Notes under the pieces: model-generated
Told to the model about the DNA's origin: nothing
The model's input: the letters and a program-made list of their open reading frames with translations, nothing else
The model's database searches: none
Made by a program: the position numbers and the translations under genes
In this document: positions 1 to 64,000 of the stretch, in pieces
Layout of the letters: every line of letters starts with the position of its first letter
Numbering within the stretch: the first letter of the stretch is position 1
Source of the DNA: a virus
Length of the DNA: 64,000 bases
Reading direction: 5' to 3' (one strand)
IMG/VR virus record: IMGVR_UViG_3300008120_000016
Span: 60,720 to 124,719 of that record

Positions 1-3000
1 AATCTTTTTAAAATCAAGTTTATACTTACGAGTGTACCATTTACCAAGACTACTTTTATCTCCGGTTAATGTATCTTTTGAAATTCCAGTGTAGAATATA
101 GGATTATTTGAACGAAACATGCTCCAAAAATGTTTATAGACATCACTTTTTTGTTTCGTACCAAAATCAGCTATTAAATTCTGATAACTTTCAAAGGCAT
201 ATCCGTATAATTTATTAATTATTTGAATAGGTGCTACCGATGTATAACTTACATCAGAAGTATTCATGCCAGATTGAAAAATTGAATATAAAGCAAGATC
301 TTTAAAAAAACTAACTACTAATCTATCTATATCATCTTTAGGTTCAATATTTACCAAACTTTCAAACTGACTAATAATACTTTGTTTTTCTATTGGGTTA
401 GAACTATTTTCAACTAATTTAAAAGTATTTAATCGATTATTATTCTCTCCTATTTGTAATACTATATTTTTAATAAAAGGATATCTTTCAGCTAATGAAT
501 TAAAAGCTAAAACGTCAGCACCAGAAACATTGTCTTTTATTTTTCTAGTTTTTAATTCATACCAATTATCAACCATTTTAGTAGTAGTAACTAATTCTAA
601 TAAATACTCATTTAAATCTTTATCAGTATTAAATGTTTCTTTAAAAAATTTAGTACCTTCTTCAGATTTGTCTAAGCCATTTTGTAACAAGTAATTAGCA
701 AAATCATTTTTTGCAGTTCGTGCTACTTTTGACATATCATCTTGAGAAATAATCTGTTTATTATCACGACTATCTCTCATTAAAGTTATTTCATTTAAAA
801 GAAACTCATTAAAATCTTCATCATTTCTTATTGGAAATAACTCACTAAGAATTGATTTAATATCATCTCCAACATCTAAAGGACTAATAATACTATTCTT
901 TTTAATATTTATTAAAGTTTCACTGCTTAAAATGTTTAAATTAAAGTCCACTGATCTTTCATACTCATCGTTTTTAGCATAAACTTCAAATGAACTTTTA
1001 TAAGGATTTGTATCAAAATCTAAAAATCTTTGTGCTTCTGTCATACTGTTAGACTGCTCTCTTAAATTTAATAATTCTAAGAGCATAGACAGCTGTATAA
1101 TTTTTCCTTTATCAGTTAATGTTGATATATCAAAATCAATTTCACCATTGTCTTCTCCTTTTTGAATACCTTTATACAACATTTCTTCTGTAAAAAACTG
1201 ATCGTAAGATCCATTTACAAAACTTATATTTCTTTCTAATGTTTTTTCTATTGCTTTTTTACTAGTATCTTGTTGAGCAAATCCAAGTTCTAACAATGTT
1301 CTTTTTAAAGCTAATTGTCTTGAACCTTCATCTCCATCATAATTAAGCTGAGTATGAAGATTTTGATACATCGACAGGTTCTTAATGTATGTTCTAATGG
1401 CAGGTTGATTAACAAAATATAATATCTTTTTAGAAGACATCCCAGCATATTTCATATAAAATATAATAGGACTTAATTCTGTTACAACATTAGCTGCAAA
1501 AACATAATCATCTCTAGCAACATCTACAAAAGCATTAATAAACTCACTAAAAAACTCTGATTTTAATTGATTGTCTTCGTCAAATATGCTTGCAAAATTT
1601 ATGTTTTCAATTAAACCTTTTGAATTTTTTTCAATGTAATTTGAATTAAAAAATGTTTTAATTTGACTTGAATTGAAAAAATGAGAATTACCTTCTGCAT
1701 TAGCAAGTTGAAACATTACATTAAAGGTATTTGCTTTAGCTGCAATACCTAAATCACTTTTACCTTTGAGAAGTGATATGAATTTTCTTAAGTTTTTTTC
1801 TCGATCAAGAATATCTGAATTCTTATAATCTGTTTTAGGTCTATCTTTTCCTTCTTCCTTTCTACCAAGTTTCTCAAATATTTCATCTATTATAGGTAAT
1901 ATGTGATAATTTTCTGATGGAGTTACTAGTTCCATGTAGTTAGCAGGATGTAAAATAATATCAGCCATTACATCATAAAGCTTATTTTGTATATTACCTT
2001 TTATGTGATTGTATTTATATAATCTATTATGAACTACTTCAATTTCTTTTGTAATATCATTATAAATACCATCAATATATTCTTTGTTCTGATCACGAAC
2101 TAGTTTTAAATATTCTGTCTCAGAATTAAATAAATTTTCTATTGAATTTACAAGTGTTTCTAAACCTTGTTTTCTTGTGTCGACCCAAAGCATAGGATTA
2201 AATACATTAAGATTATTATCTTCCATGTATTTTTCATATTCTCCTATATCAAAAGTGATATTAGAACGAATTAAATTTTGTAATACACTATCTGGATGAT
2301 CATTGTTTTCAGCTGTTCTTGATAATGCTGATTTCATATTATCTGCAGCCTCAGCATCCATTACAGCAATAATTGTCTGAACTCTTCTTAATAAACGATT
2401 AAGTTTATCTCGTGTTTGAGTATCTTTTCTTAAAGCTTTTCTATATGTACGTTCTAAATCTTTATACTCTTGAAGCAAATCATTGACGGTAGTTCTTCTT
2501 GCTAGTTTTAAATAACTCAAATCAGCAACAGCTTCTGCTTTTTTATCTTGTATGTTTTCTTGTAAAATAGAATCATTATATTCAAAATTGATATAATTAC
2601 CATTTTTATCCAGATTAGGATAGAACACAAACATCTTATCAATATCAAAGTCAGATCCGGATTTAATAACCACTTCAGATGGCATAATAATAGCATCACC
2701 TACACTAGCCGGTAAAAATTCTTTTACCATCATTACATCTAAAAAGTTTCTACCTTGTGTTGGAATCCTATAAGCAATCATAGTAATTGCTTTTTCATTT
2801 TCTGCTCTCCAAGCATCATCTCGTATAGCTTGATTTAATCTCTCTCTTGTTCCAATTTTTGAACCATTCCAGTTAAGATTTAATAAATTTAACCATTGAC
2901 CAGTGAGAGCTATTTTGACATCCATTTTACCAACAATAACATTATTTGCTATTTGTTGAACATCATAGTAATTTAATTCAGAATTACCATATGTCTCAAC

Positions 3001-6000
3001 AGCTTTTTTACTATCATCCTTATTAAATATTGTAGGTTCTGATCCTGTAATAGCCATCTGAACTAACATAGATCCGTTAGTCTTATATCTTACTACTCTA
3101 TTATTAATAGCAGATATAATTATTCCTTCAATAACTTGAGCTTGTACTGCAGCATCTAATGGAATTTCAAACTTACCTGTTGTTTCATTATATGAAAGAG
3201 CCTTTTTTACATTGCTGTCTTGATTCTTTTTATCTATCTCTTTAAAAAAGTATTCAACTAATTTATTTAAATCATTAACTTGTAACTTATCACCAACTTT
3301 CTTAATACCCATTTCATCGTATATGGCAGTTTTTTCTAACTTAGCCAAATGATCCATATACTTAATATACTTATCTCTATATTCAACAAACTCTGGTCTA
3401 TCTAAATTCATTAATATAAGCTTACGAATTTGAGAACCAAACGTAGCATGATCATGAATTTCAGAATGTATAGCCACCTGTTCTTTAAAACTATCAAAGT
3501 ATAATTCCTGTTCAGACATGAATTTATCTAAAGGATTAAACTTATTAATTTTTCTTACCGTAGGGTTTTTAGGATCAAACTCACTGTAAAATTCATCTAG
3601 CTCAGAAGGTGTTTCAACTTTACTTCCACTTTTAAATTTAACATAACCAATACCGTTAAACTCCATTTTTTTAGCTAAGTAATAATCAGCTGTTCTAACA
3701 CCATCACGTTTAACTACAGTTGGTATAAGAGGTTGCAATGAAAACTTATCAAATATGGGAACTTTTTGATTATATTCCTCACCATCTATCTCTCTAGAAT
3801 AGTTTTGTGTTCCTGCATATTGGAACTTTTTTGGAGGAAAGTAAACTGGTGCAGTTGAATCATAACCTACAGCATCTCTCAAAGCAATATATTCTGCTTT
3901 AAGTACAGGGTCTGTTTCTTCATCAGCAAGCTCATCATAATGATCGTATTCAACAATTTTTCTATAAGTTTCTTCATGCTCATCAAACCATTGTCCAGTT
4001 AATATACTCATGATTCTATAAAAATCAAATGTACATTTACCTTGACCATCTGCTTCTGTACCTTCGTATTTATCCTTAATAGTTTTTTTAAGATTCTTTT
4101 CATAAAGTTCTTTCATTTCGGGTGATATAAAATCACCTGGAACAGATTCAATTTTAGATATATTTTCTAAAATTTTATCAGCATGAATTGATCTAAAGTT
4201 AACATCTTTTAAAACAGCAGATCTATACGACTTATTTTTACTAAGCATTTGTTTAGAAAGAGCTTGTCGTCTTTGCTCTTCTGTAATTTTTCCTTGTAAA
4301 AACAATCTTTCTATAAGTCTTCTACCTGTTAAATTGTTAGAACCTCCCAGTCCTTGATTATCATCCCACTTGTTTAAATGATCAATAATCTCATTGTCTA
4401 TAAATGTAAATATACCTGTAGCAGAATCTTTAGATGCACGTTTATGAAAATCTTTAAAATAAATAGCATCACCAAAAAATACTTTCATTTGATCTAAATC
4501 AGTAATAAAAGTATTTGCAACAAAAGAATAAATAATATCTTTTAGATTAATATCTTTATTTCCTGTATTGACAATATCTTGTGTTGTTAAACCTACTTTA
4601 TTTTTATAAGTATTAAGCTTCTTTAATAATTTATTAGCATTGTTTGTAAAATATGTATTAAAATCTTTTATTAACTCGTTAATAAATTTTTCATTTGCTG
4701 TTTTATCAAATAAAATATCAAGTTTATTTATACTACTATCTGAACTATCTGCAGCTTTTTTAACCTTGTCACTTAAGTATTTTTTATTTTTATCTGATAT
4801 TATTGAATCAAATAAACCAAACACTGGTTTTTTATTTTTATCATAAAAAGCATTTTCAGACATCAATAAACCACTTTGAATTAAATCTCCATTAGAATCA
4901 AATTGTGATTTATAGAATCCTTTTTCATATAAATATCTAACACTAACTATATCTTTCAATGCATTAAGCAGTGATTGATTAAAAAGATCTGTGTTAAAAA
5001 TATTTGATGTAGTATCTGAACCTAGTGGTCTTCCGTGCTTAATAGGAACTCCATTAACTATATCAATACCATAATTTAATGATAGACCTAAATCAGTTGA
5101 CTTATCACCAAGCCTCATTACACCACTATAATGTCTTTTATTATTTGAGTTAAAAGCATGTATATCTAACAAAAGTTTATCTATTTCATTCAATCCTGTT
5201 GTTGAAATACCTTCTTTCTCAAAACTGTCAAGAAGTTTCATTTGTAAACCACCTGTATTCAAAACCCCTATAGATACAGGTGTGCCCCCGATAGTCTTAG
5301 CTTGATCTTTAGTAATATATTCATCACCTTTTTTAGTTACATATCTTCTTTTTCCAAATCGTTCATCAGATGGATTAAAGAAAAATAAACTATTTAAGTA
5401 ATAACTATTTGCAATACTAGGATTTTTACGCGGATCTAACCAAAACATTGAAGGCTCACTTTGAATAATGCTAAATAAATCTTCATACATTTCTGGATCA
5501 GACAAGTATTTTGCTAATACTGTAAAACCATTATGTAATTGCAACGCATGTATTCTAGTTCCCTCAGCACTTATTGAACTCTTTTCTACATTATATTCTG
5601 GATTATTTTTTAGTTCTTCCTCTATTAATCTTTGTATAGCAGCACTTTGACCACCTGCTAATTTACCATTTACAACTTTTGGATTACTTATATTCTTTTG
5701 AATATCTTTAATCGGATTTAAAACAAAAGCTTTATTGTCTAATATTTGTGATAGATGTCTAACTATAAATCCAAAACTATCTTTTAAATAACTACCATTG
5801 GTTAAAAATTCTTCTGTTTTAGGAGAAAATTCAAATCCTAAACCTTTTAAGAATTCTACCTTTCTTCTTTTCTTTTCAAAATCTGTTATATTATCAGCAT
5901 TTAGAAAATCATTTATTTTTTTAATATCATTTGGTAATAACATCCAAACTCCATCTTCTCTTGATGCCAACTGAATAACTTGATTAGTAGCTGGATCAGC

Positions 6001-7068
6001 TAAAACTTCTATGCCTTTAATTGAAAAATTAGAACTTATTTTTCTTTCGTATGCACTACTCTTACCTGAAGCAGCTTCAGTAATAATAAAATTATTTCTG
6101 CTGCCATCACCTTTATTCTGTCTTTCAATAGATGTAATATATATAGGTACAAATGCTTTTACAAATGAGTTTCTAAATTTAATTCTAAAATTTAATTCCT
6201 CAGCTGTAAGATTTTGTCCAGTTTGCTGTAGTTTATCCAACAAATAAGAATACTCAGGAACTTTATCTAGATTTTTATTTAATTTAGAAATAATTTCAGT
6301 TAAGCCCGTCGAGTTTTCTAAATCGTTAAACAACTTACGAATAAAATCAGAATAATTTATAGACATAGTATATCCATAATCATCATACAAATCTTCATTT
6401 GCTGATGGGATACTTCTAATAAATAATTCAACTGATTTATCAATATCATCTACAGGATCAATCTCATTAGCTGGTTGATCAAAAACCATTTTAGCAATTG
6501 CAGCATCGTCATCAGCTACAGTTGATAAATCAACTAACCCGTCTTCATCTAATTTAAACTTTGATCGAACTCTAAATATATCACTATAGATCAAAAAGTT
6601 AGGAGTAATTTGATCCCATAAACTAATTATACCTTGCAAATTACCTGCAAACTTTTTATAAAGTTCTTCTGATGATTCATCATTATATTCATTTTTTGAA
6701 ATAGCTGCTTTTTCAATATAATCAGCAACAAGGTTAGGAATAATAGAAGTTTTAACAGTTTCAAATAAATGAACCATTTGAGCTACTCTATATGCTTCTT
6801 TACCAATACGATTTAAATCGTCTGTATTAGATGCGGTTATTAGCATTGTGGCTAACTTACCTCCAACCAAATCACTTAATTGTTGTCTTGTATATTCACC
6901 ACTACGAATTTTTTCAAATACCTCAATAGACTCAGGTGTTTTAGGTTGTTGAGATATTTTATAAAAATCCATTCCTTTCATTTCGAGTGCACGAAATAAA
7001 AAATATTCAAGCTTATTAATAATTAATGGGAGCTTTTCTACTTTTAATTTGACTGGACAGTTCGACAT
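1..7068 (-). CDS. Virion RNA polymerase of crAss-like phage (3' end outside window)
   Basis: The frame is open from an ATG at 7068 to the window edge (2356 codons, no stop seen), so the C-terminus is missing. Residues 1434-1438 read RIPTQ and residues 1473-1477 read DFDID. This pair marks the double-psi beta-barrel active site of crAss-like virion RNA polymerases (phage phi14:2 gp66 type), where the three Asp bind catalytic Mg. Such enzymes are packaged in the capsid, ejected into the host and transcribe early genes. The start overlaps the stop of the preceding gene as TAATG, which suggests coupled translation. It lies last in the cargo block, as expected for the group. The assignment rests on motifs and synteny; the rest of the protein is too divergent to divide into domains by eye. 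Confidence 0.88.
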   Translation of the reverse strand, partial: MSNCPVKLKVEKLPLIINKLEYFLFRALEMKGMDFYKISQQPKTPESIEVFEKIRSGEYTRQQLSDLVGGKLATMLITASNTDDLNRIGKEAYRVAQMVHLFETVKTSIIPNLVADYIEKAAISKNEYNDESSEELYKKFAGNLQGIISLWDQITPNFLIYSDIFRVRSKFKLDEDGLVDLSTVADDDAAIAKMVFDQPANEIDPVDDIDKSVELFIRSIPSANEDLYDDYGYTMSINYSDFIRKLFNDLENSTGLTEIISKLNKNLDKVPEYSYLLDKLQQTGQNLTAEELNFRIKFRNSFVKAFVPIYITSIERQNKGDGSRNNFIITEAASGKSSAYERKISSNFSIKGIEVLADPATNQVIQLASREDGVWMLLPNDIKKINDFLNADNITDFEKKRRKVEFLKGLGFEFSPKTEEFLTNGSYLKDSFGFIVRHLSQILDNKAFVLNPIKDIQKNISNPKVVNGKLAGGQSAAIQRLIEEELKNNPEYNVEKSSISAEGTRIHALQLHNGFTVLAKYLSDPEMYEDLFSIIQSEPSMFWLDPRKNPSIANSYYLNSLFFFNPSDERFGKRRYVTKKGDEYITKDQAKTIGGTPVSIGVLNTGGLQMKLLDSFEKEGISTTGLNEIDKLLLDIHAFNSNNKRHYSGVMRLGDKSTDLGLSLNYGIDIVNGVPIKHGRPLGSDTTSNIFNTDLFNQSLLNALKDIVSVRYLYEKGFYKSQFDSNGDLIQSGLLMSENAFYDKNKKPVFGLFDSIISDKNKKYLSDKVKKAADSSDSSINKLDILFDKTANEKFINELIKDFNTYFTNNANKLLKKLNTYKNKVGLTTQDIVNTGNKDINLKDIIYSFVANTFITDLDQMKVFFGDAIYFKDFHKRASKDSATGIFTFIDNEIIDHLNKWDDNQGLGGSNNLTGRRLIERLFLQGKITEEQRRQALSKQMLSKNKSYRSAVLKDVNFRSIHADKILENISKIESVPGDFISPEMKELYEKNLKKTIKDKYEGTEADGQGKCTFDFYRIMSILTGQWFDEHEETYRKIVEYDHYDELADEETDPVLKAEYIALRDAVGYDSTAPVYFPPKKFQYAGTQNYSREIDGEEYNQKVPIFDKFSLQPLIPTVVKRDGVRTADYYLAKKMEFNGIGYVKFKSGSKVETPSELDEFYSEFDPKNPTVRKINKFNPLDKFMSEQELYFDSFKEQVAIHSEIHDHATFGSQIRKLILMNLDRPEFVEYRDKYIKYMDHLAKLEKTAIYDEMGIKKVGDKLQVNDLNKLVEYFFKEIDKKNQDSNVKKALSYNETTGKFEIPLDAAVQAQVIEGIIISAINNRVVRYKTNGSMLVQMAITGSEPTIFNKDDSKKAVETYGNSELNYYDVQQIANNVIVGKMDVKIALTGQWLNLLNLNWNGSKIGTRERLNQAIRDDAWRAENEKAITMIAYRIPTQGRNFLDVMMVKEFLPASVGDAIIMPSEVVIKSGSDFDIDKMFVFYPNLDKNGNYINFEYNDSILQENIQDKKAEAVADLSYLKLARRTTVNDLLQEYKDLERTYRKALRKDTQTRDKLNRLLRRVQTIIAVMDAEAADNMKSALSRTAENNDHPDSVLQNLIRSNITFDIGEYEKYMEDNNLNVFNPMLWVDTRKQGLETLVNSIENLFNSETEYLKLVRDQNKEYIDGIYNDITKEIEVVHNRLYKYNHIKGNIQNKLYDVMADIILHPANYMELVTPSENYHILPIIDEIFEKLGRKEEGKDRPKTDYKNSDILDREKNLRKFISLLKGKSDLGIAAKANTFNVMFQLANAEGNSHFFNSSQIKTFFNSNYIEKNSKGLIENINFASIFDEDNQLKSEFFSEFINAFVDVARDDYVFAANVVTELSPIIFYMKYAGMSSKKILYFVNQPAIRTYIKNLSMYQNLHTQLNYDGDEGSRQLALKRTLLELGFAQQDTSKKAIEKTLERNISFVNGSYDQFFTEEMLYKGIQKGEDNGEIDFDISTLTDKGKIIQLSMLLELLNLREQSNSMTEAQRFLDFDTNPYKSSFEVYAKNDEYERSVDFNLNILSSETLINIKKNSIISPLDVGDDIKSILSELFPIRNDEDFNEFLLNEITLMRDSRDNKQIISQDDMSKVARTAKNDFANYLLQNGLDKSEEGTKFFKETFNTDKDLNEYLLELVTTTKMVDNWYELKTRKIKDNVSGADVLAFNSLAERYPFIKNIVLQIGENNNRLNTFKLVENSSNPIEKQSIISQFESLVNIEPKDDIDRLVVSFFKDLALYSIFQSGMNTSDVSYTSVAPIQIINKLYGYAFESYQNLIADFGTKQKSDVYKHFWSMFRSNNPIFYTGISKDTLTGDKSSLGKWYTRKYKLDFKKI

Positions 7069-10000
7069 TATTTACAAGATTTTTTATGATTTAATTCAAA
7101 ACGAGGAGCCCAAGCTCTTTTATTACCTGGTAGTTTAATTTTCTTTTTAGTAGTGTTTACCTCACCACTTGCTTTTTTAACAGCTTTATCTATGGCATTT
7201 TCATCTTTGTTTAAATCATTAGATGTAACTGATATTGTATTTTTTGTTGGATTAAGATCTGAAGGTTCCAAAAAGTGAACAGATGAATTATATCTCTTTA
7301 TAGCATCCTTAGATGGTATATCATTAATGTATGTAGTAAGACCTATGTTATTCATTAAATAATCCATATAATCCATCTTTTCAAAATTAATAACTTTTTT
7401 ACCATCAACTTCAGTTATATATGGAAATTTAAAGTTTAATTTTCCCTCTAAAAATTGCTTAGATGCATTAACTCTCATTCTATCTACATAAGGTCTAATA
7501 ATATTTAAATTGTCTTCATTAATGGTTAATACACCATTTATTTCTTCAAAGACTGGAAGAGTTGTCATTTGATCTTTAATACGTACTGAAATATTTCTAA
7601 ATTTTTGAGGTATTTGTAAATTATAATTAGACCCTGTAATCCATGTTTCTTTAGCCCAGTTCCAAAGATCTCTTTGCACATCACCTAAATTAGAGCTGTT
7701 ATCCTTTTCCATCTGATGATATACCTTCATTAACTCAACAAGATAATTGAATAAAGTATATTCTTTTCCATCTGTTGATGTAATTTTAACAGACTTTGAT
7801 GCAGGAGTAAATAAAGGAGTACCTTGCAAAGCACCATCATTATCTTCTATGATAGCATTTAAATATTGACCTTGCAAAATAAATGATACATGATCTTGTT
7901 TTAATTTCTCAACAATATCTTTATCTCGTAAAGTATTTTTTTGACTTTTAGATTTTGGTTTTACTAAACCTTTTAATACCATTTGCCCTTTACTAATTCT
8001 TTTAAGTTTAGCTATTTGGGGCTTACCGTTCATTACTTTTTCACGAGCTTTAAATAACTTATCTAATTGCTCAGGATTAATTCTTTTTAAAGAATCAGGA
8101 TGTGTATTAGGTGTATATGTATTAAAATATACTATTTGATTTTCACCATTATTAAACCGGCTAGCAATTGGATTATTTTTATCTGCCTTACCTATTGCTT
8201 TACCATCTTTATCAAACACTATAGGATTACCATCTTTATCAGATATATATCCCACTACACCTTTGTCAGAAGAGATCCATTCTCTACTTTGTGCCGAACC
8301 ATCCCATCTTAATCCTTCGGCATCTTTATCTAACGTAACATAAAAGTTAGCAATGTCATTTAAAGATGCTAACGATAACTTGTTAATAATGTTTCTAACT
8401 TTATAGTAATATAATTTAAATGAATCATATTCAATATATTCACCATTTTTAAGTTGCCCATCATTTCCTTTTGATCTTAGACCTTCAGGCTCAACAGCAG
8501 TAATTGTAACACCAGACTTTACACTAGAAATATCAATTGCTGATGGATCTTCTTCATAAGATTTATTAGCTAAATCAGATGTTATTTTAAAATTTGCTTT
8601 CTGAGTTTGATTTGTTTCAGGTACAGGAGAAGGTGATGGTGGTGGTGGAGTAGGTGGTTTTGTAGTTTTGTCAATCTCAGCTTTAACATTATCAAATTCA
8701 GTTTGATTAGTAACTTTAGTTAACTTAAGACGACCCTTTTTAAATATTTCTAAAGTACCTGATTTATCAGAATAGTAATATTTTGTTTTACCAACCTTAA
8801 TTTGTTTAAGATCTTTAACAGCATTATTTATTTCTTGTGTATTAAGCCTAGCAACTTTTTGCTTTATCGAAGCTATAATAGAATTAAATATTGAATCCGG
8901 TAAAGCATCTTTAACTTTATTATCTGTTAATTCTTTAGTTATATTGTTTAATTCATCCACTGTAGCTGCGGATGCAATTTTTTGCATATACTTTTCAGAT
9001 GGAAGTTGATCATCAACAACAACTGCATCTTTATTCATCAAGTCATTTGTTAGAGACAAAACTTCAGACAATGTTGTATCAGAAATATTTATTCCGATTC
9101 TAGATAGTATATCACTTAATAGTTCTATAAAAGTTTCCCAAATTGTTTTGCTTGTATTAGCGTAAGGTGTTTTAGCTAATAAATATTGAAATGAAGGATT
9201 TGTAAATGCTTCTGTTACAAACTCTCGTAATTGCTGCCCTTCATCTAGATTTTTTTGATAAGCATAAAAAGTTTGAGCACCTGGAACATTTTTTACAGTG
9301 TTGTATAAACTTTTAATTGCTTTAGCATATTCGGATGTAGGGTCACTAATTGAATCTTCGATAACAGCATGTATAAGTTCATGAAGAATAACAGTTTCAG
9401 CAGGTACTGATAAACCATTTTCTTTATATCCTGCAATATCAAGATTTATAAATATTTCTTTAGTAACATAATCAAACATTCCAGCTGTATCAAGATTATT
9501 ATTAACTTTAATAACGTCTTCTTCAGATACAACTCTTAATAACTTTTTAGCTAATTCTTTTTCATAATCTGTAGCAAACTGACTATCAATTATAAATAAT
9601 AACGCATTTTCAGTTTTAATACTACCATCGGCATCTACCTGTAAAAGTTTAGATAATTCATCAGTGGTTCTTGTATCAGTAGAAAACTTTTGTCTTAAAC
9701 TATTAAAGGGAAGTCCTACTTGATTTTGATCAACAGGTTCGTATGAAAATAATTTTTCTTTACTTTTAAATCCAACAGCTGCATTTAATTGACTCTTATA
9801 TTTATTAAGCTGTTCATTTTTAGCATAATCTTCAACTTGTAAAATCTGTTGCTTATTTAATATTGAATCTGAATTTTCAAGTACATTTAAAATTTCAGTT
9901 TCAGTTAATGGCTCAGCATTATCATCTTCAGACTTTGTAAGATTATATGTTTGAATAGCACCAGCATATAATGATTGTAACAATGCTAAACCATCTGATC

Positions 10001-13000
10001 CACGTTTAAAATATTTTTGGGATATATTGGTTATAGCTTTTAATGCATCAGATTTAGATCCTTTTAATACAATAGGAAAATTTGACAATACATCTGCATA
10101 AAGATTTGCAGAATCATCAAATTTATTTAAAAATTTATTTAATAAAGCAACTTGGTTTTTATCAATAATATCAGTATCATTGACTTTTTTATTACTTAAA
10201 GAAAGTTTTTCATTATGCTCATTCCAACTATCTAATATGTCTAATATTGTATTATTAGACATCATACCAATCATAGCTTTTCTATACTCACTGAATAATG
10301 CAAATTCTTCATTACTGATAACAGAGTTTTGTTCTTTTACAGGAATTCTTAAAACTTCTAATATTTCTTCAGGAGTTTTATATACATCTTTATTTAAAAA
10401 TCCTTGAACAGAATCTCTTGCTTCTTGTTCTAATTCTTTTCTTGTCTGAGTAGATGGATATTCTACTTTTTTTGTGTTAGGATTATAAACTGGATCTAAA
10501 CCAGTTTCCATATCTAACAAATACTCATACAAAGCTTCTTTCAATTTATCAGGATTATTCTCTGGTCCATAATAATCATTTAATCCTTTATGAAGTTGAA
10601 GAGTTAAAATACGAGCTACACCAAGATTTATTATTTCACTAGCACCTTTACGAGTTGATTCGTCATAAGAATAAATATTTGATTCTGTAATAATTTCTGC
10701 ATTAAGTAAATTTTGAATAGCTATTTTTTGAGCTGCACTTCTAACACCCACATTTCGATTACTCATTATACCACGATGAGTAGGATTTGTAAATATGTTA
10801 CTAGTAAGAACTATATATGATAAATCACCTTTTTGTTCTTTAAGCTTTTCAGATTTTTCTTGAAGATTTTTTACAAACGATTCTACACTGCTTTGAAATT
10901 TTTCTTTTAACTGAATAAGATCAGATAATACTTCACTAGTTTCAGATGAATTAACATTCTTTAAAAGATTACTTATTCTACGATCAATTGCTTTTAAATA
11001 TTCTTTTTCAAAATGTTCTATAAGTTCTTCTTTAAATTCAGGTTTTAATTTAATATTTAATTGATCATATAATAAATCAAAAGTACTATTTAAAGGATTA
11101 CTATTTGATGCAAATGAATCAGTAATTAATTTTTTAGCTCCATTAATATCTTTTGAAGCTATTTCCTGCATAGCCTTTGCTATTACATCTATTTTAATTT
11201 TAGAATATTTTTCATAATACTCATCACGTTGCTGTTGCTCAAGCTTAGCTAATACAGGATATAATAATGCAAACGCTTCTGTTATTTCATTTAATGTAAC
11301 ATCCGGTTTATTTATAACTTGATCTAATGTTTTTAAAACTTGCTCATACTCTTGTACAAACTCTGGATCAGTATCTTTTAAAACTTTAGTAGTTCCGGCT
11401 TCAGCAGCAGCTTTATTAAGTTTATCTGTTACTTCATCAACTACTTTTATAAAATCAGGATTACTTAATATATTATCATTTTGATATTCTGATAGTAATT
11501 TTTCAAGTTCAGATTTTGTATTAACAGCTTTAACTTTTTCAATTGCTTCTTGTAGTTTAGATTGTTGAGGATTTTGTTGTGGTCCTTGTTGATTATTATT
11601 ATCTAAACCAATTAAACCTAATGTTGCATTAATTAAGTAATCATAGTTATCGTTTGTTTCAACCCCATCAGGTCCAAAGTCTTCTACTACATCTAATCCT
11701 TCATATATAGTATCAATTGATTTAGGATATTTTTGACGATTGCTAAACAACATTTTACCTACATCGTTTTTTTGTTGCTCAGTCATTGAAAGTTTTACTC
11801 TTACTTCATCTCTGATTCTTTCTAATTCAGCTATTGATTTAGGATATCTACTTTTAAAAATATCACCATAAACAACCTCGCCTTGATCATCTACATATCC
11901 TTTTATAATCCATGGAGGTTGTTGGTTTCTACCAAATACATAATGCCAATCTATTTTCTTACCATCTGTACCAGAAGAAGAAAAATAAAAAGGAACAACA
12001 AACTTTCCAACACGAACTAATACAAATACTCTTCCGTCATAGTTAAATATAAACTGACCATCAAAGTTTATTAAATTTTTATTGATAAACTCTTTATCCC
12101 AGTTTTTAAGAAGAGCTGTTACATCTGTCATCATTGTATCAGCATCAGTATCTGTTTTACTACTTCCGGTGAAATCAATCTTTCCAGGAACATCTTCCAT
12201 AGTAATAACCTTACCATCAACTTTAATGTAACCTTTAGTACCAGTTTTTTTAGGTCTTGTTATTTGTTTTTGAACTTTATTATCTTTAATAAGTTTTTGA
12301 AGTTCATCTTTAGACCAACTGCCAACACCATTTAAACTAGTTTTAAAACTAATTTTATCATCTTCAATTTTAGTAATTGTATAAGATAATCCTGAATCTT
12401 TTGAAAATAAAGTATCCCCTACTTCTATATCATTTACTTCTTCTAAATCAACAACACCAGACTCTGTTTCAACAGATTCTTCACTCTGAGGAGCATCAGG
12501 AGAAATACCTTTTTCTTCAGAAGAAATAGCAGCTTCATATTCAGCATCTCTCTTTTTAGCCTCTTCTTCAGCTTCTTCTTTTGTGGCAAATCCTTTTGCT
12601 ACTACTACATCTTCAGGATCAACAACATACCAAGTATTATCATCTGGATTTTGTTCTACTTTGTGTTTAGGTATTTCATAAACGTCAACACCAGTTCCTT
12701 CGGCTATTTCTGCTTTCATTTCTTCTTGAAACTTCTTCATCATAGCCTCCCAAGCAGACATAGATGCATTTTTTACAAGCTCCATGTTTTTAGGATCAGC
12801 AAGTAAATTCATTGCATCAACATATTCTTTATGATCTTTATTAAGCTTAATGTAATCAACTACTTTATTAAAAACATCTTCAACATCTTCTTTCGAAACA
12901 GCTCTATCAATTCTGTTCCTTTCATTCATAATATTAATTAAATTAGCAAAAGCTCTATATGACTTATCAACTTTTGCCTCGTTAATTAATTCATCTTTGG

Positions 13001-15773
13001 TGTCTAACCAATCATTTAAATTTTTAAGTTCTTCTTTCTTGCTTTTATAAAGTTCACGTTGCTCGGCACTTACAATTTGAGATTGTTCTATATTTTTAAT
13101 CTCCATTGTAAGAAGATTCATATGTCTTTTTAAAGACTGATCAGTTGCTAAAACAGTTAGAACTTGTACAGCAGAAGCACCTATATTTTTATTATTACCA
13201 ATTTCAGATTGAAGTTCACTAGCTCTAATAATAACCTGTTTTGCTTTAAAAGAATTAGTAGCTAACATTTCTATAATAGAATCTAAAACCTGTTTCTGTT
13301 GCTTAGCTTTAACATAATCTTCAGGTTTATTATTCTTGTATAAATCAGGAATTATTCTATCTGCGTATTTATCTTTTAAAACTTGATATGTATTGTAATA
13401 ATCTTCTATATTATTTACAACAGTATCTGTAAAGTTTTTTACGTTCTTTTTATTTGTTTCAGTAGGGTCTATTCCAAAAGCTTCTTTAAATTCTTGATCA
13501 GTAAATTCAACTCCAAACTCTTTAATACTATCTCTTAAAGATTCATATAAATCTAATTTGATAGCTGCGGCTACAGTTTTAGCTAAAGCTGAATCTTTTG
13601 AATTATTGAAAACATATTTGTCTTGATTAGCTGCTGCTTCATCCATGTTTTCAGCAGCTTTATTATTTACTTTAATATTAGCAATTGCTTCATTCTGTAA
13701 CCATTTAGGATCTTGATACAAATGGTTCATTAAAGCAACAGATTCATTAACTAAGTCTTTAGTTGTTTTAAATTCTGTAGATAATTTAACACTATCTTGA
13801 ATATTTTTTAACTCTTCACCTTGTGGTTCTTTACCATTTTCAAGTTTATACTGCTGTACTTTAGCATCTACAAGTTGTTTATAAGTTTGAGCTGCAGCTT
13901 TTCTACCTTTATAATTACGATTAGCTTCTGAAATTTTACTAAAGCCCAATTGCATAGGAGCAATTAATCTACCGGTTAGTGCACCCATCAAAAAGGTTTT
14001 CATACCCTGCATATCAGTAAGAGGATTTTGCATACTTCCTATTACACTATCCATCTTACTTCCATAACCTTTTTTACCATGATGTAAATCATAGTAATAA
14101 TCAGTCAATCCTTTACTAGATGCTTCTTGAATAAGTTCTTGCATCCCTTCAGACCCTTCAAATTTCATTAATCCTTTACCGAGGGATTTAGTAATTTCCC
14201 ATGCTGCTGCTCCTTTACCAAAATCTTTAGCAATTTGACGAGCTGCACCCACTCTACCAAGAAGACCTGTTTTATAAACTCTTGATGCTGTTTTTCCTTC
14301 AATCTTACCAGTTACTTGAAATGCTTTACCTGCTAATGAATTCATTCCTTCACTTAATATACTTCTAGACTTTTTAAAAGTATTAAACATTGTATTAAAC
14401 TGAATACGATTCATTACAGATAATACACCAACGTTAGTCCAAAAGTTATCATGCGATGCTCTTTCAGCTGTTTGTTTTATATTTTCTAATTCATTAGCAT
14501 TAGGTTCTCTACCATTTTTATTTATAAAGTCATTTACAAGTCTATCAGTTAATGTTTTATATGTACTAGCTGCCTCAAAAATAGATTCAGACCTAGCCAT
14601 ATTAAATTCACTAAGACCACGTCTAATTCCACCAAGTCCTGTAAAAGCTAATTGTGCAAACCCTGCACCAGCTTTATACATTTTTGCCATTTCTTCTACA
14701 CTACCAACAACTGGTACAAATTTCTTCATACCATTAAGAATTGAACCTTCTACACGAGCAGATTTAGTAATAGTATTTGCAACTTTACGAGTATCATTTA
14801 CTAGTTCACCAACTGTAAATACACCTTTTGGTGTAAACATATTTTTTACATTATCAACTCCTCTAGCAACAGTTGACATTGATTTAATTTTTGCCATTTG
14901 TTCTGCAGATCTAGCAACTCTACCCAACAACATACCTTTTGTAAGGGGTGCAAAAAAAGTAGATGCACCAAATGTTAAAGCTTCTTCAGCAGCAAATTGC
15001 AATCCAGCACCAATGGCAAACCCAGATTGCTGAAGCATGTTTCCAAAAAACTGTCTATTCCACAAAGTTTCTTTTGATTCAGCCGTATCATAGATAGCAT
15101 ACTTATTCATGATATCTTCTTGCTTCTTAGCCATCTCATATCTTTCTTCTTCAGAACCCATGAGTTTAGAAGAATCCCATGTAAACAAAGCTTCTGTCAT
15201 TCTACCCCAACCTTTCCATCCTTCTATAAATGTATCAGCTGCTAAGTGACCAGCTCCTGCTAAACCATTAGCAATTGTTTCCCCCCAAGTTTGAGCTCTT
15301 CCGTATAAATATTCTTGCTCATCACCAATCATAGGATTTAAACCAAATGTTTGGAAATTCTTAGAATTTTTATACCTATCATAATCAGCTTGTGTTCCAA
15401 GAACCATAGGTTTATTAGTAGCTAACAAACTACGTTCTTCAGGATTAACTCTTTGTGCTAATTTATTATATGCATCATCTGGATTAAAACCTGGAATTGT
15501 TGTATTACCTCCACCAGAAGAAGGAAGAGGTCCGTAATTATTTAAAAGATTTTCACCTTCTCTTTGTAAATTTTGTACATCTGCAATAAGATCTGTAATA
15601 CTTTCACCATAAGATATACTCTTAGCATATTCTTCTCCCGTAGGACCAAGATTTTGCATCGTCAATTGATGATCAAAACTTAAGTCTTCAGCTTTAGGCA
15701 TACCTGTATCAGGTACAAATGTTTGTGAAGAAGGTAATGGAGCAAAACCTGGTAGTTGTGGAGTATCGGGCAT
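7068..15773 (-). CDS. Giant (2901 aa) virion cargo protein with zincin motif
   Basis: This very long protein lies directly upstream of the virion RNA polymerase and overlaps its start by one base (TAATG). Roughly residues 200-620 carry helical, partly hydrophobic Gly/Ala-rich stretches reminiscent of membrane-active ejection proteins. Long charged helical and coiled-coil-like regions follow. At residues 2131-2135 it has HELIH followed by AV, the HExxH signature of zinc metallopeptidases, in a hydrophobic helix context. A Pro-rich linker (PPTPPPPSPSP) lies near residue 2375. Crass-like phages carry giant proteins of this kind next to the polymerase and package them as capsid cargo. The protease activity is inferred from the motif only; the third zinc ligand is not identified. 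Confidence 0.7.
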   Translation of the reverse strand: MPDTPQLPGFAPLPSSQTFVPDTGMPKAEDLSFDHQLTMQNLGPTGEEYAKSISYGESITDLIADVQNLQREGENLLNNYGPLPSSGGGNTTIPGFNPDDAYNKLAQRVNPEERSLLATNKPMVLGTQADYDRYKNSKNFQTFGLNPMIGDEQEYLYGRAQTWGETIANGLAGAGHLAADTFIEGWKGWGRMTEALFTWDSSKLMGSEEERYEMAKKQEDIMNKYAIYDTAESKETLWNRQFFGNMLQQSGFAIGAGLQFAAEEALTFGASTFFAPLTKGMLLGRVARSAEQMAKIKSMSTVARGVDNVKNMFTPKGVFTVGELVNDTRKVANTITKSARVEGSILNGMKKFVPVVGSVEEMAKMYKAGAGFAQLAFTGLGGIRRGLSEFNMARSESIFEAASTYKTLTDRLVNDFINKNGREPNANELENIKQTAERASHDNFWTNVGVLSVMNRIQFNTMFNTFKKSRSILSEGMNSLAGKAFQVTGKIEGKTASRVYKTGLLGRVGAARQIAKDFGKGAAAWEITKSLGKGLMKFEGSEGMQELIQEASSKGLTDYYYDLHHGKKGYGSKMDSVIGSMQNPLTDMQGMKTFLMGALTGRLIAPMQLGFSKISEANRNYKGRKAAAQTYKQLVDAKVQQYKLENGKEPQGEELKNIQDSVKLSTEFKTTKDLVNESVALMNHLYQDPKWLQNEAIANIKVNNKAAENMDEAAANQDKYVFNNSKDSALAKTVAAAIKLDLYESLRDSIKEFGVEFTDQEFKEAFGIDPTETNKKNVKNFTDTVVNNIEDYYNTYQVLKDKYADRIIPDLYKNNKPEDYVKAKQQKQVLDSIIEMLATNSFKAKQVIIRASELQSEIGNNKNIGASAVQVLTVLATDQSLKRHMNLLTMEIKNIEQSQIVSAEQRELYKSKKEELKNLNDWLDTKDELINEAKVDKSYRAFANLINIMNERNRIDRAVSKEDVEDVFNKVVDYIKLNKDHKEYVDAMNLLADPKNMELVKNASMSAWEAMMKKFQEEMKAEIAEGTGVDVYEIPKHKVEQNPDDNTWYVVDPEDVVVAKGFATKEEAEEEAKKRDAEYEAAISSEEKGISPDAPQSEESVETESGVVDLEEVNDIEVGDTLFSKDSGLSYTITKIEDDKISFKTSLNGVGSWSKDELQKLIKDNKVQKQITRPKKTGTKGYIKVDGKVITMEDVPGKIDFTGSSKTDTDADTMMTDVTALLKNWDKEFINKNLINFDGQFIFNYDGRVFVLVRVGKFVVPFYFSSSGTDGKKIDWHYVFGRNQQPPWIIKGYVDDQGEVVYGDIFKSRYPKSIAELERIRDEVRVKLSMTEQQKNDVGKMLFSNRQKYPKSIDTIYEGLDVVEDFGPDGVETNDNYDYLINATLGLIGLDNNNQQGPQQNPQQSKLQEAIEKVKAVNTKSELEKLLSEYQNDNILSNPDFIKVVDEVTDKLNKAAAEAGTTKVLKDTDPEFVQEYEQVLKTLDQVINKPDVTLNEITEAFALLYPVLAKLEQQQRDEYYEKYSKIKIDVIAKAMQEIASKDINGAKKLITDSFASNSNPLNSTFDLLYDQLNIKLKPEFKEELIEHFEKEYLKAIDRRISNLLKNVNSSETSEVLSDLIQLKEKFQSSVESFVKNLQEKSEKLKEQKGDLSYIVLTSNIFTNPTHRGIMSNRNVGVRSAAQKIAIQNLLNAEIITESNIYSYDESTRKGASEIINLGVARILTLQLHKGLNDYYGPENNPDKLKEALYEYLLDMETGLDPVYNPNTKKVEYPSTQTRKELEQEARDSVQGFLNKDVYKTPEEILEVLRIPVKEQNSVISNEEFALFSEYRKAMIGMMSNNTILDILDSWNEHNEKLSLSNKKVNDTDIIDKNQVALLNKFLNKFDDSANLYADVLSNFPIVLKGSKSDALKAITNISQKYFKRGSDGLALLQSLYAGAIQTYNLTKSEDDNAEPLTETEILNVLENSDSILNKQQILQVEDYAKNEQLNKYKSQLNAAVGFKSKEKLFSYEPVDQNQVGLPFNSLRQKFSTDTRTTDELSKLLQVDADGSIKTENALLFIIDSQFATDYEKELAKKLLRVVSEEDVIKVNNNLDTAGMFDYVTKEIFINLDIAGYKENGLSVPAETVILHELIHAVIEDSISDPTSEYAKAIKSLYNTVKNVPGAQTFYAYQKNLDEGQQLREFVTEAFTNPSFQYLLAKTPYANTSKTIWETFIELLSDILSRIGINISDTTLSEVLSLTNDLMNKDAVVVDDQLPSEKYMQKIASAATVDELNNITKELTDNKVKDALPDSIFNSIIASIKQKVARLNTQEINNAVKDLKQIKVGKTKYYYSDKSGTLEIFKKGRLKLTKVTNQTEFDNVKAEIDKTTKPPTPPPPSPSPVPETNQTQKANFKITSDLANKSYEEDPSAIDISSVKSGVTITAVEPEGLRSKGNDGQLKNGEYIEYDSFKLYYYKVRNIINKLSLASLNDIANFYVTLDKDAEGLRWDGSAQSREWISSDKGVVGYISDKDGNPIVFDKDGKAIGKADKNNPIASRFNNGENQIVYFNTYTPNTHPDSLKRINPEQLDKLFKAREKVMNGKPQIAKLKRISKGQMVLKGLVKPKSKSQKNTLRDKDIVEKLKQDHVSFILQGQYLNAIIEDNDGALQGTPLFTPASKSVKITSTDGKEYTLFNYLVELMKVYHQMEKDNSSNLGDVQRDLWNWAKETWITGSNYNLQIPQKFRNISVRIKDQMTTLPVFEEINGVLTINEDNLNIIRPYVDRMRVNASKQFLEGKLNFKFPYITEVDGKKVINFEKMDYMDYLMNNIGLTTYINDIPSKDAIKRYNSSVHFLEPSDLNPTKNTISVTSNDLNKDENAIDKAVKKASGEVNTTKKKIKLPGNKRAWAPRFELNHKKSCK

Positions 15774-15776
15774 TTC

Positions 15777-18700
15777 TTAATAACTTTTTATTAATTCATT
15801 ACGAATAGACTGTGTAGTAACAGGTGGTACACCAGCAGCAGCTGCTTGTGTTTTCATTTGATTGTTGATTGCAATTTTACCTAAAACATATGGATTAATA
15901 AAGGTTTCGTATATATTATTTTTAATTTCAGGAAAAGTTGTTTTAGATAAATCATATTCCATTCTATCACCATAAGGAACAAACTCGGTTGAATAACTAC
16001 CAGGTTGACCATTTACACCAGGTGTGTATGGTTTATAATAAAGTTGTATATATCCTGTATTTGAACCTGCTTGAGAAGGCATCATTTCAGCTTTAACTCC
16101 TTCAGCTTGAAATGCATCAAAATGATATTTAGTTCCATCTTTTCTATTAGTAGCAAACTCACCTACTTCATTAACATTAGAAAATACATGATAAATGGAA
16201 GGTGAAGCAATTGTAGGACTAATAGGAAAATAAAAACTTTTACCTGCCCAAGCTGGAGGATTTTCACCAGAAGGAGTTTTCATTGTTATTTTAACAGCTT
16301 GTCCTCCTCCATTTAAAGGAGAAGATGTAAAAAGTTTTACAGATGTAACATTATCTTTTGTTTCCAATGCGGTTCTAATCTCAGCTTGCAAAGCAGGAGG
16401 AACATCCGTAGCTTCACTTGTTCCATCTGCATATTGAAATATTGCAGAGTTTGTTGGTGTAACTTCACTTAAACCATGTAACATTTTTTCTTTATTTTCT
16501 CCTGATATTTCATAAAAAGGAGAACCTTGTACCAAACCTGGTGCAATACCTGCACCTTGCATAAATTGAGGAATAGGTATTTGACTATTAATTTCTTTTG
16601 TATACTTTTGAAAAGTTTTAGATGTATAAGGAACAGCTGTTATAATTTTACCATTTTCATACTGATCATAGATGTAGTATTCTTTACCTTTATAAGTAAA
16701 CATAACTTTACTAGCATCTGATAAAGGTACATCAGGGTTATGAGTATGATGTGTAAATTGTATAGCTCCATTAACATACCCTTCAGCAATATCTTCAATA
16801 TCATCATCTGTTAAATCAGCACGTTTATCAAAACCCATTGAAATATCTTCATTGATAGCTTTTTTAAACTTCATCATATTTTTAGAAACATATGCTTTAT
16901 CTATAACATCTTTTGTACCATCTGGTTTTGTATAAAACATACCTGCATAATCAGGATTGTTACCTAACTTATCAACAATATATTTACGACCACTTTCTAA
17001 AGCTTTTCCAGATATTTCAATTTCTTGTAAATTGTTTTTGTAATCCATCAAAGCTCGTTTAGCTTCAACTTCATTTTTGGTTCTTGCTTGATAACCTGTA
17101 GTTGCTCTTTCTAGTAAATCAGGCATTCTTGATAGTAAAGTTCTATCAACTTTTGTATTTGCAAAATTTTGACGTTCCTGATCTAAAAAAGTATTAGTAG
17201 GATTATTTTTAGAAAATGCCCACATTTTACTATAAGCATCTCTAAGAGCTGCTGTTTCTTGTGCTGTAAGCGTTACTTTTGTTTTATCATCAGCATTATA
17301 GTATTTTGTAAAAGCAGTTCTTATAGAACTAACATTTACATCAGATACCCCCATTGATTCTAATAATGACAAAGCCCCAAAAGTTTTTGTCATATTATTA
17401 AGAGCTGTATTATTAGCAGATTGTACTTTATCTTTTAGTTTAGTAATTGCTTCAGTGGATGTAATAACTGTTGAACTAACATCTATTGGTGTAATTCCAG
17501 CTGTACCATCTTCAGTTGCATAAGTACCATCAGAATTCATTTTATATGTACCATCAGCATTCTTTACTCTGCGTTTACCTTGCATAGCAAGTTTAGCATC
17601 AAGTTCTTTTTCTTTTAAATCAAGTTTAGCATCATCTACTGCATTATCATGAATATCATCTTTAATATCATTAACAGCTCTCATTGCATTGGTTTTAGCA
17701 ACCATTATATCAACATAAGCTCTATCTTCTTTAACAGTACGTGAAACAGAAGCTGATTTAATATTACTAAATCTTGTAACATCATTTTTAAATTGCAAAT
17801 CAGAAAAAAAGGTCTGAGGGCTTTTTACAAAATTGTCCATGTAACTATTCATATTTTTTTGAACAGTGCCATCATCACTTCCAAATGTTTGATTATAACT
17901 TTCTCGTACAGCTTTAGCTTTTTCGTCCAAGCTATTCCTATTTCTTGAACGTTGTTCTAAAGCAATATACATTTGTGCCTCTTGTGTATTGCTATTTCCA
18001 GCAATTATATCTTGTTTACCTTTAATATATTTATCTGCATTAGGACCTTTTAATTCTGCATCTATTGCACCAGTTTCATCAAACACTCTTTTATTAATAT
18101 TATCTAAATATTGTTTTTGAGTATTTCTATGTTCATTAAAACTAGTTCTAGCATAATCTTTATAAATATCTTCATTAGAAGAATTAGCCCATTTTGGATC
18201 AGCTTTATATTTTTCAATTACTTTTTCTTGTCTACTTTGGCCAAGGATTTGTAATTGTCTTTGATATACATTATTAGAAGCTAAAACGTTTTCAGCAAAC
18301 GTTTGATAGTTTTGATCAAACTGAGGACCTCCCTCTACAGTGACAATATACGGCTGTCCTAAATTATCAATTTTAGTTTTGAATCCTTTTTCTTTTACTG
18401 CTTTATCTAATAAGTCTTGAGGATCAACATATGCAGCTGCTGTTCTTCCTTCAACTTTATAGTTATCAATATTACCTTGTCCTGTTTTTAAACTATTTAA
18501 ATCACGTGCAACCCACTCTTGTATTTCAGCATTATATTGTTTACGTACATCCATGTCTTCAGAATTCTTCCATGCCTCCATTCTACCGATTTCATTCTTA
18601 ATTCTTTTTGTATGATATTGATCATACAAAATTGCTTTATCTGTAGAAACAGGATCAAACAAAGAATTTGCATAATTTACATTTTGCTGCATTGAAAAAT

Positions 18701-18935
18701 CAGCAGAAGCAATTTGTTGCAGTTGTCCTTCAATGTCTTTTAAATACTTATCTCTACGTTCAACATTAGAAGGATCTGTAAGTTCTTTTTTTAAACTATT
18801 ATAAGAAGCTGCAGCTGCTTTTAAACCTTGTTGATATTGCTGTGATTTTTTATCTAAAACGTATTTTAAAAAGGAAAAATCCGGAGTATATATCACCGGA
18901 TCAAACCCACCATATTGTATGTCTGTTGCTGCCAT
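15777..18935 (-). CDS. Probable ejected cargo protein, 1052 aa
   Basis: I recognise no enzyme domain. The start (MAATDIQYGG) is followed by a long, Gln/Lys/Asp-rich region that is largely alpha-helical up to about residue 700. The C-terminal third has more beta character and short Gly/Pro segments. The gene lies between the M23-containing protein and the 2901-aa giant, four bases from the latter, in the block that encodes capsid cargo in crAss-like phages. A terminator-like element precedes it (18952-18990), so it may begin a new transcription unit or be partly insulated from the upstream cargo genes. Cargo status is inferred from position and size. Confidence 0.6.
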   Translation of the reverse strand: MAATDIQYGGFDPVIYTPDFSFLKYVLDKKSQQYQQGLKAAAASYNSLKKELTDPSNVERRDKYLKDIEGQLQQIASADFSMQQNVNYANSLFDPVSTDKAILYDQYHTKRIKNEIGRMEAWKNSEDMDVRKQYNAEIQEWVARDLNSLKTGQGNIDNYKVEGRTAAAYVDPQDLLDKAVKEKGFKTKIDNLGQPYIVTVEGGPQFDQNYQTFAENVLASNNVYQRQLQILGQSRQEKVIEKYKADPKWANSSNEDIYKDYARTSFNEHRNTQKQYLDNINKRVFDETGAIDAELKGPNADKYIKGKQDIIAGNSNTQEAQMYIALEQRSRNRNSLDEKAKAVRESYNQTFGSDDGTVQKNMNSYMDNFVKSPQTFFSDLQFKNDVTRFSNIKSASVSRTVKEDRAYVDIMVAKTNAMRAVNDIKDDIHDNAVDDAKLDLKEKELDAKLAMQGKRRVKNADGTYKMNSDGTYATEDGTAGITPIDVSSTVITSTEAITKLKDKVQSANNTALNNMTKTFGALSLLESMGVSDVNVSSIRTAFTKYYNADDKTKVTLTAQETAALRDAYSKMWAFSKNNPTNTFLDQERQNFANTKVDRTLLSRMPDLLERATTGYQARTKNEVEAKRALMDYKNNLQEIEISGKALESGRKYIVDKLGNNPDYAGMFYTKPDGTKDVIDKAYVSKNMMKFKKAINEDISMGFDKRADLTDDDIEDIAEGYVNGAIQFTHHTHNPDVPLSDASKVMFTYKGKEYYIYDQYENGKIITAVPYTSKTFQKYTKEINSQIPIPQFMQGAGIAPGLVQGSPFYEISGENKEKMLHGLSEVTPTNSAIFQYADGTSEATDVPPALQAEIRTALETKDNVTSVKLFTSSPLNGGGQAVKITMKTPSGENPPAWAGKSFYFPISPTIASPSIYHVFSNVNEVGEFATNRKDGTKYHFDAFQAEGVKAEMMPSQAGSNTGYIQLYYKPYTPGVNGQPGSYSTEFVPYGDRMEYDLSKTTFPEIKNNIYETFINPYVLGKIAINNQMKTQAAAAGVPPVTTQSIRNELIKSY

Positions 18936-18951
18936 TTAGTATTAATTTAAG

Positions 18952-18990
18952 AAAAAATCTTTGAAGTTTAAAACTAAACTTTATAAGTTT
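18952..18990 (-). terminator. Terminator-like hairpin with conserved tail
   Basis: On the minus strand AAGTTT-loop-AAACTT (18981-18964) is followed by CAAAGA and a T6 run ending at 18952. A second arm (AAACTTATAAAGTTT) abuts it upstream. The 18-base tail AAACTTCAAAGATTTTTT is repeated exactly at 36717-36700. The stem is short and AT-rich, so termination may be partial. Confidence 0.5.
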
Positions 18991-18992
18991 AA

Positions 18993-21900
18993 TTATGATT
19001 CCATGACTCTAGCATATGCTAAAGCAACTCTTTGTCTTTCTTCTGGATCTGCAATATAATTTAATTTTTTGTACCAGCTATCAACTGCTTTAACAAAAGC
19101 AACGCTACCACCTTTTTTAAACGAACCACCTGTTACATCATCATCATCTTGTGATGTAACAGTATTTACAGTGCTAACATTACCTTGACCATCAGTTCTC
19201 TTTTGAGTTTTTATAGTAGACCCACCAGAATTTCCAGTTAATCTCTCTTTTACAATTTTACTTCTTTCCTTTGCAGACATCATTGCTAAATTCTTATCGT
19301 TCATTAATGCTGCATATCTAGCTGCCCATGCTTCATCTTCATTAGGTTGAGAACCACCTCTGGTTTCAGCTTCCCAAGCAGCTTTAGCAGCATCACTTTT
19401 AAAATAGATTTTTTGTGTCCAAGGATCAGTGTTGAAGTATTTTTCAGTTTGATTTAAATTGTATATTTTACTAGCATTGTGTTCAGCTTGATTCCATGTT
19501 TTTACAATACCTTTTCTAGCTTCCCTTTCTGCACGTCTATATCTATCATCATAAACATTATTATCGTCCCAGTTTTTATTAAGATTTTCAGCATTGTACA
19601 TATTAAACTGATTAAGAATACCAGCTCTTTCAGAATCTTTAGCTGTTGCACCTGCTGCGTTATATTGATCAGTTTGTGAAATATATTGACCAAGTTGATT
19701 ACCTGTTTGACCTTGTAAGAAAGATAAATTAGCTCCCATTGCATTACCACCTTGGAAAGTACCAATTTGATTAGCTGCTGCATTCTGACTTGATTGTAAA
19801 GATGCAGCCATACCCCTCCAATCTACAGGAATAAACTGTGGTAATACAGGTTGAACAGGTTGTCTACGTGCATAATACTTTCTAAGAGTAGCATAATCTG
19901 CTATAGCATTTCCAAAATTACGAGCATCTTGACTTGTCCATTTACCTTTAGGTGGTATTTTTTTACGTGGAGGTAATGTAGTAGTTGGTACAGGTATAGA
20001 TCCTCCTGGAGGTTTTGTTGTAGATGAGGTTAAAATTGTGGCAGGTGGTTGACTAGTTGTTGGTGTTGGTTCTGGAGATTTAGTTGTAGTTTTTACAGGT
20101 ATTGTTTGTTGCATTGCGTATGTAGTACGAGCTCCAAATATTGAATCATCATATTTACCTGCTGCAGTAGGTCCCCATTCTTTTTCAATATACTGCATTG
20201 CTTCAGGATTTTCTTTTTGCAACTCTCCAAAAACATATTTTTGAAAATCAGCTGGTCCTGTAAAATCTCTACCAGCTCTATTTCTCCAATATTCATATCC
20301 TTTATAAAGATGATCTTTAGGAGCTTGAGTTTCATCATAAGTTGAAATTCTACCTTTAGGACTTTTTCTACCTTCTGGGGTATTTGATTTAGTCCAAAGT
20401 TTAAACCAATTTGGCATATTATATCGCTGAGCACTTACAGGAGATTGTGCTGCCCCTGTATTTTTACTAGGATCAGTAGTATTTAAAAACTTCTGTTCAT
20501 ACTCAGCTTTAGGAATCCACTTTGTTCCGTCCCAAGCTTCTTCTTGTTGAGGATTAGTAGGATTAGCTCTTGTTTGCCCAACAAGTGGACCTGGGTTTAC
20601 AGGAGCACTAGGTGCTTTAGTAACTTTAACTGTAGCAGTCTTACCACTATTAGTTAGCATATTCTTTACACCAAAGGGATCATTTGTTGTTGATCTGTTA
20701 TCAGTTGGTCTACCAACACCTTCTGTGCCAGAAGTAGTAGGAGATTTAGTAGTATCTTTTGTTGTTTGCTCTTTCGATTTTTCTTCTTCTGCAACCTCAC
20801 CTTTATCAACATATTGAGGATAGCCTCCAAATCTTTGCATAGGCATTTCTTGACCACCACCTTGTTGTTGTCTTTTTTGTTCTATTTGAGCTTGTTGTTC
20901 TGGACCTACGATAGCTTTTGCAACTTCAGGAACTCCTTGAGGATATCCTTTAATACCTTCTTGTACTAAAGCAAGTTCAGCTAATTTTATTTGATAGTTT
21001 TCTACCATCCTCATTGCTGTTTGCTTTTGTAAAGCGTCTGCATAAGGATCTTTTAAAATAGCTAAAAACTTATTTACATCATATTGTCTTGCTAATTTAG
21101 CAGGTGTCATACCTTTTTCTCCTGATTGTCCAAAATGTTTTAAAATTTTTGGATCACGAATTTTCATTTTACCCGTATCAGAATATATAAATGATCCGGG
21201 AGGAGCTTGTTTTCTATTTAATTTAACACCATCATCAGTATGTCTATTTCCAAGAATAAAATTATGTGTACCGTCAGGACGAAGAATTGTTTCACCTATT
21301 TTATTTTTACCACCACCTTCAGCTTCCAATACATGTGGATTTTCTTCTGTTGGTTCTTCTTCGGTTACAATGTTATTAGGTGATTTAAAAGGATTTTCAG
21401 GCATACTGCTATATAAGTTTCTTTGACCTATATATAATCCATAATCAGATTGACCACTATATTGAGGCTGCCCACCTTTAGCCATTTGTTGAGGAGCACT
21501 ACCATATGTAGCAGATATTTTTACATTAGGTCCTTTTCTAAATGATTTATTATACTCCAGTCCTCCATGAAAATTTCCTCTACTTTGTCCTTGTTGATTA
21601 TTCGCACTCTGCATAAAACTTGGATCACTACCTTGTTGAACATTGTTTCCAGTTTGCCTATCATAACCACCTTTAATTTTAAGATTACCTCCGGCTACAG
21701 GTAAAACCATATTAGTTCCCACTGAATAATGATTTCTATCAAGTTCACCTGTAACACCTATATTACCTTTTCCTCTAATTATACCAGGTAGAGTTAATCC
21801 AGCAGTATATGCTGAATTTTTAAATCCTTCTTTACCAACGGTTCCTCTATAACCTAATGATAAATCGTAAGTTCCAGGTTTACCTTCACCTTGAGCATCA

Positions 21901-23693
21901 TTAAAATTTATACCAAATCCAACAGGTCTTGTAACAATTGTTCTTGATGGTCTACCTGTAGCTGCAGCTAATTCTTCATCAGAAATAACTGGTTTTCCAC
22001 CACCTGAACCAACTGTACTACCTTCTTCATCACCTTGATATTTTTTTAAACCTACGATACGTATTTTCATATTATTATTATTTTGACCTCCATATTCTAA
22101 ATTAGCATACTTTGATGTTGTACTACCAAAAGCATCTCTAGTTTCTTTACCAGTTTTAAAATATTGATATGCACCTGTAGGACCGGCAAAATGAATTGCA
22201 TATTTAATATTATTAATTGGTACTTTTACACCTAGTTCACTTTTTATTTTATTTGCATGCGGTGTCAATACAGTTCTATCCCAGTATTGAAAAGCACGTT
22301 CTTGTGCTTCTGGATTATTTCTAAATTCCTCTTTTGATCTTACACCTGTAACTTGAGTTATCCAATCAGAATTTTGATTCCACAAAAATTGATATTTACC
22401 AACTGCAGATGATGCAAGTGTTCCATCTTTTTTATAAGGAAGTGCTCTATAATCACCTCCACTTTCTTTTTGAGCAATTGTACCAGCTAAACCACCACTA
22501 AATGATCCAGATGATTTTTTACCTGATAAATCAAAATTTAAATAATTTCTAGGATCAACAGCATCAGATCCTAAATTAGGTCTGTAAGTAAAATGTAAAT
22601 GTGGTCCAGTTGATGTTCCTGTATTTCCTGATAAAGCAACATTCTGACCTTTTCTTACTCTATCATTTAATTTAAAATTATAACTATTTAAATGAGCATA
22701 ACCACTTACAGAACCATCATCATGTTTAATAAGCATTTGTTTACCCCCATGACCATCTTCCCACATTTTATAAATTGTACCATCTTTAATAGATCTAACA
22801 TTAGTATTTTCAGGAACAGCAAGATCTAATCCATTGTGATTTGATGATGCTCCTTTTGTAGGAGATTTTCTTGGACCAAACCCACTAGTTAATTTAAAGT
22901 TTTCTACAGGAAGAACGTAATCTTGATCAGAATAATCAGCATCAGCAGAAGAAGAACTTTCTAAAGATGGTGCACTAGAAGATTGCATTTGTACAGGTGA
23001 TGCACCAATGAAAGCATCTGCTGCATTTACATCAGGTAAAAATGCTTTATTTACTATTTGATCTCCTGGAACGAGCATTCCATCAGCAGCTTTAATTAAA
23101 CCACCATATCTAACAAAATTTCTTGAAGCATAATAGGGATTTGCTTGTGTTCCTTTACTTTTATAACCCGTGGTATTTGGTTGGAAACCTCCATCGTTTT
23201 TTTCCCAATCACCTTTGTCAAGCTTGGTATCTACAGCGTAATTATTATCAGGCAATAAACTTTGTCTATTCCAAGCATCAAACTCTTTTTGTTTTTTTCT
23301 TATATCAAAATAATTTAAACCGGCATTTGCTATATTCAATCCCGTATCAAATTTTTGATATGCTCTACCAAAAGCACTATTTCCAAAATTTAAAGGACCT
23401 CTAAACATATCAGCAACACCATCAATAGGACTTAACGTAGTTGTTTTAACTACAGCAGGATCTGTTAATTTTGGAGGAGATTGTTGAACTGCTCCAAAAG
23501 TCCCTTCATTACCTGTTGTTTTTCCACTACTGGGATTTATTCCTAAAGCCCTAGCTCTTTTAAAACCAGGACTATTAAAAATAATACTAGCAGCACCACT
23601 AAAATCACTCATATTCATAGTAGTAGTACTAGTAGTAACTTGAGAAGTTCCTATAACACCTTGATACTTTGGTAATATTTTAACTCTAGGCAT
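18993..23693 (-). CDS. Virion peptidoglycan hydrolase: M23 peptidase + lysozyme-like domain
   Basis: This 1566-aa cargo protein has an M23/LytM endopeptidase at about residues 265-385. H286xxxD290 and H365-L-H367 supply the zinc site expected for Gly/peptide-bridge cleavage. A transglycosylase/lysozyme-like domain follows at about 400-530 (KESGGDYRA, AVGKYQFL, and a NPEAQERAF helix). Residues about 600-745 show alternating Gly-rich amphipathic strands like a beta-barrel. A further module near 800-930 contains RPDGTHNF and HTDDGVKLN. Thr/Pro-rich linkers and repeated GG motifs (RYGGL, AKGGQ, RFGGY, KKGGS) are scattered through it. It probably cuts the host wall during DNA ejection. Start ATG at 23693, two bases after the previous stop. 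Confidence 0.82.
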   Translation of the reverse strand: MPRVKILPKYQGVIGTSQVTTSTTTMNMSDFSGAASIIFNSPGFKRARALGINPSSGKTTGNEGTFGAVQQSPPKLTDPAVVKTTTLSPIDGVADMFRGPLNFGNSAFGRAYQKFDTGLNIANAGLNYFDIRKKQKEFDAWNRQSLLPDNNYAVDTKLDKGDWEKNDGGFQPNTTGYKSKGTQANPYYASRNFVRYGGLIKAADGMLVPGDQIVNKAFLPDVNAADAFIGASPVQMQSSSAPSLESSSSADADYSDQDYVLPVENFKLTSGFGPRKSPTKGASSNHNGLDLAVPENTNVRSIKDGTIYKMWEDGHGGKQMLIKHDDGSVSGYAHLNSYNFKLNDRVRKGQNVALSGNTGTSTGPHLHFTYRPNLGSDAVDPRNYLNFDLSGKKSSGSFSGGLAGTIAQKESGGDYRALPYKKDGTLASSAVGKYQFLWNQNSDWITQVTGVRSKEEFRNNPEAQERAFQYWDRTVLTPHANKIKSELGVKVPINNIKYAIHFAGPTGAYQYFKTGKETRDAFGSTTSKYANLEYGGQNNNNMKIRIVGLKKYQGDEEGSTVGSGGGKPVISDEELAAATGRPSRTIVTRPVGFGINFNDAQGEGKPGTYDLSLGYRGTVGKEGFKNSAYTAGLTLPGIIRGKGNIGVTGELDRNHYSVGTNMVLPVAGGNLKIKGGYDRQTGNNVQQGSDPSFMQSANNQQGQSRGNFHGGLEYNKSFRKGPNVKISATYGSAPQQMAKGGQPQYSGQSDYGLYIGQRNLYSSMPENPFKSPNNIVTEEEPTEENPHVLEAEGGGKNKIGETILRPDGTHNFILGNRHTDDGVKLNRKQAPPGSFIYSDTGKMKIRDPKILKHFGQSGEKGMTPAKLARQYDVNKFLAILKDPYADALQKQTAMRMVENYQIKLAELALVQEGIKGYPQGVPEVAKAIVGPEQQAQIEQKRQQQGGGQEMPMQRFGGYPQYVDKGEVAEEEKSKEQTTKDTTKSPTTSGTEGVGRPTDNRSTTNDPFGVKNMLTNSGKTATVKVTKAPSAPVNPGPLVGQTRANPTNPQQEEAWDGTKWIPKAEYEQKFLNTTDPSKNTGAAQSPVSAQRYNMPNWFKLWTKSNTPEGRKSPKGRISTYDETQAPKDHLYKGYEYWRNRAGRDFTGPADFQKYVFGELQKENPEAMQYIEKEWGPTAAGKYDDSIFGARTTYAMQQTIPVKTTTKSPEPTPTTSQPPATILTSSTTKPPGGSIPVPTTTLPPRKKIPPKGKWTSQDARNFGNAIADYATLRKYYARRQPVQPVLPQFIPVDWRGMAASLQSSQNAAANQIGTFQGGNAMGANLSFLQGQTGNQLGQYISQTDQYNAAGATAKDSERAGILNQFNMYNAENLNKNWDDNNVYDDRYRRAEREARKGIVKTWNQAEHNASKIYNLNQTEKYFNTDPWTQKIYFKSDAAKAAWEAETRGGSQPNEDEAWAARYAALMNDKNLAMMSAKERSKIVKERLTGNSGGSTIKTQKRTDGQGNVSTVNTVTSQDDDDVTGGSFKKGGSVAFVKAVDSWYKKLNYIADPEERQRVALAYARVMES

Positions 23694-23695
23694 GT

Positions 23696-24028
23696 TTATA
23701 AATATTCAATTTGATAACCTTGTTGAATTAACTTTTGTATATCGTTATGGCTTAAATTATATTCACCACCAACTTGAAATTGTTGTTCAGGTGCTTGTTC
23801 TTGACCACCTTGCATTTGTTGCATTACTTGTTCTATAACCTGTTGAGCCATTTCTGGTGGTACTCCCATTTGAACTAATTGTTGCATAATTTGATCAGGT
23901 TGTGCACCTTGTTGCAACATCTCAGCAACCATTTGCATAAGTTGTTGAGGATCGATTTGTTGACCTTGTTGTTGAGGAGCACCTTGTTGTTCCATCATTT
24001 GTTGTTCCATCATACCACCCTCTTGCAT
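23696..24028 (-). CDS. Gln/Met-rich cargo protein (start uncertain; possible frameshift product)
   Basis: From ATG 24028 the frame gives a 110-residue protein: a Q/M-rich low-complexity part (EQQ, QQQG and QMV repeats), then QVGGEYNLSHNDIQKL. The same frame stays open upstream to 24274, overlapping the end of the 821-aa gene in the +1 frame. Another ATG lies at 24136 and would overlap that gene by 59 bases. Sequence between the upstream stop (24078) and ATG 24028 already looks protein-like (HTGYPRQDYVPALDW). The true N-terminus may therefore come from a +1 frameshift from the 821-aa protein or from the internal start. No enzyme function is recognised. A role as scaffold-like or packaged cargo is inferred from the neighbours. 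Confidence 0.6.
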   Translation of the reverse strand: MQEGGMMEQQMMEQQGAPQQQGQQIDPQQLMQMVAEMLQQGAQPDQIMQQLVQMGVPPEMAQQVIEQVMQQMQGGQEQAPEQQFQVGGEYNLSHNDIQKLIQQGYQIEYL

Positions 24029-24077
24029 CCAATCTAAAGCAGGTACATAATCTTGACGAGGATAACCAGTATGTTGA

Positions 24078-26543
24078 CTAAATGTAGATAGCTGTTGGTA
24101 CACCCATTGCTCCCATGCCAAATTTAGGTAATCCATATGCACTATCTGCATATTGTGGCATAAATGATCCACCATCATCATAATAAACACCAGCACTATA
24201 TGTACCACCCTCTTCTTTATAATTTTGTTTTCTGTCATAAACTTTTCCCGATGCTCTACCTGCAGCTTTATCAAGTTTTTCTTTAGCCATGTTAAAAGGA
24301 GGAGCAGCTGCTGCCTGAAATCTAGTTCCTCTATTAATAGGAGTGGTTACTTGTAATACTTTTCCTACAGTTGGAGACTTAGCAGCTAACTTGTTTGTAA
24401 CATTTACAGTAGCATGAGCTAATGGATTATAATAATCTACTTTATTCTTTATTGGTTGTAAAAATTGTCCTGCTTTACTATTATCAACCCAAGCAATTGC
24501 ATCACCTACTTTGTTAATACCTTTTTTAACAATGTTGCTATTTTTTACAACTTTACCAACACCTCCAGCTTTATTAACAGCTTGTACACCTTCTATACCA
24601 TATTTAACACCTTTTGCAAGTTTACCTAATTTACCTACTACAGGTAGAGCACCAGCTGTTTCTAATAATGCTGAACCTACATTACCCCAACTTGGATTAT
24701 CCCATGCTTTTGAAATTGAACGTCCAGCATCTCCCCAAGAACTTATACCAGAAGGATCAAGAATTTTTACAGCCCCCCAACCTACATCACCCCATGTAGT
24801 ACCACCTTCTTCTTCACCACCAGGTTGATACATTGGATAAGCACCACCATTATCATATGCATGATATCCACCATATCCATAATTTCCACCATAAGCATAA
24901 TTAGGATTTCTACCATAATAATGCATCATATCTAAGTCATCAAGTTCACCACCATCTTTACGAACTTTATTAAAAAAATTAAACAACTTAGCTGCTTTTG
25001 CTATACCTGGTGAATTTCTTGCAGCTCTCCAAGCATCAAGCCCAAGATCAACAGCTTTTGCTCCATACCTTGAAGCAGCAGATGCCGCATCATCATAATA
25101 ACGTCCAGCAGCAGATGCTGCATCATTATAATAACGTCCAGCTGTCGTAACAGCATCATCATACCAAGAACCTCCTGCTTTAGGAGGAGGAGTAGTAGGT
25201 TTAGGAGTTTTAACAGGTGCACCTGATGAAGTAGGTTTTGGTGTAGCAGTAGGTTTTGGTGTAGGTGTTGCAGCAGGTTTAGATTGAGGTGTAGCTTGTT
25301 TGTTTTTCCATCTAGCTTCTGCAGCTCTTTTACCTCTAGCTGAACGTATAGCTTTTGCTTCTTCGTCAGCATCAGCTAAAGATTGTGCTATTTGTCTATC
25401 TTTTACTATTAGATCTTCAGCAGCTGCTTCATTTAACATATCTATTGTCTGAAGATTTCTCATTGCAGTACCAGGACGTGTATTTGCGATATCTCCTGGT
25501 ATTTCCATTGCATCAAGATTATTAAGAATAGCTTTTTGTTCTTTAGGTAATTTATTCCACCATTTTTGAAATTCTCCCATACTTTGCGACATCTTTGCAA
25601 AAGCTTCAGTTCTTAAAGCATTTTGTGCTCTAGTCAGTTTACCTTTTGCAACTCCTCTCATATTAAATTTTCCTTGATTAGCAGCATCCATAAAACCCTT
25701 ATATTCTCTATAAGCCCCATATCCACCTGCACCTGCAGCACCTGCACCTGCTACCATCCAAGGCCATATTGGATTACCATCCTCATCTTGACCAATTGGT
25801 TGTTGCCCTGCTCCACCACCTACAAAAGGATTAACATTATTTTCAGGTCTTAAAACATATTGATATCTTTGAGCATATTCTTGTGGTGTTAATTCTTCAT
25901 CACTTTTAAAACCTCCTGTAGTTGGAGAAGTAGATCCTGTATTTGTAGATGTGCGACGTCCTGGAGCTACATATGTATTTTCATCAAAATTACTTTGTTC
26001 ATTTTCATAATCGTCTAGCAATCCTGGATTTTCTCTTAAGGCTTTTAGTATTTGATTATTTTGATCAGGTCTTCCAGTATAATCAGTAATTCCTAATTTT
26101 TGTGCTAACTTCTGTCTAGATTGTTTTGAAGAAGCTTTATCTTGTGTTTTAAGAAAATCAACAAGACTACCACCACCATAAGGATTTAATTTTGTTTTTG
26201 GTTCACTTGGTGTTGCTGCTGTACTACCAGTTTGCTGATTTGCAGGTGTTGTATTTTGATTTTGAGCAGCAACTGCTTTTTCGTATTCTGCTAATTTAGC
26301 ATTATACTCTTGCATTGCTTGATCATATTTTTCACCAGCACCAGATCCAGTTTGGTAATCTTCTCTTCTAGGCATTACAGGTTTTTCAATAACAGTACTT
26401 GAGCCCGTTTGACCCTGGTATCTTATTAATCCACCATTTCTAAGTTTTTTGATATGTCTATCAAAATGGGCTTCAGTAGGGAACTTCGCATAGAAGTCTC
26501 TTAAGTTAGTTACTCCACCCAGTGCAAAAAATTGATTAAGCAT
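24078..26543 (-). CDS. Low-complexity virion cargo protein, 821 aa
   Basis: The N-terminus (residues 1-45, ending NGGLIRYQG) is compact and helical. Long Gln/Pro/Thr/Ala-rich disordered regions and a Thr/Pro/Lys linker near 425-455 follow. Next come repeated SAAGRYYDDAASAA units, then many Gly/Tyr segments (YGGNYGYGGY, YDNGG, YDDGG). No catalytic motif is recognised. A Gly/Ala helix near 255-275 could interact with membrane. It sits between two peptidoglycan-active cargo proteins and shares their GG motifs, so it is probably packaged and ejected with them. It ends with TAG at 24078-24080, inside the upstream extension of the Q-rich gene in the +1 frame (see findings). Confidence 0.65.
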   Translation of the reverse strand: MLNQFFALGGVTNLRDFYAKFPTEAHFDRHIKKLRNGGLIRYQGQTGSSTVIEKPVMPRREDYQTGSGAGEKYDQAMQEYNAKLAEYEKAVAAQNQNTTPANQQTGSTAATPSEPKTKLNPYGGGSLVDFLKTQDKASSKQSRQKLAQKLGITDYTGRPDQNNQILKALRENPGLLDDYENEQSNFDENTYVAPGRRTSTNTGSTSPTTGGFKSDEELTPQEYAQRYQYVLRPENNVNPFVGGGAGQQPIGQDEDGNPIWPWMVAGAGAAGAGGYGAYREYKGFMDAANQGKFNMRGVAKGKLTRAQNALRTEAFAKMSQSMGEFQKWWNKLPKEQKAILNNLDAMEIPGDIANTRPGTAMRNLQTIDMLNEAAAEDLIVKDRQIAQSLADADEEAKAIRSARGKRAAEARWKNKQATPQSKPAATPTPKPTATPKPTSSGAPVKTPKPTTPPPKAGGSWYDDAVTTAGRYYNDAASAAGRYYDDAASAASRYGAKAVDLGLDAWRAARNSPGIAKAAKLFNFFNKVRKDGGELDDLDMMHYYGRNPNYAYGGNYGYGGYHAYDNGGAYPMYQPGGEEEGGTTWGDVGWGAVKILDPSGISSWGDAGRSISKAWDNPSWGNVGSALLETAGALPVVGKLGKLAKGVKYGIEGVQAVNKAGGVGKVVKNSNIVKKGINKVGDAIAWVDNSKAGQFLQPIKNKVDYYNPLAHATVNVTNKLAAKSPTVGKVLQVTTPINRGTRFQAAAAPPFNMAKEKLDKAAGRASGKVYDRKQNYKEEGGTYSAGVYYDDGGSFMPQYADSAYGLPKFGMGAMGVPTAIYI

Positions 26544-26577
26544 TTTGTTCAGTTTAATTATTATTTAATTTTATATT

Positions 26578-29500
26578 TTATAAGTATTCATTTAACCATC
26601 CTGTTGATCCTCCGTTATCATACATTCCACCACATTGATAACAAGGTTCTCCTCCCATTTTTCTTTTATCATCATATTGTCTAAATGTCAAGTATTGTGC
26701 ATTGTTTTTAACTCTGCTAGCATAATTACTACGTTTATTCCATTTTGTAGGAAGATGTTTCCACATATCTTTTTTCTGTTCAGAAGTTAATTGTTGATTA
26801 TATCTTACCCCAAGAACAACTGCAGTACCCATAGCAGCTTTAGAAGGATCAAGAAAATCTGTATTTTTTGTTATACCTACTTTAGCAAGAGCTTTTTTCT
26901 CATCATTGTTTAATTGAGCCCACCTAAGTTGTGTATAACCAACACTTTGATTTTTATCATCAGCTCTATATGTTTCAGCTTTAGATTTAACATCTGGTCC
27001 TCCTACAGCATCATCTGTTTCTACTTTAAACTTACCACTAAATAAATTACCAATAGTTTTACCGTAATCAATTTTACCAATAGCTTTGATAAGATTGTTA
27101 GGTGCTAAATGTTCATCACCAAAATTTGATTCAGTACCATATATACCAAATGCCATTCTTGCAATTTCATTATAAACATCTGATGGAATACCAGCTGCTT
27201 GCATAATTGCTTTTTTATTATTTACAAGTGATGTATAATATGGTTTAGTAGTATTTTCATATTCCTTTTGGTCATTATAATCCCATGGTGTATAAACATT
27301 TTTTTCAAACTTACCTCTATCAAATATTCCTTGAATAGGTTTATATACTAATGTATTAACACTTCTGTTTACACCTTGTCCTTTTTGAACCCTGCCTTTT
27401 GCATCCTTGTATTGATTATAATTGTTAATGTTTGTATTAACTCTTAATACAGGTTTACCATCTACAATTTGAAATGAATTACCACGGTCTTCAGGTAGTA
27501 CATACATTTTATTACCTACCGTATAACCTGTGTTATAAAGTTCATCCAGATTATAACAAATACCATTTATACAACCATTAGATAATCTATTATTCGCAAT
27601 ATCTTTATCTTTAATTTTTGCAGTTCTATCACCAAAACTACTATGTAGTGCCATTGCAACATTTTCACCTTTGTCGTTTGCAAAGTTCCAAGAAGCTGCA
27701 TCCGAATAATGAGGATCTTTTTTCTGTGAACCAGCCACTGTATATACTCCTGCACCTGTCATTTTATTACCTGCATCCCAATCTACTTTACCGTTTACTA
27801 TTCTTGTAACTGTTTGAGCATCACCAGCACTAGCACCTGTACCAACTGGGTAAGTATTTATAAGTTTATCTCCTTTATATACATTTAATCTTCCTCTTTT
27901 TTTATCTACCACTGTATAAACTTCTTCGGGTTGATTTTTGTAATAAGCAGCTATACGTCTTTCATCACCTGTATAATCACCTTCGTCTTGTAAAGAATTT
28001 AAATACTGATTGTATTTATTTATATCACTCCAGTTTTGCCATTGTTGTTCAACAGCAGGTTGCCCAGCAACAGGTAAAATTAATTTTTGATTTACACCAA
28101 TAACATTAGCATCTTTAATTTTATTTGCTTTTATTAAGTCATTCATAGATACTCCTGTTTCTCTAGAAATTTTACTTAATGTATCACCTTTTTTTACAAC
28201 ATAACTACCACCTTCATTAAAATAATTATTCAACCATCCGCCATGTTTTAAATATCTACCACTTTTAGGATTATATCTTTGTGGGTCATACTTACTTACA
28301 TCACCTGTTTCTGGATTTCTTATCCAAGCACCTTCACCTGGAATGATTGTTAACTTAACTTGTTTACCACCTACGTACACATGCTGAGGCATACCTTCAT
28401 TAGCTATATTACGTCCAGAACTTGAACCATTTGATGAATAAGCAGAACCAGCATCCATTTGGTAATTAGCACCAGGAATACCAAGATCTTTACTTCCTTG
28501 AGAACTTACTAACGTCATATCAGGATACTTATATGTATTTCCTAACATTCTATATCCTATAATATCTCTTCTTCCTCCAACTAAAGGTTGTTTTTGTTGC
28601 ATCCCACGTCTTTCTGCAAATTTGGTTTTATTAGGAATAATAGTTCCTGTAAGTTCATTTTCGACATGTGGAATCCAATCAGTACTAAAAGTTGCATTAG
28701 GATTTAACTTATTATACTGATCTACAAAAGTTTTCGTTTCATTAAATCCTCTCACTTTAGGTTGAACAGCTATTGGATTAGCTTCATCATATCCTACCTG
28801 ATCTCTAATGTAAGAATGTAAATTATTCCATCTTGCTCTATAATCGCTTGGTAAACCAGAAGAAACTTCTTCTTTAGAAGTATTAGTTGAAGAAGGATTT
28901 TCTGTAGCAGGTTTTTCTGTAGTAGGTTTTTCTCCTCCAATATTATATTTATCCAGCCATCCACCATATTTTGCTGTATTAGATTTTATACTTGCTTCAG
29001 GACTTGAAGCACCTGGACCAGGAGGATGTAACTCATTATATGCAGGTCCTTCTTCTTTTATTTTGTTTTGATAATAATCATAATCTGGATGCAATTGATT
29101 ATATTCATTAACAGCTTGTTTATAATTTTTAGGAAAATCTCCTACAATTGCATCCTCATATACAGGACTTACTTTTCCTTCTTCAGGAGCTGGTGGTTTA
29201 CAAACACCTGTTGAAGGATCACAACCTCCACCACCTCCATTATTTCCACCACCTCCACCTCCACCATAATAAATTACAGAGCTACCTTGATAACAAGGTA
29301 CTTCATTACCTTCTTCATCATAACAAATTTCATCGTCATTTCCGTCAAATGGATTTATAAAACTAGATCCTCCACCACCACTACCTCTATTTTTTTTGAC
29401 TCTAGATGGTTTTTCAAATTTCATTTTTCCAGGACTACATACATCTCCAGGACAATCAAAACTTCCTCTACCTCCTTTGCCACCAAATAAATTTCTTAAC

Positions 29501-29844
29501 CAATCCCAAAATCCACCACCTTTTCCAGTACCTCCACCACCTTTAAAATATTCGTCAACATAGTCTGCACCAGGAAAATTTACAGATTGATTTGTATAAG
29601 GTTCTAACCATTCTTCCTGACCTGTGTTTGCTTTAGCTTTTATTCTGTAGGGTGTAGGGTTATATAATGTATCAGATGGTATTCTATAATGAGTTCCATT
29701 AGGAGGTAATCCATTTTTAAAACCATCCATAGAAATATATGGTACAGTTTTTTTACCAGGTAAACGACTTAATCCCTTATTAGGGATGTGTCCAGTTTTA
29801 TCTTTATTCTGAGCAATTATTTTATTTAAATTAGGCCTCTCCAT
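26578..29844 (-). CDS. Virion protein with LysM, L,D-transpeptidase and lytic transglycosylase-like domains
   Basis: This 1088-aa protein starts with Gly/Pro/Asn-rich, Cys-containing disorder. A LysM peptidoglycan-binding repeat (KKGDTLSKI) begins near residue 548. A YkuD-type L,D-transpeptidase domain spans about 640-790, with H734 and the active-site SNGC at 755-758. The C-terminal 895-1065 region resembles soluble lytic transglycosylases (GIYGTESNFG with Glu near 904, then VGYTQLRW and AAMGTAVVLG). KYGGWLDKY and HGGWLNNY motifs recur near 295 and 535, and the C-terminus has GGMYDNGG. It starts at ATG 29844, overlapping the muzzle stop (TAATG). Transpeptidases crosslink or exchange peptide stems, which is unusual beside lytic domains, so the role could be local wall remodelling during entry. 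Confidence 0.82.
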   Translation of the reverse strand: MERPNLNKIIAQNKDKTGHIPNKGLSRLPGKKTVPYISMDGFKNGLPPNGTHYRIPSDTLYNPTPYRIKAKANTGQEEWLEPYTNQSVNFPGADYVDEYFKGGGGTGKGGGFWDWLRNLFGGKGGRGSFDCPGDVCSPGKMKFEKPSRVKKNRGSGGGGSSFINPFDGNDDEICYDEEGNEVPCYQGSSVIYYGGGGGGGNNGGGGGCDPSTGVCKPPAPEEGKVSPVYEDAIVGDFPKNYKQAVNEYNQLHPDYDYYQNKIKEEGPAYNELHPPGPGASSPEASIKSNTAKYGGWLDKYNIGGEKPTTEKPATENPSSTNTSKEEVSSGLPSDYRARWNNLHSYIRDQVGYDEANPIAVQPKVRGFNETKTFVDQYNKLNPNATFSTDWIPHVENELTGTIIPNKTKFAERRGMQQKQPLVGGRRDIIGYRMLGNTYKYPDMTLVSSQGSKDLGIPGANYQMDAGSAYSSNGSSSGRNIANEGMPQHVYVGGKQVKLTIIPGEGAWIRNPETGDVSKYDPQRYNPKSGRYLKHGGWLNNYFNEGGSYVVKKGDTLSKISRETGVSMNDLIKANKIKDANVIGVNQKLILPVAGQPAVEQQWQNWSDINKYNQYLNSLQDEGDYTGDERRIAAYYKNQPEEVYTVVDKKRGRLNVYKGDKLINTYPVGTGASAGDAQTVTRIVNGKVDWDAGNKMTGAGVYTVAGSQKKDPHYSDAASWNFANDKGENVAMALHSSFGDRTAKIKDKDIANNRLSNGCINGICYNLDELYNTGYTVGNKMYVLPEDRGNSFQIVDGKPVLRVNTNINNYNQYKDAKGRVQKGQGVNRSVNTLVYKPIQGIFDRGKFEKNVYTPWDYNDQKEYENTTKPYYTSLVNNKKAIMQAAGIPSDVYNEIARMAFGIYGTESNFGDEHLAPNNLIKAIGKIDYGKTIGNLFSGKFKVETDDAVGGPDVKSKAETYRADDKNQSVGYTQLRWAQLNNDEKKALAKVGITKNTDFLDPSKAAMGTAVVLGVRYNQQLTSEQKKDMWKHLPTKWNKRSNYASRVKNNAQYLTFRQYDDKRKMGGEPCYQCGGMYDNGGSTGWLNEYL

Positions 29845-32800
29845 TATCTAGGTGATTGAAGAATTTTTTGATTAGATATTTTAAACAAATATTTATTTTG
29901 TCCACTTTTTACTTTTCTTAAAAATATTCTATTTACATTATGTCTAAATTTCTTTCTTTCTAATGCAGCTTTTGAATAATTTACATAAGCAGGGTTAATA
30001 TTAAATTTATAACCATTTGGTTCAATATTTAACATAGGAAGATTAACTGATGCAAATTCCCCTCTGTCTTTTGTAATATCCCAAAACTGATTAAACCTAT
30101 ATTTATTCTCTTCTTTAGAATATTGTATCTTAATTGTGTTTGCTCCAATTTGCGGATAACTTAACAAATTTACAGCATCATTCTTAGATTTAAGTACAAG
30201 TTCTAAAATTCCTGAAATTTGTTCAGAATTATAAATCATAGCTTGATCAAAATTTTCATCAAGAATATGAAACTTATCTCTACAATTATTATACATTGTA
30301 TACACTTCCAACAAATATTCTAAGTTTCTCATAGAGTTTACTTGTTGCCCAGTGGCTGATACAAACTCTACTTCAAAAGGATAATCAACACCATAAAAGT
30401 TACAATAACTATTACATACTACATTATGTTTCCAAATACTATTATCCTTAACCGACAAAAAATGATTCTTACCTGGAATCAAAAATGTTGGAATCCAATC
30501 ATGAAAACTTACCCATGATTTAGATTTAGGATCATAGCTTATTGTCCAACTTGCATCTTCAAAATAATCTTTATCGTCAAAGTTTATTTTAACACCACCA
30601 GCTGTAAACATATTACCATCTGAATCAAAAGTAAATGTTTGAAACTTTGGCTTATAATCCTTTTTAGTAATATACAAAATTTCGTTGGTATTATCATAAA
30701 TACATTGAACTCCTACACCTTTTACTGGATTATCATACAAGGGATAATTTGGATATTGCAGTAATAGCTGAGAAGGTAAATATCTAGAAAACCACCATTT
30801 TAAACCACCATTTGATATTTCATTTAATTGACCTGTATATTGAAATACCTTTCCTTGATTTTGACTTACATAGAATAAACCGTGAAGTGTATTTACAGAA
30901 CTAAATCTACTTTGGTTTGATCCATACTCATATGATGCGTCTGTATTTACAATAGCTTGCATAGGTTGTTGAAATAAACCTCCGTCTCCTATTGTTAACT
31001 TAGCACCAGTACCATCTACCTTTAATTCTTCCAATCCCATAAATTGTAGTGGACTTTGGTAAGCCATCATAAAAAATCCATTATAAAAATTACCTGATTT
31101 AATTATATCAGATCTAAACATTGCAGCAAGCTCCGTAAACCTTGTAGGATCGTAATGTCTTTTTGCTATTTCTTCATCCCAATCTCTGTAAGCACAGTTT
31201 ACTTCACTTTCAATAAAAAATTCTCTTACACCAGAATTAAAAAGATAAAAGAAACCTCTAGATACATAAAATGCGTTTAAAAAACCACCATTTTGTCTAG
31301 CATCTAATGATCTAAAAGTTGAAGGTTGCTGCAATAAATGCAATTTTACAATACTACTATTTATCCAATGTCTGGGATATGGTATATTTATATACAGCGT
31401 ATAATCATATTCGGTTTCATCGGGCTCACCCATTAACCAAGTAGTAAAGAAAAACATTGTGTTTTTCTCAGTAAATCTTGATACATATATATCTCCACCA
31501 AATAAAACTTCTGTTGATTCTCTAAGAAGAGTAGAAGTTCTTATAGGATTAATACACGTATCTATTGGCAATTGTTTTATAGATTCTAATTGCCCATACT
31601 GAGTTGCTAAATTTATTTTTAAAGCAGCATGGTGTGCAGAAATGGTGCTACCAGGTGCTTCACTAAATATCCAACGACTATTATCTATTGTAAGAGGATC
31701 CTCAATATTTGCAGCACTATTATCTATAGCTACAATAGCAAATTTGCTTCTATATAAATTATTAACTTGTAAAACTTCTACAGGATTTTGTTTAGTAAAA
31801 TATTGTATGTGAGGAGAAATGTATGCTGCTTGATCAATTCTTCTTCTTCTATTTCCTAATCTTGAAGGAACTGTTCTATTATAAAATCCTGATGATATAA
31901 ATTGTGAACAATATTGAATTCGTGGAACCAAGTATCTAAAGATTTGCATAACCTTTTCAGATTGTACTTCTGTAAAGTAAGCAGCTAATAAAAATAAAGC
32001 TCCTGTAATAACTACCCATAAAGCTAATCTTAATGCATATTCAATCCATCCTAAAACTGTTGCCCATAAGTTTGCAACACCACCACCTGCAGGAGGAAGA
32101 GGAGGTGGTTGTAGTGGAGGAAACGTAAATGCAATTGGTAAATCCTCAGTACCTGTAAACTCAAGTCCTTGGGCTATTATATTAACACCAGCAACAGCAC
32201 CAACTATATCAGAAATAAATTTAACAAAGTTTGCTAAAACTTTAAATCTTGGATGTCTATAAGGAGTTTCAAAAAATCCACTAACGTTACCAACATACTC
32301 ATTGTATATTTTTAATTCACTAACGTTTAAAAACGGATTACTAAACGTAACATCTGGACTATGAAATGAGAATATATCTTTACGATATGAACTCATTTTA
32401 CTATAGTTAACATTACCATTAGAGTCTCCATTAGTACCATTTACAAGATCAGTTGTTAAATAAGGATCTGGTCTTAAATCATTATAAGGATAATTTTGAA
32501 AAAGTCCTCTTTGAGTATTACCCGGTATAGGATAATCTCTCATATTGCAAATAATACCCTTTGCAATAATTGATTTGTTTCCTTCACGAGATCCTCTTAA
32601 TATTTGATAGCCTACAATAGATTCAATAGGATTTCCATTGTTATCAAGTGGTGCAGCAATATTTTCAAAAGCTACACCTAACAAAACAAGTTTGGTACCT
32701 CCAGGTACACCTGGACCACCTGTGTCAAAAGTTGCTGGAAAATTATCAACTGTTTCATCAGGCATCTTATGGTGACGAATTTTTTTACCACATAAGTTAC

Positions 32801-34199
32801 CCCAAACAGTAGGATTATTATCTGGATAGTATTCTTCACTTTCCCAAAAAGCCATTCTACCAGAAGCAATTATTCTTCCACCTTCTAAATAAGAAGGGCT
32901 AGATTGAATGTTTGAATCAACAATGGCTGTATTTTTAACTTGCCAAACTTTTCTTGAAAATGCAGATGGTCCTGTTGTTTCGAATGCATCGTTTACTATA
33001 CCTGTAATATTTGCTTCATCACCAGATAAAGGAGCTCTGCCGGGTATATGATACGATTCACTAAGTTCACCTGTATTATAAACAAATCGAATAAAGAAGG
33101 AATATACCTCATCTCTTAAATATCCAGTTTTATTATTACCTTTTTCATAATAATCATTAGGATATTGAACAGCTACCCACTTTGCTCTAATTTGATTTGC
33201 TAATGGTTGATAATTAAATTTAAACTTACTATATGTACCTACTCTTAATAAATAATTATTTATAGAGTACATAGCATCACTTTTTTCTATTGCCTCAGAT
33301 CTAAATACTATATCAGCCACACTAACATTAACAAACTCTAAATTCCATCTATCAACGTGTATTATACCTTGTGAAGTTGAATAATAACCAATTCTTTTAG
33401 CAACTGTTTGAGCATTAACATTAGACAATATTACAAGTTCAAATTCGTCAAAATCTCTATCAATATCAGTAACAATAATTTCTAAAGAGCCATTTACATT
33501 ATCATGTGACCATATTGGTTGTACAGCTGTTAATCCAATATAATCTGTAACTTTTACCTGATTAACTGTGTATGCAATACATGCTTGATATGACCCATTC
33601 GGAAGTGTTCCAGGAACCTTACCTTTTTTAATTGTAAGACAAGGATGTGTAATTAATGGAGCAAGTCTAAGAGATTCACAGTTTACAGTATTTAGATAAT
33701 TTCTTACTCTGCAATTATTAACATATGTGTCTACATAGTTAAAGTATTGCTGAACATTGTCTATATCAATTACTCTTGTTGGATTGCGACCATCATCCCA
33801 ATACACTAATCTTTCACAATCATATCTTCTTCTAAATACACCTGTGATTAAATTACTTTTTCTAAAATTTAAACATTTACTATTCAGTTGTTTTTGATAT
33901 GTACATGCTGATTCATCAAATATTCCTATTTCAGAATCAAGATCATCTGTAGTAAATACAGCCCATTGGTCATCACCTAAGTGAACAGTTCCAATAAGAG
34001 TATATGGAAGATTGACACAATTAATATTCGAGGGTTCATTACCAATTATACCCACTTGTCCATCATGAGAATTATTTACAGCGTTACGTGCATGGGTATA
34101 TTGTCCCTCTCCTACAAAGGTTTCATTATAATCTTTCAACATACCTTTATTAAAGGTATTTGTTGTAGCTTGTGGATTACCTTGTTGATTCTCAGCCAT
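29844..34199 (-). CDS. Tail muzzle protein (P22 gp10-like stabilisation protein)
   Basis: At 1451 aa, its length, position after the ring proteins, and N-terminal pattern (NTFNKGMLKDYNETFVGEG, then a segment beginning DGQVGIIGNEPSNI) match the crAss-like 'stabilisation' or muzzle protein that closes the distal tail barrel. Most of it is beta-rich. Near residues 685-745 a poly-Pro stretch (PPLQPPPLPP) is followed by a strongly hydrophobic helix (WVVITGALFLLAAYF), which could insert in membrane. An upstream helix (IVGAVAGVNII) is also hydrophobic. The start overlaps the HExxH gene by 8 bases, and the stop overlaps the next start (TAATG). The muzzle role is established for the family; membrane insertion is my inference. 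Confidence 0.82.
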   Translation of the reverse strand: MAENQQGNPQATTNTFNKGMLKDYNETFVGEGQYTHARNAVNNSHDGQVGIIGNEPSNINCVNLPYTLIGTVHLGDDQWAVFTTDDLDSEIGIFDESACTYQKQLNSKCLNFRKSNLITGVFRRRYDCERLVYWDDGRNPTRVIDIDNVQQYFNYVDTYVNNCRVRNYLNTVNCESLRLAPLITHPCLTIKKGKVPGTLPNGSYQACIAYTVNQVKVTDYIGLTAVQPIWSHDNVNGSLEIIVTDIDRDFDEFELVILSNVNAQTVAKRIGYYSTSQGIIHVDRWNLEFVNVSVADIVFRSEAIEKSDAMYSINNYLLRVGTYSKFKFNYQPLANQIRAKWVAVQYPNDYYEKGNNKTGYLRDEVYSFFIRFVYNTGELSESYHIPGRAPLSGDEANITGIVNDAFETTGPSAFSRKVWQVKNTAIVDSNIQSSPSYLEGGRIIASGRMAFWESEEYYPDNNPTVWGNLCGKKIRHHKMPDETVDNFPATFDTGGPGVPGGTKLVLLGVAFENIAAPLDNNGNPIESIVGYQILRGSREGNKSIIAKGIICNMRDYPIPGNTQRGLFQNYPYNDLRPDPYLTTDLVNGTNGDSNGNVNYSKMSSYRKDIFSFHSPDVTFSNPFLNVSELKIYNEYVGNVSGFFETPYRHPRFKVLANFVKFISDIVGAVAGVNIIAQGLEFTGTEDLPIAFTFPPLQPPPLPPAGGGVANLWATVLGWIEYALRLALWVVITGALFLLAAYFTEVQSEKVMQIFRYLVPRIQYCSQFISSGFYNRTVPSRLGNRRRRIDQAAYISPHIQYFTKQNPVEVLQVNNLYRSKFAIVAIDNSAANIEDPLTIDNSRWIFSEAPGSTISAHHAALKINLATQYGQLESIKQLPIDTCINPIRTSTLLRESTEVLFGGDIYVSRFTEKNTMFFFTTWLMGEPDETEYDYTLYINIPYPRHWINSSIVKLHLLQQPSTFRSLDARQNGGFLNAFYVSRGFFYLFNSGVREFFIESEVNCAYRDWDEEIAKRHYDPTRFTELAAMFRSDIIKSGNFYNGFFMMAYQSPLQFMGLEELKVDGTGAKLTIGDGGLFQQPMQAIVNTDASYEYGSNQSRFSSVNTLHGLFYVSQNQGKVFQYTGQLNEISNGGLKWWFSRYLPSQLLLQYPNYPLYDNPVKGVGVQCIYDNTNEILYITKKDYKPKFQTFTFDSDGNMFTAGGVKINFDDKDYFEDASWTISYDPKSKSWVSFHDWIPTFLIPGKNHFLSVKDNSIWKHNVVCNSYCNFYGVDYPFEVEFVSATGQQVNSMRNLEYLLEVYTMYNNCRDKFHILDENFDQAMIYNSEQISGILELVLKSKNDAVNLLSYPQIGANTIKIQYSKEENKYRFNQFWDITKDRGEFASVNLPMLNIEPNGYKFNINPAYVNYSKAALERKKFRHNVNRIFLRKVKSGQNKYLFKISNQKILQSPR

Positions 34200-34554
34200 G
34201 TTTGATAAATAACTTCTTTTTATCTATAAACTTATAAATAACACCGGTTAAATGACCACATAACCAAGCTTGTGCCTCTTCATCTGATATTCCTCTGTCT
34301 TCAGTAACTCTTACAACAGCGTGATATACTTCATGAGCTATTGTGTTATGTGATAAATATTTACTATCTATTATTAAATAATACTTGTCAATATCCGGAG
34401 AAACTAATATACCTTCACTTTCTCCATCATCTTCTGAGTTTTTTAGTTTATATTTTTTGTCAAGTTTTTTTACAGAAGCATTTAATTGATCTGTAATTGA
34501 AAAAACTACACTACAATTATACGTTTCTAATTTTATGGTTAATGATATTTTCAT
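34192..34554 (-). CDS. Small HExxH zinc metallopeptidase-like protein
   Basis: This 120-aa protein has the motif HEVYHAV at about residues 78-84. A downstream acidic helix (ISDEEAQAWLCGHLTG) could supply the third ligand (Glu), as in gluzincins. It lies between a ring protein (TAATG overlap at 34554) and the muzzle gene (8-base overlap), so it is tightly coupled to tail assembly. It could process a tail or cargo protein, or be a structural relic of a peptidase. Function is inferred from the motif. Confidence 0.65.
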   Translation of the reverse strand: MKISLTIKLETYNCSVVFSITDQLNASVKKLDKKYKLKNSEDDGESEGILVSPDIDKYYLIIDSKYLSHNTIAHEVYHAVVRVTEDRGISDEEAQAWLCGHLTGVIYKFIDKKKLFIKHG

Positions 34555-35417
34555 TAATAACCGTCTTGAGTTTTAAACATGTTATAGTATTTGTGATAAA
34601 TACCTTTTCGGTTTAATTCCCAATTTTTCTTCAGCTCAGAGAAATTAGGAGTATTAACAATTGACAATGCGTTATTTCTAGCTACTCGTAATCTTTGCTC
34701 AACTAATTGCATTTTTTGCCCTACGTCTTCTCCATTGATATATAAGTTTTCTAAAAGACGTTGTTTAATAGCATACTCATAATATTCATTAATCATTGGA
34801 TGATCAAGAACTAAAAGATTTCCTTCATCATCTTCTAATGCTCCTTGATATGAAATAAATATTTTACCATTATCTATATTAGTATAAATAAATCCATTTT
34901 TAATGTACCCAATATTACCTGACTGAGTATCATCTAAAGCATCGCATTTTCCAGAACTGGTAGCAATTTTAATTCTATCAAAAGTTTCATATATCCTTGT
35001 TTCAGTTTTTCTTTTTTCTACAACCTGTACGTATATCTTTTCTCCATTTTGACACTCTTGTACATATGTAGCTTCACATTCACATTCAGTGTTACATCCA
35101 CATTTAGGACAATGATCCATTATAACATTTTCGGTTTCTCTACCAGCATTTGCTCTATACGTTACTTTATAAGTAGAGCACATATAAGCATAGTTTAAAA
35201 CATAAAAATCATCTGGTAATTTTACCTTTCGTTTTTCAACTTCAAGAAGTTTCTCTTTAGTTCCGTGAATTCTTAATCCTAAATCATAATTTATTTTTTG
35301 AGCTATTTTAATTAACTGAGAAGGTTCAATTAAACCTTCATTATTATACATTGTAAAGTCTATGCTAACCTCGCCTAAAAGGTCATTAAAAGTTCTATAT
35401 TGTAACTCAGTGTTCAT
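34554..35417 (-). CDS. Tail ring/adaptor protein with Cys cluster
   Basis: This 287-aa protein belongs by position and pattern to the crAss-like ring (tail barrel) proteins. The N-terminus (FNDLLGEVSIDF) and C-terminal helices (YEYAIKQRLLENLYINGED, then QRLRVARNNAL) are typical of gp4/gp11-like connector proteins. Near residues 100-125 it has HCPKCGC and CECE, a compact Cys/His cluster that could bind zinc or form disulfides. It shares one-base TAATG overlaps with both neighbours, implying coupled translation at fixed ratio. Which ring position it fills cannot be decided from sequence alone. Confidence 0.7.
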   Translation of the reverse strand: MNTELQYRTFNDLLGEVSIDFTMYNNEGLIEPSQLIKIAQKINYDLGLRIHGTKEKLLEVEKRKVKLPDDFYVLNYAYMCSTYKVTYRANAGRETENVIMDHCPKCGCNTECECEATYVQECQNGEKIYVQVVEKRKTETRIYETFDRIKIATSSGKCDALDDTQSGNIGYIKNGFIYTNIDNGKIFISYQGALEDDEGNLLVLDHPMINEYYEYAIKQRLLENLYINGEDVGQKMQLVEQRLRVARNNALSIVNTPNFSELKKNWELNRKGIYHKYYNMFKTQDGY

Positions 35418-36091
35418 TATCTAGCTATATTTTGTTTATCAATTGCAGTATCAACCGGTACTTGATACATTCCTAATAAATCTTTTACAACATAACCTTC
35501 TAACTCTGCTAATAAATAATCCGGTACATTGAAAGATTGATCATGCTTGACTAAACATTCATCTTCTTCACAAGTCCATTTACTTATGTCATCTTCAAAT
35601 ATTCCTTCTATACGTATAGCGTCCCATTCTAAATTTGGAAAATATAAGTAGTCATTTAAATACCAATAGTATTTTGTTTTGTTATATTTAAAATTTTTAG
35701 AATTTGCTACATGTATATAACTGCTTGGAAGAATTGGTTGCAATTCTTCAGATGCATCTAATGAACTTACAGTTCTAATCAATGGTCCAAAATACCCCTG
35801 TAAAAAAACAGGAAGCTTTTCTTTTGTACGTTTAATAGTACAATCTGATTTAATACCAGTACAACACGCTTCAACTTTATCAATTTCAATTAATTCTACA
35901 AAATCCATTGTTTGAATTACGGCAGAAAAAGCCATTAATTTACTTTTAGAATCTTCACGTTTCATTAAAAACTTTGCATTTTTTAATACAAACGTGTAAA
36001 TCATTCTATCAGTTAAAAGAGCATCTTGCTTATCTCCTTTTACTTGACTTCTTATTCTTGAAACAATTTCTCCAATAGTATTTTTAGCCAT
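35417..36091 (-). CDS. Tail ring/adaptor protein
   Basis: This 224-aa protein starts MAKNTIGEIVSRIRS and includes LLTDRMIYTFVLKNAKFLM, which resembles the N-terminal helix region of P22-gp4-type head-tail connectors. A beta-rich middle and a C-terminal helix (VPDYLLAELEGYVVKDLLG) follow. Several Cys are spread through it (EACC, WTCEEDECL). It precedes the second ring gene with a TAATG overlap and follows the conserved 194-aa gene by one base. Assigned as a ring protein of the tail barrel by synteny with crAss-like tail modules. Confidence 0.68.
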   Translation of the reverse strand: MAKNTIGEIVSRIRSQVKGDKQDALLTDRMIYTFVLKNAKFLMKREDSKSKLMAFSAVIQTMDFVELIEIDKVEACCTGIKSDCTIKRTKEKLPVFLQGYFGPLIRTVSSLDASEELQPILPSSYIHVANSKNFKYNKTKYYWYLNDYLYFPNLEWDAIRIEGIFEDDISKWTCEEDECLVKHDQSFNVPDYLLAELEGYVVKDLLGMYQVPVDTAIDKQNIAR

Positions 36092-36092
36092 T

Positions 36093-36677
36093 TTAGTCTA
36101 AATTAAATTCATCATAGTTTTCAAGTAATAAACCTAATTCTTCTTGCTTTGATTGTTTAAATTTTTCAATTCTAAACAATCTACTTATTTTAAGTTTGTT
36201 ATCAACCATAACATATTTTTTCCACTCAAGAGGGTATGTTTTTGCCACTGTTCTTTTAAAATCTCTTACTCCAGTAAAACCCCATAAGTCATGATTCTTA
36301 AACCTATATTTAGTTTCAAAGTTGGTATAAAATATTTTTGCAGTGTATTGATCAGATTCCCAATTTTGATTCTGAACTTTAACTCCATAATATTCTGACT
36401 TTTTATAGTTTGTATTGTCCCATTTCTTTTTTGGACAAGTTCCTATAAAAAGATACCCAAGCTGCTCTGGTAATTGAACTCCGTCACGTTCATTAATTAC
36501 ATTTTTCCATATCTTACCATTAAACAGATTAATTATATTTTTAAACGTTTTTAACGTTAAAGACGCATACCTAGGATTTTTCATTACAAAATCATTGTAA
36601 GCATCAACGTTAGTTAAGTTTAATTTTTTTGGTCTAAACCTCGGACCATTTAAATTTGGTTTTTTATATTTTTTCAC
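36093..36677 (-). CDS. Conserved basic tail-module protein (GTG start)
   Basis: This 194-aa, Lys-rich protein starts with GTG at 36677. A basic N-terminal tail (residues 1-20) is followed by a region rich in aromatic residues (GYLFIGTCPKKKWDNTNYKKSEYYGV, broken by short loops). It is placed at the head of the ring-ring-protease-muzzle run, one base before the next gene. A terminator-like element lies upstream (36700-36730), so it may be the first gene of the tail-barrel transcript. I do not recognise a domain. A structural or nucleic-acid-binding role is possible from its charge. Confidence 0.6.
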   Translation of the reverse strand: MKKYKKPNLNGPRFRPKKLNLTNVDAYNDFVMKNPRYASLTLKTFKNIINLFNGKIWKNVINERDGVQLPEQLGYLFIGTCPKKKWDNTNYKKSEYYGVKVQNQNWESDQYTAKIFYTNFETKYRFKNHDLWGFTGVRDFKRTVAKTYPLEWKKYVMVDNKLKISRLFRIEKFKQSKQEELGLLLENYDEFNLD

Positions 36678-36699
36678 AACTTCTATATTATTAATTTAC

Positions 36700-36730
36700 A
36701 AAAAATCTTTGAAGTTTCCTACTTAAACTT
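36700..36730 (-). terminator. Terminator-like hairpin, second copy
   Basis: On the minus strand AAGTTT-loop-AAACTT is followed by CAAAGA and T6. The 18-base tail is identical to that at 18969-18952. The stem begins at the stop codon of the phosphoesterase gene. Confidence 0.5.
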
Positions 36731-37935
36731 TAAATGTTTACATTATAAGTAAACTCGGATGTTTTACCTTTTTCTACATCATGTACTTCCATAACAGCTT
36801 GACGCTTTGACCCAATATACTTATTATGATAATGCCAATAATCAGTTGAACAAAGGCTAGGAAGATGTTTAATAGCAAACCCATTGGTTTCATTTTCGCT
36901 GACATATTCTGTTGTTTTTTTAGAATGGAAATGTCCAGTGTAACATGTACGATATTTAGTTCTGCCCCAAAGTTCAGGATATTCTGTAGCATATACAAGT
37001 GGAGTATTCTTTTTATTTACATCTCCGTGTTCAAACGCAAAAAAGTTATGACCATAAACTACAACTTTTCTTTCTGAGTATTCAACATCAAAATAGATCG
37101 AATAGTCTTCTTTGTCAAAACATTTTGAAAGAGCATGAGCTAAATGAAAAGAACTAAGTCGGTCGTGATTACCAGGAACATATACAACATGTAAGTTTTC
37201 ACAAAATTGTTTAAGATAACATACAGACCAATATAGTGCATCAAATGCTTGTTTATAAGCTTGATGTGCTAACATACTATTATTTATAGGAGTTCCAGAT
37301 GTAGTAGTTCCATTAAACGTATCCATATTTAAAACATCTCCACCAATAACGTAAACAATTTTGTTTAGTTTGTGTGACATGTAAGCTCTATGTACAAGAT
37401 CTTTTACTGCTGTTTTAAAATTATCTACTATATCATCATTGTATTCTTTACCAAAATGCAAATCCTGTATTGACAAAATACCAACAGTATCATTTTCAAA
37501 TTTATTATTGATATATATCTCACCACTAAGAGGTTGATATTCAGGCTCAAAATTGGCTATTACTTCAGCTAGTATATCTTTTTCATCTTTTCTTATAGCA
37601 GTGACAAAAGCTGACACATGCCAACCATCATGTTTTTGTTTGTTCCAGTAATTACTAAGCTTCCATTTAGTAGTATCTATTTTAAGAAGCTGAATTATTT
37701 CTTCAGCAGTTTTTGGTTCTATAGAAAATATCCCCATTATTTCAGCTTCACCTTTAGCAACATTTTCTTTAACTTCAACAACTCTATCTTTAATTATTGG
37801 TTCTGGATAAGATTCTGTTAATACTTTTTGTTTAATTTCTTTATACTTTTTAATAGGGATTCCAAGTCTTACTGAACAATAGTAATCAGATTTTTTCCAC
37901 CTTATGGAATTTTTAACTTGATCATAAATATTCAT
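36730..37935 (-). CDS. Calcineurin-like metallophosphoesterase
   Basis: From ATG 37935 this is 401 aa. Residues from about 155 carry the full metallophosphoesterase motif series: DLHFGKEY (DxH), GGDVLNMD (GDxxN-like), VPGNHDRL (GNHD/E), YGHNFFAFEHGD and TGHFHS (GHxH). These bind two metals and hydrolyse phosphoester bonds. The N-terminal 140 residues are helical and Lys-rich (RWKKSDYYCSVRLG), possibly nucleic-acid binding. An in-frame TTG at 37977 was rejected because it lies inside the upstream terminator. The gene is bracketed by terminator-like hairpins on both sides, so it forms its own unit within the virion genes. Substrate unknown; a nuclease, nucleotide or sugar-phosphate target are all possible. 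Confidence 0.83.
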   Translation of the reverse strand: MNIYDQVKNSIRWKKSDYYCSVRLGIPIKKYKEIKQKVLTESYPEPIIKDRVVEVKENVAKGEAEIMGIFSIEPKTAEEIIQLLKIDTTKWKLSNYWNKQKHDGWHVSAFVTAIRKDEKDILAEVIANFEPEYQPLSGEIYINNKFENDTVGILSIQDLHFGKEYNDDIVDNFKTAVKDLVHRAYMSHKLNKIVYVIGGDVLNMDTFNGTTTSGTPINNSMLAHQAYKQAFDALYWSVCYLKQFCENLHVVYVPGNHDRLSSFHLAHALSKCFDKEDYSIYFDVEYSERKVVVYGHNFFAFEHGDVNKKNTPLVYATEYPELWGRTKYRTCYTGHFHSKKTTEYVSENETNGFAIKHLPSLCSTDYWHYHNKYIGSKRQAVMEVHDVEKGKTSEFTYNVNI

Positions 37936-37960
37936 ATGGCATATATTATTTAATTTGTAT

Positions 37961-37995
37961 AAAAAATAGAGCCCCAACGTAGAAACGTCAGGGCT
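37961..37995 (-). terminator. Strong intrinsic terminator after the sugar cassette
   Basis: Minus-strand AGCCCTGACGT-TTCT-ACGTTGGGGCT forms an 11-bp stem (two G-T pairs) with a tetraloop at 37995-37970. CTA and a T6 run at 37966-37961 follow. It closes the glycosyltransferase/FkbM transcript. Confidence 0.85.
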
Positions 37996-38001
37996 GTGTT
38001 T

Positions 38002-38028
38002 GTCAGGATTAAACCAACAAAACCTGAC
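38002..38028. other. Secondary inverted repeat
   Basis: GTCAGG and CCTGAC flank a 15-base loop between the last cassette gene and the main terminator. It may be an accessory stem or RNA 3'-end structure. No T-run follows, so it is unlikely to terminate by itself. Confidence 0.4.
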
Positions 38029-38043
38029 TTATATTATTTATAA

Positions 38044-38829
38044 TTATTCTTTGCATGGTCTAGCTAAATGCTTATATCCCAAAAAATCAACATACTTTCT
38101 AGTATCCGGAACACTCCAATATTCACCTAAAAAACTCATGTTTTTTTCATAGTGTCCCATATCTCTGTTAGTATAAATATGATGCAAGTGTAATAATTCA
38201 GCATCAATTCTATATTTTTTTAAATTAAGTGCAGAACATTTGTGAGCAAACGCATCATCTTCAGCCCCCCATCCTTTAAATCTTTCATCATACCCACCAA
38301 TACAATAAAAATTTTTAGCACTTAAAATATTTACACCACCGTGTATATTAACAATATACTCTAATTTTCTGGTTTTTTCGTTATTTCCTGTATTAATATC
38401 TTCATTATTTACAAAGTTTTTTGTCTCATCTTCTGACATATAATACATTGCATCTTTAAAAGGTAGAACAAAATAGTCGTCAAAATACTCATAGTATTCT
38501 TCAATGTTTTCAAGTACTTTTTTTTCTATTAAACAATCAGCATCTCCAAATATTATGTAGTCAGCACAAAAAGATGATTGACTTATATTGTAACCTATAT
38601 TAAACAAAAAACCTCTGTTAAAATGATCATCGTTTGTGTTAACTTTAAAATGTTTATGATAACAACCTGATACCTCACTCATATCAGTTTTTGAATCTTG
38701 CTCTACAATTATAATCTTACAATCTTTTAAAAATCTATTATAATACTTGATAGTATAAAATAAATTTCTTTTTCTATCAGGTGTAGAATACCTAAAAGGT
38801 ATAACAACACATATTTGTTTTTTATCCAT
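38044..38829 (-). CDS. Glycosyltransferase, GT-A fold, galactosyltransferase-like
   Basis: This 261-aa enzyme shows VIPFR, FNRGFLFNIGY, GDADCL (DxD metal/nucleotide-sugar site, near residue 95) and then GGYDERFKGWGAEDDAFA near 180-197. The last motif matches the C-terminal acceptor/catalytic region of beta-1,4-galactosyltransferase-like (GT7/Glyco_transf_7C) enzymes. The predicted reaction is transfer of a hexose or N-acetylhexosamine from UDP-sugar to an acceptor in the cytoplasm. It is last in the four-gene cassette, immediately after the FkbM gene (TAA directly followed by ATG), and is followed by a strong terminator. Acceptor unknown; the Thr-rich adhesins upstream are candidates. Confidence 0.82.
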   Translation of the reverse strand: MDKKQICVVIPFRYSTPDRKRNLFYTIKYYNRFLKDCKIIIVEQDSKTDMSEVSGCYHKHFKVNTNDDHFNRGFLFNIGYNISQSSFCADYIIFGDADCLIEKKVLENIEEYYEYFDDYFVLPFKDAMYYMSEDETKNFVNNEDINTGNNEKTRKLEYIVNIHGGVNILSAKNFYCIGGYDERFKGWGAEDDAFAHKCSALNLKKYRIDAELLHLHHIYTNRDMGHYEKNMSFLGEYWSVPDTRKYVDFLGYKHLARPCKE

Positions 38830-39429
38830 TTAAAACCAAGTATTAATTTTACAACCTAATTTTGTTAAATCAGATATGATTTCATTTTTTGTATCGACAG
38901 ATTCTTTTGGATACATTCTTCCTTCATGAAACTCTACATAAAACTCTTTAATTTTAGAAGCAGTGTTTTCTTTAATCATTTTTCTTAAAATTTCAAACTC
39001 TGCTCCTTCAATATCTAGTTTGCATATTATATGAGAATCATTTGGTAAATCATTTACAAATTTGCTAAGATCAATACTAGGAATTGTAACTTGTGTTTCA
39101 TATCCTAAATGATTAAATCCAATTCCTTGTATAGATGACCCCCACCCATCAATGTTTGAAGCACCATCGGTTGGAGAACCACTTCCACTTTTAGTATGAT
39201 TTTCTTGATTAAATGTAACAATTCCATCTTCTACCCAAACAGCTTTGTTAAAAGAAGTTATATCTAATGAGTATTTGTTACGAAGTAATTCAACTCTTTC
39301 TTCAATAAAGCAAGCTGGATTAGCTTCAAATGAATAAATTTTATAATCTGTAGTAATTATTCCATTGTTTATAAAATATTCCAATCCTTCTCCGTGATGA
39401 AATCCACAATCTAAAAATATTTTTTTCAT
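38830..39429 (-). CDS. FkbM-family SAM methyltransferase
   Basis: At 199 aa this is a compact FkbM (Methyltransf_21) protein. LDCGFHHGEG is the SAM-binding motif I, YSFEANP is the acidic post-beta2 motif, CKLDIEGAEFEIL is the hallmark KxDIEGxE motif, and FYVEFHEGRM follows. Members O-methylate sugars or polyketides. It lies between two glycosyltransferases, which suggests it caps a glycan made by them. Methyl caps commonly end chains or mask them from enzymes and antibodies. Its ATG at 39429 is preceded by AAACCAA, a leader word shared with several other genes here. Confidence 0.85.
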   Translation of the reverse strand: MKKIFLDCGFHHGEGLEYFINNGIITTDYKIYSFEANPACFIEERVELLRNKYSLDITSFNKAVWVEDGIVTFNQENHTKSGSGSPTDGASNIDGWGSSIQGIGFNHLGYETQVTIPSIDLSKFVNDLPNDSHIICKLDIEGAEFEILRKMIKENTASKIKEFYVEFHEGRMYPKESVDTKNEIISDLTKLGCKINTWF

Positions 39430-39431
39430 TA

Positions 39432-40082
39432 TTATTGGTTTATTAAAAAGTTAGAAGTTGAAATGTTTTTACCATGAATGTGCCAGATGATATTTTCTCG
39501 ATTATCAATTTCTGCTATATTACAATTTTTACACCAAGCATCCCTCCACATATGATCTTCAAATCCATAAATTGATTCAGATTCTAATACACACTTTAAT
39601 CCCTTTTTATTAAAAGCAAATGTAGGTGGCATATTAAAATCACAACCTTCTGGATTACCACCTAAGTTTGGTGCATTGATCCATCTTAAAATAGCTCCAT
39701 TCAATTGATATTTTATCTTAGATGACACAACATCTACAGATGGATTATTTTGAAAAAATTCTACTATTGTTTTAACATAATCTTTTTTGTAAATATCATC
39801 ATCGTCTATTTTAACAAACAAATCATAATTATCAAAATCAACTGATATAATTGAATTTGTGTAATTAAAATGTTGATGTTTATTTTCATTAATAACAATG
39901 TTTACATCATCTATATCATCATACAATATAGTATAGTCAGTATAATCATCTGCATCATGTGCAATATTAATAGAATGGAAAAGATTCTTATAGCTTTGAT
40001 TTTTAATATCAGCTATAGTACCCCTTAGCATTTTGTGTCTTTTGTAACTTGTTGTAAAGCACAATACTTTTAAATCAGACAT
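39432..40082 (-). CDS. Family 2-like glycosyltransferase
   Basis: At 216 aa it starts LKVLCFTTSYKRHKMLRGT and has FVKIDDDDIYKKDYV (DxD-type site near 114-118). A late YGFEDHMWRDAW segment recalls the acceptor-site ED motif of GT2 enzymes. It is shorter than typical GT2 proteins, so it is probably a minimal catalytic domain without membrane anchors. Its start overlaps the end of the 306-aa gene by 13 bases, showing a tight operon. It probably acts in the host cytoplasm on a protein or a soluble acceptor. Confidence 0.78.
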   Translation of the reverse strand: MSDLKVLCFTTSYKRHKMLRGTIADIKNQSYKNLFHSINIAHDADDYTDYTILYDDIDDVNIVINENKHQHFNYTNSIISVDFDNYDLFVKIDDDDIYKKDYVKTIVEFFQNNPSVDVVSSKIKYQLNGAILRWINAPNLGGNPEGCDFNMPPTFAFNKKGLKCVLESESIYGFEDHMWRDAWCKNCNIAEIDNRENIIWHIHGKNISTSNFLINQ

Positions 40083-40990
40083 GAAATTTCTTTGGTTTTT
40101 AATAATTCTTCAACGTATTTGTAAGAACAAGATTGAGGATTTATATTTTCAAGTTTTACATCGTTATAAGGAAGATTTGTAAAATACGCTGCTTTAAAAA
40201 ATAAATCTTTTCTATCTTCTGTCACACCAGCATTATGAAATATAGGTGCCTCATTCCATCTATCAATGTAACAAGTAGCCCAACAAAAATCTAATCTATT
40301 ATCAACTCTTGTTGGATGACCAAACTTCCAAGCATTCCATAAAAGTGACCACATTCCTGCAGTCCACTTTTGAATAGCATACCCTTCACCTTTATAATTT
40401 GGTTCAGTATCACAAAAATGTTTGTAAAGTTTTATAGAATCTTTTTCAACTTTATCCCAATATTCAGGTGTAGTATTTTTTACAATATGCTGAGCACCTC
40501 CTGAATTTGGATTCATAATTCTAGGAATTAAAGGATCCATTTCCATTACACGACACATATCTAAATAAACATCTTCACCCTTACCAAAAATATAGTTATA
40601 ACCAATATAACCCACAGTATCACTTAAATACCAAGTATTATGGTATTCCATATCTTTAAAATTAACAGGTCTTGTGAAAATTATATCACAATCATGTAAA
40701 AACAAAGGCTGCGTAGTTAATTCAGGATAAGCAGTAAGATGCTGCTTCATTAAATTAAAATAAACAGAAGGAATGTAAAAGTGATCTTCTCTAGTATCAG
40801 GATAAAAAAAGAAACCAACATTATTATAATGTTGTTGTAGTTTTAACCAATCTGGAGGAACTTGCCCATAATGGGCACAAAGAATATTAATATCATTTGG
40901 ATTAACACCGTTTCTAATAAAGTTGTTAATCATTATTTCTACCTGCCATGTATAGTATGGTATAGCAGGTTGTGCACAAATAAACTTCAT
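40070..40990 (-). CDS. Putative glycosyltransferase (GT-A-like, DxD)
   Basis: This 306-aa protein is first in the sugar cassette. It has LFLHDCDIIFTRPVNF near residues 96-111 (DxD), an NSGGAQHIV loop, an AGMWSLLWNAWKFGH helix and IFHNAGV near the C-terminus. The order resembles GT-A enzymes of the hydroxyproline/serine glycosyltransferase type, which add the first sugar directly to a peptide. That family link is a weak, by-eye resemblance. It overlaps the next gene by 13 bases. Upstream lie the short adhesin-type genes, starting only 21 bases away. If it is a peptidyl transferase, the nearby Thr-rich proteins are obvious acceptors. Confidence 0.6.
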   Translation of the reverse strand: MKFICAQPAIPYYTWQVEIMINNFIRNGVNPNDINILCAHYGQVPPDWLKLQQHYNNVGFFFYPDTREDHFYIPSVYFNLMKQHLTAYPELTTQPLFLHDCDIIFTRPVNFKDMEYHNTWYLSDTVGYIGYNYIFGKGEDVYLDMCRVMEMDPLIPRIMNPNSGGAQHIVKNTTPEYWDKVEKDSIKLYKHFCDTEPNYKGEGYAIQKWTAGMWSLLWNAWKFGHPTRVDNRLDFCWATCYIDRWNEAPIFHNAGVTEDRKDLFFKAAYFTNLPYNDVKLENINPQSCSYKYVEELLKTKEISCLI

Positions 40991-41010
40991 ATATGTTGGT
41001 TTTTATTATT

Positions 41011-41142
41011 TTAAGCAGGAACAGCTGCTGATTGCGTAAGTCCTACAGCTTCAGCATATTTAAGATAGGTTTCAACACTGGCTTCTATAGTAATGCAACA
41101 ATTGGCATTAGGATTAATTGTTGTAGTTGTAGTAACTGGCAT
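41011..41142 (-). CDS. 43-aa tail-module peptide carrying shared C-terminal tag
   Basis: A short frame from ATG 41142 encodes [16 protein letters not shown] followed by [19 protein letters not shown] and a VPA end. The last 21 residues match the C-termini of the 108-aa and 152-aa proteins directly upstream except for one I/V change. Codons differ between copies, so protein sequence is being conserved. It consists of a mini Thr run plus the tag. Role unknown; the tag could be an assembly or docking module of the adhesin set. Confidence 0.7.
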
Positions 41143-41160
41143 GTTTTTTAATTTTAATTA

Positions 41161-41487
41161 TTATGCAGGAACAGCAGCTGACTGCGTCAAACCAACTGCC
41201 TCTGCGTATTTAAGATATGTTTCTATGCTTGCTATTATATTATCAGGAGTACACCTCCATGTAAAACCTTTATCTAAAAGTTTGTTTATTATTCCCATAG
41301 TATCAGTAACACTAATATTATTGTCATTAACAAATTTTAATAATTTGCAAACAATTCCTTCACCATTTACGGTATTACTTTCAACTAATCCCCTATCTAA
41401 AATAGTTAGATAATTAACCGGTCCTACAAAAGCTTTTAAATCTTCAATGCAATTGTAAGTACAACAAATAGGTCTTTGAGTTGGCAT
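41161..41487 (-). CDS. Small tail-module protein with shared C-terminal tag
   Basis: This 108-aa protein starts [20 protein letters not shown]. It is helical, with a central [14 protein letters not shown] segment that also occurs (as LDLLLDKGI) in the 152-aa neighbour. It ends in [17 protein letters not shown] plus AVPA. The N-terminal half loosely resembles the 'Cys-hydrophobic-KGD-helix' N-terminal domain of the large adhesin-like proteins upstream. No enzyme motif. It sits between the 43-aa and 152-aa tag-bearing genes, with gaps of about 20 bases. Confidence 0.72.
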
Positions 41488-41506
41488 AATTAATAATTTT
41501 TATAAG

Positions 41507-41965
41507 TTAAGCTGGCACTGCTGCACTTTGAGTTAAACCAACAGCTTCAGCATATTTTAAATAAGTTTCAATAGATGCAAATGTATAATCAGTATTTACA
41601 CCACAATCAGGACAGCATATATTACAAACAGTTGATACAATCCCTTTATCTAAAAGTAAATCAAGAACTTCAGTCCAACTAATAGTAGGATCGGCCACTT
41701 TAGAAGCTTTCATTTGATCAAACAATATATCAAAAGGACTTGTACAAGGTAAATCTAAATCTACATAATCATCACACCCTGCTTTTTTTATACGAATTGT
41801 ATTAGCTGCATCAGGTATTGTATTAGTTGTATATCCAGATATCATATCAGCTTTGCTAATACCGGAATCAAAAGGATTTAAAAAACCATCAGCATCAGAA
41901 AACAAAGAAAAAGTTGTATCAGATGATCCTGCTAATGTTAATTTTATTGTTGCAGATTTTGGCAT
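41507..41965 (-). CDS. Small tail-module protein: type-B N-domain plus shared tag
   Basis: This 152-aa protein has an N-terminal beta domain (KSATIKLTLAGSSDTTFSL, later IRIKKAGCDDYVDL) similar to the N-domains of the 384-, 476- and 272-aa proteins (type B here). LDLLLDKGI, a Cys cluster (CNICCPDC), and the tag [17 protein letters not shown] follow. It therefore links the large adhesin set to the tag-bearing small proteins. It may be an adaptor that joins both. Confidence 0.72.
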   Translation of the reverse strand: MPKSATIKLTLAGSSDTTFSLFSDADGFLNPFDSGISKADMISGYTTNTIPDAANTIRIKKAGCDDYVDLDLPCTSPFDILFDQMKASKVADPTISWTEVLDLLLDKGIVSTVCNICCPDCGVNTDYTFASIETYLKYAEAVGLTQSAAVPA

Positions 41966-41998
41966 ATATTATAATTTTATAAAGGTATGTAATTATTT

Positions 41999-42817
41999 TT
42001 ATCCACAAAGTACCCAATTCCAAATTAATGGATCTAAAGTTCCTATTTGTTGTAATGTTAATGTTATAAATATACTTTGACCTGGTGCAACTGTAGAAGT
42101 TGGAGCAGGTATTATACCACCTTGATCACACAAAAATGTAGGACTATCTTGAACACTTGCACTTATATTTTCTAAAATTACACAAACACAATCTCCACCA
42201 ATTGGAGGAGTAGTTGTAGTTGATGTTGTTGAACTACAAATAGGTATTGTATTTGGAGACACTGTAAAATTAGTTAATGTCCATGTTTTAATACTATTAG
42301 GATCATTACAATCTAAAAGTGTTTTAGTTACATAATTTTGACTAGCAGAAATTGATCCTGTAGGTATAACTAATGATTCAGTAGTAGGAGAACCAATACT
42401 AGGAGTATAAGTAAAACTTAACGTAATCGGAAAAGGAGCAGGTGTAGGTAATCCATTAATTGTATATGCTATACCTACTGGTGCAAATTCTTCATCAAAC
42501 GAACCACCACATATTTTTGTAGATCCTGTTCCTAAACTTAGTACCAAACATTGAATCAATGAAGGTGTAGTTGTACTAGTTGTACCAGGATTAAACGGAT
42601 TAGTTATAGAAATAGTTATTGGATTTGTACAAGCTCCTACAGATGTTAAAGTAACACTTGTTGCAGTAGGATCGGTTAATGTAAAAAGTTCCCCTCCTCC
42701 CAAAAGACCTGCAGCTGTAGCAGTAGTAGGATTTATAGATCCCACATTTGGAGAAATTGTAAAAGTAGGTCCTAAACCAGAACCTAGAGGACTATTTAAT
42801 TGTACTAATATATTCAT
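41999..42817 (-). CDS. Modular adhesin-like tail protein (type B), 272 aa
   Basis: Residues 1-75 form the type-B N-domain (LGPTFTISPNVGSINPT). A 90-residue beta domain (APFPITLSFTYT ... WTLTNFTVSPNTIPIC) is clearly paralogous to one in the 704-aa protein. A Thr linker and a Cys-framed domain (CVCVILENISASV ... WNWVLCG) follow. No catalytic motif. Fibre or adhesin decoration is inferred from domain style and position between fibre genes and tail barrel genes. Confidence 0.72.
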   Translation of the reverse strand: MNILVQLNSPLGSGLGPTFTISPNVGSINPTTATAAGLLGGGELFTLTDPTATSVTLTSVGACTNPITISITNPFNPGTTSTTTPSLIQCLVLSLGTGSTKICGGSFDEEFAPVGIAYTINGLPTPAPFPITLSFTYTPSIGSPTTESLVIPTGSISASQNYVTKTLLDCNDPNSIKTWTLTNFTVSPNTIPICSSTTSTTTTPPIGGDCVCVILENISASVQDSPTFLCDQGGIIPAPTSTVAPGQSIFITLTLQQIGTLDPLIWNWVLCG

Positions 42818-42830
42818 TTTATATTAATTA

Positions 42831-43847
42831 TTATGGAACACAATCAAGATTGTTTGCACATGTTACTACACCACCGTTAACTACTATACCTAACTCAGTT
42901 ATAGCTGGTACTGTTTCAGAACAAACATAATCTGTAGTATTGCCTGCAAGAGAAACAGTGGTAAATCCAGAACCACCACATTGAGTATACTGATAGTTAA
43001 GTGGATCAGGAGTAGTATTTTCTACTGAGTAACATTTGCAAGGCGATGATGTTGTAGTAGAAGTTGTTGGGAAAAAACAATCAGGACATCCAGGACAAGA
43101 TGAACCAGTTGGCAACCATACCGCTGTATTACCATAACGAACAGTTGGTGGAATACATCCACAAACACATTTATATGTAATACTTCCTACTGTATCAATT
43201 GATACCCATTGACCTGTAACACAATCAATATATTCAGCAGCAGGTAGAGAACCACCAGCCATACTACTTGTTTGTGTTATTGTTATATCATATGCTTTAC
43301 ATTGAAGTGATCCTGGTGGACAACCAACACAAAGACTTGGGTCTATTATTATTGGTTCGTCAATAGTTGTAGTGGTTGTTGGAGCTGGAGGTATTGTTGT
43401 TGGAGCTTGTGTTGTTGGAAGAACAACGAAAGCACTACCACCATTATAAGTACAAGATACTGTTGTAGTACTTGTAGTAGAACTAGTAGTTGTGCTAGTA
43501 GAACTAGTAGTTGTAGTTGGTGCAATTGTTGTAGTTGTTGTTAAAATAGTAGCAGTCAATGTGCCAAATCTACAATCTCTTAATGTTGTTGTAGCTACTG
43601 GTCCTAATTTACAAATCTCATCATTAATGATTTGTATAATTTCACATAAAGTTGTACCATTTTTTATACCATAACATAGTAAATCTTCTCCTATATATCT
43701 TACACATTCGCAATCATACAACTCATCACATTGTTCTCCAATACAAGGAATAGTAGTTGTGCTTGTTGTACTAGTTGTAGTACAAGGTTTGTGACACGGA
43801 TTCGGATCACAACCACAACCAGAATTACATCCACAATTACATGACAT
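42831..43847 (-). CDS. Modular Cys- and Thr-rich tail protein (type A), 338 aa
   Basis: The N-terminus is extremely Cys-rich (MSCNCGCNSGCGCDPNPC) and is followed by a Thr run. The type-A domain is next (CVRYIGEDLLCYGIKNGTTLCEIIQII), then a long Thr/Ser/Ala/Pro linker near residues 105-185. The C-terminus includes several Cys-framed small domains (CKCYSVENTTPDP ...). The Cys may bind metal or form disulfides after release. A virion surface role is inferred. Confidence 0.72.
   Translation of the reverse strand: MSCNCGCNSGCGCDPNPCHKPCTTTSTTSTTTIPCIGEQCDELYDCECVRYIGEDLLCYGIKNGTTLCEIIQIINDEICKLGPVATTTLRDCRFGTLTATILTTTTTIAPTTTTSSTSTTTSSTTSTTTVSCTYNGGSAFVVLPTTQAPTTIPPAPTTTTTIDEPIIIDPSLCVGCPPGSLQCKAYDITITQTSSMAGGSLPAAEYIDCVTGQWVSIDTVGSITYKCVCGCIPPTVRYGNTAVWLPTGSSCPGCPDCFFPTTSTTTSSPCKCYSVENTTPDPLNYQYTQCGGSGFTTVSLAGNTTDYVCSETVPAITELGIVVNGGVVTCANNLDCVP
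43370..43560. repeat. Triplet-rich Thr/Pro linker tract in the 338-aa gene
   Basis: Imperfect GTA/GTT triplet runs (coding strand ACT/ACA) encode Thr/Ser/Pro linker residues. Repeated units such as ACTAGTAGTT occur several times. Confidence 0.7.
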
Positions 43848-43885
43848 TTTTATAAATTTTTATTACTTTAAAAAAATACTAATTA

Positions 43886-45316
43886 TTATCCACATTCAAA
43901 AAATGTATTTACCCAACCAGGACCAGGTTCAGTACTATTACCTACACCATAACAAATACGTCCTCCAGGAGCTACAATCTGAGCTACTTTAAGAACACCA
44001 TTACAATCTTTGTAATTTATAGAAAGTGGTGCATTTGTTACATTTTGCCATTGTTCACAACCAATACATGTTGCAGGAGCAACAGTCCAATCTCCAGTAG
44101 CTTGTAACAATAATGCTTGTATACCGGTAATTTGAATTATATCAGAACCTCCATTTGCAATTGGCCCTGGTGGAAGATAATCCTGTGCACATAGTAAATT
44201 AGGATAATCTACTGTTAATTCTATTGTAGAACCAGAAATATTTGTCACTTCATAACATTTACATTGATCATCGAAAACTCTTGCTGTAGTAGTTGTTGTT
44301 ACAAGACTACCTGCATTACAAGTATTTACAACACTATGTGTTTTAAGTGTACCAACAGAATCTTTAAAAACCATCCAATAAGTCCCGTCAGGTAAAGGAG
44401 TACCTGGAACTAAACCACCTGGAGCATAAGCAAAACTTCCTTCAGGACCTAGCAATGTCCAATCTGTATTTGCTAAAGCACCTGCTTCAGTTGAAAAAAC
44501 AAAAGGAGATGCTGAATAAGGAGGAACTCCTCCAACAGTACGAGCTATATCAACACGGAAGTTTACTCCACTACAATAAGTTCTGTAGACAAAATCAAAA
44601 GGAATAAATATAGTTCCATTTGTTGTTGTTGCTGTAAAACATGATCCTGTTATATTACCGGTTACATCAATATTAACTTGAGGAGCACCTGCTCCAGCAA
44701 TTCCTATTGTACCAGTATACCCTAATGGAACAGGTGGATCAAACTTAACATAAATTACTTTTGGGTTTGGATTAATAAATCCACCACTTGATGAATTAAA
44801 TGTAATACTAGTTGACCAAGGACCAGTTACAGATTCAGATATACCAAATACTATTGTTGGTGATTGTATAATAATATTACTATTTGGAAATAAATTTTGT
44901 CCTGTTAATGTAAATGATTTAATCCACGGAGTTCCAGGAATAACACAAGGATCAAAAAATTCAATTTGATTCACGTTAGACTGAATTACTCTTCGTGAAG
45001 AAATTGTGGTAGTAGATGTTGGATTTCCAGAAGATGTTGTGGTACTTGTTGTATCTTCAATTACACAACATCTTAACGGCTTACCACATAATCCTTCTAT
45101 TGTAACTTTTTTACTAGAACTGCATTGACCTCCTGTTGATTGTAATGTTATATTTTCAACATTATCATCTACAGTTACAATAGCTCCTGTAGGAGATAAT
45201 AAATCAATTAATGTAACTTGTGTAGGAAAAACAGTTCCTACGTTAGGAATAACATTAAATGTTGGACCTATTGAGGAACCACTTGGTAAATCTGTTATTT
45301 TTAATACTACTTGCAT
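43886..45316 (-). CDS. Modular adhesin-like tail protein (type B), 476 aa
   Basis: A type-B N-domain (SIGPTFNVIPNVGTVFPT) is followed by short Thr/Ser linkers. Two Ig-like beta regions come next (LTGQNLFPNSNIIIQSPT; then YCSGVNFRVDIARTVGGVPPYSASP, broken by turns). C-terminal Cys-framed domains carry CKCYEVTNISGSTIEL, CIGCEQWQNVTNAPLSI and a WVNTFFECG end. The middle contains PKVIYVKFDPPVPLGYTGTI, typical of Ig-like adhesin folds. Function inferred as cell-surface or glycan binding. Confidence 0.72.
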   Translation of the reverse strand: MQVVLKITDLPSGSSIGPTFNVIPNVGTVFPTQVTLIDLLSPTGAIVTVDDNVENITLQSTGGQCSSSKKVTIEGLCGKPLRCCVIEDTTSTTTSSGNPTSTTTISSRRVIQSNVNQIEFFDPCVIPGTPWIKSFTLTGQNLFPNSNIIIQSPTIVFGISESVTGPWSTSITFNSSSGGFINPNPKVIYVKFDPPVPLGYTGTIGIAGAGAPQVNIDVTGNITGSCFTATTTNGTIFIPFDFVYRTYCSGVNFRVDIARTVGGVPPYSASPFVFSTEAGALANTDWTLLGPEGSFAYAPGGLVPGTPLPDGTYWMVFKDSVGTLKTHSVVNTCNAGSLVTTTTTARVFDDQCKCYEVTNISGSTIELTVDYPNLLCAQDYLPPGPIANGGSDIIQITGIQALLLQATGDWTVAPATCIGCEQWQNVTNAPLSINYKDCNGVLKVAQIVAPGGRICYGVGNSTEPGPGWVNTFFECG

Positions 45317-45334
45317 TAATTAAATATTTATAAA

Positions 45335-47449
45335 TTAATCACAACCACCAGGAAGACATTGTATAGAAATACTAACACTATCAGTTGGATTTATAATAAC
45401 ATTTGGTACTTGTACAACTGGTTCAAATGTGAATTGTTGTGAATAAGTTGTTATGTTTCCAAATGTATCTGTAACTTCTACATACATTATTCCACAATTT
45501 CCTGTTCCTGGAGTATTACTATTAACATTTAATTGTATCAAATTAGTTGATCCAAAATTAATTACAGTATTTGTAAGACTTATAAAGCCAGATTGAGTAT
45601 TTGTTAAAGGATATGGTGCTGATAAAGTTAAATTATTACCATTTATACTAGAACTTAGTATACTACCACCACCACAATTTTCATTTCTTACAGTGACAGT
45701 AGCAGTACCACCAGTACCACCTGATGAACTAGTAGTTGTAGTTGGAGCAAATGGTCCATTGTATGCTAATTGATTTGATGGCACACTAGAACCATTAGAA
45801 CAAATTTGAACAATTCTAAATAATGTCGGTCCTGTAGGAATGGTAAATAAACGAGGTGATGTACAACTTCCTGTAAAACTACTCCATGTAGTTCCACCAT
45901 TAGTTGAACTTTCAATTGTTATGGCTTGACATGGTAAACAACCAGCACTTGTATCAGTGGTAAAATTAAGACTTAAATCACTTCCATTATTAACTATACT
46001 ATTAAATGTTGGAGCACAACAAATTTCATTTGCAGGACAAAATACAGAACTTACAAAACTAACACTCCAATCACCTGAGCTTGCTAAAGCAGAAGCTGTT
46101 GATGATGATATTTCTACTCTACAAGTATCTCCAGGTGCAACAACACCGCAATTTAAAGTACTTGTTCTACAAAATATTGCAGGACCGGGATCTATTGGGC
46201 TTTGACTAATATTTGTTATATCGTAACAATTACATCCACTAGGAGCAGCTGTTGTAGTACTAGTAGTTACAGTACTGCATAAAGGAATTGTACCAGGAGA
46301 TAAAACAAAGTTTGTTAATGTCCATGTTGTTATAGTATTTCTTTCTGTACAATCTAAAATTGTTCTTATTAGCCATTGATCACTTGCAGATGATGCACCT
46401 GTTGGTATAGTTAAATTTTCTACTGTAAATCCACCTGTAGAAATTGTATAATCAAAGCTATAAGTAATTGGGAAAGGTGCTGGTGCAGGAACTCCTCCCA
46501 CTAAATACATTATTGTTAAAACTCTAGTTTGTTCTAGTAAATCTTCACAAACATCACTATTTACTATATTACTAGCAACAACAACACAACCCAATGGTGG
46601 AGCTGCTGTGGTAGGAGCAGATGTAGTTGGTGCTGCTGTGGTAGGTGCTGCAGTAGTACTAGTCGTAGGAGCAGCTGTCGTAGGAGCACTAGTAGTTGGA
46701 GCAGCTGTTGTTGGTGCAATAGTTGTACTGGTTGAAGTTGTTTGACAATCGCCATCATCATTACATAGTACATTATTTGTATTAGTTATAAATTCATCTC
46801 CTGGTTCAAGAGAAACAATACTATTTTGTTTAGCACATATGTAAATTGTTTCAGTGGCATCAACATAACCATTACTATCTTGCCCTTCACAATTTTTATA
46901 AGTAAAATTTACACCATCTGTATTTGGCCCAGCATATACACTATAGCAATAACATGGTGCTGCTGTTGTCGGGGCAACTGTTGTACTAGTTGTCGGTGCT
47001 GCTGTAGTCGGAGCAATAGTGGTAGTACTAGTTGTGGGAGCTAAAGTTGTAGTAGTTGGTGCAACAGTTGTTGTTGTAGGTATACTAGTAGTAGTTGTAA
47101 TTGGAGGATTATTTAAACAACCAATAGGACCACTATATCCCGTTATACTACCAAACAATCGACAATCATTTATTACAAGATAACCATCTATAACACAATT
47201 AAGAGTAGTAGTTGTTGTTAAACAATTATCTAACCCTAATATTTGAATAATATTTTGAAAAACTTTTGTTACTCTATCACCTTTAACAACATTAATACAA
47301 TTAAGATTTCTTCCTGAATAAATGACACAATCAGACGATACAACAGTTTCGCATTCAGGAGGACATGTTGTAGTAGTACAAATTAAAGAAGATGCCACTG
47401 GTTTACAGCAACACTCTTTATTTTTTATTGGACCACAAGTACAGGACAT
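45335..47449 (-). CDS. Large modular mucin-like tail protein (type A), 704 aa
   Basis: It starts MSCTCGPIKNKECCC, then has the type-A domain (CVIYSGRNLNCINVVKGDRV). At least two long linkers made almost only of Thr, Ala, Pro and Ser follow (about residues 115-165 and 240-290). Between them is a CYCYSVYAGP Cys-framed domain. The central beta domain (APFPITYSFDYT ... TTWTLTNFVLSPGTIPLC) is shared with the 272-aa protein. A fibronectin-like segment and an Ig-like C-terminus follow. This is the richest mucin-like protein in the window and the strongest candidate for O-glycosylation by the neighbouring cassette. Confidence 0.75.
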   Translation of the reverse strand: MSCTCGPIKNKECCCKPVASSLICTTTTCPPECETVVSSDCVIYSGRNLNCINVVKGDRVTKVFQNIIQILGLDNCLTTTTTLNCVIDGYLVINDCRLFGSITGYSGPIGCLNNPPITTTTSIPTTTTVAPTTTTLAPTTSTTTIAPTTAAPTTSTTVAPTTAAPCYCYSVYAGPNTDGVNFTYKNCEGQDSNGYVDATETIYICAKQNSIVSLEPGDEFITNTNNVLCNDDGDCQTTSTSTTIAPTTAAPTTSAPTTAAPTTSTTAAPTTAAPTTSAPTTAAPPLGCVVVASNIVNSDVCEDLLEQTRVLTIMYLVGGVPAPAPFPITYSFDYTISTGGFTVENLTIPTGASSASDQWLIRTILDCTERNTITTWTLTNFVLSPGTIPLCSTVTTSTTTAAPSGCNCYDITNISQSPIDPGPAIFCRTSTLNCGVVAPGDTCRVEISSSTASALASSGDWSVSFVSSVFCPANEICCAPTFNSIVNNGSDLSLNFTTDTSAGCLPCQAITIESSTNGGTTWSSFTGSCTSPRLFTIPTGPTLFRIVQICSNGSSVPSNQLAYNGPFAPTTTTSSSGGTGGTATVTVRNENCGGGSILSSSINGNNLTLSAPYPLTNTQSGFISLTNTVINFGSTNLIQLNVNSNTPGTGNCGIMYVEVTDTFGNITTYSQQFTFEPVVQVPNVIINPTDSVSISIQCLPGGCD
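46600..46740. repeat. Triplet-rich mucin-like tract in the 704-aa gene (second linker)
   Basis: Tandem imperfect copies of a unit reading PTTAAPTTS on the coding strand. Related units also lie at 46955-47100 in the same gene. Confidence 0.72.
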
Positions 47450-47467
47450 TTATTAAAATTTTAAAAT

Positions 47468-48622
47468 TTAAGGTGATGTGGTTGTTGAACAATATAGATT
47501 TGGTTGATCACAAGGGAATCTTTCAAGATCAAAACATGTTTGACTACCTACAGCATCAACAAGTGAACAAGGTGCACCAGGTAGATTAACTTCAGCACAA
47601 CAAATCTTTGTCTGGGTAAAGCCACCACTACGTGTTGTTGATGATGTAGTTGTAATTGCAGGACACCCGTTAATTGCTGTTATTACACCACTACCATTTA
47701 CTGTCATACATTTTATACCTTCCGAATAGAATCCACCAGTAACTGGAATTGTCATTGCAACATTTGTATATAAAATGCAACCTACTGCTAATGGAGCAGG
47801 ACATGGACTGTAATATTGAGATATAAGATTACCACTACAATTACATGCACTAGATGTAAAGTTATTTGGATCACATGTTTGTATACTATAACATAAATTA
47901 TGTATTGTTACAGGACGTGCTGTACTAGTTGTTGTTTCAGGAGGTAAAGTAGTAATAATACTTCCTGTTGTTGTATTAGTAACTCCACAAAATCCAAAAC
48001 AAGGAACATTTCCTACTATAGTAAATCCTTGACCTAAAATTGAGCCTTGAGCAGCACAAAATTCTTTTGTACTATCTGCAGCTATTGTTCCTGTTTCTGA
48101 ATTACCATCGCAATTTAAAAATGTGTAAGATCTATTTGGAAAACCAAAAGGATCTGTATTAGCTATTGTATAACATCTACATACAATTGGAGCAGCTGTA
48201 GTTGGTGCTAATGTAGTTGTTGGTGCTGCGGTAGTAGGGGCTGCCGTAGTTGGAGCTATTGTAGTTGTACTTGTAGTTGGTGTTGCAGTACTTGTACTTG
48301 TAGTTGGAATTATAGGTATTGTAGTAGTTGTAGTTATACCTGATGATGTTGTAGTTGTAACAACAGGAATAGTACCTGGTGTAACAGGTACAGTTTTGTC
48401 AACATAATAATCATTACATAGTTGACTTTTTGATTTTAATCTAACTTTTACTACATCATTTGGTACAGATATAGTATACCCACCTGGAGGTAAAAATGAT
48501 GATTTTGGAACATTGGTAGGCCCGTTTCCTATAACAACTCCTAAAGCATTTAAATAGAATACATCATACGGACCCAAGTCCGTACCTGATATAGTCATTA
48601 ATATATTTATAAGTTTAGCCAT
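47468..48622 (-). CDS. Modular mucin-like tail protein (type B), 384 aa
   Basis: A type-B N-domain (INILMTISGTDLGPYDVF ... VVKVRLKSKSQLC) is followed by a Thr/Pro/Ala linker at about residues 90-145. A Cys-framed domain (CRCYTIANTDPFG) comes next, then a second Thr stretch and a C-terminal Cys-rich segment ending CSTTTSP. The linker is encoded by imperfect triplet repeats, so its length may vary between relatives. Confidence 0.74.
   Translation of the reverse strand: MAKLINILMTISGTDLGPYDVFYLNALGVVIGNGPTNVPKSSFLPPGGYTISVPNDVVKVRLKSKSQLCNDYYVDKTVPVTPGTIPVVTTTTSSGITTTTTIPIIPTTSTSTATPTTSTTTIAPTTAAPTTAAPTTTLAPTTAAPIVCRCYTIANTDPFGFPNRSYTFLNCDGNSETGTIAADSTKEFCAAQGSILGQGFTIVGNVPCFGFCGVTNTTTGSIITTLPPETTTSTARPVTIHNLCYSIQTCDPNNFTSSACNCSGNLISQYYSPCPAPLAVGCILYTNVAMTIPVTGGFYSEGIKCMTVNGSGVITAINGCPAITTTSSTTRSGGFTQTKICCAEVNLPGAPCSLVDAVGSQTCFDLERFPCDQPNLYCSTTTSP
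48180..48350. repeat. Triplet-rich mucin-like tract in the 384-aa gene
   Basis: Tandem PTTAAPTT-type units, encoded by GTAGTT/GTTGGT-like repeats on the plus strand, related to the tracts in neighbouring genes. Confidence 0.7.
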
Positions 48623-48631
48623 TTTTTACAT

Positions 48632-50629
48632 TTATGGTATTGGAGGTCCATCTAATGGTGGACAAATGGGATTTGTAGGATCTGTAGGAATTTTTGTTAT
48701 AAACAACCATTTATTTTGTACTACAGATGTCATTGTCCAATCAACAGATGTTCCAAGTATAGGGTATGCTGGCGGAGTAATAGCTGTTATATAACCATAT
48801 AATGTACCACCTGCTACTGTGTTATTTCCTAAGTTTGCACCTATTTCCCATCTATTTGCCGATAGATTAAAATAAACATATGCGATAGGAACTGTAGGAA
48901 CATTAAATACAATATCTGTTATTGTGTAATAAGGTTTTCCACCAAATAAAGTAATCGATCCTGTATAATTTACGTAGTTTTTACCAGCTTCTCCAGTATC
49001 AACTACAAAACATAACTTTATAGGACAACCAGTATAATTACTACATTCACCATTAGTGTACACTATAGGAGTACCAAATACACCAAAGTTTGGATATTCG
49101 ATATTTCTATTAGTGATTGTACAGAAACCAGCATAGTTAGTACCTGCTTCTGCAATTGTCCATTCTGCAAATTCACCATTACAAGTAGTATAAGTTCCAG
49201 TTCTAGGATTACTATCTGGATATTCTACAATTACACAATTACAGCATTGACCAAGCGAAGTTTCTTTAATATATTGTCCTGTTGAAGTAACAACAGTCCA
49301 TGTACCTTCCAATGTTGATGAAAGTAAATATCCTACTAAAGTACCTGAAGTTGCATTAACTCTTGCTTCCCATCTAAAACCAGTCCAAAAAACAAGTAAA
49401 ACATCAGGACCACTTGTAAAATTCCAAGTGTAAGCATATTTACCATTAATTTTTTGTATGTACCCTGAATCATCTATATAAGGTATTCCAGTGGAAAAAG
49501 GTTCAATACAAGGAGGTCCACCATCATAAGGTTCAACACAAGGAACTTTTCCGACAGCACAAATTAAATCAGGACATGGTCCTTGTTGAGAAACTGCAAC
49601 ACCCGTTTTATCACAATCATCAATATCACCAATACATTGCCATCCTGTAATCCCACTTATTGGAACATAAGTAGTTGTATTTAATATATAAACAAGAGGT
49701 GGTTTTGGAGGGGGTTGTGTAATTGTCCATTCCCATCTATTATTTGTATTTGACCATATAATTGTCATAGGAAAACCACCATATGTAAATGAATAAGATG
49801 GTTTATTATTTGTAATACCTGTTTGAGTAATTGTTTGACCTTCACCTGCACCTCCCAAAGAAGGAAGACCAACAGCTTCACCTGCAATACTAACACATAA
49901 TGATGTAATACATCCTACACTTATTGATACCTCACCAAAAGCTTTATCACAATTACTATTAAAACCACTTGGATTATATACACATGTCCATGGTGTTGTA
50001 TTGGATATTGGTGTTGGAGTATCATCATCTAAATACGCATAAAAAGAGGTTACTGTATTATTATCATTACAATCTAATAAAACCCTCCATGTTTGTGATG
50101 CAGTATCCCATTTTACACATCCATTTGCTGCAAAAGTATAAATAGGTTTACCATTTTCTATACCATTTACTTCTAATATTTCAGTAAATGGTGCACTTGC
50201 CGATCCTCCGTCAAAACTTATACATAATGGTTCAGGTACAGCTGTAGTAGTACTTGTTGTAGGGGCAGCTGTTGTAGGTGGTATAGTAGTCGTTGTAGGT
50301 GCTATAGTAGTTGTCGTAGGTGGTATAGTAGTTGTCGGAGCTATTGTAGTAGTAGGAACAGATAATAATGTAACAGCAATATCAAAATAACAACAACGAT
50401 CTGGAGGAAATAACTTTGCTAATATTTTAAATATAATATCACAAAGAGGGTCGCCTTTTTCTATAAAAGAACAGGGATAATCTGATCCTGCCCATTTAAC
50501 ACAACATATATCAATAACATCATCTCCACATGGATCTTTCGGATTACAATCTGGTAAGCATGTTACACCAGGTGGTAAACAAAAAGCACAAGGATCACAA
50601 TTTGGAGATTTGTTACAAGTACAAGACAT
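48632..50629 (-). CDS. Tail protein with type-A domain, Thr linker and four repeat domains, 665 aa
   Basis: The N-terminus (MSCTCNKSPNCDPCAFC) precedes the type-A domain (CVKWAGSDYPCSFIEKGDPLC) and a Thr/Pro linker near residues 93-137. Four successive domains of about 100 residues follow, each with an NGKPxYxF-like strand, a RWEW/RWEI-like strand and a closing Cys region. The repeated Trp/Tyr strands resemble small beta sandwiches of adhesins. It probably presents several binding sites on a flexible stalk. Confidence 0.75.
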   Translation of the reverse strand: MSCTCNKSPNCDPCAFCLPPGVTCLPDCNPKDPCGDDVIDICCVKWAGSDYPCSFIEKGDPLCDIIFKILAKLFPPDRCCYFDIAVTLLSVPTTTIAPTTTIPPTTTTIAPTTTTIPPTTAAPTTSTTTAVPEPLCISFDGGSASAPFTEILEVNGIENGKPIYTFAANGCVKWDTASQTWRVLLDCNDNNTVTSFYAYLDDDTPTPISNTTPWTCVYNPSGFNSNCDKAFGEVSISVGCITSLCVSIAGEAVGLPSLGGAGEGQTITQTGITNNKPSYSFTYGGFPMTIIWSNTNNRWEWTITQPPPKPPLVYILNTTTYVPISGITGWQCIGDIDDCDKTGVAVSQQGPCPDLICAVGKVPCVEPYDGGPPCIEPFSTGIPYIDDSGYIQKINGKYAYTWNFTSGPDVLLVFWTGFRWEARVNATSGTLVGYLLSSTLEGTWTVVTSTGQYIKETSLGQCCNCVIVEYPDSNPRTGTYTTCNGEFAEWTIAEAGTNYAGFCTITNRNIEYPNFGVFGTPIVYTNGECSNYTGCPIKLCFVVDTGEAGKNYVNYTGSITLFGGKPYYTITDIVFNVPTVPIAYVYFNLSANRWEIGANLGNNTVAGGTLYGYITAITPPAYPILGTSVDWTMTSVVQNKWLFITKIPTDPTNPICPPLDGPPIP
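50225..50360. repeat. Triplet-rich Thr/Pro tract in the 665-aa gene
   Basis: Alternating TTTIAPTTT and PPTTTT units near residues 93-137, coded by imperfect triplet repeats. Confidence 0.7.
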
Positions 50630-50631
50630 TA

Positions 50632-52161
50632 TTATCCATTATTTAAACATTCGCAATATCCAGGTAAACTAGAATATGTTATAGTAGCACTAGGTTGTCC
50701 TGATGTTATACTAACAGTTGTATTACATTGTATACACGCTGTAAAATTTGTTGGAGTTGAGGCATCAACTGCTTCAATTACTTTTGAAAACAATGTTCCA
50801 TCAGGTCCTGAATATTCAACAACTAAATTTTCATTTGGTAAATGAGGTGCTGGTATTATTGCTAATCTACCATTCACTAATGCATTCAAAAGAGGATTTA
50901 ATGGATATACAAAAGTCGTAGTTGTTGGAACAGGATTATTAAATGATTGTATTTGTTTAGTAACAGTTTTACTACAAACTGTTCCTTTGTATTCTAAACA
51001 TCCTGTAACTGTAATTGTCCAAGGAACTTGAACATTTAAATTTTGAATATTTATTGTTAAACCAGTTGGTGATTCTGCAGCAGTTTTTAAATTAAATGTT
51101 TCTGTATAAATAGCACCATTACCATCAGATACTTGTATTGTAGACATTGTTGCACAATTACTAAAATACGACGGAATTGTACAATATGAATTAAAAACTA
51201 TATTAATAGTACCTGATTCTATAGTTCTATAAGCATTAAAACCTAACACAAAACTACTACAATCTACGGTAATTGATCCTTTTAAATCAACAACTGCAGC
51301 TCTTATATCACACACTGTTAACCATAAATTTTGCAAAGATTGACCTAAATTATTTACAACAGGATTCCAACCTGGTATATTACTCATTAAGCCATTTTGA
51401 CTTAAAGCATTATAAGAAGATAAATAAGTACATTGTTGACCAACACCGGAATTTAGTTCTGTATTGTTACCGAGAATTTCTCTCAAACGACAAAATTCTA
51501 CATCTATTTCTTGTAACATTGTTACAATAGAAACTGGATTATTAGCAACCAATGTTCCAAAACTGCAAAAAGGAGTTACAGAAGGTAATTCAAAATCTGG
51601 TTTTAACTCAAGTGTATTAATTCTAGTTTCGTGATTTTCAATTTGACTTGTATGAGTATTAACAAGAGTTTTAAGTGTGCAATATGAATTTGCAAGTAAT
51701 ACAGCATAATCACTTATTGGTAAAGACGTGATTAACAAACCTGTATTAGAATCAGTGTATTGTAAACATTCTGGAAGAACTAACTCACCACTTGAACTAA
51801 AACCATCTTCAAAAGCAAATGATTTTGCAAATGATTGAACCATTGGCATTGCTCCACCCCCACCTCCACTACAACATACTTTATCTATAAGTAATTGAAG
51901 TATTGCACTTAAAGTTTTTGCTGGAGGAACAGCTTGAGGACCACAATAAATATCATTTATTAAACATGTTACATCTACATCATCTAATGAAACACTATTT
52001 TGAAAATCACAAACAATTGTAGCAAGTTTATAAACAACATCAGAAACAGAATCACCTTTACATAAATTAATGCAAGATATGTCTGGTCCTTGCCATATCA
52101 CACAATTAGATGATATAGGTAGGCAATTTTCTTTTTCTGAACTTGACCTTACAGGTTTCAT
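50632..52161 (-). CDS. First type-A tail protein, 509 aa
   Basis: Near residues 18-50 it shows the type-A domain (NCVIWQGPDISCINLCKGDS VSDVVYKL, split here). A Gly-rich turn (GGGGG near 100) and helices containing LLANSYCTLKTLVNTHTSQI follow; these look like a trimeric coiled coil of a fibre. C-terminal beta domains end in GYCECLNNG. It lacks the long Thr runs of its downstream relatives. It begins the type-A/B block and may anchor it to the virion. Confidence 0.72.
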   Translation of the reverse strand: MKPVRSSSEKENCLPISSNCVIWQGPDISCINLCKGDSVSDVVYKLATIVCDFQNSVSLDDVDVTCLINDIYCGPQAVPPAKTLSAILQLLIDKVCCSGGGGGAMPMVQSFAKSFAFEDGFSSSGELVLPECLQYTDSNTGLLITSLPISDYAVLLANSYCTLKTLVNTHTSQIENHETRINTLELKPDFELPSVTPFCSFGTLVANNPVSIVTMLQEIDVEFCRLREILGNNTELNSGVGQQCTYLSSYNALSQNGLMSNIPGWNPVVNNLGQSLQNLWLTVCDIRAAVVDLKGSITVDCSSFVLGFNAYRTIESGTINIVFNSYCTIPSYFSNCATMSTIQVSDGNGAIYTETFNLKTAAESPTGLTINIQNLNVQVPWTITVTGCLEYKGTVCSKTVTKQIQSFNNPVPTTTTFVYPLNPLLNALVNGRLAIIPAPHLPNENLVVEYSGPDGTLFSKVIEAVDASTPTNFTACIQCNTTVSITSGQPSATITYSSLPGYCECLNNG

Positions 52162-52162
52162 G

Positions 52163-52327
52163 TTATTTAGAATTTATTTCTTTAGATATTTTTTCTTTAG
52201 TTTCCTTTTTTCTAATTTCTTCAGTCTTCTTTATGATAAAATTGTACAAAGGAAATCCATATTTAAATGGCAAATCGTCAACGTATTTCATTAAATCAGC
52301 AACTTCTTCTTTTGTTAAAATAATCAT
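52163..52327 (-). CDS. Small charged helical protein, 54 aa
   Basis: From ATG 52327 it reads MIILTKEEVADLMKYVDDL, then KYGFPLYNFIIKK and a Lys/Glu-rich helix. It lies between the terminator at 52353-52388 and the 509-aa gene, whose start is two bases away. An AAACCAAC leader precedes the ATG. No family recognised. As the first gene after a terminator it may start the adhesin transcript. Confidence 0.6.
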   Translation of the reverse strand: MIILTKEEVADLMKYVDDLPFKYGFPLYNFIIKKTEEIRKKETKEKISKEINSK

Positions 52328-52352
52328 AACTTGTTGGTTTTTAAGTTTTTAT

Positions 52353-52388
52353 AAAAAAGTAAAGCTATTACCTTTAGTACAGCTTTAC
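52353..52388 (-). terminator. Intrinsic terminator before the adhesin block
   Basis: Minus-strand GTAAAGCT-loop-AGCTTTAC (52388-52359) is followed directly by a T6 run at 52358-52353. The 8-bp stem has a 14-base loop. It separates the fibre genes from the modular adhesin genes. Confidence 0.78.
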
Positions 52389-52408
52389 ATTATAAGATAC
52401 TCAATTTT

Positions 52409-52804
52409 CTAAACATTTCCAAATTTCAAACAACATCGTTTAATTGATTTAATTGAATGATTTGGATCAAAAAAATCTAAAAGAGCATCTAATATTTTAC
52501 CAGTTCTAGTAAGAGTTTTGGTAAGTTTGTTTTTACCAATTACGCTACTAATAGTTTCACCATAATTACCAAATCGATCAACACTTTCTTTCTTAATTAA
52601 CGTGTCGTTAAAAAGTTCAGAACATGCTACATTACCATATATATCTACAGCTGTAGCAAGTTTTACAAATTTTTGATTTATTGCAGGTAAACCTTCTTGA
52701 AAGAATCTTCTTTTATAAACCATTTTAAATATCATATATACAAATCCAAGGGGAAGTAGTATAACAGATATTATTAATGATATTATATAAAGAATAACTC
52801 CCAC
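52409..52804 (-). CDS. Small membrane-anchored protein, 131 aa
   Basis: Residues 2-30 form one strong hydrophobic helix (ILYIISLIISVILLPLGFVY) followed by basic residues (KRR), so it is probably an inner-membrane protein with a cytoplasmic C-terminus. The remainder is soluble and Lys-rich. Position next to fibre genes is unusual for a plain structural protein. Holin or a host-surface modifier are alternatives but neither has direct support. It overlaps the next gene start by one base. Confidence 0.65.
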   Translation of the reverse strand: MGVILYIISLIISVILLPLGFVYMIFKMVYKRRFFQEGLPAINQKFVKLATAVDIYGNVACSELFNDTLIKKESVDRFGNYGETISSVIGKNKLTKTLTRTGKILDALLDFFDPNHSIKSIKRCCLKFGNV

Positions 52805-53187
52805 TATGCGTTAAGTTTATTTTTAGCATATTGAATGTATGCTGCGACATTTTCCTGATTAGCTGTTCTAATAGCTTGAGTTTCTGTAGCTAATGTAATC
52901 CAATCTTCATCATTTGCAGTTACACCAGCAGTAATTTGAGGAAGTAAAAGATTATACATTTCTTCATTAGGTGTAGTGAACTGACCTTCTGGTTCAGCAC
53001 CAAGCTTTTTAAACACTGTGATAAAGAAATTTACATCACTTTCAACAGTAGTGAGATCGTCATCTAATTTATTAGCACATGCTATCTTAATCTTTTCTAA
53101 TGTAGAAAAGGAAACACTGGCTTGATCCTTAAAAAGGACATAAGAAATAAGATAGAAATGTTTTACTTTTAATTCTACTTGTACCAT
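52804..53187 (-). CDS. Small helical protein next to fibre, 127 aa
   Basis: It is mostly alpha-helical (FSTLEKIKIACANKL; VNFFITVFKKLGAEPEG) with a beta start (VQVELKVKHFYLISYVLF). It lies immediately after the 1117-aa fibre gene, the usual place for a fibre assembly chaperone or capping protein. No motif proves this. The stop overlaps the next ATG. Confidence 0.6.
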   Translation of the reverse strand: MVQVELKVKHFYLISYVLFKDQASVSFSTLEKIKIACANKLDDDLTTVESDVNFFITVFKKLGAEPEGQFTTPNEEMYNLLLPQITAGVTANDEDWITLATETQAIRTANQENVAAYIQYAKNKLNA

Positions 53188-53197
53188 GTTTTTGTTT

Positions 53198-56100
53198 TTA
53201 TTCTATAAATAATATAACGTTCATACTCATTGTTGAAGGTGCTGTCGTCCAAGCAGGAGTAATAACTCTAACTTGTAATTGGTCTCCTTGGTTTACCTGC
53301 AAAGGAGTTATATTGTAAAAAGTATTTCTTGCAGGAGGACTTCCGCTAAACAATCCTGATGTTATTTGATATGTAGTATCAATAGGAGAATTTGTATTTT
53401 GAGTGATATTGTGCACTCTAATTTGCATTTGAGAAGTTGATGGAGATCCGTAAGATGCTGAATTTAATTGAACAACTAAACTTGCAGAAACAATATTACC
53501 AACTTTAGGGCACAATACCCATCTACTTGGTCTATTCTCAAACAAAGTAATTGCACCAGATCCGTACAATGTACCCATCACATAGGTTTCACTAGCTGCT
53601 AAAGCCGTGACATTGAATCCCATTATTAGTGTATAACCAAAACCAGACCCACCAACACCACCATAAGTAGGTACATTTAAAACACCTGTTGTATTGTTAT
53701 ATGTTGCTGCACCAGAAGAACCAATTGTAGTTAGAGATATTGATTGTCTAGCTCTTGCGTCAGTGTAATATAAATTACCACTTTCAGGAACAGCAGCGGT
53801 GTTTAATGTTTGCCATGTCTTATCACCTCTCCAATATTGAAGTATTGTTCCAGCTGCAATACTGTCTTCTTTTGCATTTAATGCAGTTTGTGTTGCAGTA
53901 CTTATTGGTTTATTTAAGTCACTTGTGTTATCAACATTTGATAAACCTACAGCACTTTTATCTAATGTTTGCCATGTTTTATCTCCCCTCCAGTATTGAA
54001 GAGTAGTTCCTAAAGCAATACCTGGTTCTTTTGAATTCCAGTTAGCAGCACTAGCAATTCTTGAATCTGCAAGTGTTCCTGACCATCCAAGTGTATGAAC
54101 TGTCCCAGCACTATTGATTATTACATTTGTATCATTTGCAAAAGTTTGACTAGTTCCTGTTAATCCATTAAGTGAGTTAATACCACCAAGAGCAGGTACA
54201 TTAGTTATTTTAGACCAATCAAGAGATGTAATCCAAGAAGGATCTGCATAAGAACCTGTACTCAGAATATCACCTACACTCCAAGTTCTATTTGCAGATA
54301 AATCTTGTGCAAGTCCATTTATTGTAATAGTACGAGACTCAGGAGTATAATTAGTATTATCATATGATATTGATGTACCAATAGCTTTTACAAATCCTGT
54401 ACCATTAAGTGCACTCTGTTTACTTTTAAAATCAAGCCAATCTGCTATACTAAGTTTACCATTAGCACTAGCTGATGCAAATGGAAGATTAAATGTGTGA
54501 GTATCTAATGCTGAACTGATATTAAAATCAGTTCCTGAAGTACCTTGAGTAAAAAATTGTGTTTGAACACTAAGTCCATTTAAAGAAGCAAGACCAGTAG
54601 AGAATGTTGTTATAAGTTCTGATAATGTACCATTTTCTGTGTGTAGTACTACATTTCTACCTGACGTAGTAACAAATATCCTTATAGCTAATCTATCCGT
54701 AGCCAATAAAGGTGTTTGCGGAACACTTATAGTTGTGTAATAAACATCAATACTTGTACCATTTGTAATACCTTCAGGGAAAGCAGAATCGCTCGCTATA
54801 AAAGTAAATACATTAGTATTGCTAACCTTGTATATCTCAGTATAGAAAGATGGACTGCCACCACCACTACTTGCACTAAAATAAAATTCAACATGAAAAT
54901 TACCACCTGGTATTTGTAAAAGATTAGGATCACCAGCATCAGTAATAAATGAAGCTATATATCCATTTCCTTGAGCGTCCAATCTTGTAAAAGTAGTCCC
55001 ACCTCCAACAACAGGAACTTTGCTTAGCTCATAATATACATCTCCTCCAAAAGTTCCTTGAGACACACTACCATTTAAGTAGTAATTAACAGAAGATCCA
55101 CCACCAACATTAGTGGGGAAATCAGCAAGTGAACCATCTCCACGAATATATTGAGAAGGTAATCCAGCACCTGTAACAGCAAGTGTTCCAGCTCCTGTAA
55201 CAGGACTACTTCCAACATTAAATGCTGCAGGCATTGTAAGACCTACACTTGTAACTGTACCAACACTCCATGTTCTATCAGCAGTAAGATCTTGCGATGT
55301 ACCATTGATAGTGATGCTTCTCGCGTTTGTAACAGGTGTGTATCCTAAAGCAGTTGTTACATCTAAAGATGAAATACTAGTAAGATATGTATTTGTATCC
55401 AGAGCAAATGTTCCAACACCTGTCATTTTCACAAATGGTGTACCACTAACCCATGTAGGATAATTTAAACCTCCCCATGTACCAACAGTTGGTATTGCAG
55501 GTTTATTAAGTATTTGATTATTACCAGTTGTTGCATTCCAATCTACAGGTTCTTGAATTAAAGGAAATCCTGCACCAAGATTAACCCAATATGATGTACT
55601 AGTTGGTATGATAGAATCATTATTTGCAATACATTCATAAACATTTCCACTATAATAAACAAGATCACCAATTAAATATTCATTTCCAGTTGCAGTTGTG
55701 TGATTAGCTGACCAAGGTAATGCCGTTAAAATTGCAGAAGGAATTATAGGTAAATTAAGTAAATCATTATAATCACCTGATGTAGCAACTGTTGCTAATA
55801 ATGGTTTATTAAGTATTTCTTGTACTCCTGAAACTGCATTCCAATCTGAATTAACCTGTGCTGCAGGTATAGTTGGAAAAGTAGCCAAGCTCCCATCACC
55901 TCTCAAATATTGCAAAGTTGTTCCAGTTGGATTATTAAACTTAGCATTTAGTGCATTTTGTAAATCAGTTTGAGAAGAGAGAGTACCTGTTATACTTCCC
56001 CATGTGGTTGCTGCTGTAGAAATAGTCCATGATCTATCAGCAGATAAATCAAAAGTTGTCCCATTAATTGTAATATTACGATTAAGTGGTACGTATGTAG

Positions 56101-56551
56101 ATGCTGCTAGAGCAGATGTAAGATAACCAGCTGTTGCATGATTACCCCAACCATATGCTGTATCCCAATTTGATATTTGTGTATTTGTAATTGCTTTTAC
56201 AGCGGCAGGTACTGTAGGATCAGTTTCTGTAAAACTAGTTAAATAACCTGCAGGGTTTGTTAATCTTGGATAATAATTAGCTACAAGATAATTTATTAAA
56301 TCTGTTTGTGCTGTTAAAGTACCTGAAATTGAACCCCAAGTAAGAGAAGGAGCAATACCACTGTTCCACGTGGAACCTGTCCAAAAATATGGAGTTAGAA
56401 GTGTTGTATCGTAAACCTGATATCCAATATCACTTATACCTAATGTAGCACCTAATGCTGTTCTTTGAGCAGTAGTAACATTGTGTAATCTGCTATTTAA
56501 AAGCTGATTAGCAACTAGATCAACATCGTGTAAATATTTTTTTAGTGGCAT
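53198..56551 (-). CDS. Long tail/head fibre protein, 1117 aa
   Basis: It contains repeated fibre motifs: YLRGDGSLATFPT and YIRGDGSLADFPT, two YWRGDKTWQTL units, several ITINGxxxDLxxxRTW units, and LSNVDNTSDLNKPIS, a typical phage fibre repeat. The N-terminal 60 residues (LHDVDLVANQLLNSRLHNV) probably attach it to the virion. The C-terminal 150 residues form a separate beta domain (WVLCPKVGNIVSASLVVQL) that may bind the receptor. Repeats predict a long trimeric stalk. Start ATG 56551. Confidence 0.83.
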   Translation of the reverse strand: MPLKKYLHDVDLVANQLLNSRLHNVTTAQRTALGATLGISDIGYQVYDTTLLTPYFWTGSTWNSGIAPSLTWGSISGTLTAQTDLINYLVANYYPRLTNPAGYLTSFTETDPTVPAAVKAITNTQISNWDTAYGWGNHATAGYLTSALAASTYVPLNRNITINGTTFDLSADRSWTISTAATTWGSITGTLSSQTDLQNALNAKFNNPTGTTLQYLRGDGSLATFPTIPAAQVNSDWNAVSGVQEILNKPLLATVATSGDYNDLLNLPIIPSAILTALPWSANHTTATGNEYLIGDLVYYSGNVYECIANNDSIIPTSTSYWVNLGAGFPLIQEPVDWNATTGNNQILNKPAIPTVGTWGGLNYPTWVSGTPFVKMTGVGTFALDTNTYLTSISSLDVTTALGYTPVTNARSITINGTSQDLTADRTWSVGTVTSVGLTMPAAFNVGSSPVTGAGTLAVTGAGLPSQYIRGDGSLADFPTNVGGGSSVNYYLNGSVSQGTFGGDVYYELSKVPVVGGGTTFTRLDAQGNGYIASFITDAGDPNLLQIPGGNFHVEFYFSASSGGGSPSFYTEIYKVSNTNVFTFIASDSAFPEGITNGTSIDVYYTTISVPQTPLLATDRLAIRIFVTTSGRNVVLHTENGTLSELITTFSTGLASLNGLSVQTQFFTQGTSGTDFNISSALDTHTFNLPFASASANGKLSIADWLDFKSKQSALNGTGFVKAIGTSISYDNTNYTPESRTITINGLAQDLSANRTWSVGDILSTGSYADPSWITSLDWSKITNVPALGGINSLNGLTGTSQTFANDTNVIINSAGTVHTLGWSGTLADSRIASAANWNSKEPGIALGTTLQYWRGDKTWQTLDKSAVGLSNVDNTSDLNKPISTATQTALNAKEDSIAAGTILQYWRGDKTWQTLNTAAVPESGNLYYTDARARQSISLTTIGSSGAATYNNTTGVLNVPTYGGVGGSGFGYTLIMGFNVTALAASETYVMGTLYGSGAITLFENRPSRWVLCPKVGNIVSASLVVQLNSASYGSPSTSQMQIRVHNITQNTNSPIDTTYQITSGLFSGSPPARNTFYNITPLQVNQGDQLQVRVITPAWTTAPSTMSMNVILFIE

Positions 56552-56561
56552 CTTTTATATA

Positions 56562-57125
56562 TTAAGAAAGAAATGCCTTACCTGATACAGGTTGGCTAAA
56601 ATTTAATTTAATAGTATTATTATCTACAACTTCAACAGCTGCATCTAAATCTACACCACTACAATCTTCTACCCATATATTTGGAACTAATCCTAAATTA
56701 TGATTAATTGTCCATTGACTAGAAGGTGTTGCACAATCTTGAGTGTATTTAAAAGATGTACCAATATTCACAACAGGATCTACATTTAAATTAGTAATAC
56801 AACCACCTGAATTAATTTCAATTATGTTAGCTGTTGCATTACCATTTGTAAATTTTACTTGAACATTACATTTATTCATGGGATCATGTATTATAGAAAG
56901 TGAAGGAACAAGATTTGCTGTTATATTTACAGAACATAAAGCATCAGCATCATCATTTTTTTTATATTGTAATAATTGATATCTTATTTCATCTAACCAA
57001 TACTTTCTATTAAGTGAACATGATTTTATTCCATATCTCTTTTTACGAAATTCAGAATAAACTGTATTCCCAAAATTTATTGAATACTTTTCAAGCTTTG
57101 ATATATCACTATTATTACAACACAT
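56562..57125 (-). CDS. Fibre-tip-like structural protein, 187 aa
   Basis: The N-terminal 65 residues are basic and helical (FRKKRYGIKSCSLNRKYWLDE). The C-terminal 60 residues carry WTINHNLGLVPNIWVEDCSG followed by NTIKLNFSQPVSG, a pattern common at the ends of phage fibres and head fibres. It precedes the long fibre gene and may be a fibre base or a short fibre. Its ATG overlaps the previous stop (TAATG at 57125). Confidence 0.66.
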   Translation of the reverse strand: MCCNNSDISKLEKYSINFGNTVYSEFRKKRYGIKSCSLNRKYWLDEIRYQLLQYKKNDDADALCSVNITANLVPSLSIIHDPMNKCNVQVKFTNGNATANIIEINSGGCITNLNVDPVVNIGTSFKYTQDCATPSSQWTINHNLGLVPNIWVEDCSGVDLDAAVEVVDNNTIKLNFSQPVSGKAFLS

Positions 57126-57265
57126 TAAGGCAATTTTCTATTTTTAAGTTCTGCTAATTTTTTTTCGTAAGCTGCTAAACAACTACTACACACTTGTTTT
57201 CCATCAGATGCAGTACGTTTTTGACATCCACATGTAATCTGAGAGTTACAATTTTGACAATTCAT
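57125..57265 (-). CDS. Mini zinc-ribbon protein, 46 aa
   Basis: A short frame from ATG 57265: MNCQNCNSQITCGCQKR then VCSSCLAAYEKKL. The CxxC ... CxC ... CxxC spacing fits a small zinc ribbon. It may stabilise a structural complex or bind nucleic acid. It overlaps the next gene as TAATG. Two AAACCAA words precede the start. Confidence 0.75.
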   Translation of the reverse strand: MNCQNCNSQITCGCQKRTASDGKQVCSSCLAAYEKKLAELKNRKLP

Positions 57266-57285
57266 ATTGGTTTATTTTTGGTTTA

Positions 57286-57864
57286 TTAATGACAAGTTGA
57301 ACAACAACCATCTTTAAGATATTTTTCTAATAACTTATTTGCATAAGCTAAAAGTTCAATACCTTTTTCAACATCGTGACAAATTTCTACTTTAGCTTTA
57401 GCAGCATCGATAAAAGATTTAATCATTCTTAAATCTTCAAGTTGTGCTTTTACGTCTGCTTCGGGTTCACAAGCTGCTAATTCTAATTCACAAAGTTCGT
57501 GAAAATATGTATTTAAAATTTGACAAGTTCTTAAATGATTATATTCTACAAATACTTTATCGTTAGGACTTACAGAATAACGTATAAAATAAACACCATC
57601 GGGTAAAATTTGTGAGTGATCTCCACAACCTGATGATTGCAATCCTAAAGTACAAGCATTTAAAATATAATTAAAAGATACTTCATTTGTAGGTGTAATT
57701 TGTATATTGATTACGGAAGCTTGATTAAAACCTGGAGGTATAATTTCTAATCTCGGACAAGTTACAGGCACATGCTCAGCATATATGCTAGTATCCTGTA
57801 CACGAAATATTTTACAATTATTTGTGTCAGGTATTTCTAAACTTAATTGATGCTTTTTGGCCAT
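57286..57864 (-). CDS. Conserved virion-region protein, 192 aa
   Basis: Residues 1-110 form a beta domain (LSLEIPDTNNCKIFRVQD; DGVYFIRYSVSPNDKVFVEY). Residues about 115-180 are helical (LCELELAACEP; FIDAAKAKVEIC), and the end is Cys-rich (DGCCSTCH). It opens the unit that follows the strong terminator at 57941-57965. No enzyme motif. A structural role is inferred from context. Confidence 0.62.
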   Translation of the reverse strand: MAKKHQLSLEIPDTNNCKIFRVQDTSIYAEHVPVTCPRLEIIPPGFNQASVINIQITPTNEVSFNYILNACTLGLQSSGCGDHSQILPDGVYFIRYSVSPNDKVFVEYNHLRTCQILNTYFHELCELELAACEPEADVKAQLEDLRMIKSFIDAAKAKVEICHDVEKGIELLAYANKLLEKYLKDGCCSTCH

Positions 57865-57940
57865 TATTATAAACTTTTATTGGAAATAATTATAGAACCC
57901 CTCAATTATAATATACAATTATTTGAGGATTTTTCAAAAT

Positions 57941-57965
57941 AAAAAAGGGGGACAAATTGTCCCCC
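57941..57965 (-). terminator. Strong intrinsic terminator
   Basis: Minus-strand GGGGGACA-ATT-TGTCCCCC is an 8-bp, GC-rich stem followed by a T6 run at 57946-57941. It lies 22 bases beyond the stop of the 408-aa gene and is the most stable terminator in the window. Confidence 0.92.
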
Positions 57966-57986
57966 AGTTTCATATTACATAAACTA

Positions 57987-59213
57987 TTAGTTATATGTTT
58001 CAAGAGCAATTGTGTTAGCACCTTGAGCAGCATTAGCAGCTGTGATAACGTAGTTAGTCAAAGCTGAAACGTTTGTACCAGAAGGTACATAAAATACTAA
58101 CAAATACTGATCATTATCAAAAGTACCTGTAGGATTGTTAAAACGAGGTACATTATGAAGAATCATTACTCTATCATAAATTGCAGCCTTGTTAAATCCA
58201 ATCAATGAAGGGTTAGCTTCAATTTCCCTCATCCTTAAGCTATCTACACGAGAGCTATCAGGATAAGCTTCTTGACGATAACGACCATCGAGAATCAATT
58301 CACGAAGAACAGTTTCTCCAAGTCCTTCTGCTTGAGCAGCTGGTTGAGTTTCAGTGATTACAACACCTTGAACATTACAAGGATCTCCAGATTCATCAGT
58401 CATAGAAAGGATAATTTTCAAAGGCTGAAGTTCATAGAAATCTGTAGGAGTAAAAGTACAATCACCAAACTTAGTCTCAACATAAGCAACTTCAAGTTCC
58501 AAACAAGCATCATCAGCTGAATCAGTAGCAGGATCAAATGTGCTTACATATGTAGCAAGAGCAGCTTTAAAAGTAGCAATTTCAGCATCACTTGTACCAG
58601 CTTGAGTAGCTGTAAAAGTGCTATCAAAATTTGTTACTTTAACTTTCAAGAAGTCTTTAAGAATAGGATTATCAACAATTTGCTCAGCCCATTTAATTAC
58701 AGCAATTGTAGGATCTACAATATCACCTGTACATGTAGCATTACAATCGTCAGTGCAACATCCTGTAAATGCATCTAATGTACGATAAATGTTATGAGAC
58801 AAGAAACGAAGTGCAGGAGAACCTTTCAGATCCAAACGGAGTCTGTAAGTTTTACCACACTCAAGTCCAGTAACACAAACTCGTTGCTTTTCATTTTGAG
58901 GAAGACTTCCGTTATATTTAATTACACGAGTAATATATCTAGGATTAATAACCTTAGATTTTACAGACTCAGTGTAACCACCGTGAAAAGGACCAATTTT
59001 GTCTTTTGCATAATAAGATCCTTGTGCAAGAATAAACGGTTTAGTACTTGCAGCTTGTAATGCAGTTCCATCAGGAGTAAATGCACCAATTAAACCAGGA
59101 GTAGTGGTTGAATACAAACTTGCTGTACCATCAGGAGCAGATGAAAGCAATGAAATTGCATTACCTGTAACGTAAGGAAGAAAGCTCTTCCTAAAGGCGT
59201 GATTAAAATACAT
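57987..59213 (-). CDS. Abundant virion protein, 408 aa (possible auxiliary capsid protein)
   Basis: Beta-rich protein with TYRLRLDLKGSPALRF, a Cys cluster (CCTDDCNATC near residue 152) and a mobile Ala/Thr-rich C-terminus. By eye its bases are less AT-skewed than its neighbours, similar to the capsid gene, as expected for a highly expressed protein. It has a 66-base AT-rich leader and the strongest terminator in the window, so it probably forms its own high-output transcript. Crass-like virions have an auxiliary capsid protein and other abundant components coded downstream of the capsid gene; which of these it is cannot be settled here. Confidence 0.68.
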   Translation of the reverse strand: MYFNHAFRKSFLPYVTGNAISLLSSAPDGTASLYSTTTPGLIGAFTPDGTALQAASTKPFILAQGSYYAKDKIGPFHGGYTESVKSKVINPRYITRVIKYNGSLPQNEKQRVCVTGLECGKTYRLRLDLKGSPALRFLSHNIYRTLDAFTGCCTDDCNATCTGDIVDPTIAVIKWAEQIVDNPILKDFLKVKVTNFDSTFTATQAGTSDAEIATFKAALATYVSTFDPATDSADDACLELEVAYVETKFGDCTFTPTDFYELQPLKIILSMTDESGDPCNVQGVVITETQPAAQAEGLGETVLRELILDGRYRQEAYPDSSRVDSLRMREIEANPSLIGFNKAAIYDRVMILHNVPRFNNPTGTFDNDQYLLVFYVPSGTNVSALTNYVITAANAAQGANTIALETYN

Positions 59214-59279
59214 AGCTTTTAATTTAAGGGGTTATAAAAAATAAATAAACAATTTTACTTTATAATATAATATAAGAAA
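59214..59279 (-). promoter_or_regulatory. AT-rich leader/possible promoter of the 408-aa gene
   Basis: This 66-base spacer is unusually long for this gene-dense region and contains TATATTATATTATAAAG and TTGTTTATTTATTTTTTATAA on the minus strand. No exact Bacteroidota -33/-7 pair is obvious, so this is only a candidate. Confidence 0.3.
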
Positions 59280-59729
59280 TTATTTTAAAAATAACAACTT
59301 ATATTTTATAGAATTTATTGTAGACTTAATATTATCAAGATCATTTACAATCTCACTATACGGCATAGATGATTGTAATGAACATATTTTGTCATACAAC
59401 TTTCTAAGAAAATCCAAACCTTCTTCTACATTGTTTAATTCTGAAGCAGCTGTATTTGGAAGTTCTAATATTTTTTCAGCAGCACCTTGAAATCCTTCTA
59501 CAAGATCATCAGCATGTCCTGTAAATGCTTCATAATCAAGTGCTTTGTGAGCAGCAAATGATCCAAGCCCTGTCACTTTAAGATGAAGCTTATGAAGACT
59601 TGTTACAGCATTTAAAAGATCTTGTGCTAAAGCTGCTGTTTGCATACATAGTGAACAATTATCTGACATTTGAACTGTAATACTAACAGGACTTGCAGAA
59701 AAAATTGAGTTTCTTGAAATCTTTTGCAT
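59280..59729 (-). CDS. Dps/ferritin-like protein, 149 aa
   Basis: Residues 30-95 look like the first two helices of the Dps family. H49-LKVTG corresponds to the HWNVKG motif. H61 in FAAHKALD lies exactly 12 residues later, as in Dps ferroxidase sites, and acidic residues (D74, D75, E78) then AEKIL follow. Spacing to the acidic residues differs by about two from canonical Dps, so the iron site may be altered or lost. Two Cys (CSLC) sit near the N-terminus. Encoded between a ring protein and an abundant virion protein, it could be virion-associated and either protect DNA or serve as a structural shell piece. Confidence 0.55.
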   Translation of the reverse strand: MQKISRNSIFSASPVSITVQMSDNCSLCMQTAALAQDLLNAVTSLHKLHLKVTGLGSFAAHKALDYEAFTGHADDLVEGFQGAAEKILELPNTAASELNNVEEGLDFLRKLYDKICSLQSSMPYSEIVNDLDNIKSTINSIKYKLLFLK

Positions 59730-59730
59730 G

Positions 59731-60432
59731 TTAACTATTTAATTGTACATTTTGTTGTTCTCTTTGATATTGTGTTAAACTTTCAATATCACCAGCTAAT
59801 ATACTAGCTGCAGCATCAACTAAAATTTCTGCAATGTCATCGTTAAACTCACATGTCTGATCTGCACTAAATACTGCTCCAGTACTTGGATCGGTACAAC
59901 CATTAAATTGAACTTCTCTTGGTTTTCTGTAATATGTTAGATGACATTCTGTAATATCAAACTCATCATTTGTGTAAACTCTTAAATTATTATTAATAAG
60001 AGTTGATACAGTTTCTCCCCATTCAAAGTTTGGTTGTTTATCTTTATTATTTAAGATAATTGAAATATTTGCTTCTTCCACTTCATAAACTGTCATTCTA
60101 CGAGCAGGACAACATTCTTTTTTTGCAAATACATCAGTTCTTACATAATGCAGATAATCAGTAGGTAAAGAAGTAGATCTGTAATAAATTCCCCTATCAA
60201 GCATATTTAATGATTGATGCTTAAGTAATTTCTGTAAGTCATCAACTAATCCACTTGATATTTCTTCACCTTGCTTTCTAGTGTTAATACCATACATCTG
60301 CCTTCTAACCCATTCAATTTGAGCTTTATTAAAAGCTTCTTGAACTTGCCAGCACTCTATGTTATCATAGTCAAAACTTGCAAGTTTATTAAGCCTTTGT
60401 TTAATCTTTATTTGAAGTAGATTATTATTCAT
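59731..60432 (-). CDS. Head-tail ring/adaptor protein, 233 aa
   Basis: The N-terminus (KIKQRLNKLASFDYDNIECW, then QEAFNKAQIEWVRRQ) is the signature helix pair of gp4-like ring proteins of crAss-like and P22-like phages. The C-terminal DDIAEILVDAAASILAGDIES helix fits the same fold. It follows the capsid-region genes, so it is probably the first ring below the portal. It ends one base before the Dps-like gene. Confidence 0.72.
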   Translation of the reverse strand: MNNNLLQIKIKQRLNKLASFDYDNIECWQVQEAFNKAQIEWVRRQMYGINTRKQGEEISSGLVDDLQKLLKHQSLNMLDRGIYYRSTSLPTDYLHYVRTDVFAKKECCPARRMTVYEVEEANISIILNNKDKQPNFEWGETVSTLINNNLRVYTNDEFDITECHLTYYRKPREVQFNGCTDPSTGAVFSADQTCEFNDDIAEILVDAAASILAGDIESLTQYQREQQNVQLNS

Positions 60433-60436
60433 CTAA

Positions 60437-60592
60437 TTAACACTTTTTACCTTTCTTAACTGATCCACCCATTTTCATAGTGGCTCCTGCAATTCTATCA
60501 GCATGTGTAGCACTAGGATTTTTATCAATTCCTTTTTTTACAGAAAGCATTCCGAATGAAGTGGACCCACCTTTTGACATTTTCTTTTTCAT
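60437..60592 (-). CDS. Small basic protein, 51 aa
   Basis: From ATG 60592: MKKKMSKGGSTSFGMLSVKK ... VKKGKKC. Very Lys/Gly-rich, without clear fold. One of three consecutive mini-genes between the 338-aa protein and the ring protein. Virion packaging or DNA binding is possible from charge alone. Confidence 0.65.
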   Translation of the reverse strand: MKKKMSKGGSTSFGMLSVKKGIDKNPSATHADRIAGATMKMGGSVKKGKKC

Positions 60593-60596
60593 GTTA

Positions 60597-60764
60597 TTAA
60601 CCTTTTACTTTTTTAAGATTAGGATTTGCTCTTTTTGCAGCAGGTGAAGCTTTACGAGTTGCAGATGCTAAAATAGCTCCAGCAGCTTCTTTACTTACAC
60701 CTTGTTTTTTTGCAATACTAGATTGTACTGCTTTGAATCCAGGATGTGCTTTAGACTTACTCAT
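60597..60764 (-). CDS. Small basic Ala/Lys-rich protein, 55 aa
   Basis: It reads MSKSKAHPGFKAVQSSIAKK then EAAGAILASATRKASPA and ends KKVKG. The HPGFKAVQ start with a Lys/Ala helix recurs in small proteins of many tailed phages. The charge and helix recall histone-like peptides, suggesting DNA contact inside the capsid. Its ATG overlaps the previous stop as ATGA. Confidence 0.72.
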   Translation of the reverse strand: MSKSKAHPGFKAVQSSIAKKQGVSKEAAGAILASATRKASPAAKRANPNLKKVKG

Positions 60765-60907
60765 TTAGTTTTAGCTTTTATTTTCTTTTCTTGCTTAAGC
60801 ATCTCAGCTGTAGGTTTCTTTCCAGAACCTTTAGCTGCACGGATATTATCCCAAAGTCCTCTTTGAGAGTAAGATCCATCCTTTCGTTTTATCATTTCTT
60901 TTGCCAT
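60761..60907 (-). CDS. Small basic protein, 48 aa
   Basis: From ATG 60907: MAKEMIKRKDGSYSQRGLWD then NIRAAKGSGKKPTAEML. It ends in TGA that overlaps the next ATG (ATGA). Small Lys-rich proteins of this style occur beside crAss-like head genes. Role unknown. Confidence 0.72.
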   Translation of the reverse strand: MAKEMIKRKDGSYSQRGLWDNIRAAKGSGKKPTAEMLKQEKKIKAKTK

Positions 60908-60909
60908 AA

Positions 60910-61926
60910 TTATTGATTCCAATGTTCTTCAACTTTTTTAGTAATGTCTACAAGAATTTCTTCATTTAAAGGATTCTTAAGATATTCTACACAATCTGCT
61001 AAAGTACGACCCATCATTGTAGATGTGGACATATGATAAATAAAACCATCTGATTTAGAAGCAATATATCTATAATAGTTTGCTTCTTTTACAATTGCTC
61101 TAATTTTTAGAGATTCCATATCTAAACCTGCAGCATCTAAAAATTTACGAGCTGTAACTTTTTTATTTTTATCTACAAGATCACCATTAATGTATTTATC
61201 CATATTATCATAGATAATATCATTAGGAGTGGACTTTTTGTATTGTGCTCCGTTTACATCCAAAATTTTTGCTATGTAAAGCAGTTTGTTAGTATTTTTA
61301 TCAAAGAGCTTTTGAAGTTCTGAAAGAGCTTTGTTTCTAAGCTTTTTCACTTCAGTATTTAAAGAAGCTGTTTCTTCTACTCTATGTAGATAAAATTTAG
61401 GTGGAACTGATGCAGCTCTAGCTTCTTCTAAAGATTTTGCAACAATTGAAAACCCACCATTTTCTATAGCATACAACCTAATTAAATCATAAGGATCGGT
61501 ATTAGGTTCTAAATGCACAGGTTCGTTTCCACAACGAACTTTAATCTTATCCCAAAATTCGTTATTATCAGGTCTGAGTAATTTTACTTTATTCCAAAAC
61601 TCTTTGTCTTCAGGATCAATTACATTAGCTGCAAGTTCTTTTTCAAGTTGTGCTACAACTAATCTAATTTGTTTAATTTTTGCTTCTTGCTCATCCAAAG
61701 ATAATGATTTAACTTCTGGAGCAAATTCATTTAATCCTGTTAAATACCTTTTAATTCCATTAATCTCTAAACATGCAATTGATTCTTCATGAAAAGCACC
61801 ATCAAAAAGACTTAACCCATACTTTTGCAATCCCATGTTTTCAATTGCCGGATCAAAATAAGGACGAATTGAAAGGTTTGATTTTTTGTTTTGTGGATAC
61901 CTTTCCACAATAGTAACACTACTCAT
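60910..61926 (-). CDS. Capsid-region conserved protein, 338 aa
   Basis: The protein begins SSVTIVERYPQNKKSNLS. It has a helix rich in Glu/Lys near residues 70-120, and a Lys-rich region (VKKLRNKALSELQKLFDK) in the middle. No catalytic motif. Its location in the capsid block suggests an internal or minor capsid protein. The leader has two AAACCAA words and a small hairpin (61957-61973). Confidence 0.65.
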   Translation of the reverse strand: MSSVTIVERYPQNKKSNLSIRPYFDPAIENMGLQKYGLSLFDGAFHEESIACLEINGIKRYLTGLNEFAPEVKSLSLDEQEAKIKQIRLVVAQLEKELAANVIDPEDKEFWNKVKLLRPDNNEFWDKIKVRCGNEPVHLEPNTDPYDLIRLYAIENGGFSIVAKSLEEARAASVPPKFYLHRVEETASLNTEVKKLRNKALSELQKLFDKNTNKLLYIAKILDVNGAQYKKSTPNDIIYDNMDKYINGDLVDKNKKVTARKFLDAAGLDMESLKIRAIVKEANYYRYIASKSDGFIYHMSTSTMMGRTLADCVEYLKNPLNEEILVDITKKVEEHWNQ

Positions 61927-61956
61927 GTTTGGTTTATTTATTGGTTTATGTTAATC

Positions 61957-61973
61957 GGTTACATTTTGTAACC
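61957..61973. other. Short intergenic hairpin
   Basis: GGTTACA-TTT-TGTAACC, a perfect 7-bp stem between two capsid-region genes. No T-run follows, so it is more likely an mRNA stability or processing element than a terminator. Confidence 0.45.
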
Positions 61974-61976
61974 ATC

Positions 61977-62207
61977 TTAATCTAATATTCTTGAAATCCA
62001 ACTTTGTTTAGGCTGGTCTTCTTTATTTTTTTCACCACGTGCTAAAGCTTTACTTAACTCAGCATCAGTGAACATAAGACATTTTACTTTACGATTTAAT
62101 TTAACAAGCACAGTTACATACTCTTCATTTTCATTTGTAAATGTTTTAGTCTTTTGATTTTTAATTCTCAAAAGCTTACCTAATCGAGTGTAAATTTCTA
62201 GTGCCAT
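61977..62207 (-). CDS. Small capsid-region protein, 76 aa
   Basis: This 76-aa protein has a beta-rich middle (YVTVLVKLNRKVKCLMF) and a charged helical end (AELSKALARGEKNKED). It lies immediately downstream of the structured RNA element at 62226-62305. No family recognised. Encoded in the capsid unit. Confidence 0.68.
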   Translation of the reverse strand: MALEIYTRLGKLLRIKNQKTKTFTNENEEYVTVLVKLNRKVKCLMFTDAELSKALARGEKNKEDQPKQSWISRILD

Positions 62208-62225
62208 GGTTGTAAGTTTTATATG

Positions 62226-62305
62226 AACCTAATAAGAGTTGCCAACTCTTCACTTTGGCCAAAGTGGTAGGCATACAATAGGTTGTTCAAGGATACTATC
62301 CTTGA
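62226..62305. ncRNA. Compact multi-stem RNA element (three-way junction plus hairpin)
   Basis: AACCTA (62226-62231) pairs with TAGGTT (62279-62284) and encloses AAGAGTT-GCC-AACTCTT (62234-62250) and the 16-base palindrome CACTTTGGCCAAAGTG (62251-62266). Three bases later comes TCAAGGATA-C-TATCCTTGA (62287-62305). The element fills the space between two small capsid genes. It has no T-run and no tRNA signature. It is a candidate mRNA processing, stability or translation-control structure. Confidence 0.5.
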
Positions 62306-62310
62306 GGGGG

Positions 62311-62463
62311 TTACTTTTTCTTTTTCATCCCAACAGCAGAAGACTGAGTCTTATTACCTGGTAAAGTAGCTGCTTTGTTAACACCTACTTTTACACCTTT
62401 AGATCCAGGTGTAGTTTGAACAGTAGCTTTTGCACTTTTGGGAGTTTTTGGATTACCTGCCAT
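62311..62463 (-). CDS. Small basic protein, 50 aa
   Basis: From ATG 62463: MAGNPKTPKSAKATVQTTPG ... ending GMKKKK. Lys/Pro/Thr-rich and probably unstructured. Lies just after the capsid gene and before the RNA element. Internal capsid or DNA-binding role is possible. Confidence 0.65.
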   Translation of the reverse strand: MAGNPKTPKSAKATVQTTPGSKGVKVGVNKAATLPGNKTQSSAVGMKKKK

Positions 62464-62499
62464 TTTTTTTCTTTTTAATTGTTATCAATATATATAAAG

Positions 62500-62534
62500 A
62501 CCTGGGTGCTGTTCTTATGGGAAGCAACCCAGGT
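62500..62534 (-). terminator. Hairpin downstream of the capsid gene
   Basis: Minus-strand ACCTGGGT pairs with ACCCAGGT across 19 bases. A weak T-containing stretch follows (CTTTATATATATT). Probably partial termination or 3'-end protection of the capsid mRNA. Confidence 0.55.
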
Positions 62535-62546
62535 ACTGTTATATTA

Positions 62547-63992
62547 TTAGAATGAACCACCAGTGATTGGGTTTCTCATAACAATCTTCAACACTTTGGT
62601 AGGATCTTTAACCCAGATAGCCGGCATAGTTTGTGTCATGAATACACGGTATCCGTTAAAGTTACCAGAAGATTGGAATCCTTGAGTACGACCCATATAG
62701 TCCATAGTACCATTCTGATAGAACCACTTCAGTTGATTATCCCAGCTGAGTTTCAGCAAGAAGATATTATCGTTAGTGTTATCAGTGATATCAAAGATAA
62801 TGAAATTATATGAACTAAGAGGGAAACCATCAATAATTGGATTTTCAATATCGTTAGTATGTACGTTATCAAATGCAGGATTCAGTACAAACTTAACGTT
62901 AGCCAAGAATGGGATGATGTAGCTAGTGTAAGCAAATCCGAAGTTCAGATCCATTCCTTTACCAGTTACAGCTCCAAGTTCACTAGCATTAAGAACCAGA
63001 CCTGAGTTAACAGCTTCTTTCTTAATTGCTTCGTTAACAAGCTTCATACCACCAAGACCAGTTTGAACAATCAATGCACGATTGGGTTCAGGTCCTTTAA
63101 ATTCAACTTTACCATTGAAGAAGTTGAAGATCTCAGACTTAAACAAATCAAGATTGAAAGAACCACGGTTGTAGATACGCTTGTAAGAGTTATCAAGTTG
63201 TTTCCAAAGACCCACAGACAAACGAAGATCATCTGGACCATCTTGCTTAATACGTCCACCTTGTCCCCACATCAAGTAGGTTTCGATGTCATTAGCAATT
63301 TTAGTCAGGTGAGCAGCTTCCAAAGTGGTCAAGAAAGAACGTGTAAGCTGTCCAGATTGGTAAGCTTTTTTCACGTAATCTTTACCCATTTTTTCTGCCA
63401 TTGTTTCCAAATTGGTAACAGAAGGATCAACATTTTTATCAAAGTTTCTCCAAAGCTCAACTACAGGTACAGTTCCATCAGCTTTCATACCACCTTTCAT
63501 CATAAGGTCAGCACGAGAAGAAATAGAATAATGTACGTGAGCTTCAGCACCACCTACGTAGTTATAGAACTCACGAAAACCTGCTGATACGTTACCGATA
63601 TCAGAAAAACGTTCTCCGTATTCACCACGAGCAGAACCTTTACGGAAGATTTTTGTACCAACTTTCAAATACTTGTTATCCAAGAATTTGTTGTTGTCGT
63701 TGTTAACCAATTGTACTGTATAAATGAAACCATCACCAGCTGGAATAACATCATCAGCAGTAATGTACATTTCTACACCGTTATATTTGTCATAAGTGAT
63801 GATATCACCATGTCCAAAGTAACGCTTGTTAACTTTAATTTTAAATGATTGACCATCAATACCTTTTTTAGTATTGTTGAGTTCAATGTCTTCCACAATA
63901 TATGGAAGATCTTGGGCAACTGGAATTTGCCATTTGTACTCACCACGAGCATTATCAACTGAGATAACGTTCTTACCACCAAAAGAAGACAT
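62547..63992 (-). CDS. Major capsid protein
   Basis: At 481 aa the protein matches the crAss-like (HK97-fold) capsid protein in length and general sequence (MSSFGGKNVISVDNARGEYK at the start; YLMWGQGGRIKQDG and TGKGMDLNFGFAY later; ending IVMRNPITGGSF). By eye its bases are less AT-biased than most genes here, as expected for the most expressed gene. It forms the icosahedral shell. The start is ATG 63992, 8 bases from the window edge, so its promoter region is not visible. Followed by a hairpin at 62500-62534. Confidence 0.88.
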   Translation of the reverse strand: MSSFGGKNVISVDNARGEYKWQIPVAQDLPYIVEDIELNNTKKGIDGQSFKIKVNKRYFGHGDIITYDKYNGVEMYITADDVIPAGDGFIYTVQLVNNDNNKFLDNKYLKVGTKIFRKGSARGEYGERFSDIGNVSAGFREFYNYVGGAEAHVHYSISSRADLMMKGGMKADGTVPVVELWRNFDKNVDPSVTNLETMAEKMGKDYVKKAYQSGQLTRSFLTTLEAAHLTKIANDIETYLMWGQGGRIKQDGPDDLRLSVGLWKQLDNSYKRIYNRGSFNLDLFKSEIFNFFNGKVEFKGPEPNRALIVQTGLGGMKLVNEAIKKEAVNSGLVLNASELGAVTGKGMDLNFGFAYTSYIIPFLANVKFVLNPAFDNVHTNDIENPIIDGFPLSSYNFIIFDITDNTNDNIFLLKLSWDNQLKWFYQNGTMDYMGRTQGFQSSGNFNGYRVFMTQTMPAIWVKDPTKVLKIVMRNPITGGSF

Positions 63993-64000
63993 TTGATACA

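Follow-up and report, generated by a model that had tools for sequence, protein, structure and literature searches.

Virion glycosylation has so far been documented for a few actinobacterial phages. Glycosylated capsid and tail tube proteins of Che8 and Corndog are reported in PMC12363180, and that paper and PMC13313380 cite Freeman et al. (2023) for virion O-glycosylation of Che8, Corndog and Myrna. Corndog carries an O-methyltransferase and three glycosyltransferases (GTs) (PMC4351075). The cassette of the mycobacteriophage Che8 consists of a GT2+methyltransferase, gp109 (a homolog of the GT7-like enzyme described below) and a third GT. The general O-glycosylation system of Bacteroidota is a periplasmic host system that places O-glycans on Ser/Thr in the sequon D-[S/T]-[A/I/L/M/T/V]. 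No description of a link between poly-threonine and phage glycosylation was found in the literature searched, which took in few of the subscription papers and preprints.

A glycosyltransferase cassette beside Thr-rich genes

The stretch of DNA analysed here (64,000 nt, called the window) is positions 60720-124719 of a 124,719-base IMG/VR virus record. Genes for crAss tail ring proteins 1 and 2 lie beside the cassette (Table 1), and matches for a large structural protein occur in csAssE-Sib, Cellulophaga phi17:2 and a Leptolyngbya phage. On these matches the phage is a Crassvirales relative (crAss-like). The cassette has four minus-strand genes (38044-40990) that overlap their neighbours or lie 0-2 nt apart. 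The first-pass annotation had described it as a tight operon of three GTs and an FkbM methyltransferase, and all four open reading frames were recovered within the stated interval, on the minus strand. The spacing of 21 bases that it gave between the cassette and a Thr-rich block is correct within one base, since a 43-aa ORF ends 20 nt before the start of the 306-aa gene.

Table 1. Positions of the ring, cassette and Thr-rich genes in the window, and of probable frameshift sites in related loci.
Feature	Position	Strand	Evidence or remark
crAss tail ring protein 1	34554-35417	minus	Pfam CrAss_Ring_1, E 3.5e-15
crAss tail ring protein 2	35417-36091	minus	Pfam CrAss_Ring_2, E 4.1e-22
261-aa Glyco_transf_7C/GT2-like glycosyltransferase	38044-38829	minus	Pfam above cut-off
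199-aa FkbM-type methyltransferase	38830-39429	minus	Pfam PF05050, NCBIfam TIGR01444
216-aa GT2-like glycosyltransferase, KIDDDDIY motif	39432-40082	minus	PHROG, sub-cut-off Pfam, model
306-aa predicted GT-A glycosyltransferase, phrog_4417	40070-40990	minus	PHROG profile and predicted fold
43-aa ORF	41011-41142	minus	T5 run at N-terminus
108-aa ORF	41161-41487	minus	C-terminal module common with 43-aa and 152-aa ORFs
152-aa ORF	41507-41965	minus	C-terminal module common with 43-aa and 108-aa ORFs
272-aa putative tail protein	41999-42817	minus	17.6% Thr, short T4 run
338-aa putative tail protein	42831-43847	minus	Thr tract 43449-43568
476-aa putative tail protein	43886-45316	minus	12.6% Thr, short runs only
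704-aa putative tail protein	45335-47449	minus	two Thr/Pro/Ala tracts, strongest 46976-47107
384-aa putative tail protein	47468-48622	minus	Thr tract 48230-48358; weak PHROG minor tail match, E 0.0076
665-aa putative tail protein	48632-50629	minus	Thr tract 50237-50353
509-aa putative tail protein	50632-52161	minus	one T4 run only
Probable programmed frameshift sites (CCCAAAA -1; CCC-TAA/TAG +1)	L088 7740-7830; L089 7640-7720; L106 5700-5790; L104		

Two of the cassette assignments are above the family cut-offs. The 199-aa protein matches FkbM PF05050 in Pfam (E 5.9e-9, 36.7 bits against a cut-off of 22.7) and TIGR01444 in NCBIfam (E 1e-16, 61.7 against 37.7 bits), and the 261-aa enzyme matches Pfam Glyco_transf_7C/GT2-like at 43.6 bits (cut-off 23). 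The 216-aa enzyme falls just under the Pfam GT2 cut-off of 23.3 bits (21.5 bits, E 2.4e-4); it has a PHROG glycosyltransferase match (E 2e-5) and, from a mediocre model (pLDDT 65), matches to GT2 folds that include GtrB and ArnC.

A strong Thr tract in this block was defined as a 20-aa window with at least 11 Thr. Such tracts occur in four genes, those of the 338-, 704-, 384- and 665-aa proteins, in which Thr makes up 13-20% of the residues; the 272-, 476- and 509-aa proteins have merely short T4-5 runs. No strong tract was found outside the block in the genome stretches examined. The 'tail' label is positional, given by the location between the crAss ring genes and a tail-fibre-like gene, and apart from the weak minor tail match no family match was found for these proteins. 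The earlier observation of a sugar cassette next to genes for putative tail proteins with long Thr-rich linkers holds. A motif C-x-C-[YV]-x-[IV] recurs in the Thr-rich proteins encoded at 41999-50629 (e.g., CKCYEVTNIS, CNCYDITNIS and CRCYTIANTD) and probably marks a repeated small domain. The three consecutive small ORFs next to the cassette end in the same C-terminal module with one change. This module was found in no other locus searched, and it is perhaps an assembly tag that underwent recent tandem duplication.

Predicted fold of the 306-aa enzyme

The 306-aa enzyme matches phrog_4417 ('unknown function') with an E value of 1.6e-71, residues 1-299 of 306 aligning to profile positions 1-291 of 293. 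Searches gave no Pfam family match and no sequence match among PDB structures. Foldseek comparison of its AlphaFold2 model (pLDDT 95.5, pTM 0.92) to the PDB returned GT-A folds (best E 1e-7; 194 matches at E<=0.001), GT8-like in character, with the UGGT catalytic domain (GT24), WbbM, LARGE1, LgtC and glycogenin among the matches. The DxD motif is D100/D102 and is invariant in 42 homologs. On the predicted structure and the motif, the enzyme is confidently a member of the GT-A superfamily. It does not qualify by sequence as a member of CAZy GT8 or GT24, its likeness to these being by fold: UGGT, glycogenin, LgtC and LARGE1 have the GT-A fold and DxD in common with it, whereas identity is about 8-14% and TM about 0.5. 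Glycogenin and UGGT are protein-acting enzymes. The structure search for peptidyl glycosyltransferases proposed by the first-pass annotation ended at UGGT/GT24, glycogenin and GT8-like enzymes and did not reach any named peptide O-GT family.

Comparison with described glycosylation systems

The mycobacteriophage system resembles this one in its phage-encoded GTs plus methyltransferase and in one homologous enzyme: Che8 gp109 and the 261-aa enzyme are 23% identical (E 3e-11 in a two-sequence comparison). It differs in other respects. The essential GT of Che8, gp110, is GT25-like, and hhalign found no relation between it and the 306-aa family (probability 0.2%); the major capsid protein (MCP) and major tail protein (MTP) of Che8 have no poly-Thr tails; and the Che8 cassette genes are far from its structural module. 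The host group of Che8 is also different. Because gp109 is related, gp110 is unrelated and the Che8 proteins are without poly-Thr, the cassette is, as judged by sequence comparison, a system of the mycobacteriophage kind in a different variant, with a predicted initiating enzyme family and acceptor tag of its own. The 306-aa enzyme was also tried as a relative of gp110 or gp109, and no relation was found.

The likeness to Bacteroidota general O-glycosylation is in the O-glycans on Ser/Thr proposed here. That system acts in the host periplasm, whereas the enzyme here is phage-encoded and grouped with virion genes. Host sequon-directed O-glycosylation was rejected for this locus, as no D[ST][AILMTV] occurs inside the Thr tracts of the window.

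Linkage of the enzyme to threonine tracts across phages

Relatives of the 306-aa enzyme were collected from IMG/VR (153, 80 kept), phage records (74) and bacterial-genome loci (37). After dereplication at 90% identity, a Thr-rich gene was found immediately upstream of 75 of 85 enzymes, compared with 87 of 1115 other genes in the same loci. Ten enzymes are exceptions. In L038 and L053 the GT2 homolog is interposed, and L046, L078 and L131 have tracts slightly farther off. The others (L023, L031, L032, L051 and L071) have no Thr tract near the enzyme. The first-pass annotation had named a cassette found in relatives without Thr-rich proteins as grounds for refuting self-glycosylation; such a situation is confined to about five unexplained loci of 85. 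The tight link to Thr-rich genes belongs to the 306-aa enzyme; the accompanying GT7, GT2 and FkbM genes are accessories that vary.

In Bacillota prophage loci (L110-L144) Thr runs are upstream of the enzyme in 35/35, with two or more Thr-tailed genes in 22 of 32 dereplicated loci. In isolates the virion gene with poly-Thr sits directly upstream, and the tag is on or beside the MTP or MCP. The major tail protein of Enterococcus phage phiFL1A has the C-terminus GTTTTTSTTTTTTSSTTTTTTTQASSK and its gene overlaps the enzyme start; in Lactococcus phage P1046, ...VTTTTTTTTTTHHD stands immediately before the enzyme; and the major capsid protein of Enterococcus phage 4995_1 ends in ...GTTTTTTKPTTTTTTTQA. 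Poly-Thr tails on two or three structural genes of one phage (L110-L144 and L275) often share their last residues (e.g., ...SA, ...GGA, ...SHA in R3.3), as if copied or matched.

In other phages the tag is out of frame. Planchet and VFW have a Thr-rich -1 frame after the capsid stop, with CCCAAAA at this place in Planchet. The tail protein of Staphylococcus-type phages stops at CCC-TAA/TAG, and poly-Thr continues in the +1 frame. Programmed frameshifts that would add poly-Thr to only some of the capsid or tail subunits are probable. Programmed frameshifts of the Listeria phage PSA type extend the MCP and MTP. The shifty stop at the MTP end of the Staphylococcus-type phages is similar, whereas the extension here is poly-Thr and adjoins the enzyme, and the frameshifting is read from sequence only.

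Joint presence and absence of enzyme and tracts

Homologs of the phiFL1A MTP have a poly-Thr tail in 4/4 enzyme carriers and in 0/16 non-carriers, the enzyme being searched for over whole records (Fisher p 2e-4, uncorrected for phylogeny). The carriers are phiFL1A, L091, L093 and Lacticaseibacillus phage R3.3, and the last three also have a tract at the position of the capsid gene. Among the non-carriers, none of which has the tail, are close relatives (e.g., L094 and, in Coetzeevirus, phiJL-1, ATCC8014, Bassarid and Sabazios). A genus-restricted search for further tail-protein homologs gained few.

These results bear on the possibility that the GTs alter the host surface (O-antigen, capsule or wall) and so block superinfection or change the receptor, the Thr genes being mere neighbours. 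Phage GT genes often act in this way (Gtr systems), and the model of the GT2-like enzyme matches GtrB and ArnC among others. We nevertheless consider it quite unlikely. No match to the GtrA flippase (PF04138) was found in the phage genome, the enzyme sits within the late structural module (adjoining the MTP or MCP gene in Bacillota phages), and it occurs where the virion protein itself bears a tail.

A second comparison used crAss-like relatives that had been selected through ring protein 1, without regard to the enzyme. Strong Thr tracts were found in 15/15 enzyme carriers and in 4/57 non-carriers, and those seen in the latter are rich in both Ser and Thr (e.g., TPTGTTTLTGTFSSLTASTT) and are not linkers of poly-Thr. 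On the crAss-like tree the enzyme has to change four times, and the tracts change with it; the well-supported branches provide two independent pairs only, and the phylogenetic test alone is not significant. Over whole records, T5 codon runs number 13-51 in carriers (n=8) and 0-5 in records without the enzyme (n=27, absence checked across the whole record). The co-occurrence of the enzyme with Thr-rich genes, which the first-pass annotation had asked for across related genomes, was thus observed in two unrelated phage groups.

The converse association, from a Thr-rich protein to an enzyme nearby, is weak. The enzyme was present in 8 of 46 Thr-rich phage records, many of them fragments. A GT domain was found beside other Thr-rich phage proteins in 0/58 neighbours (a few/58 in controls), and no other GT family was enriched beside Thr-rich proteins without the 306-aa-type enzyme. 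For many of the long-Thr-tract proteins in viral loci L147-L266, no glycosyltransferase could be recognised up to two genes away.

That Thr-rich phage proteins are common without the 306-aa-type enzyme would fit tracts that are flexible spacers or recombination-prone repeats, with the enzyme hitchhiking in the module. This is very unlikely in our estimate, given the joint presence and absence in homologous MTPs and in crAss-like phages and the appearance of enzyme and tag together on different genes (MTP, MCP and tail proteins). The Thr codon mixture is also normal. It amounts to 1.38 bits in the tracts and 1.37 bits in other Thr codons, and because the two are equal we rejected trinucleotide slippage (a microsatellite artefact) as the origin of the tracts.

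Accessory genes and domain fusions

Downstream neighbours of the enzyme in its relatives encode GT2, GT7C, GT11, GT34 and several methyltransferase families. L033 and L056 have the enzyme domain joined to methyltransferases in one protein, and a homolog of the 216-aa GT2 in L287 (6121-7329) has a weakly FkbM-like N-terminal domain. FkbM itself is rare among relatives of the 306-aa enzyme. The methyltransferase fusions and the accessory gene content support a modular pathway that would include methylation. The methylation step that the first-pass annotation gave to the cassette is thus backed by gene fusions, while its FkbM partner is a variable accessory.

An unusual pairing is the fusion of the enzyme domain to radical SAM/SPASM (L034, L036, L039 and L075), suggesting further modification of the peptide or the sugar. 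These Radical_SAM+SPASM fusions could also be taken to mean that the enzymes modify the Thr-rich peptide otherwise than by a plain sugar chain, the tag being a general peptide-modification substrate; we hold this to be highly improbable, as the fold and DxD indicate sugar transfer and most family members are without a radical SAM fusion.

The Enterococcus phages VPE25 and VFW, which carry the 306-aa-type family, have modified, apparently glycosylated cytosines, attributed by the authors to a T4-like beta-glucosyltransferase gene (PMC4999554). Modification of phage DNA by the cassette is hardly credible, since that modification is assigned to another gene, the genome of the window has no thymidylate-synthase/hydroxymethylase family match, and the poly-Thr link would be left unexplained.

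Proposed pathway and significance

Self-glycosylation is suggested because the 306-aa-type enzyme is almost never seen without Thr stretches across phages. Its proposal for the phage's own Thr-rich putative virion proteins, made in the first-pass annotation, gains support from the co-occurrence in two unrelated phage groups. We consider it likely, from the sequence comparisons and the predicted fold, that the cassette glycosylates the virion proteins of its own phage and that the 306-aa enzyme acts first, on the Thr tracts. In such a pathway, the 306-aa enzyme would be a cytoplasmic GT-A enzyme that adds the first sugar to threonines in Thr-rich tracts; in this phage those would be the linkers in putative tail proteins whose genes lie just upstream within the block. 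Extension of the glycan would fall to the GT2-like and GT7-like enzymes, and its O-methylation to the FkbM enzyme. We infer Thr as the acceptor, the order of the steps and the methylated sugar. Poly-Thr would serve as a portable acceptor tag; in other carriers it forms the C-terminal end of the major tail or major capsid protein. The acceptors would not be limited to adhesins, which the first-pass annotation had named, since in the Bacillota phages the tagged protein is that of the tail or capsid. The mucin-like coat for binding gut mucus or host capsule, also proposed there, gained no support from these comparisons, none of which pointed to a gut source; shielding, stability and adhesion are candidate roles of the glycan.

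On balance, we also favour a broader reading: phrog_4417 may be a new family of peptidyl-threonine O-glycosyltransferases that recognise a poly-Thr tag in phages of Bacteroidota and Bacillota, with interchangeable accessories and with some tags added by frameshift. In this reading the accessories can be GTs that extend the glycan, methyltransferases or radical SAM enzymes, and the targets would be capsids, tail tubes or tail adhesins. The sequence evidence strongly suggests that many unrelated phages sugar-coat their own particles by means of a threonine tag. If so, one enzyme family would mark glycosylated virions in crAss-like, Enterococcus, Lactobacillus, Staphylococcus, Lactococcus and other phages, the acceptor would be predictable from sequence, and phage glycosylation would become testable in cultivable phages. 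It would have a bearing on the encounters of phages with antibodies, mucus and receptors, and it could yield a simple Thr-tag glycosylation tool.
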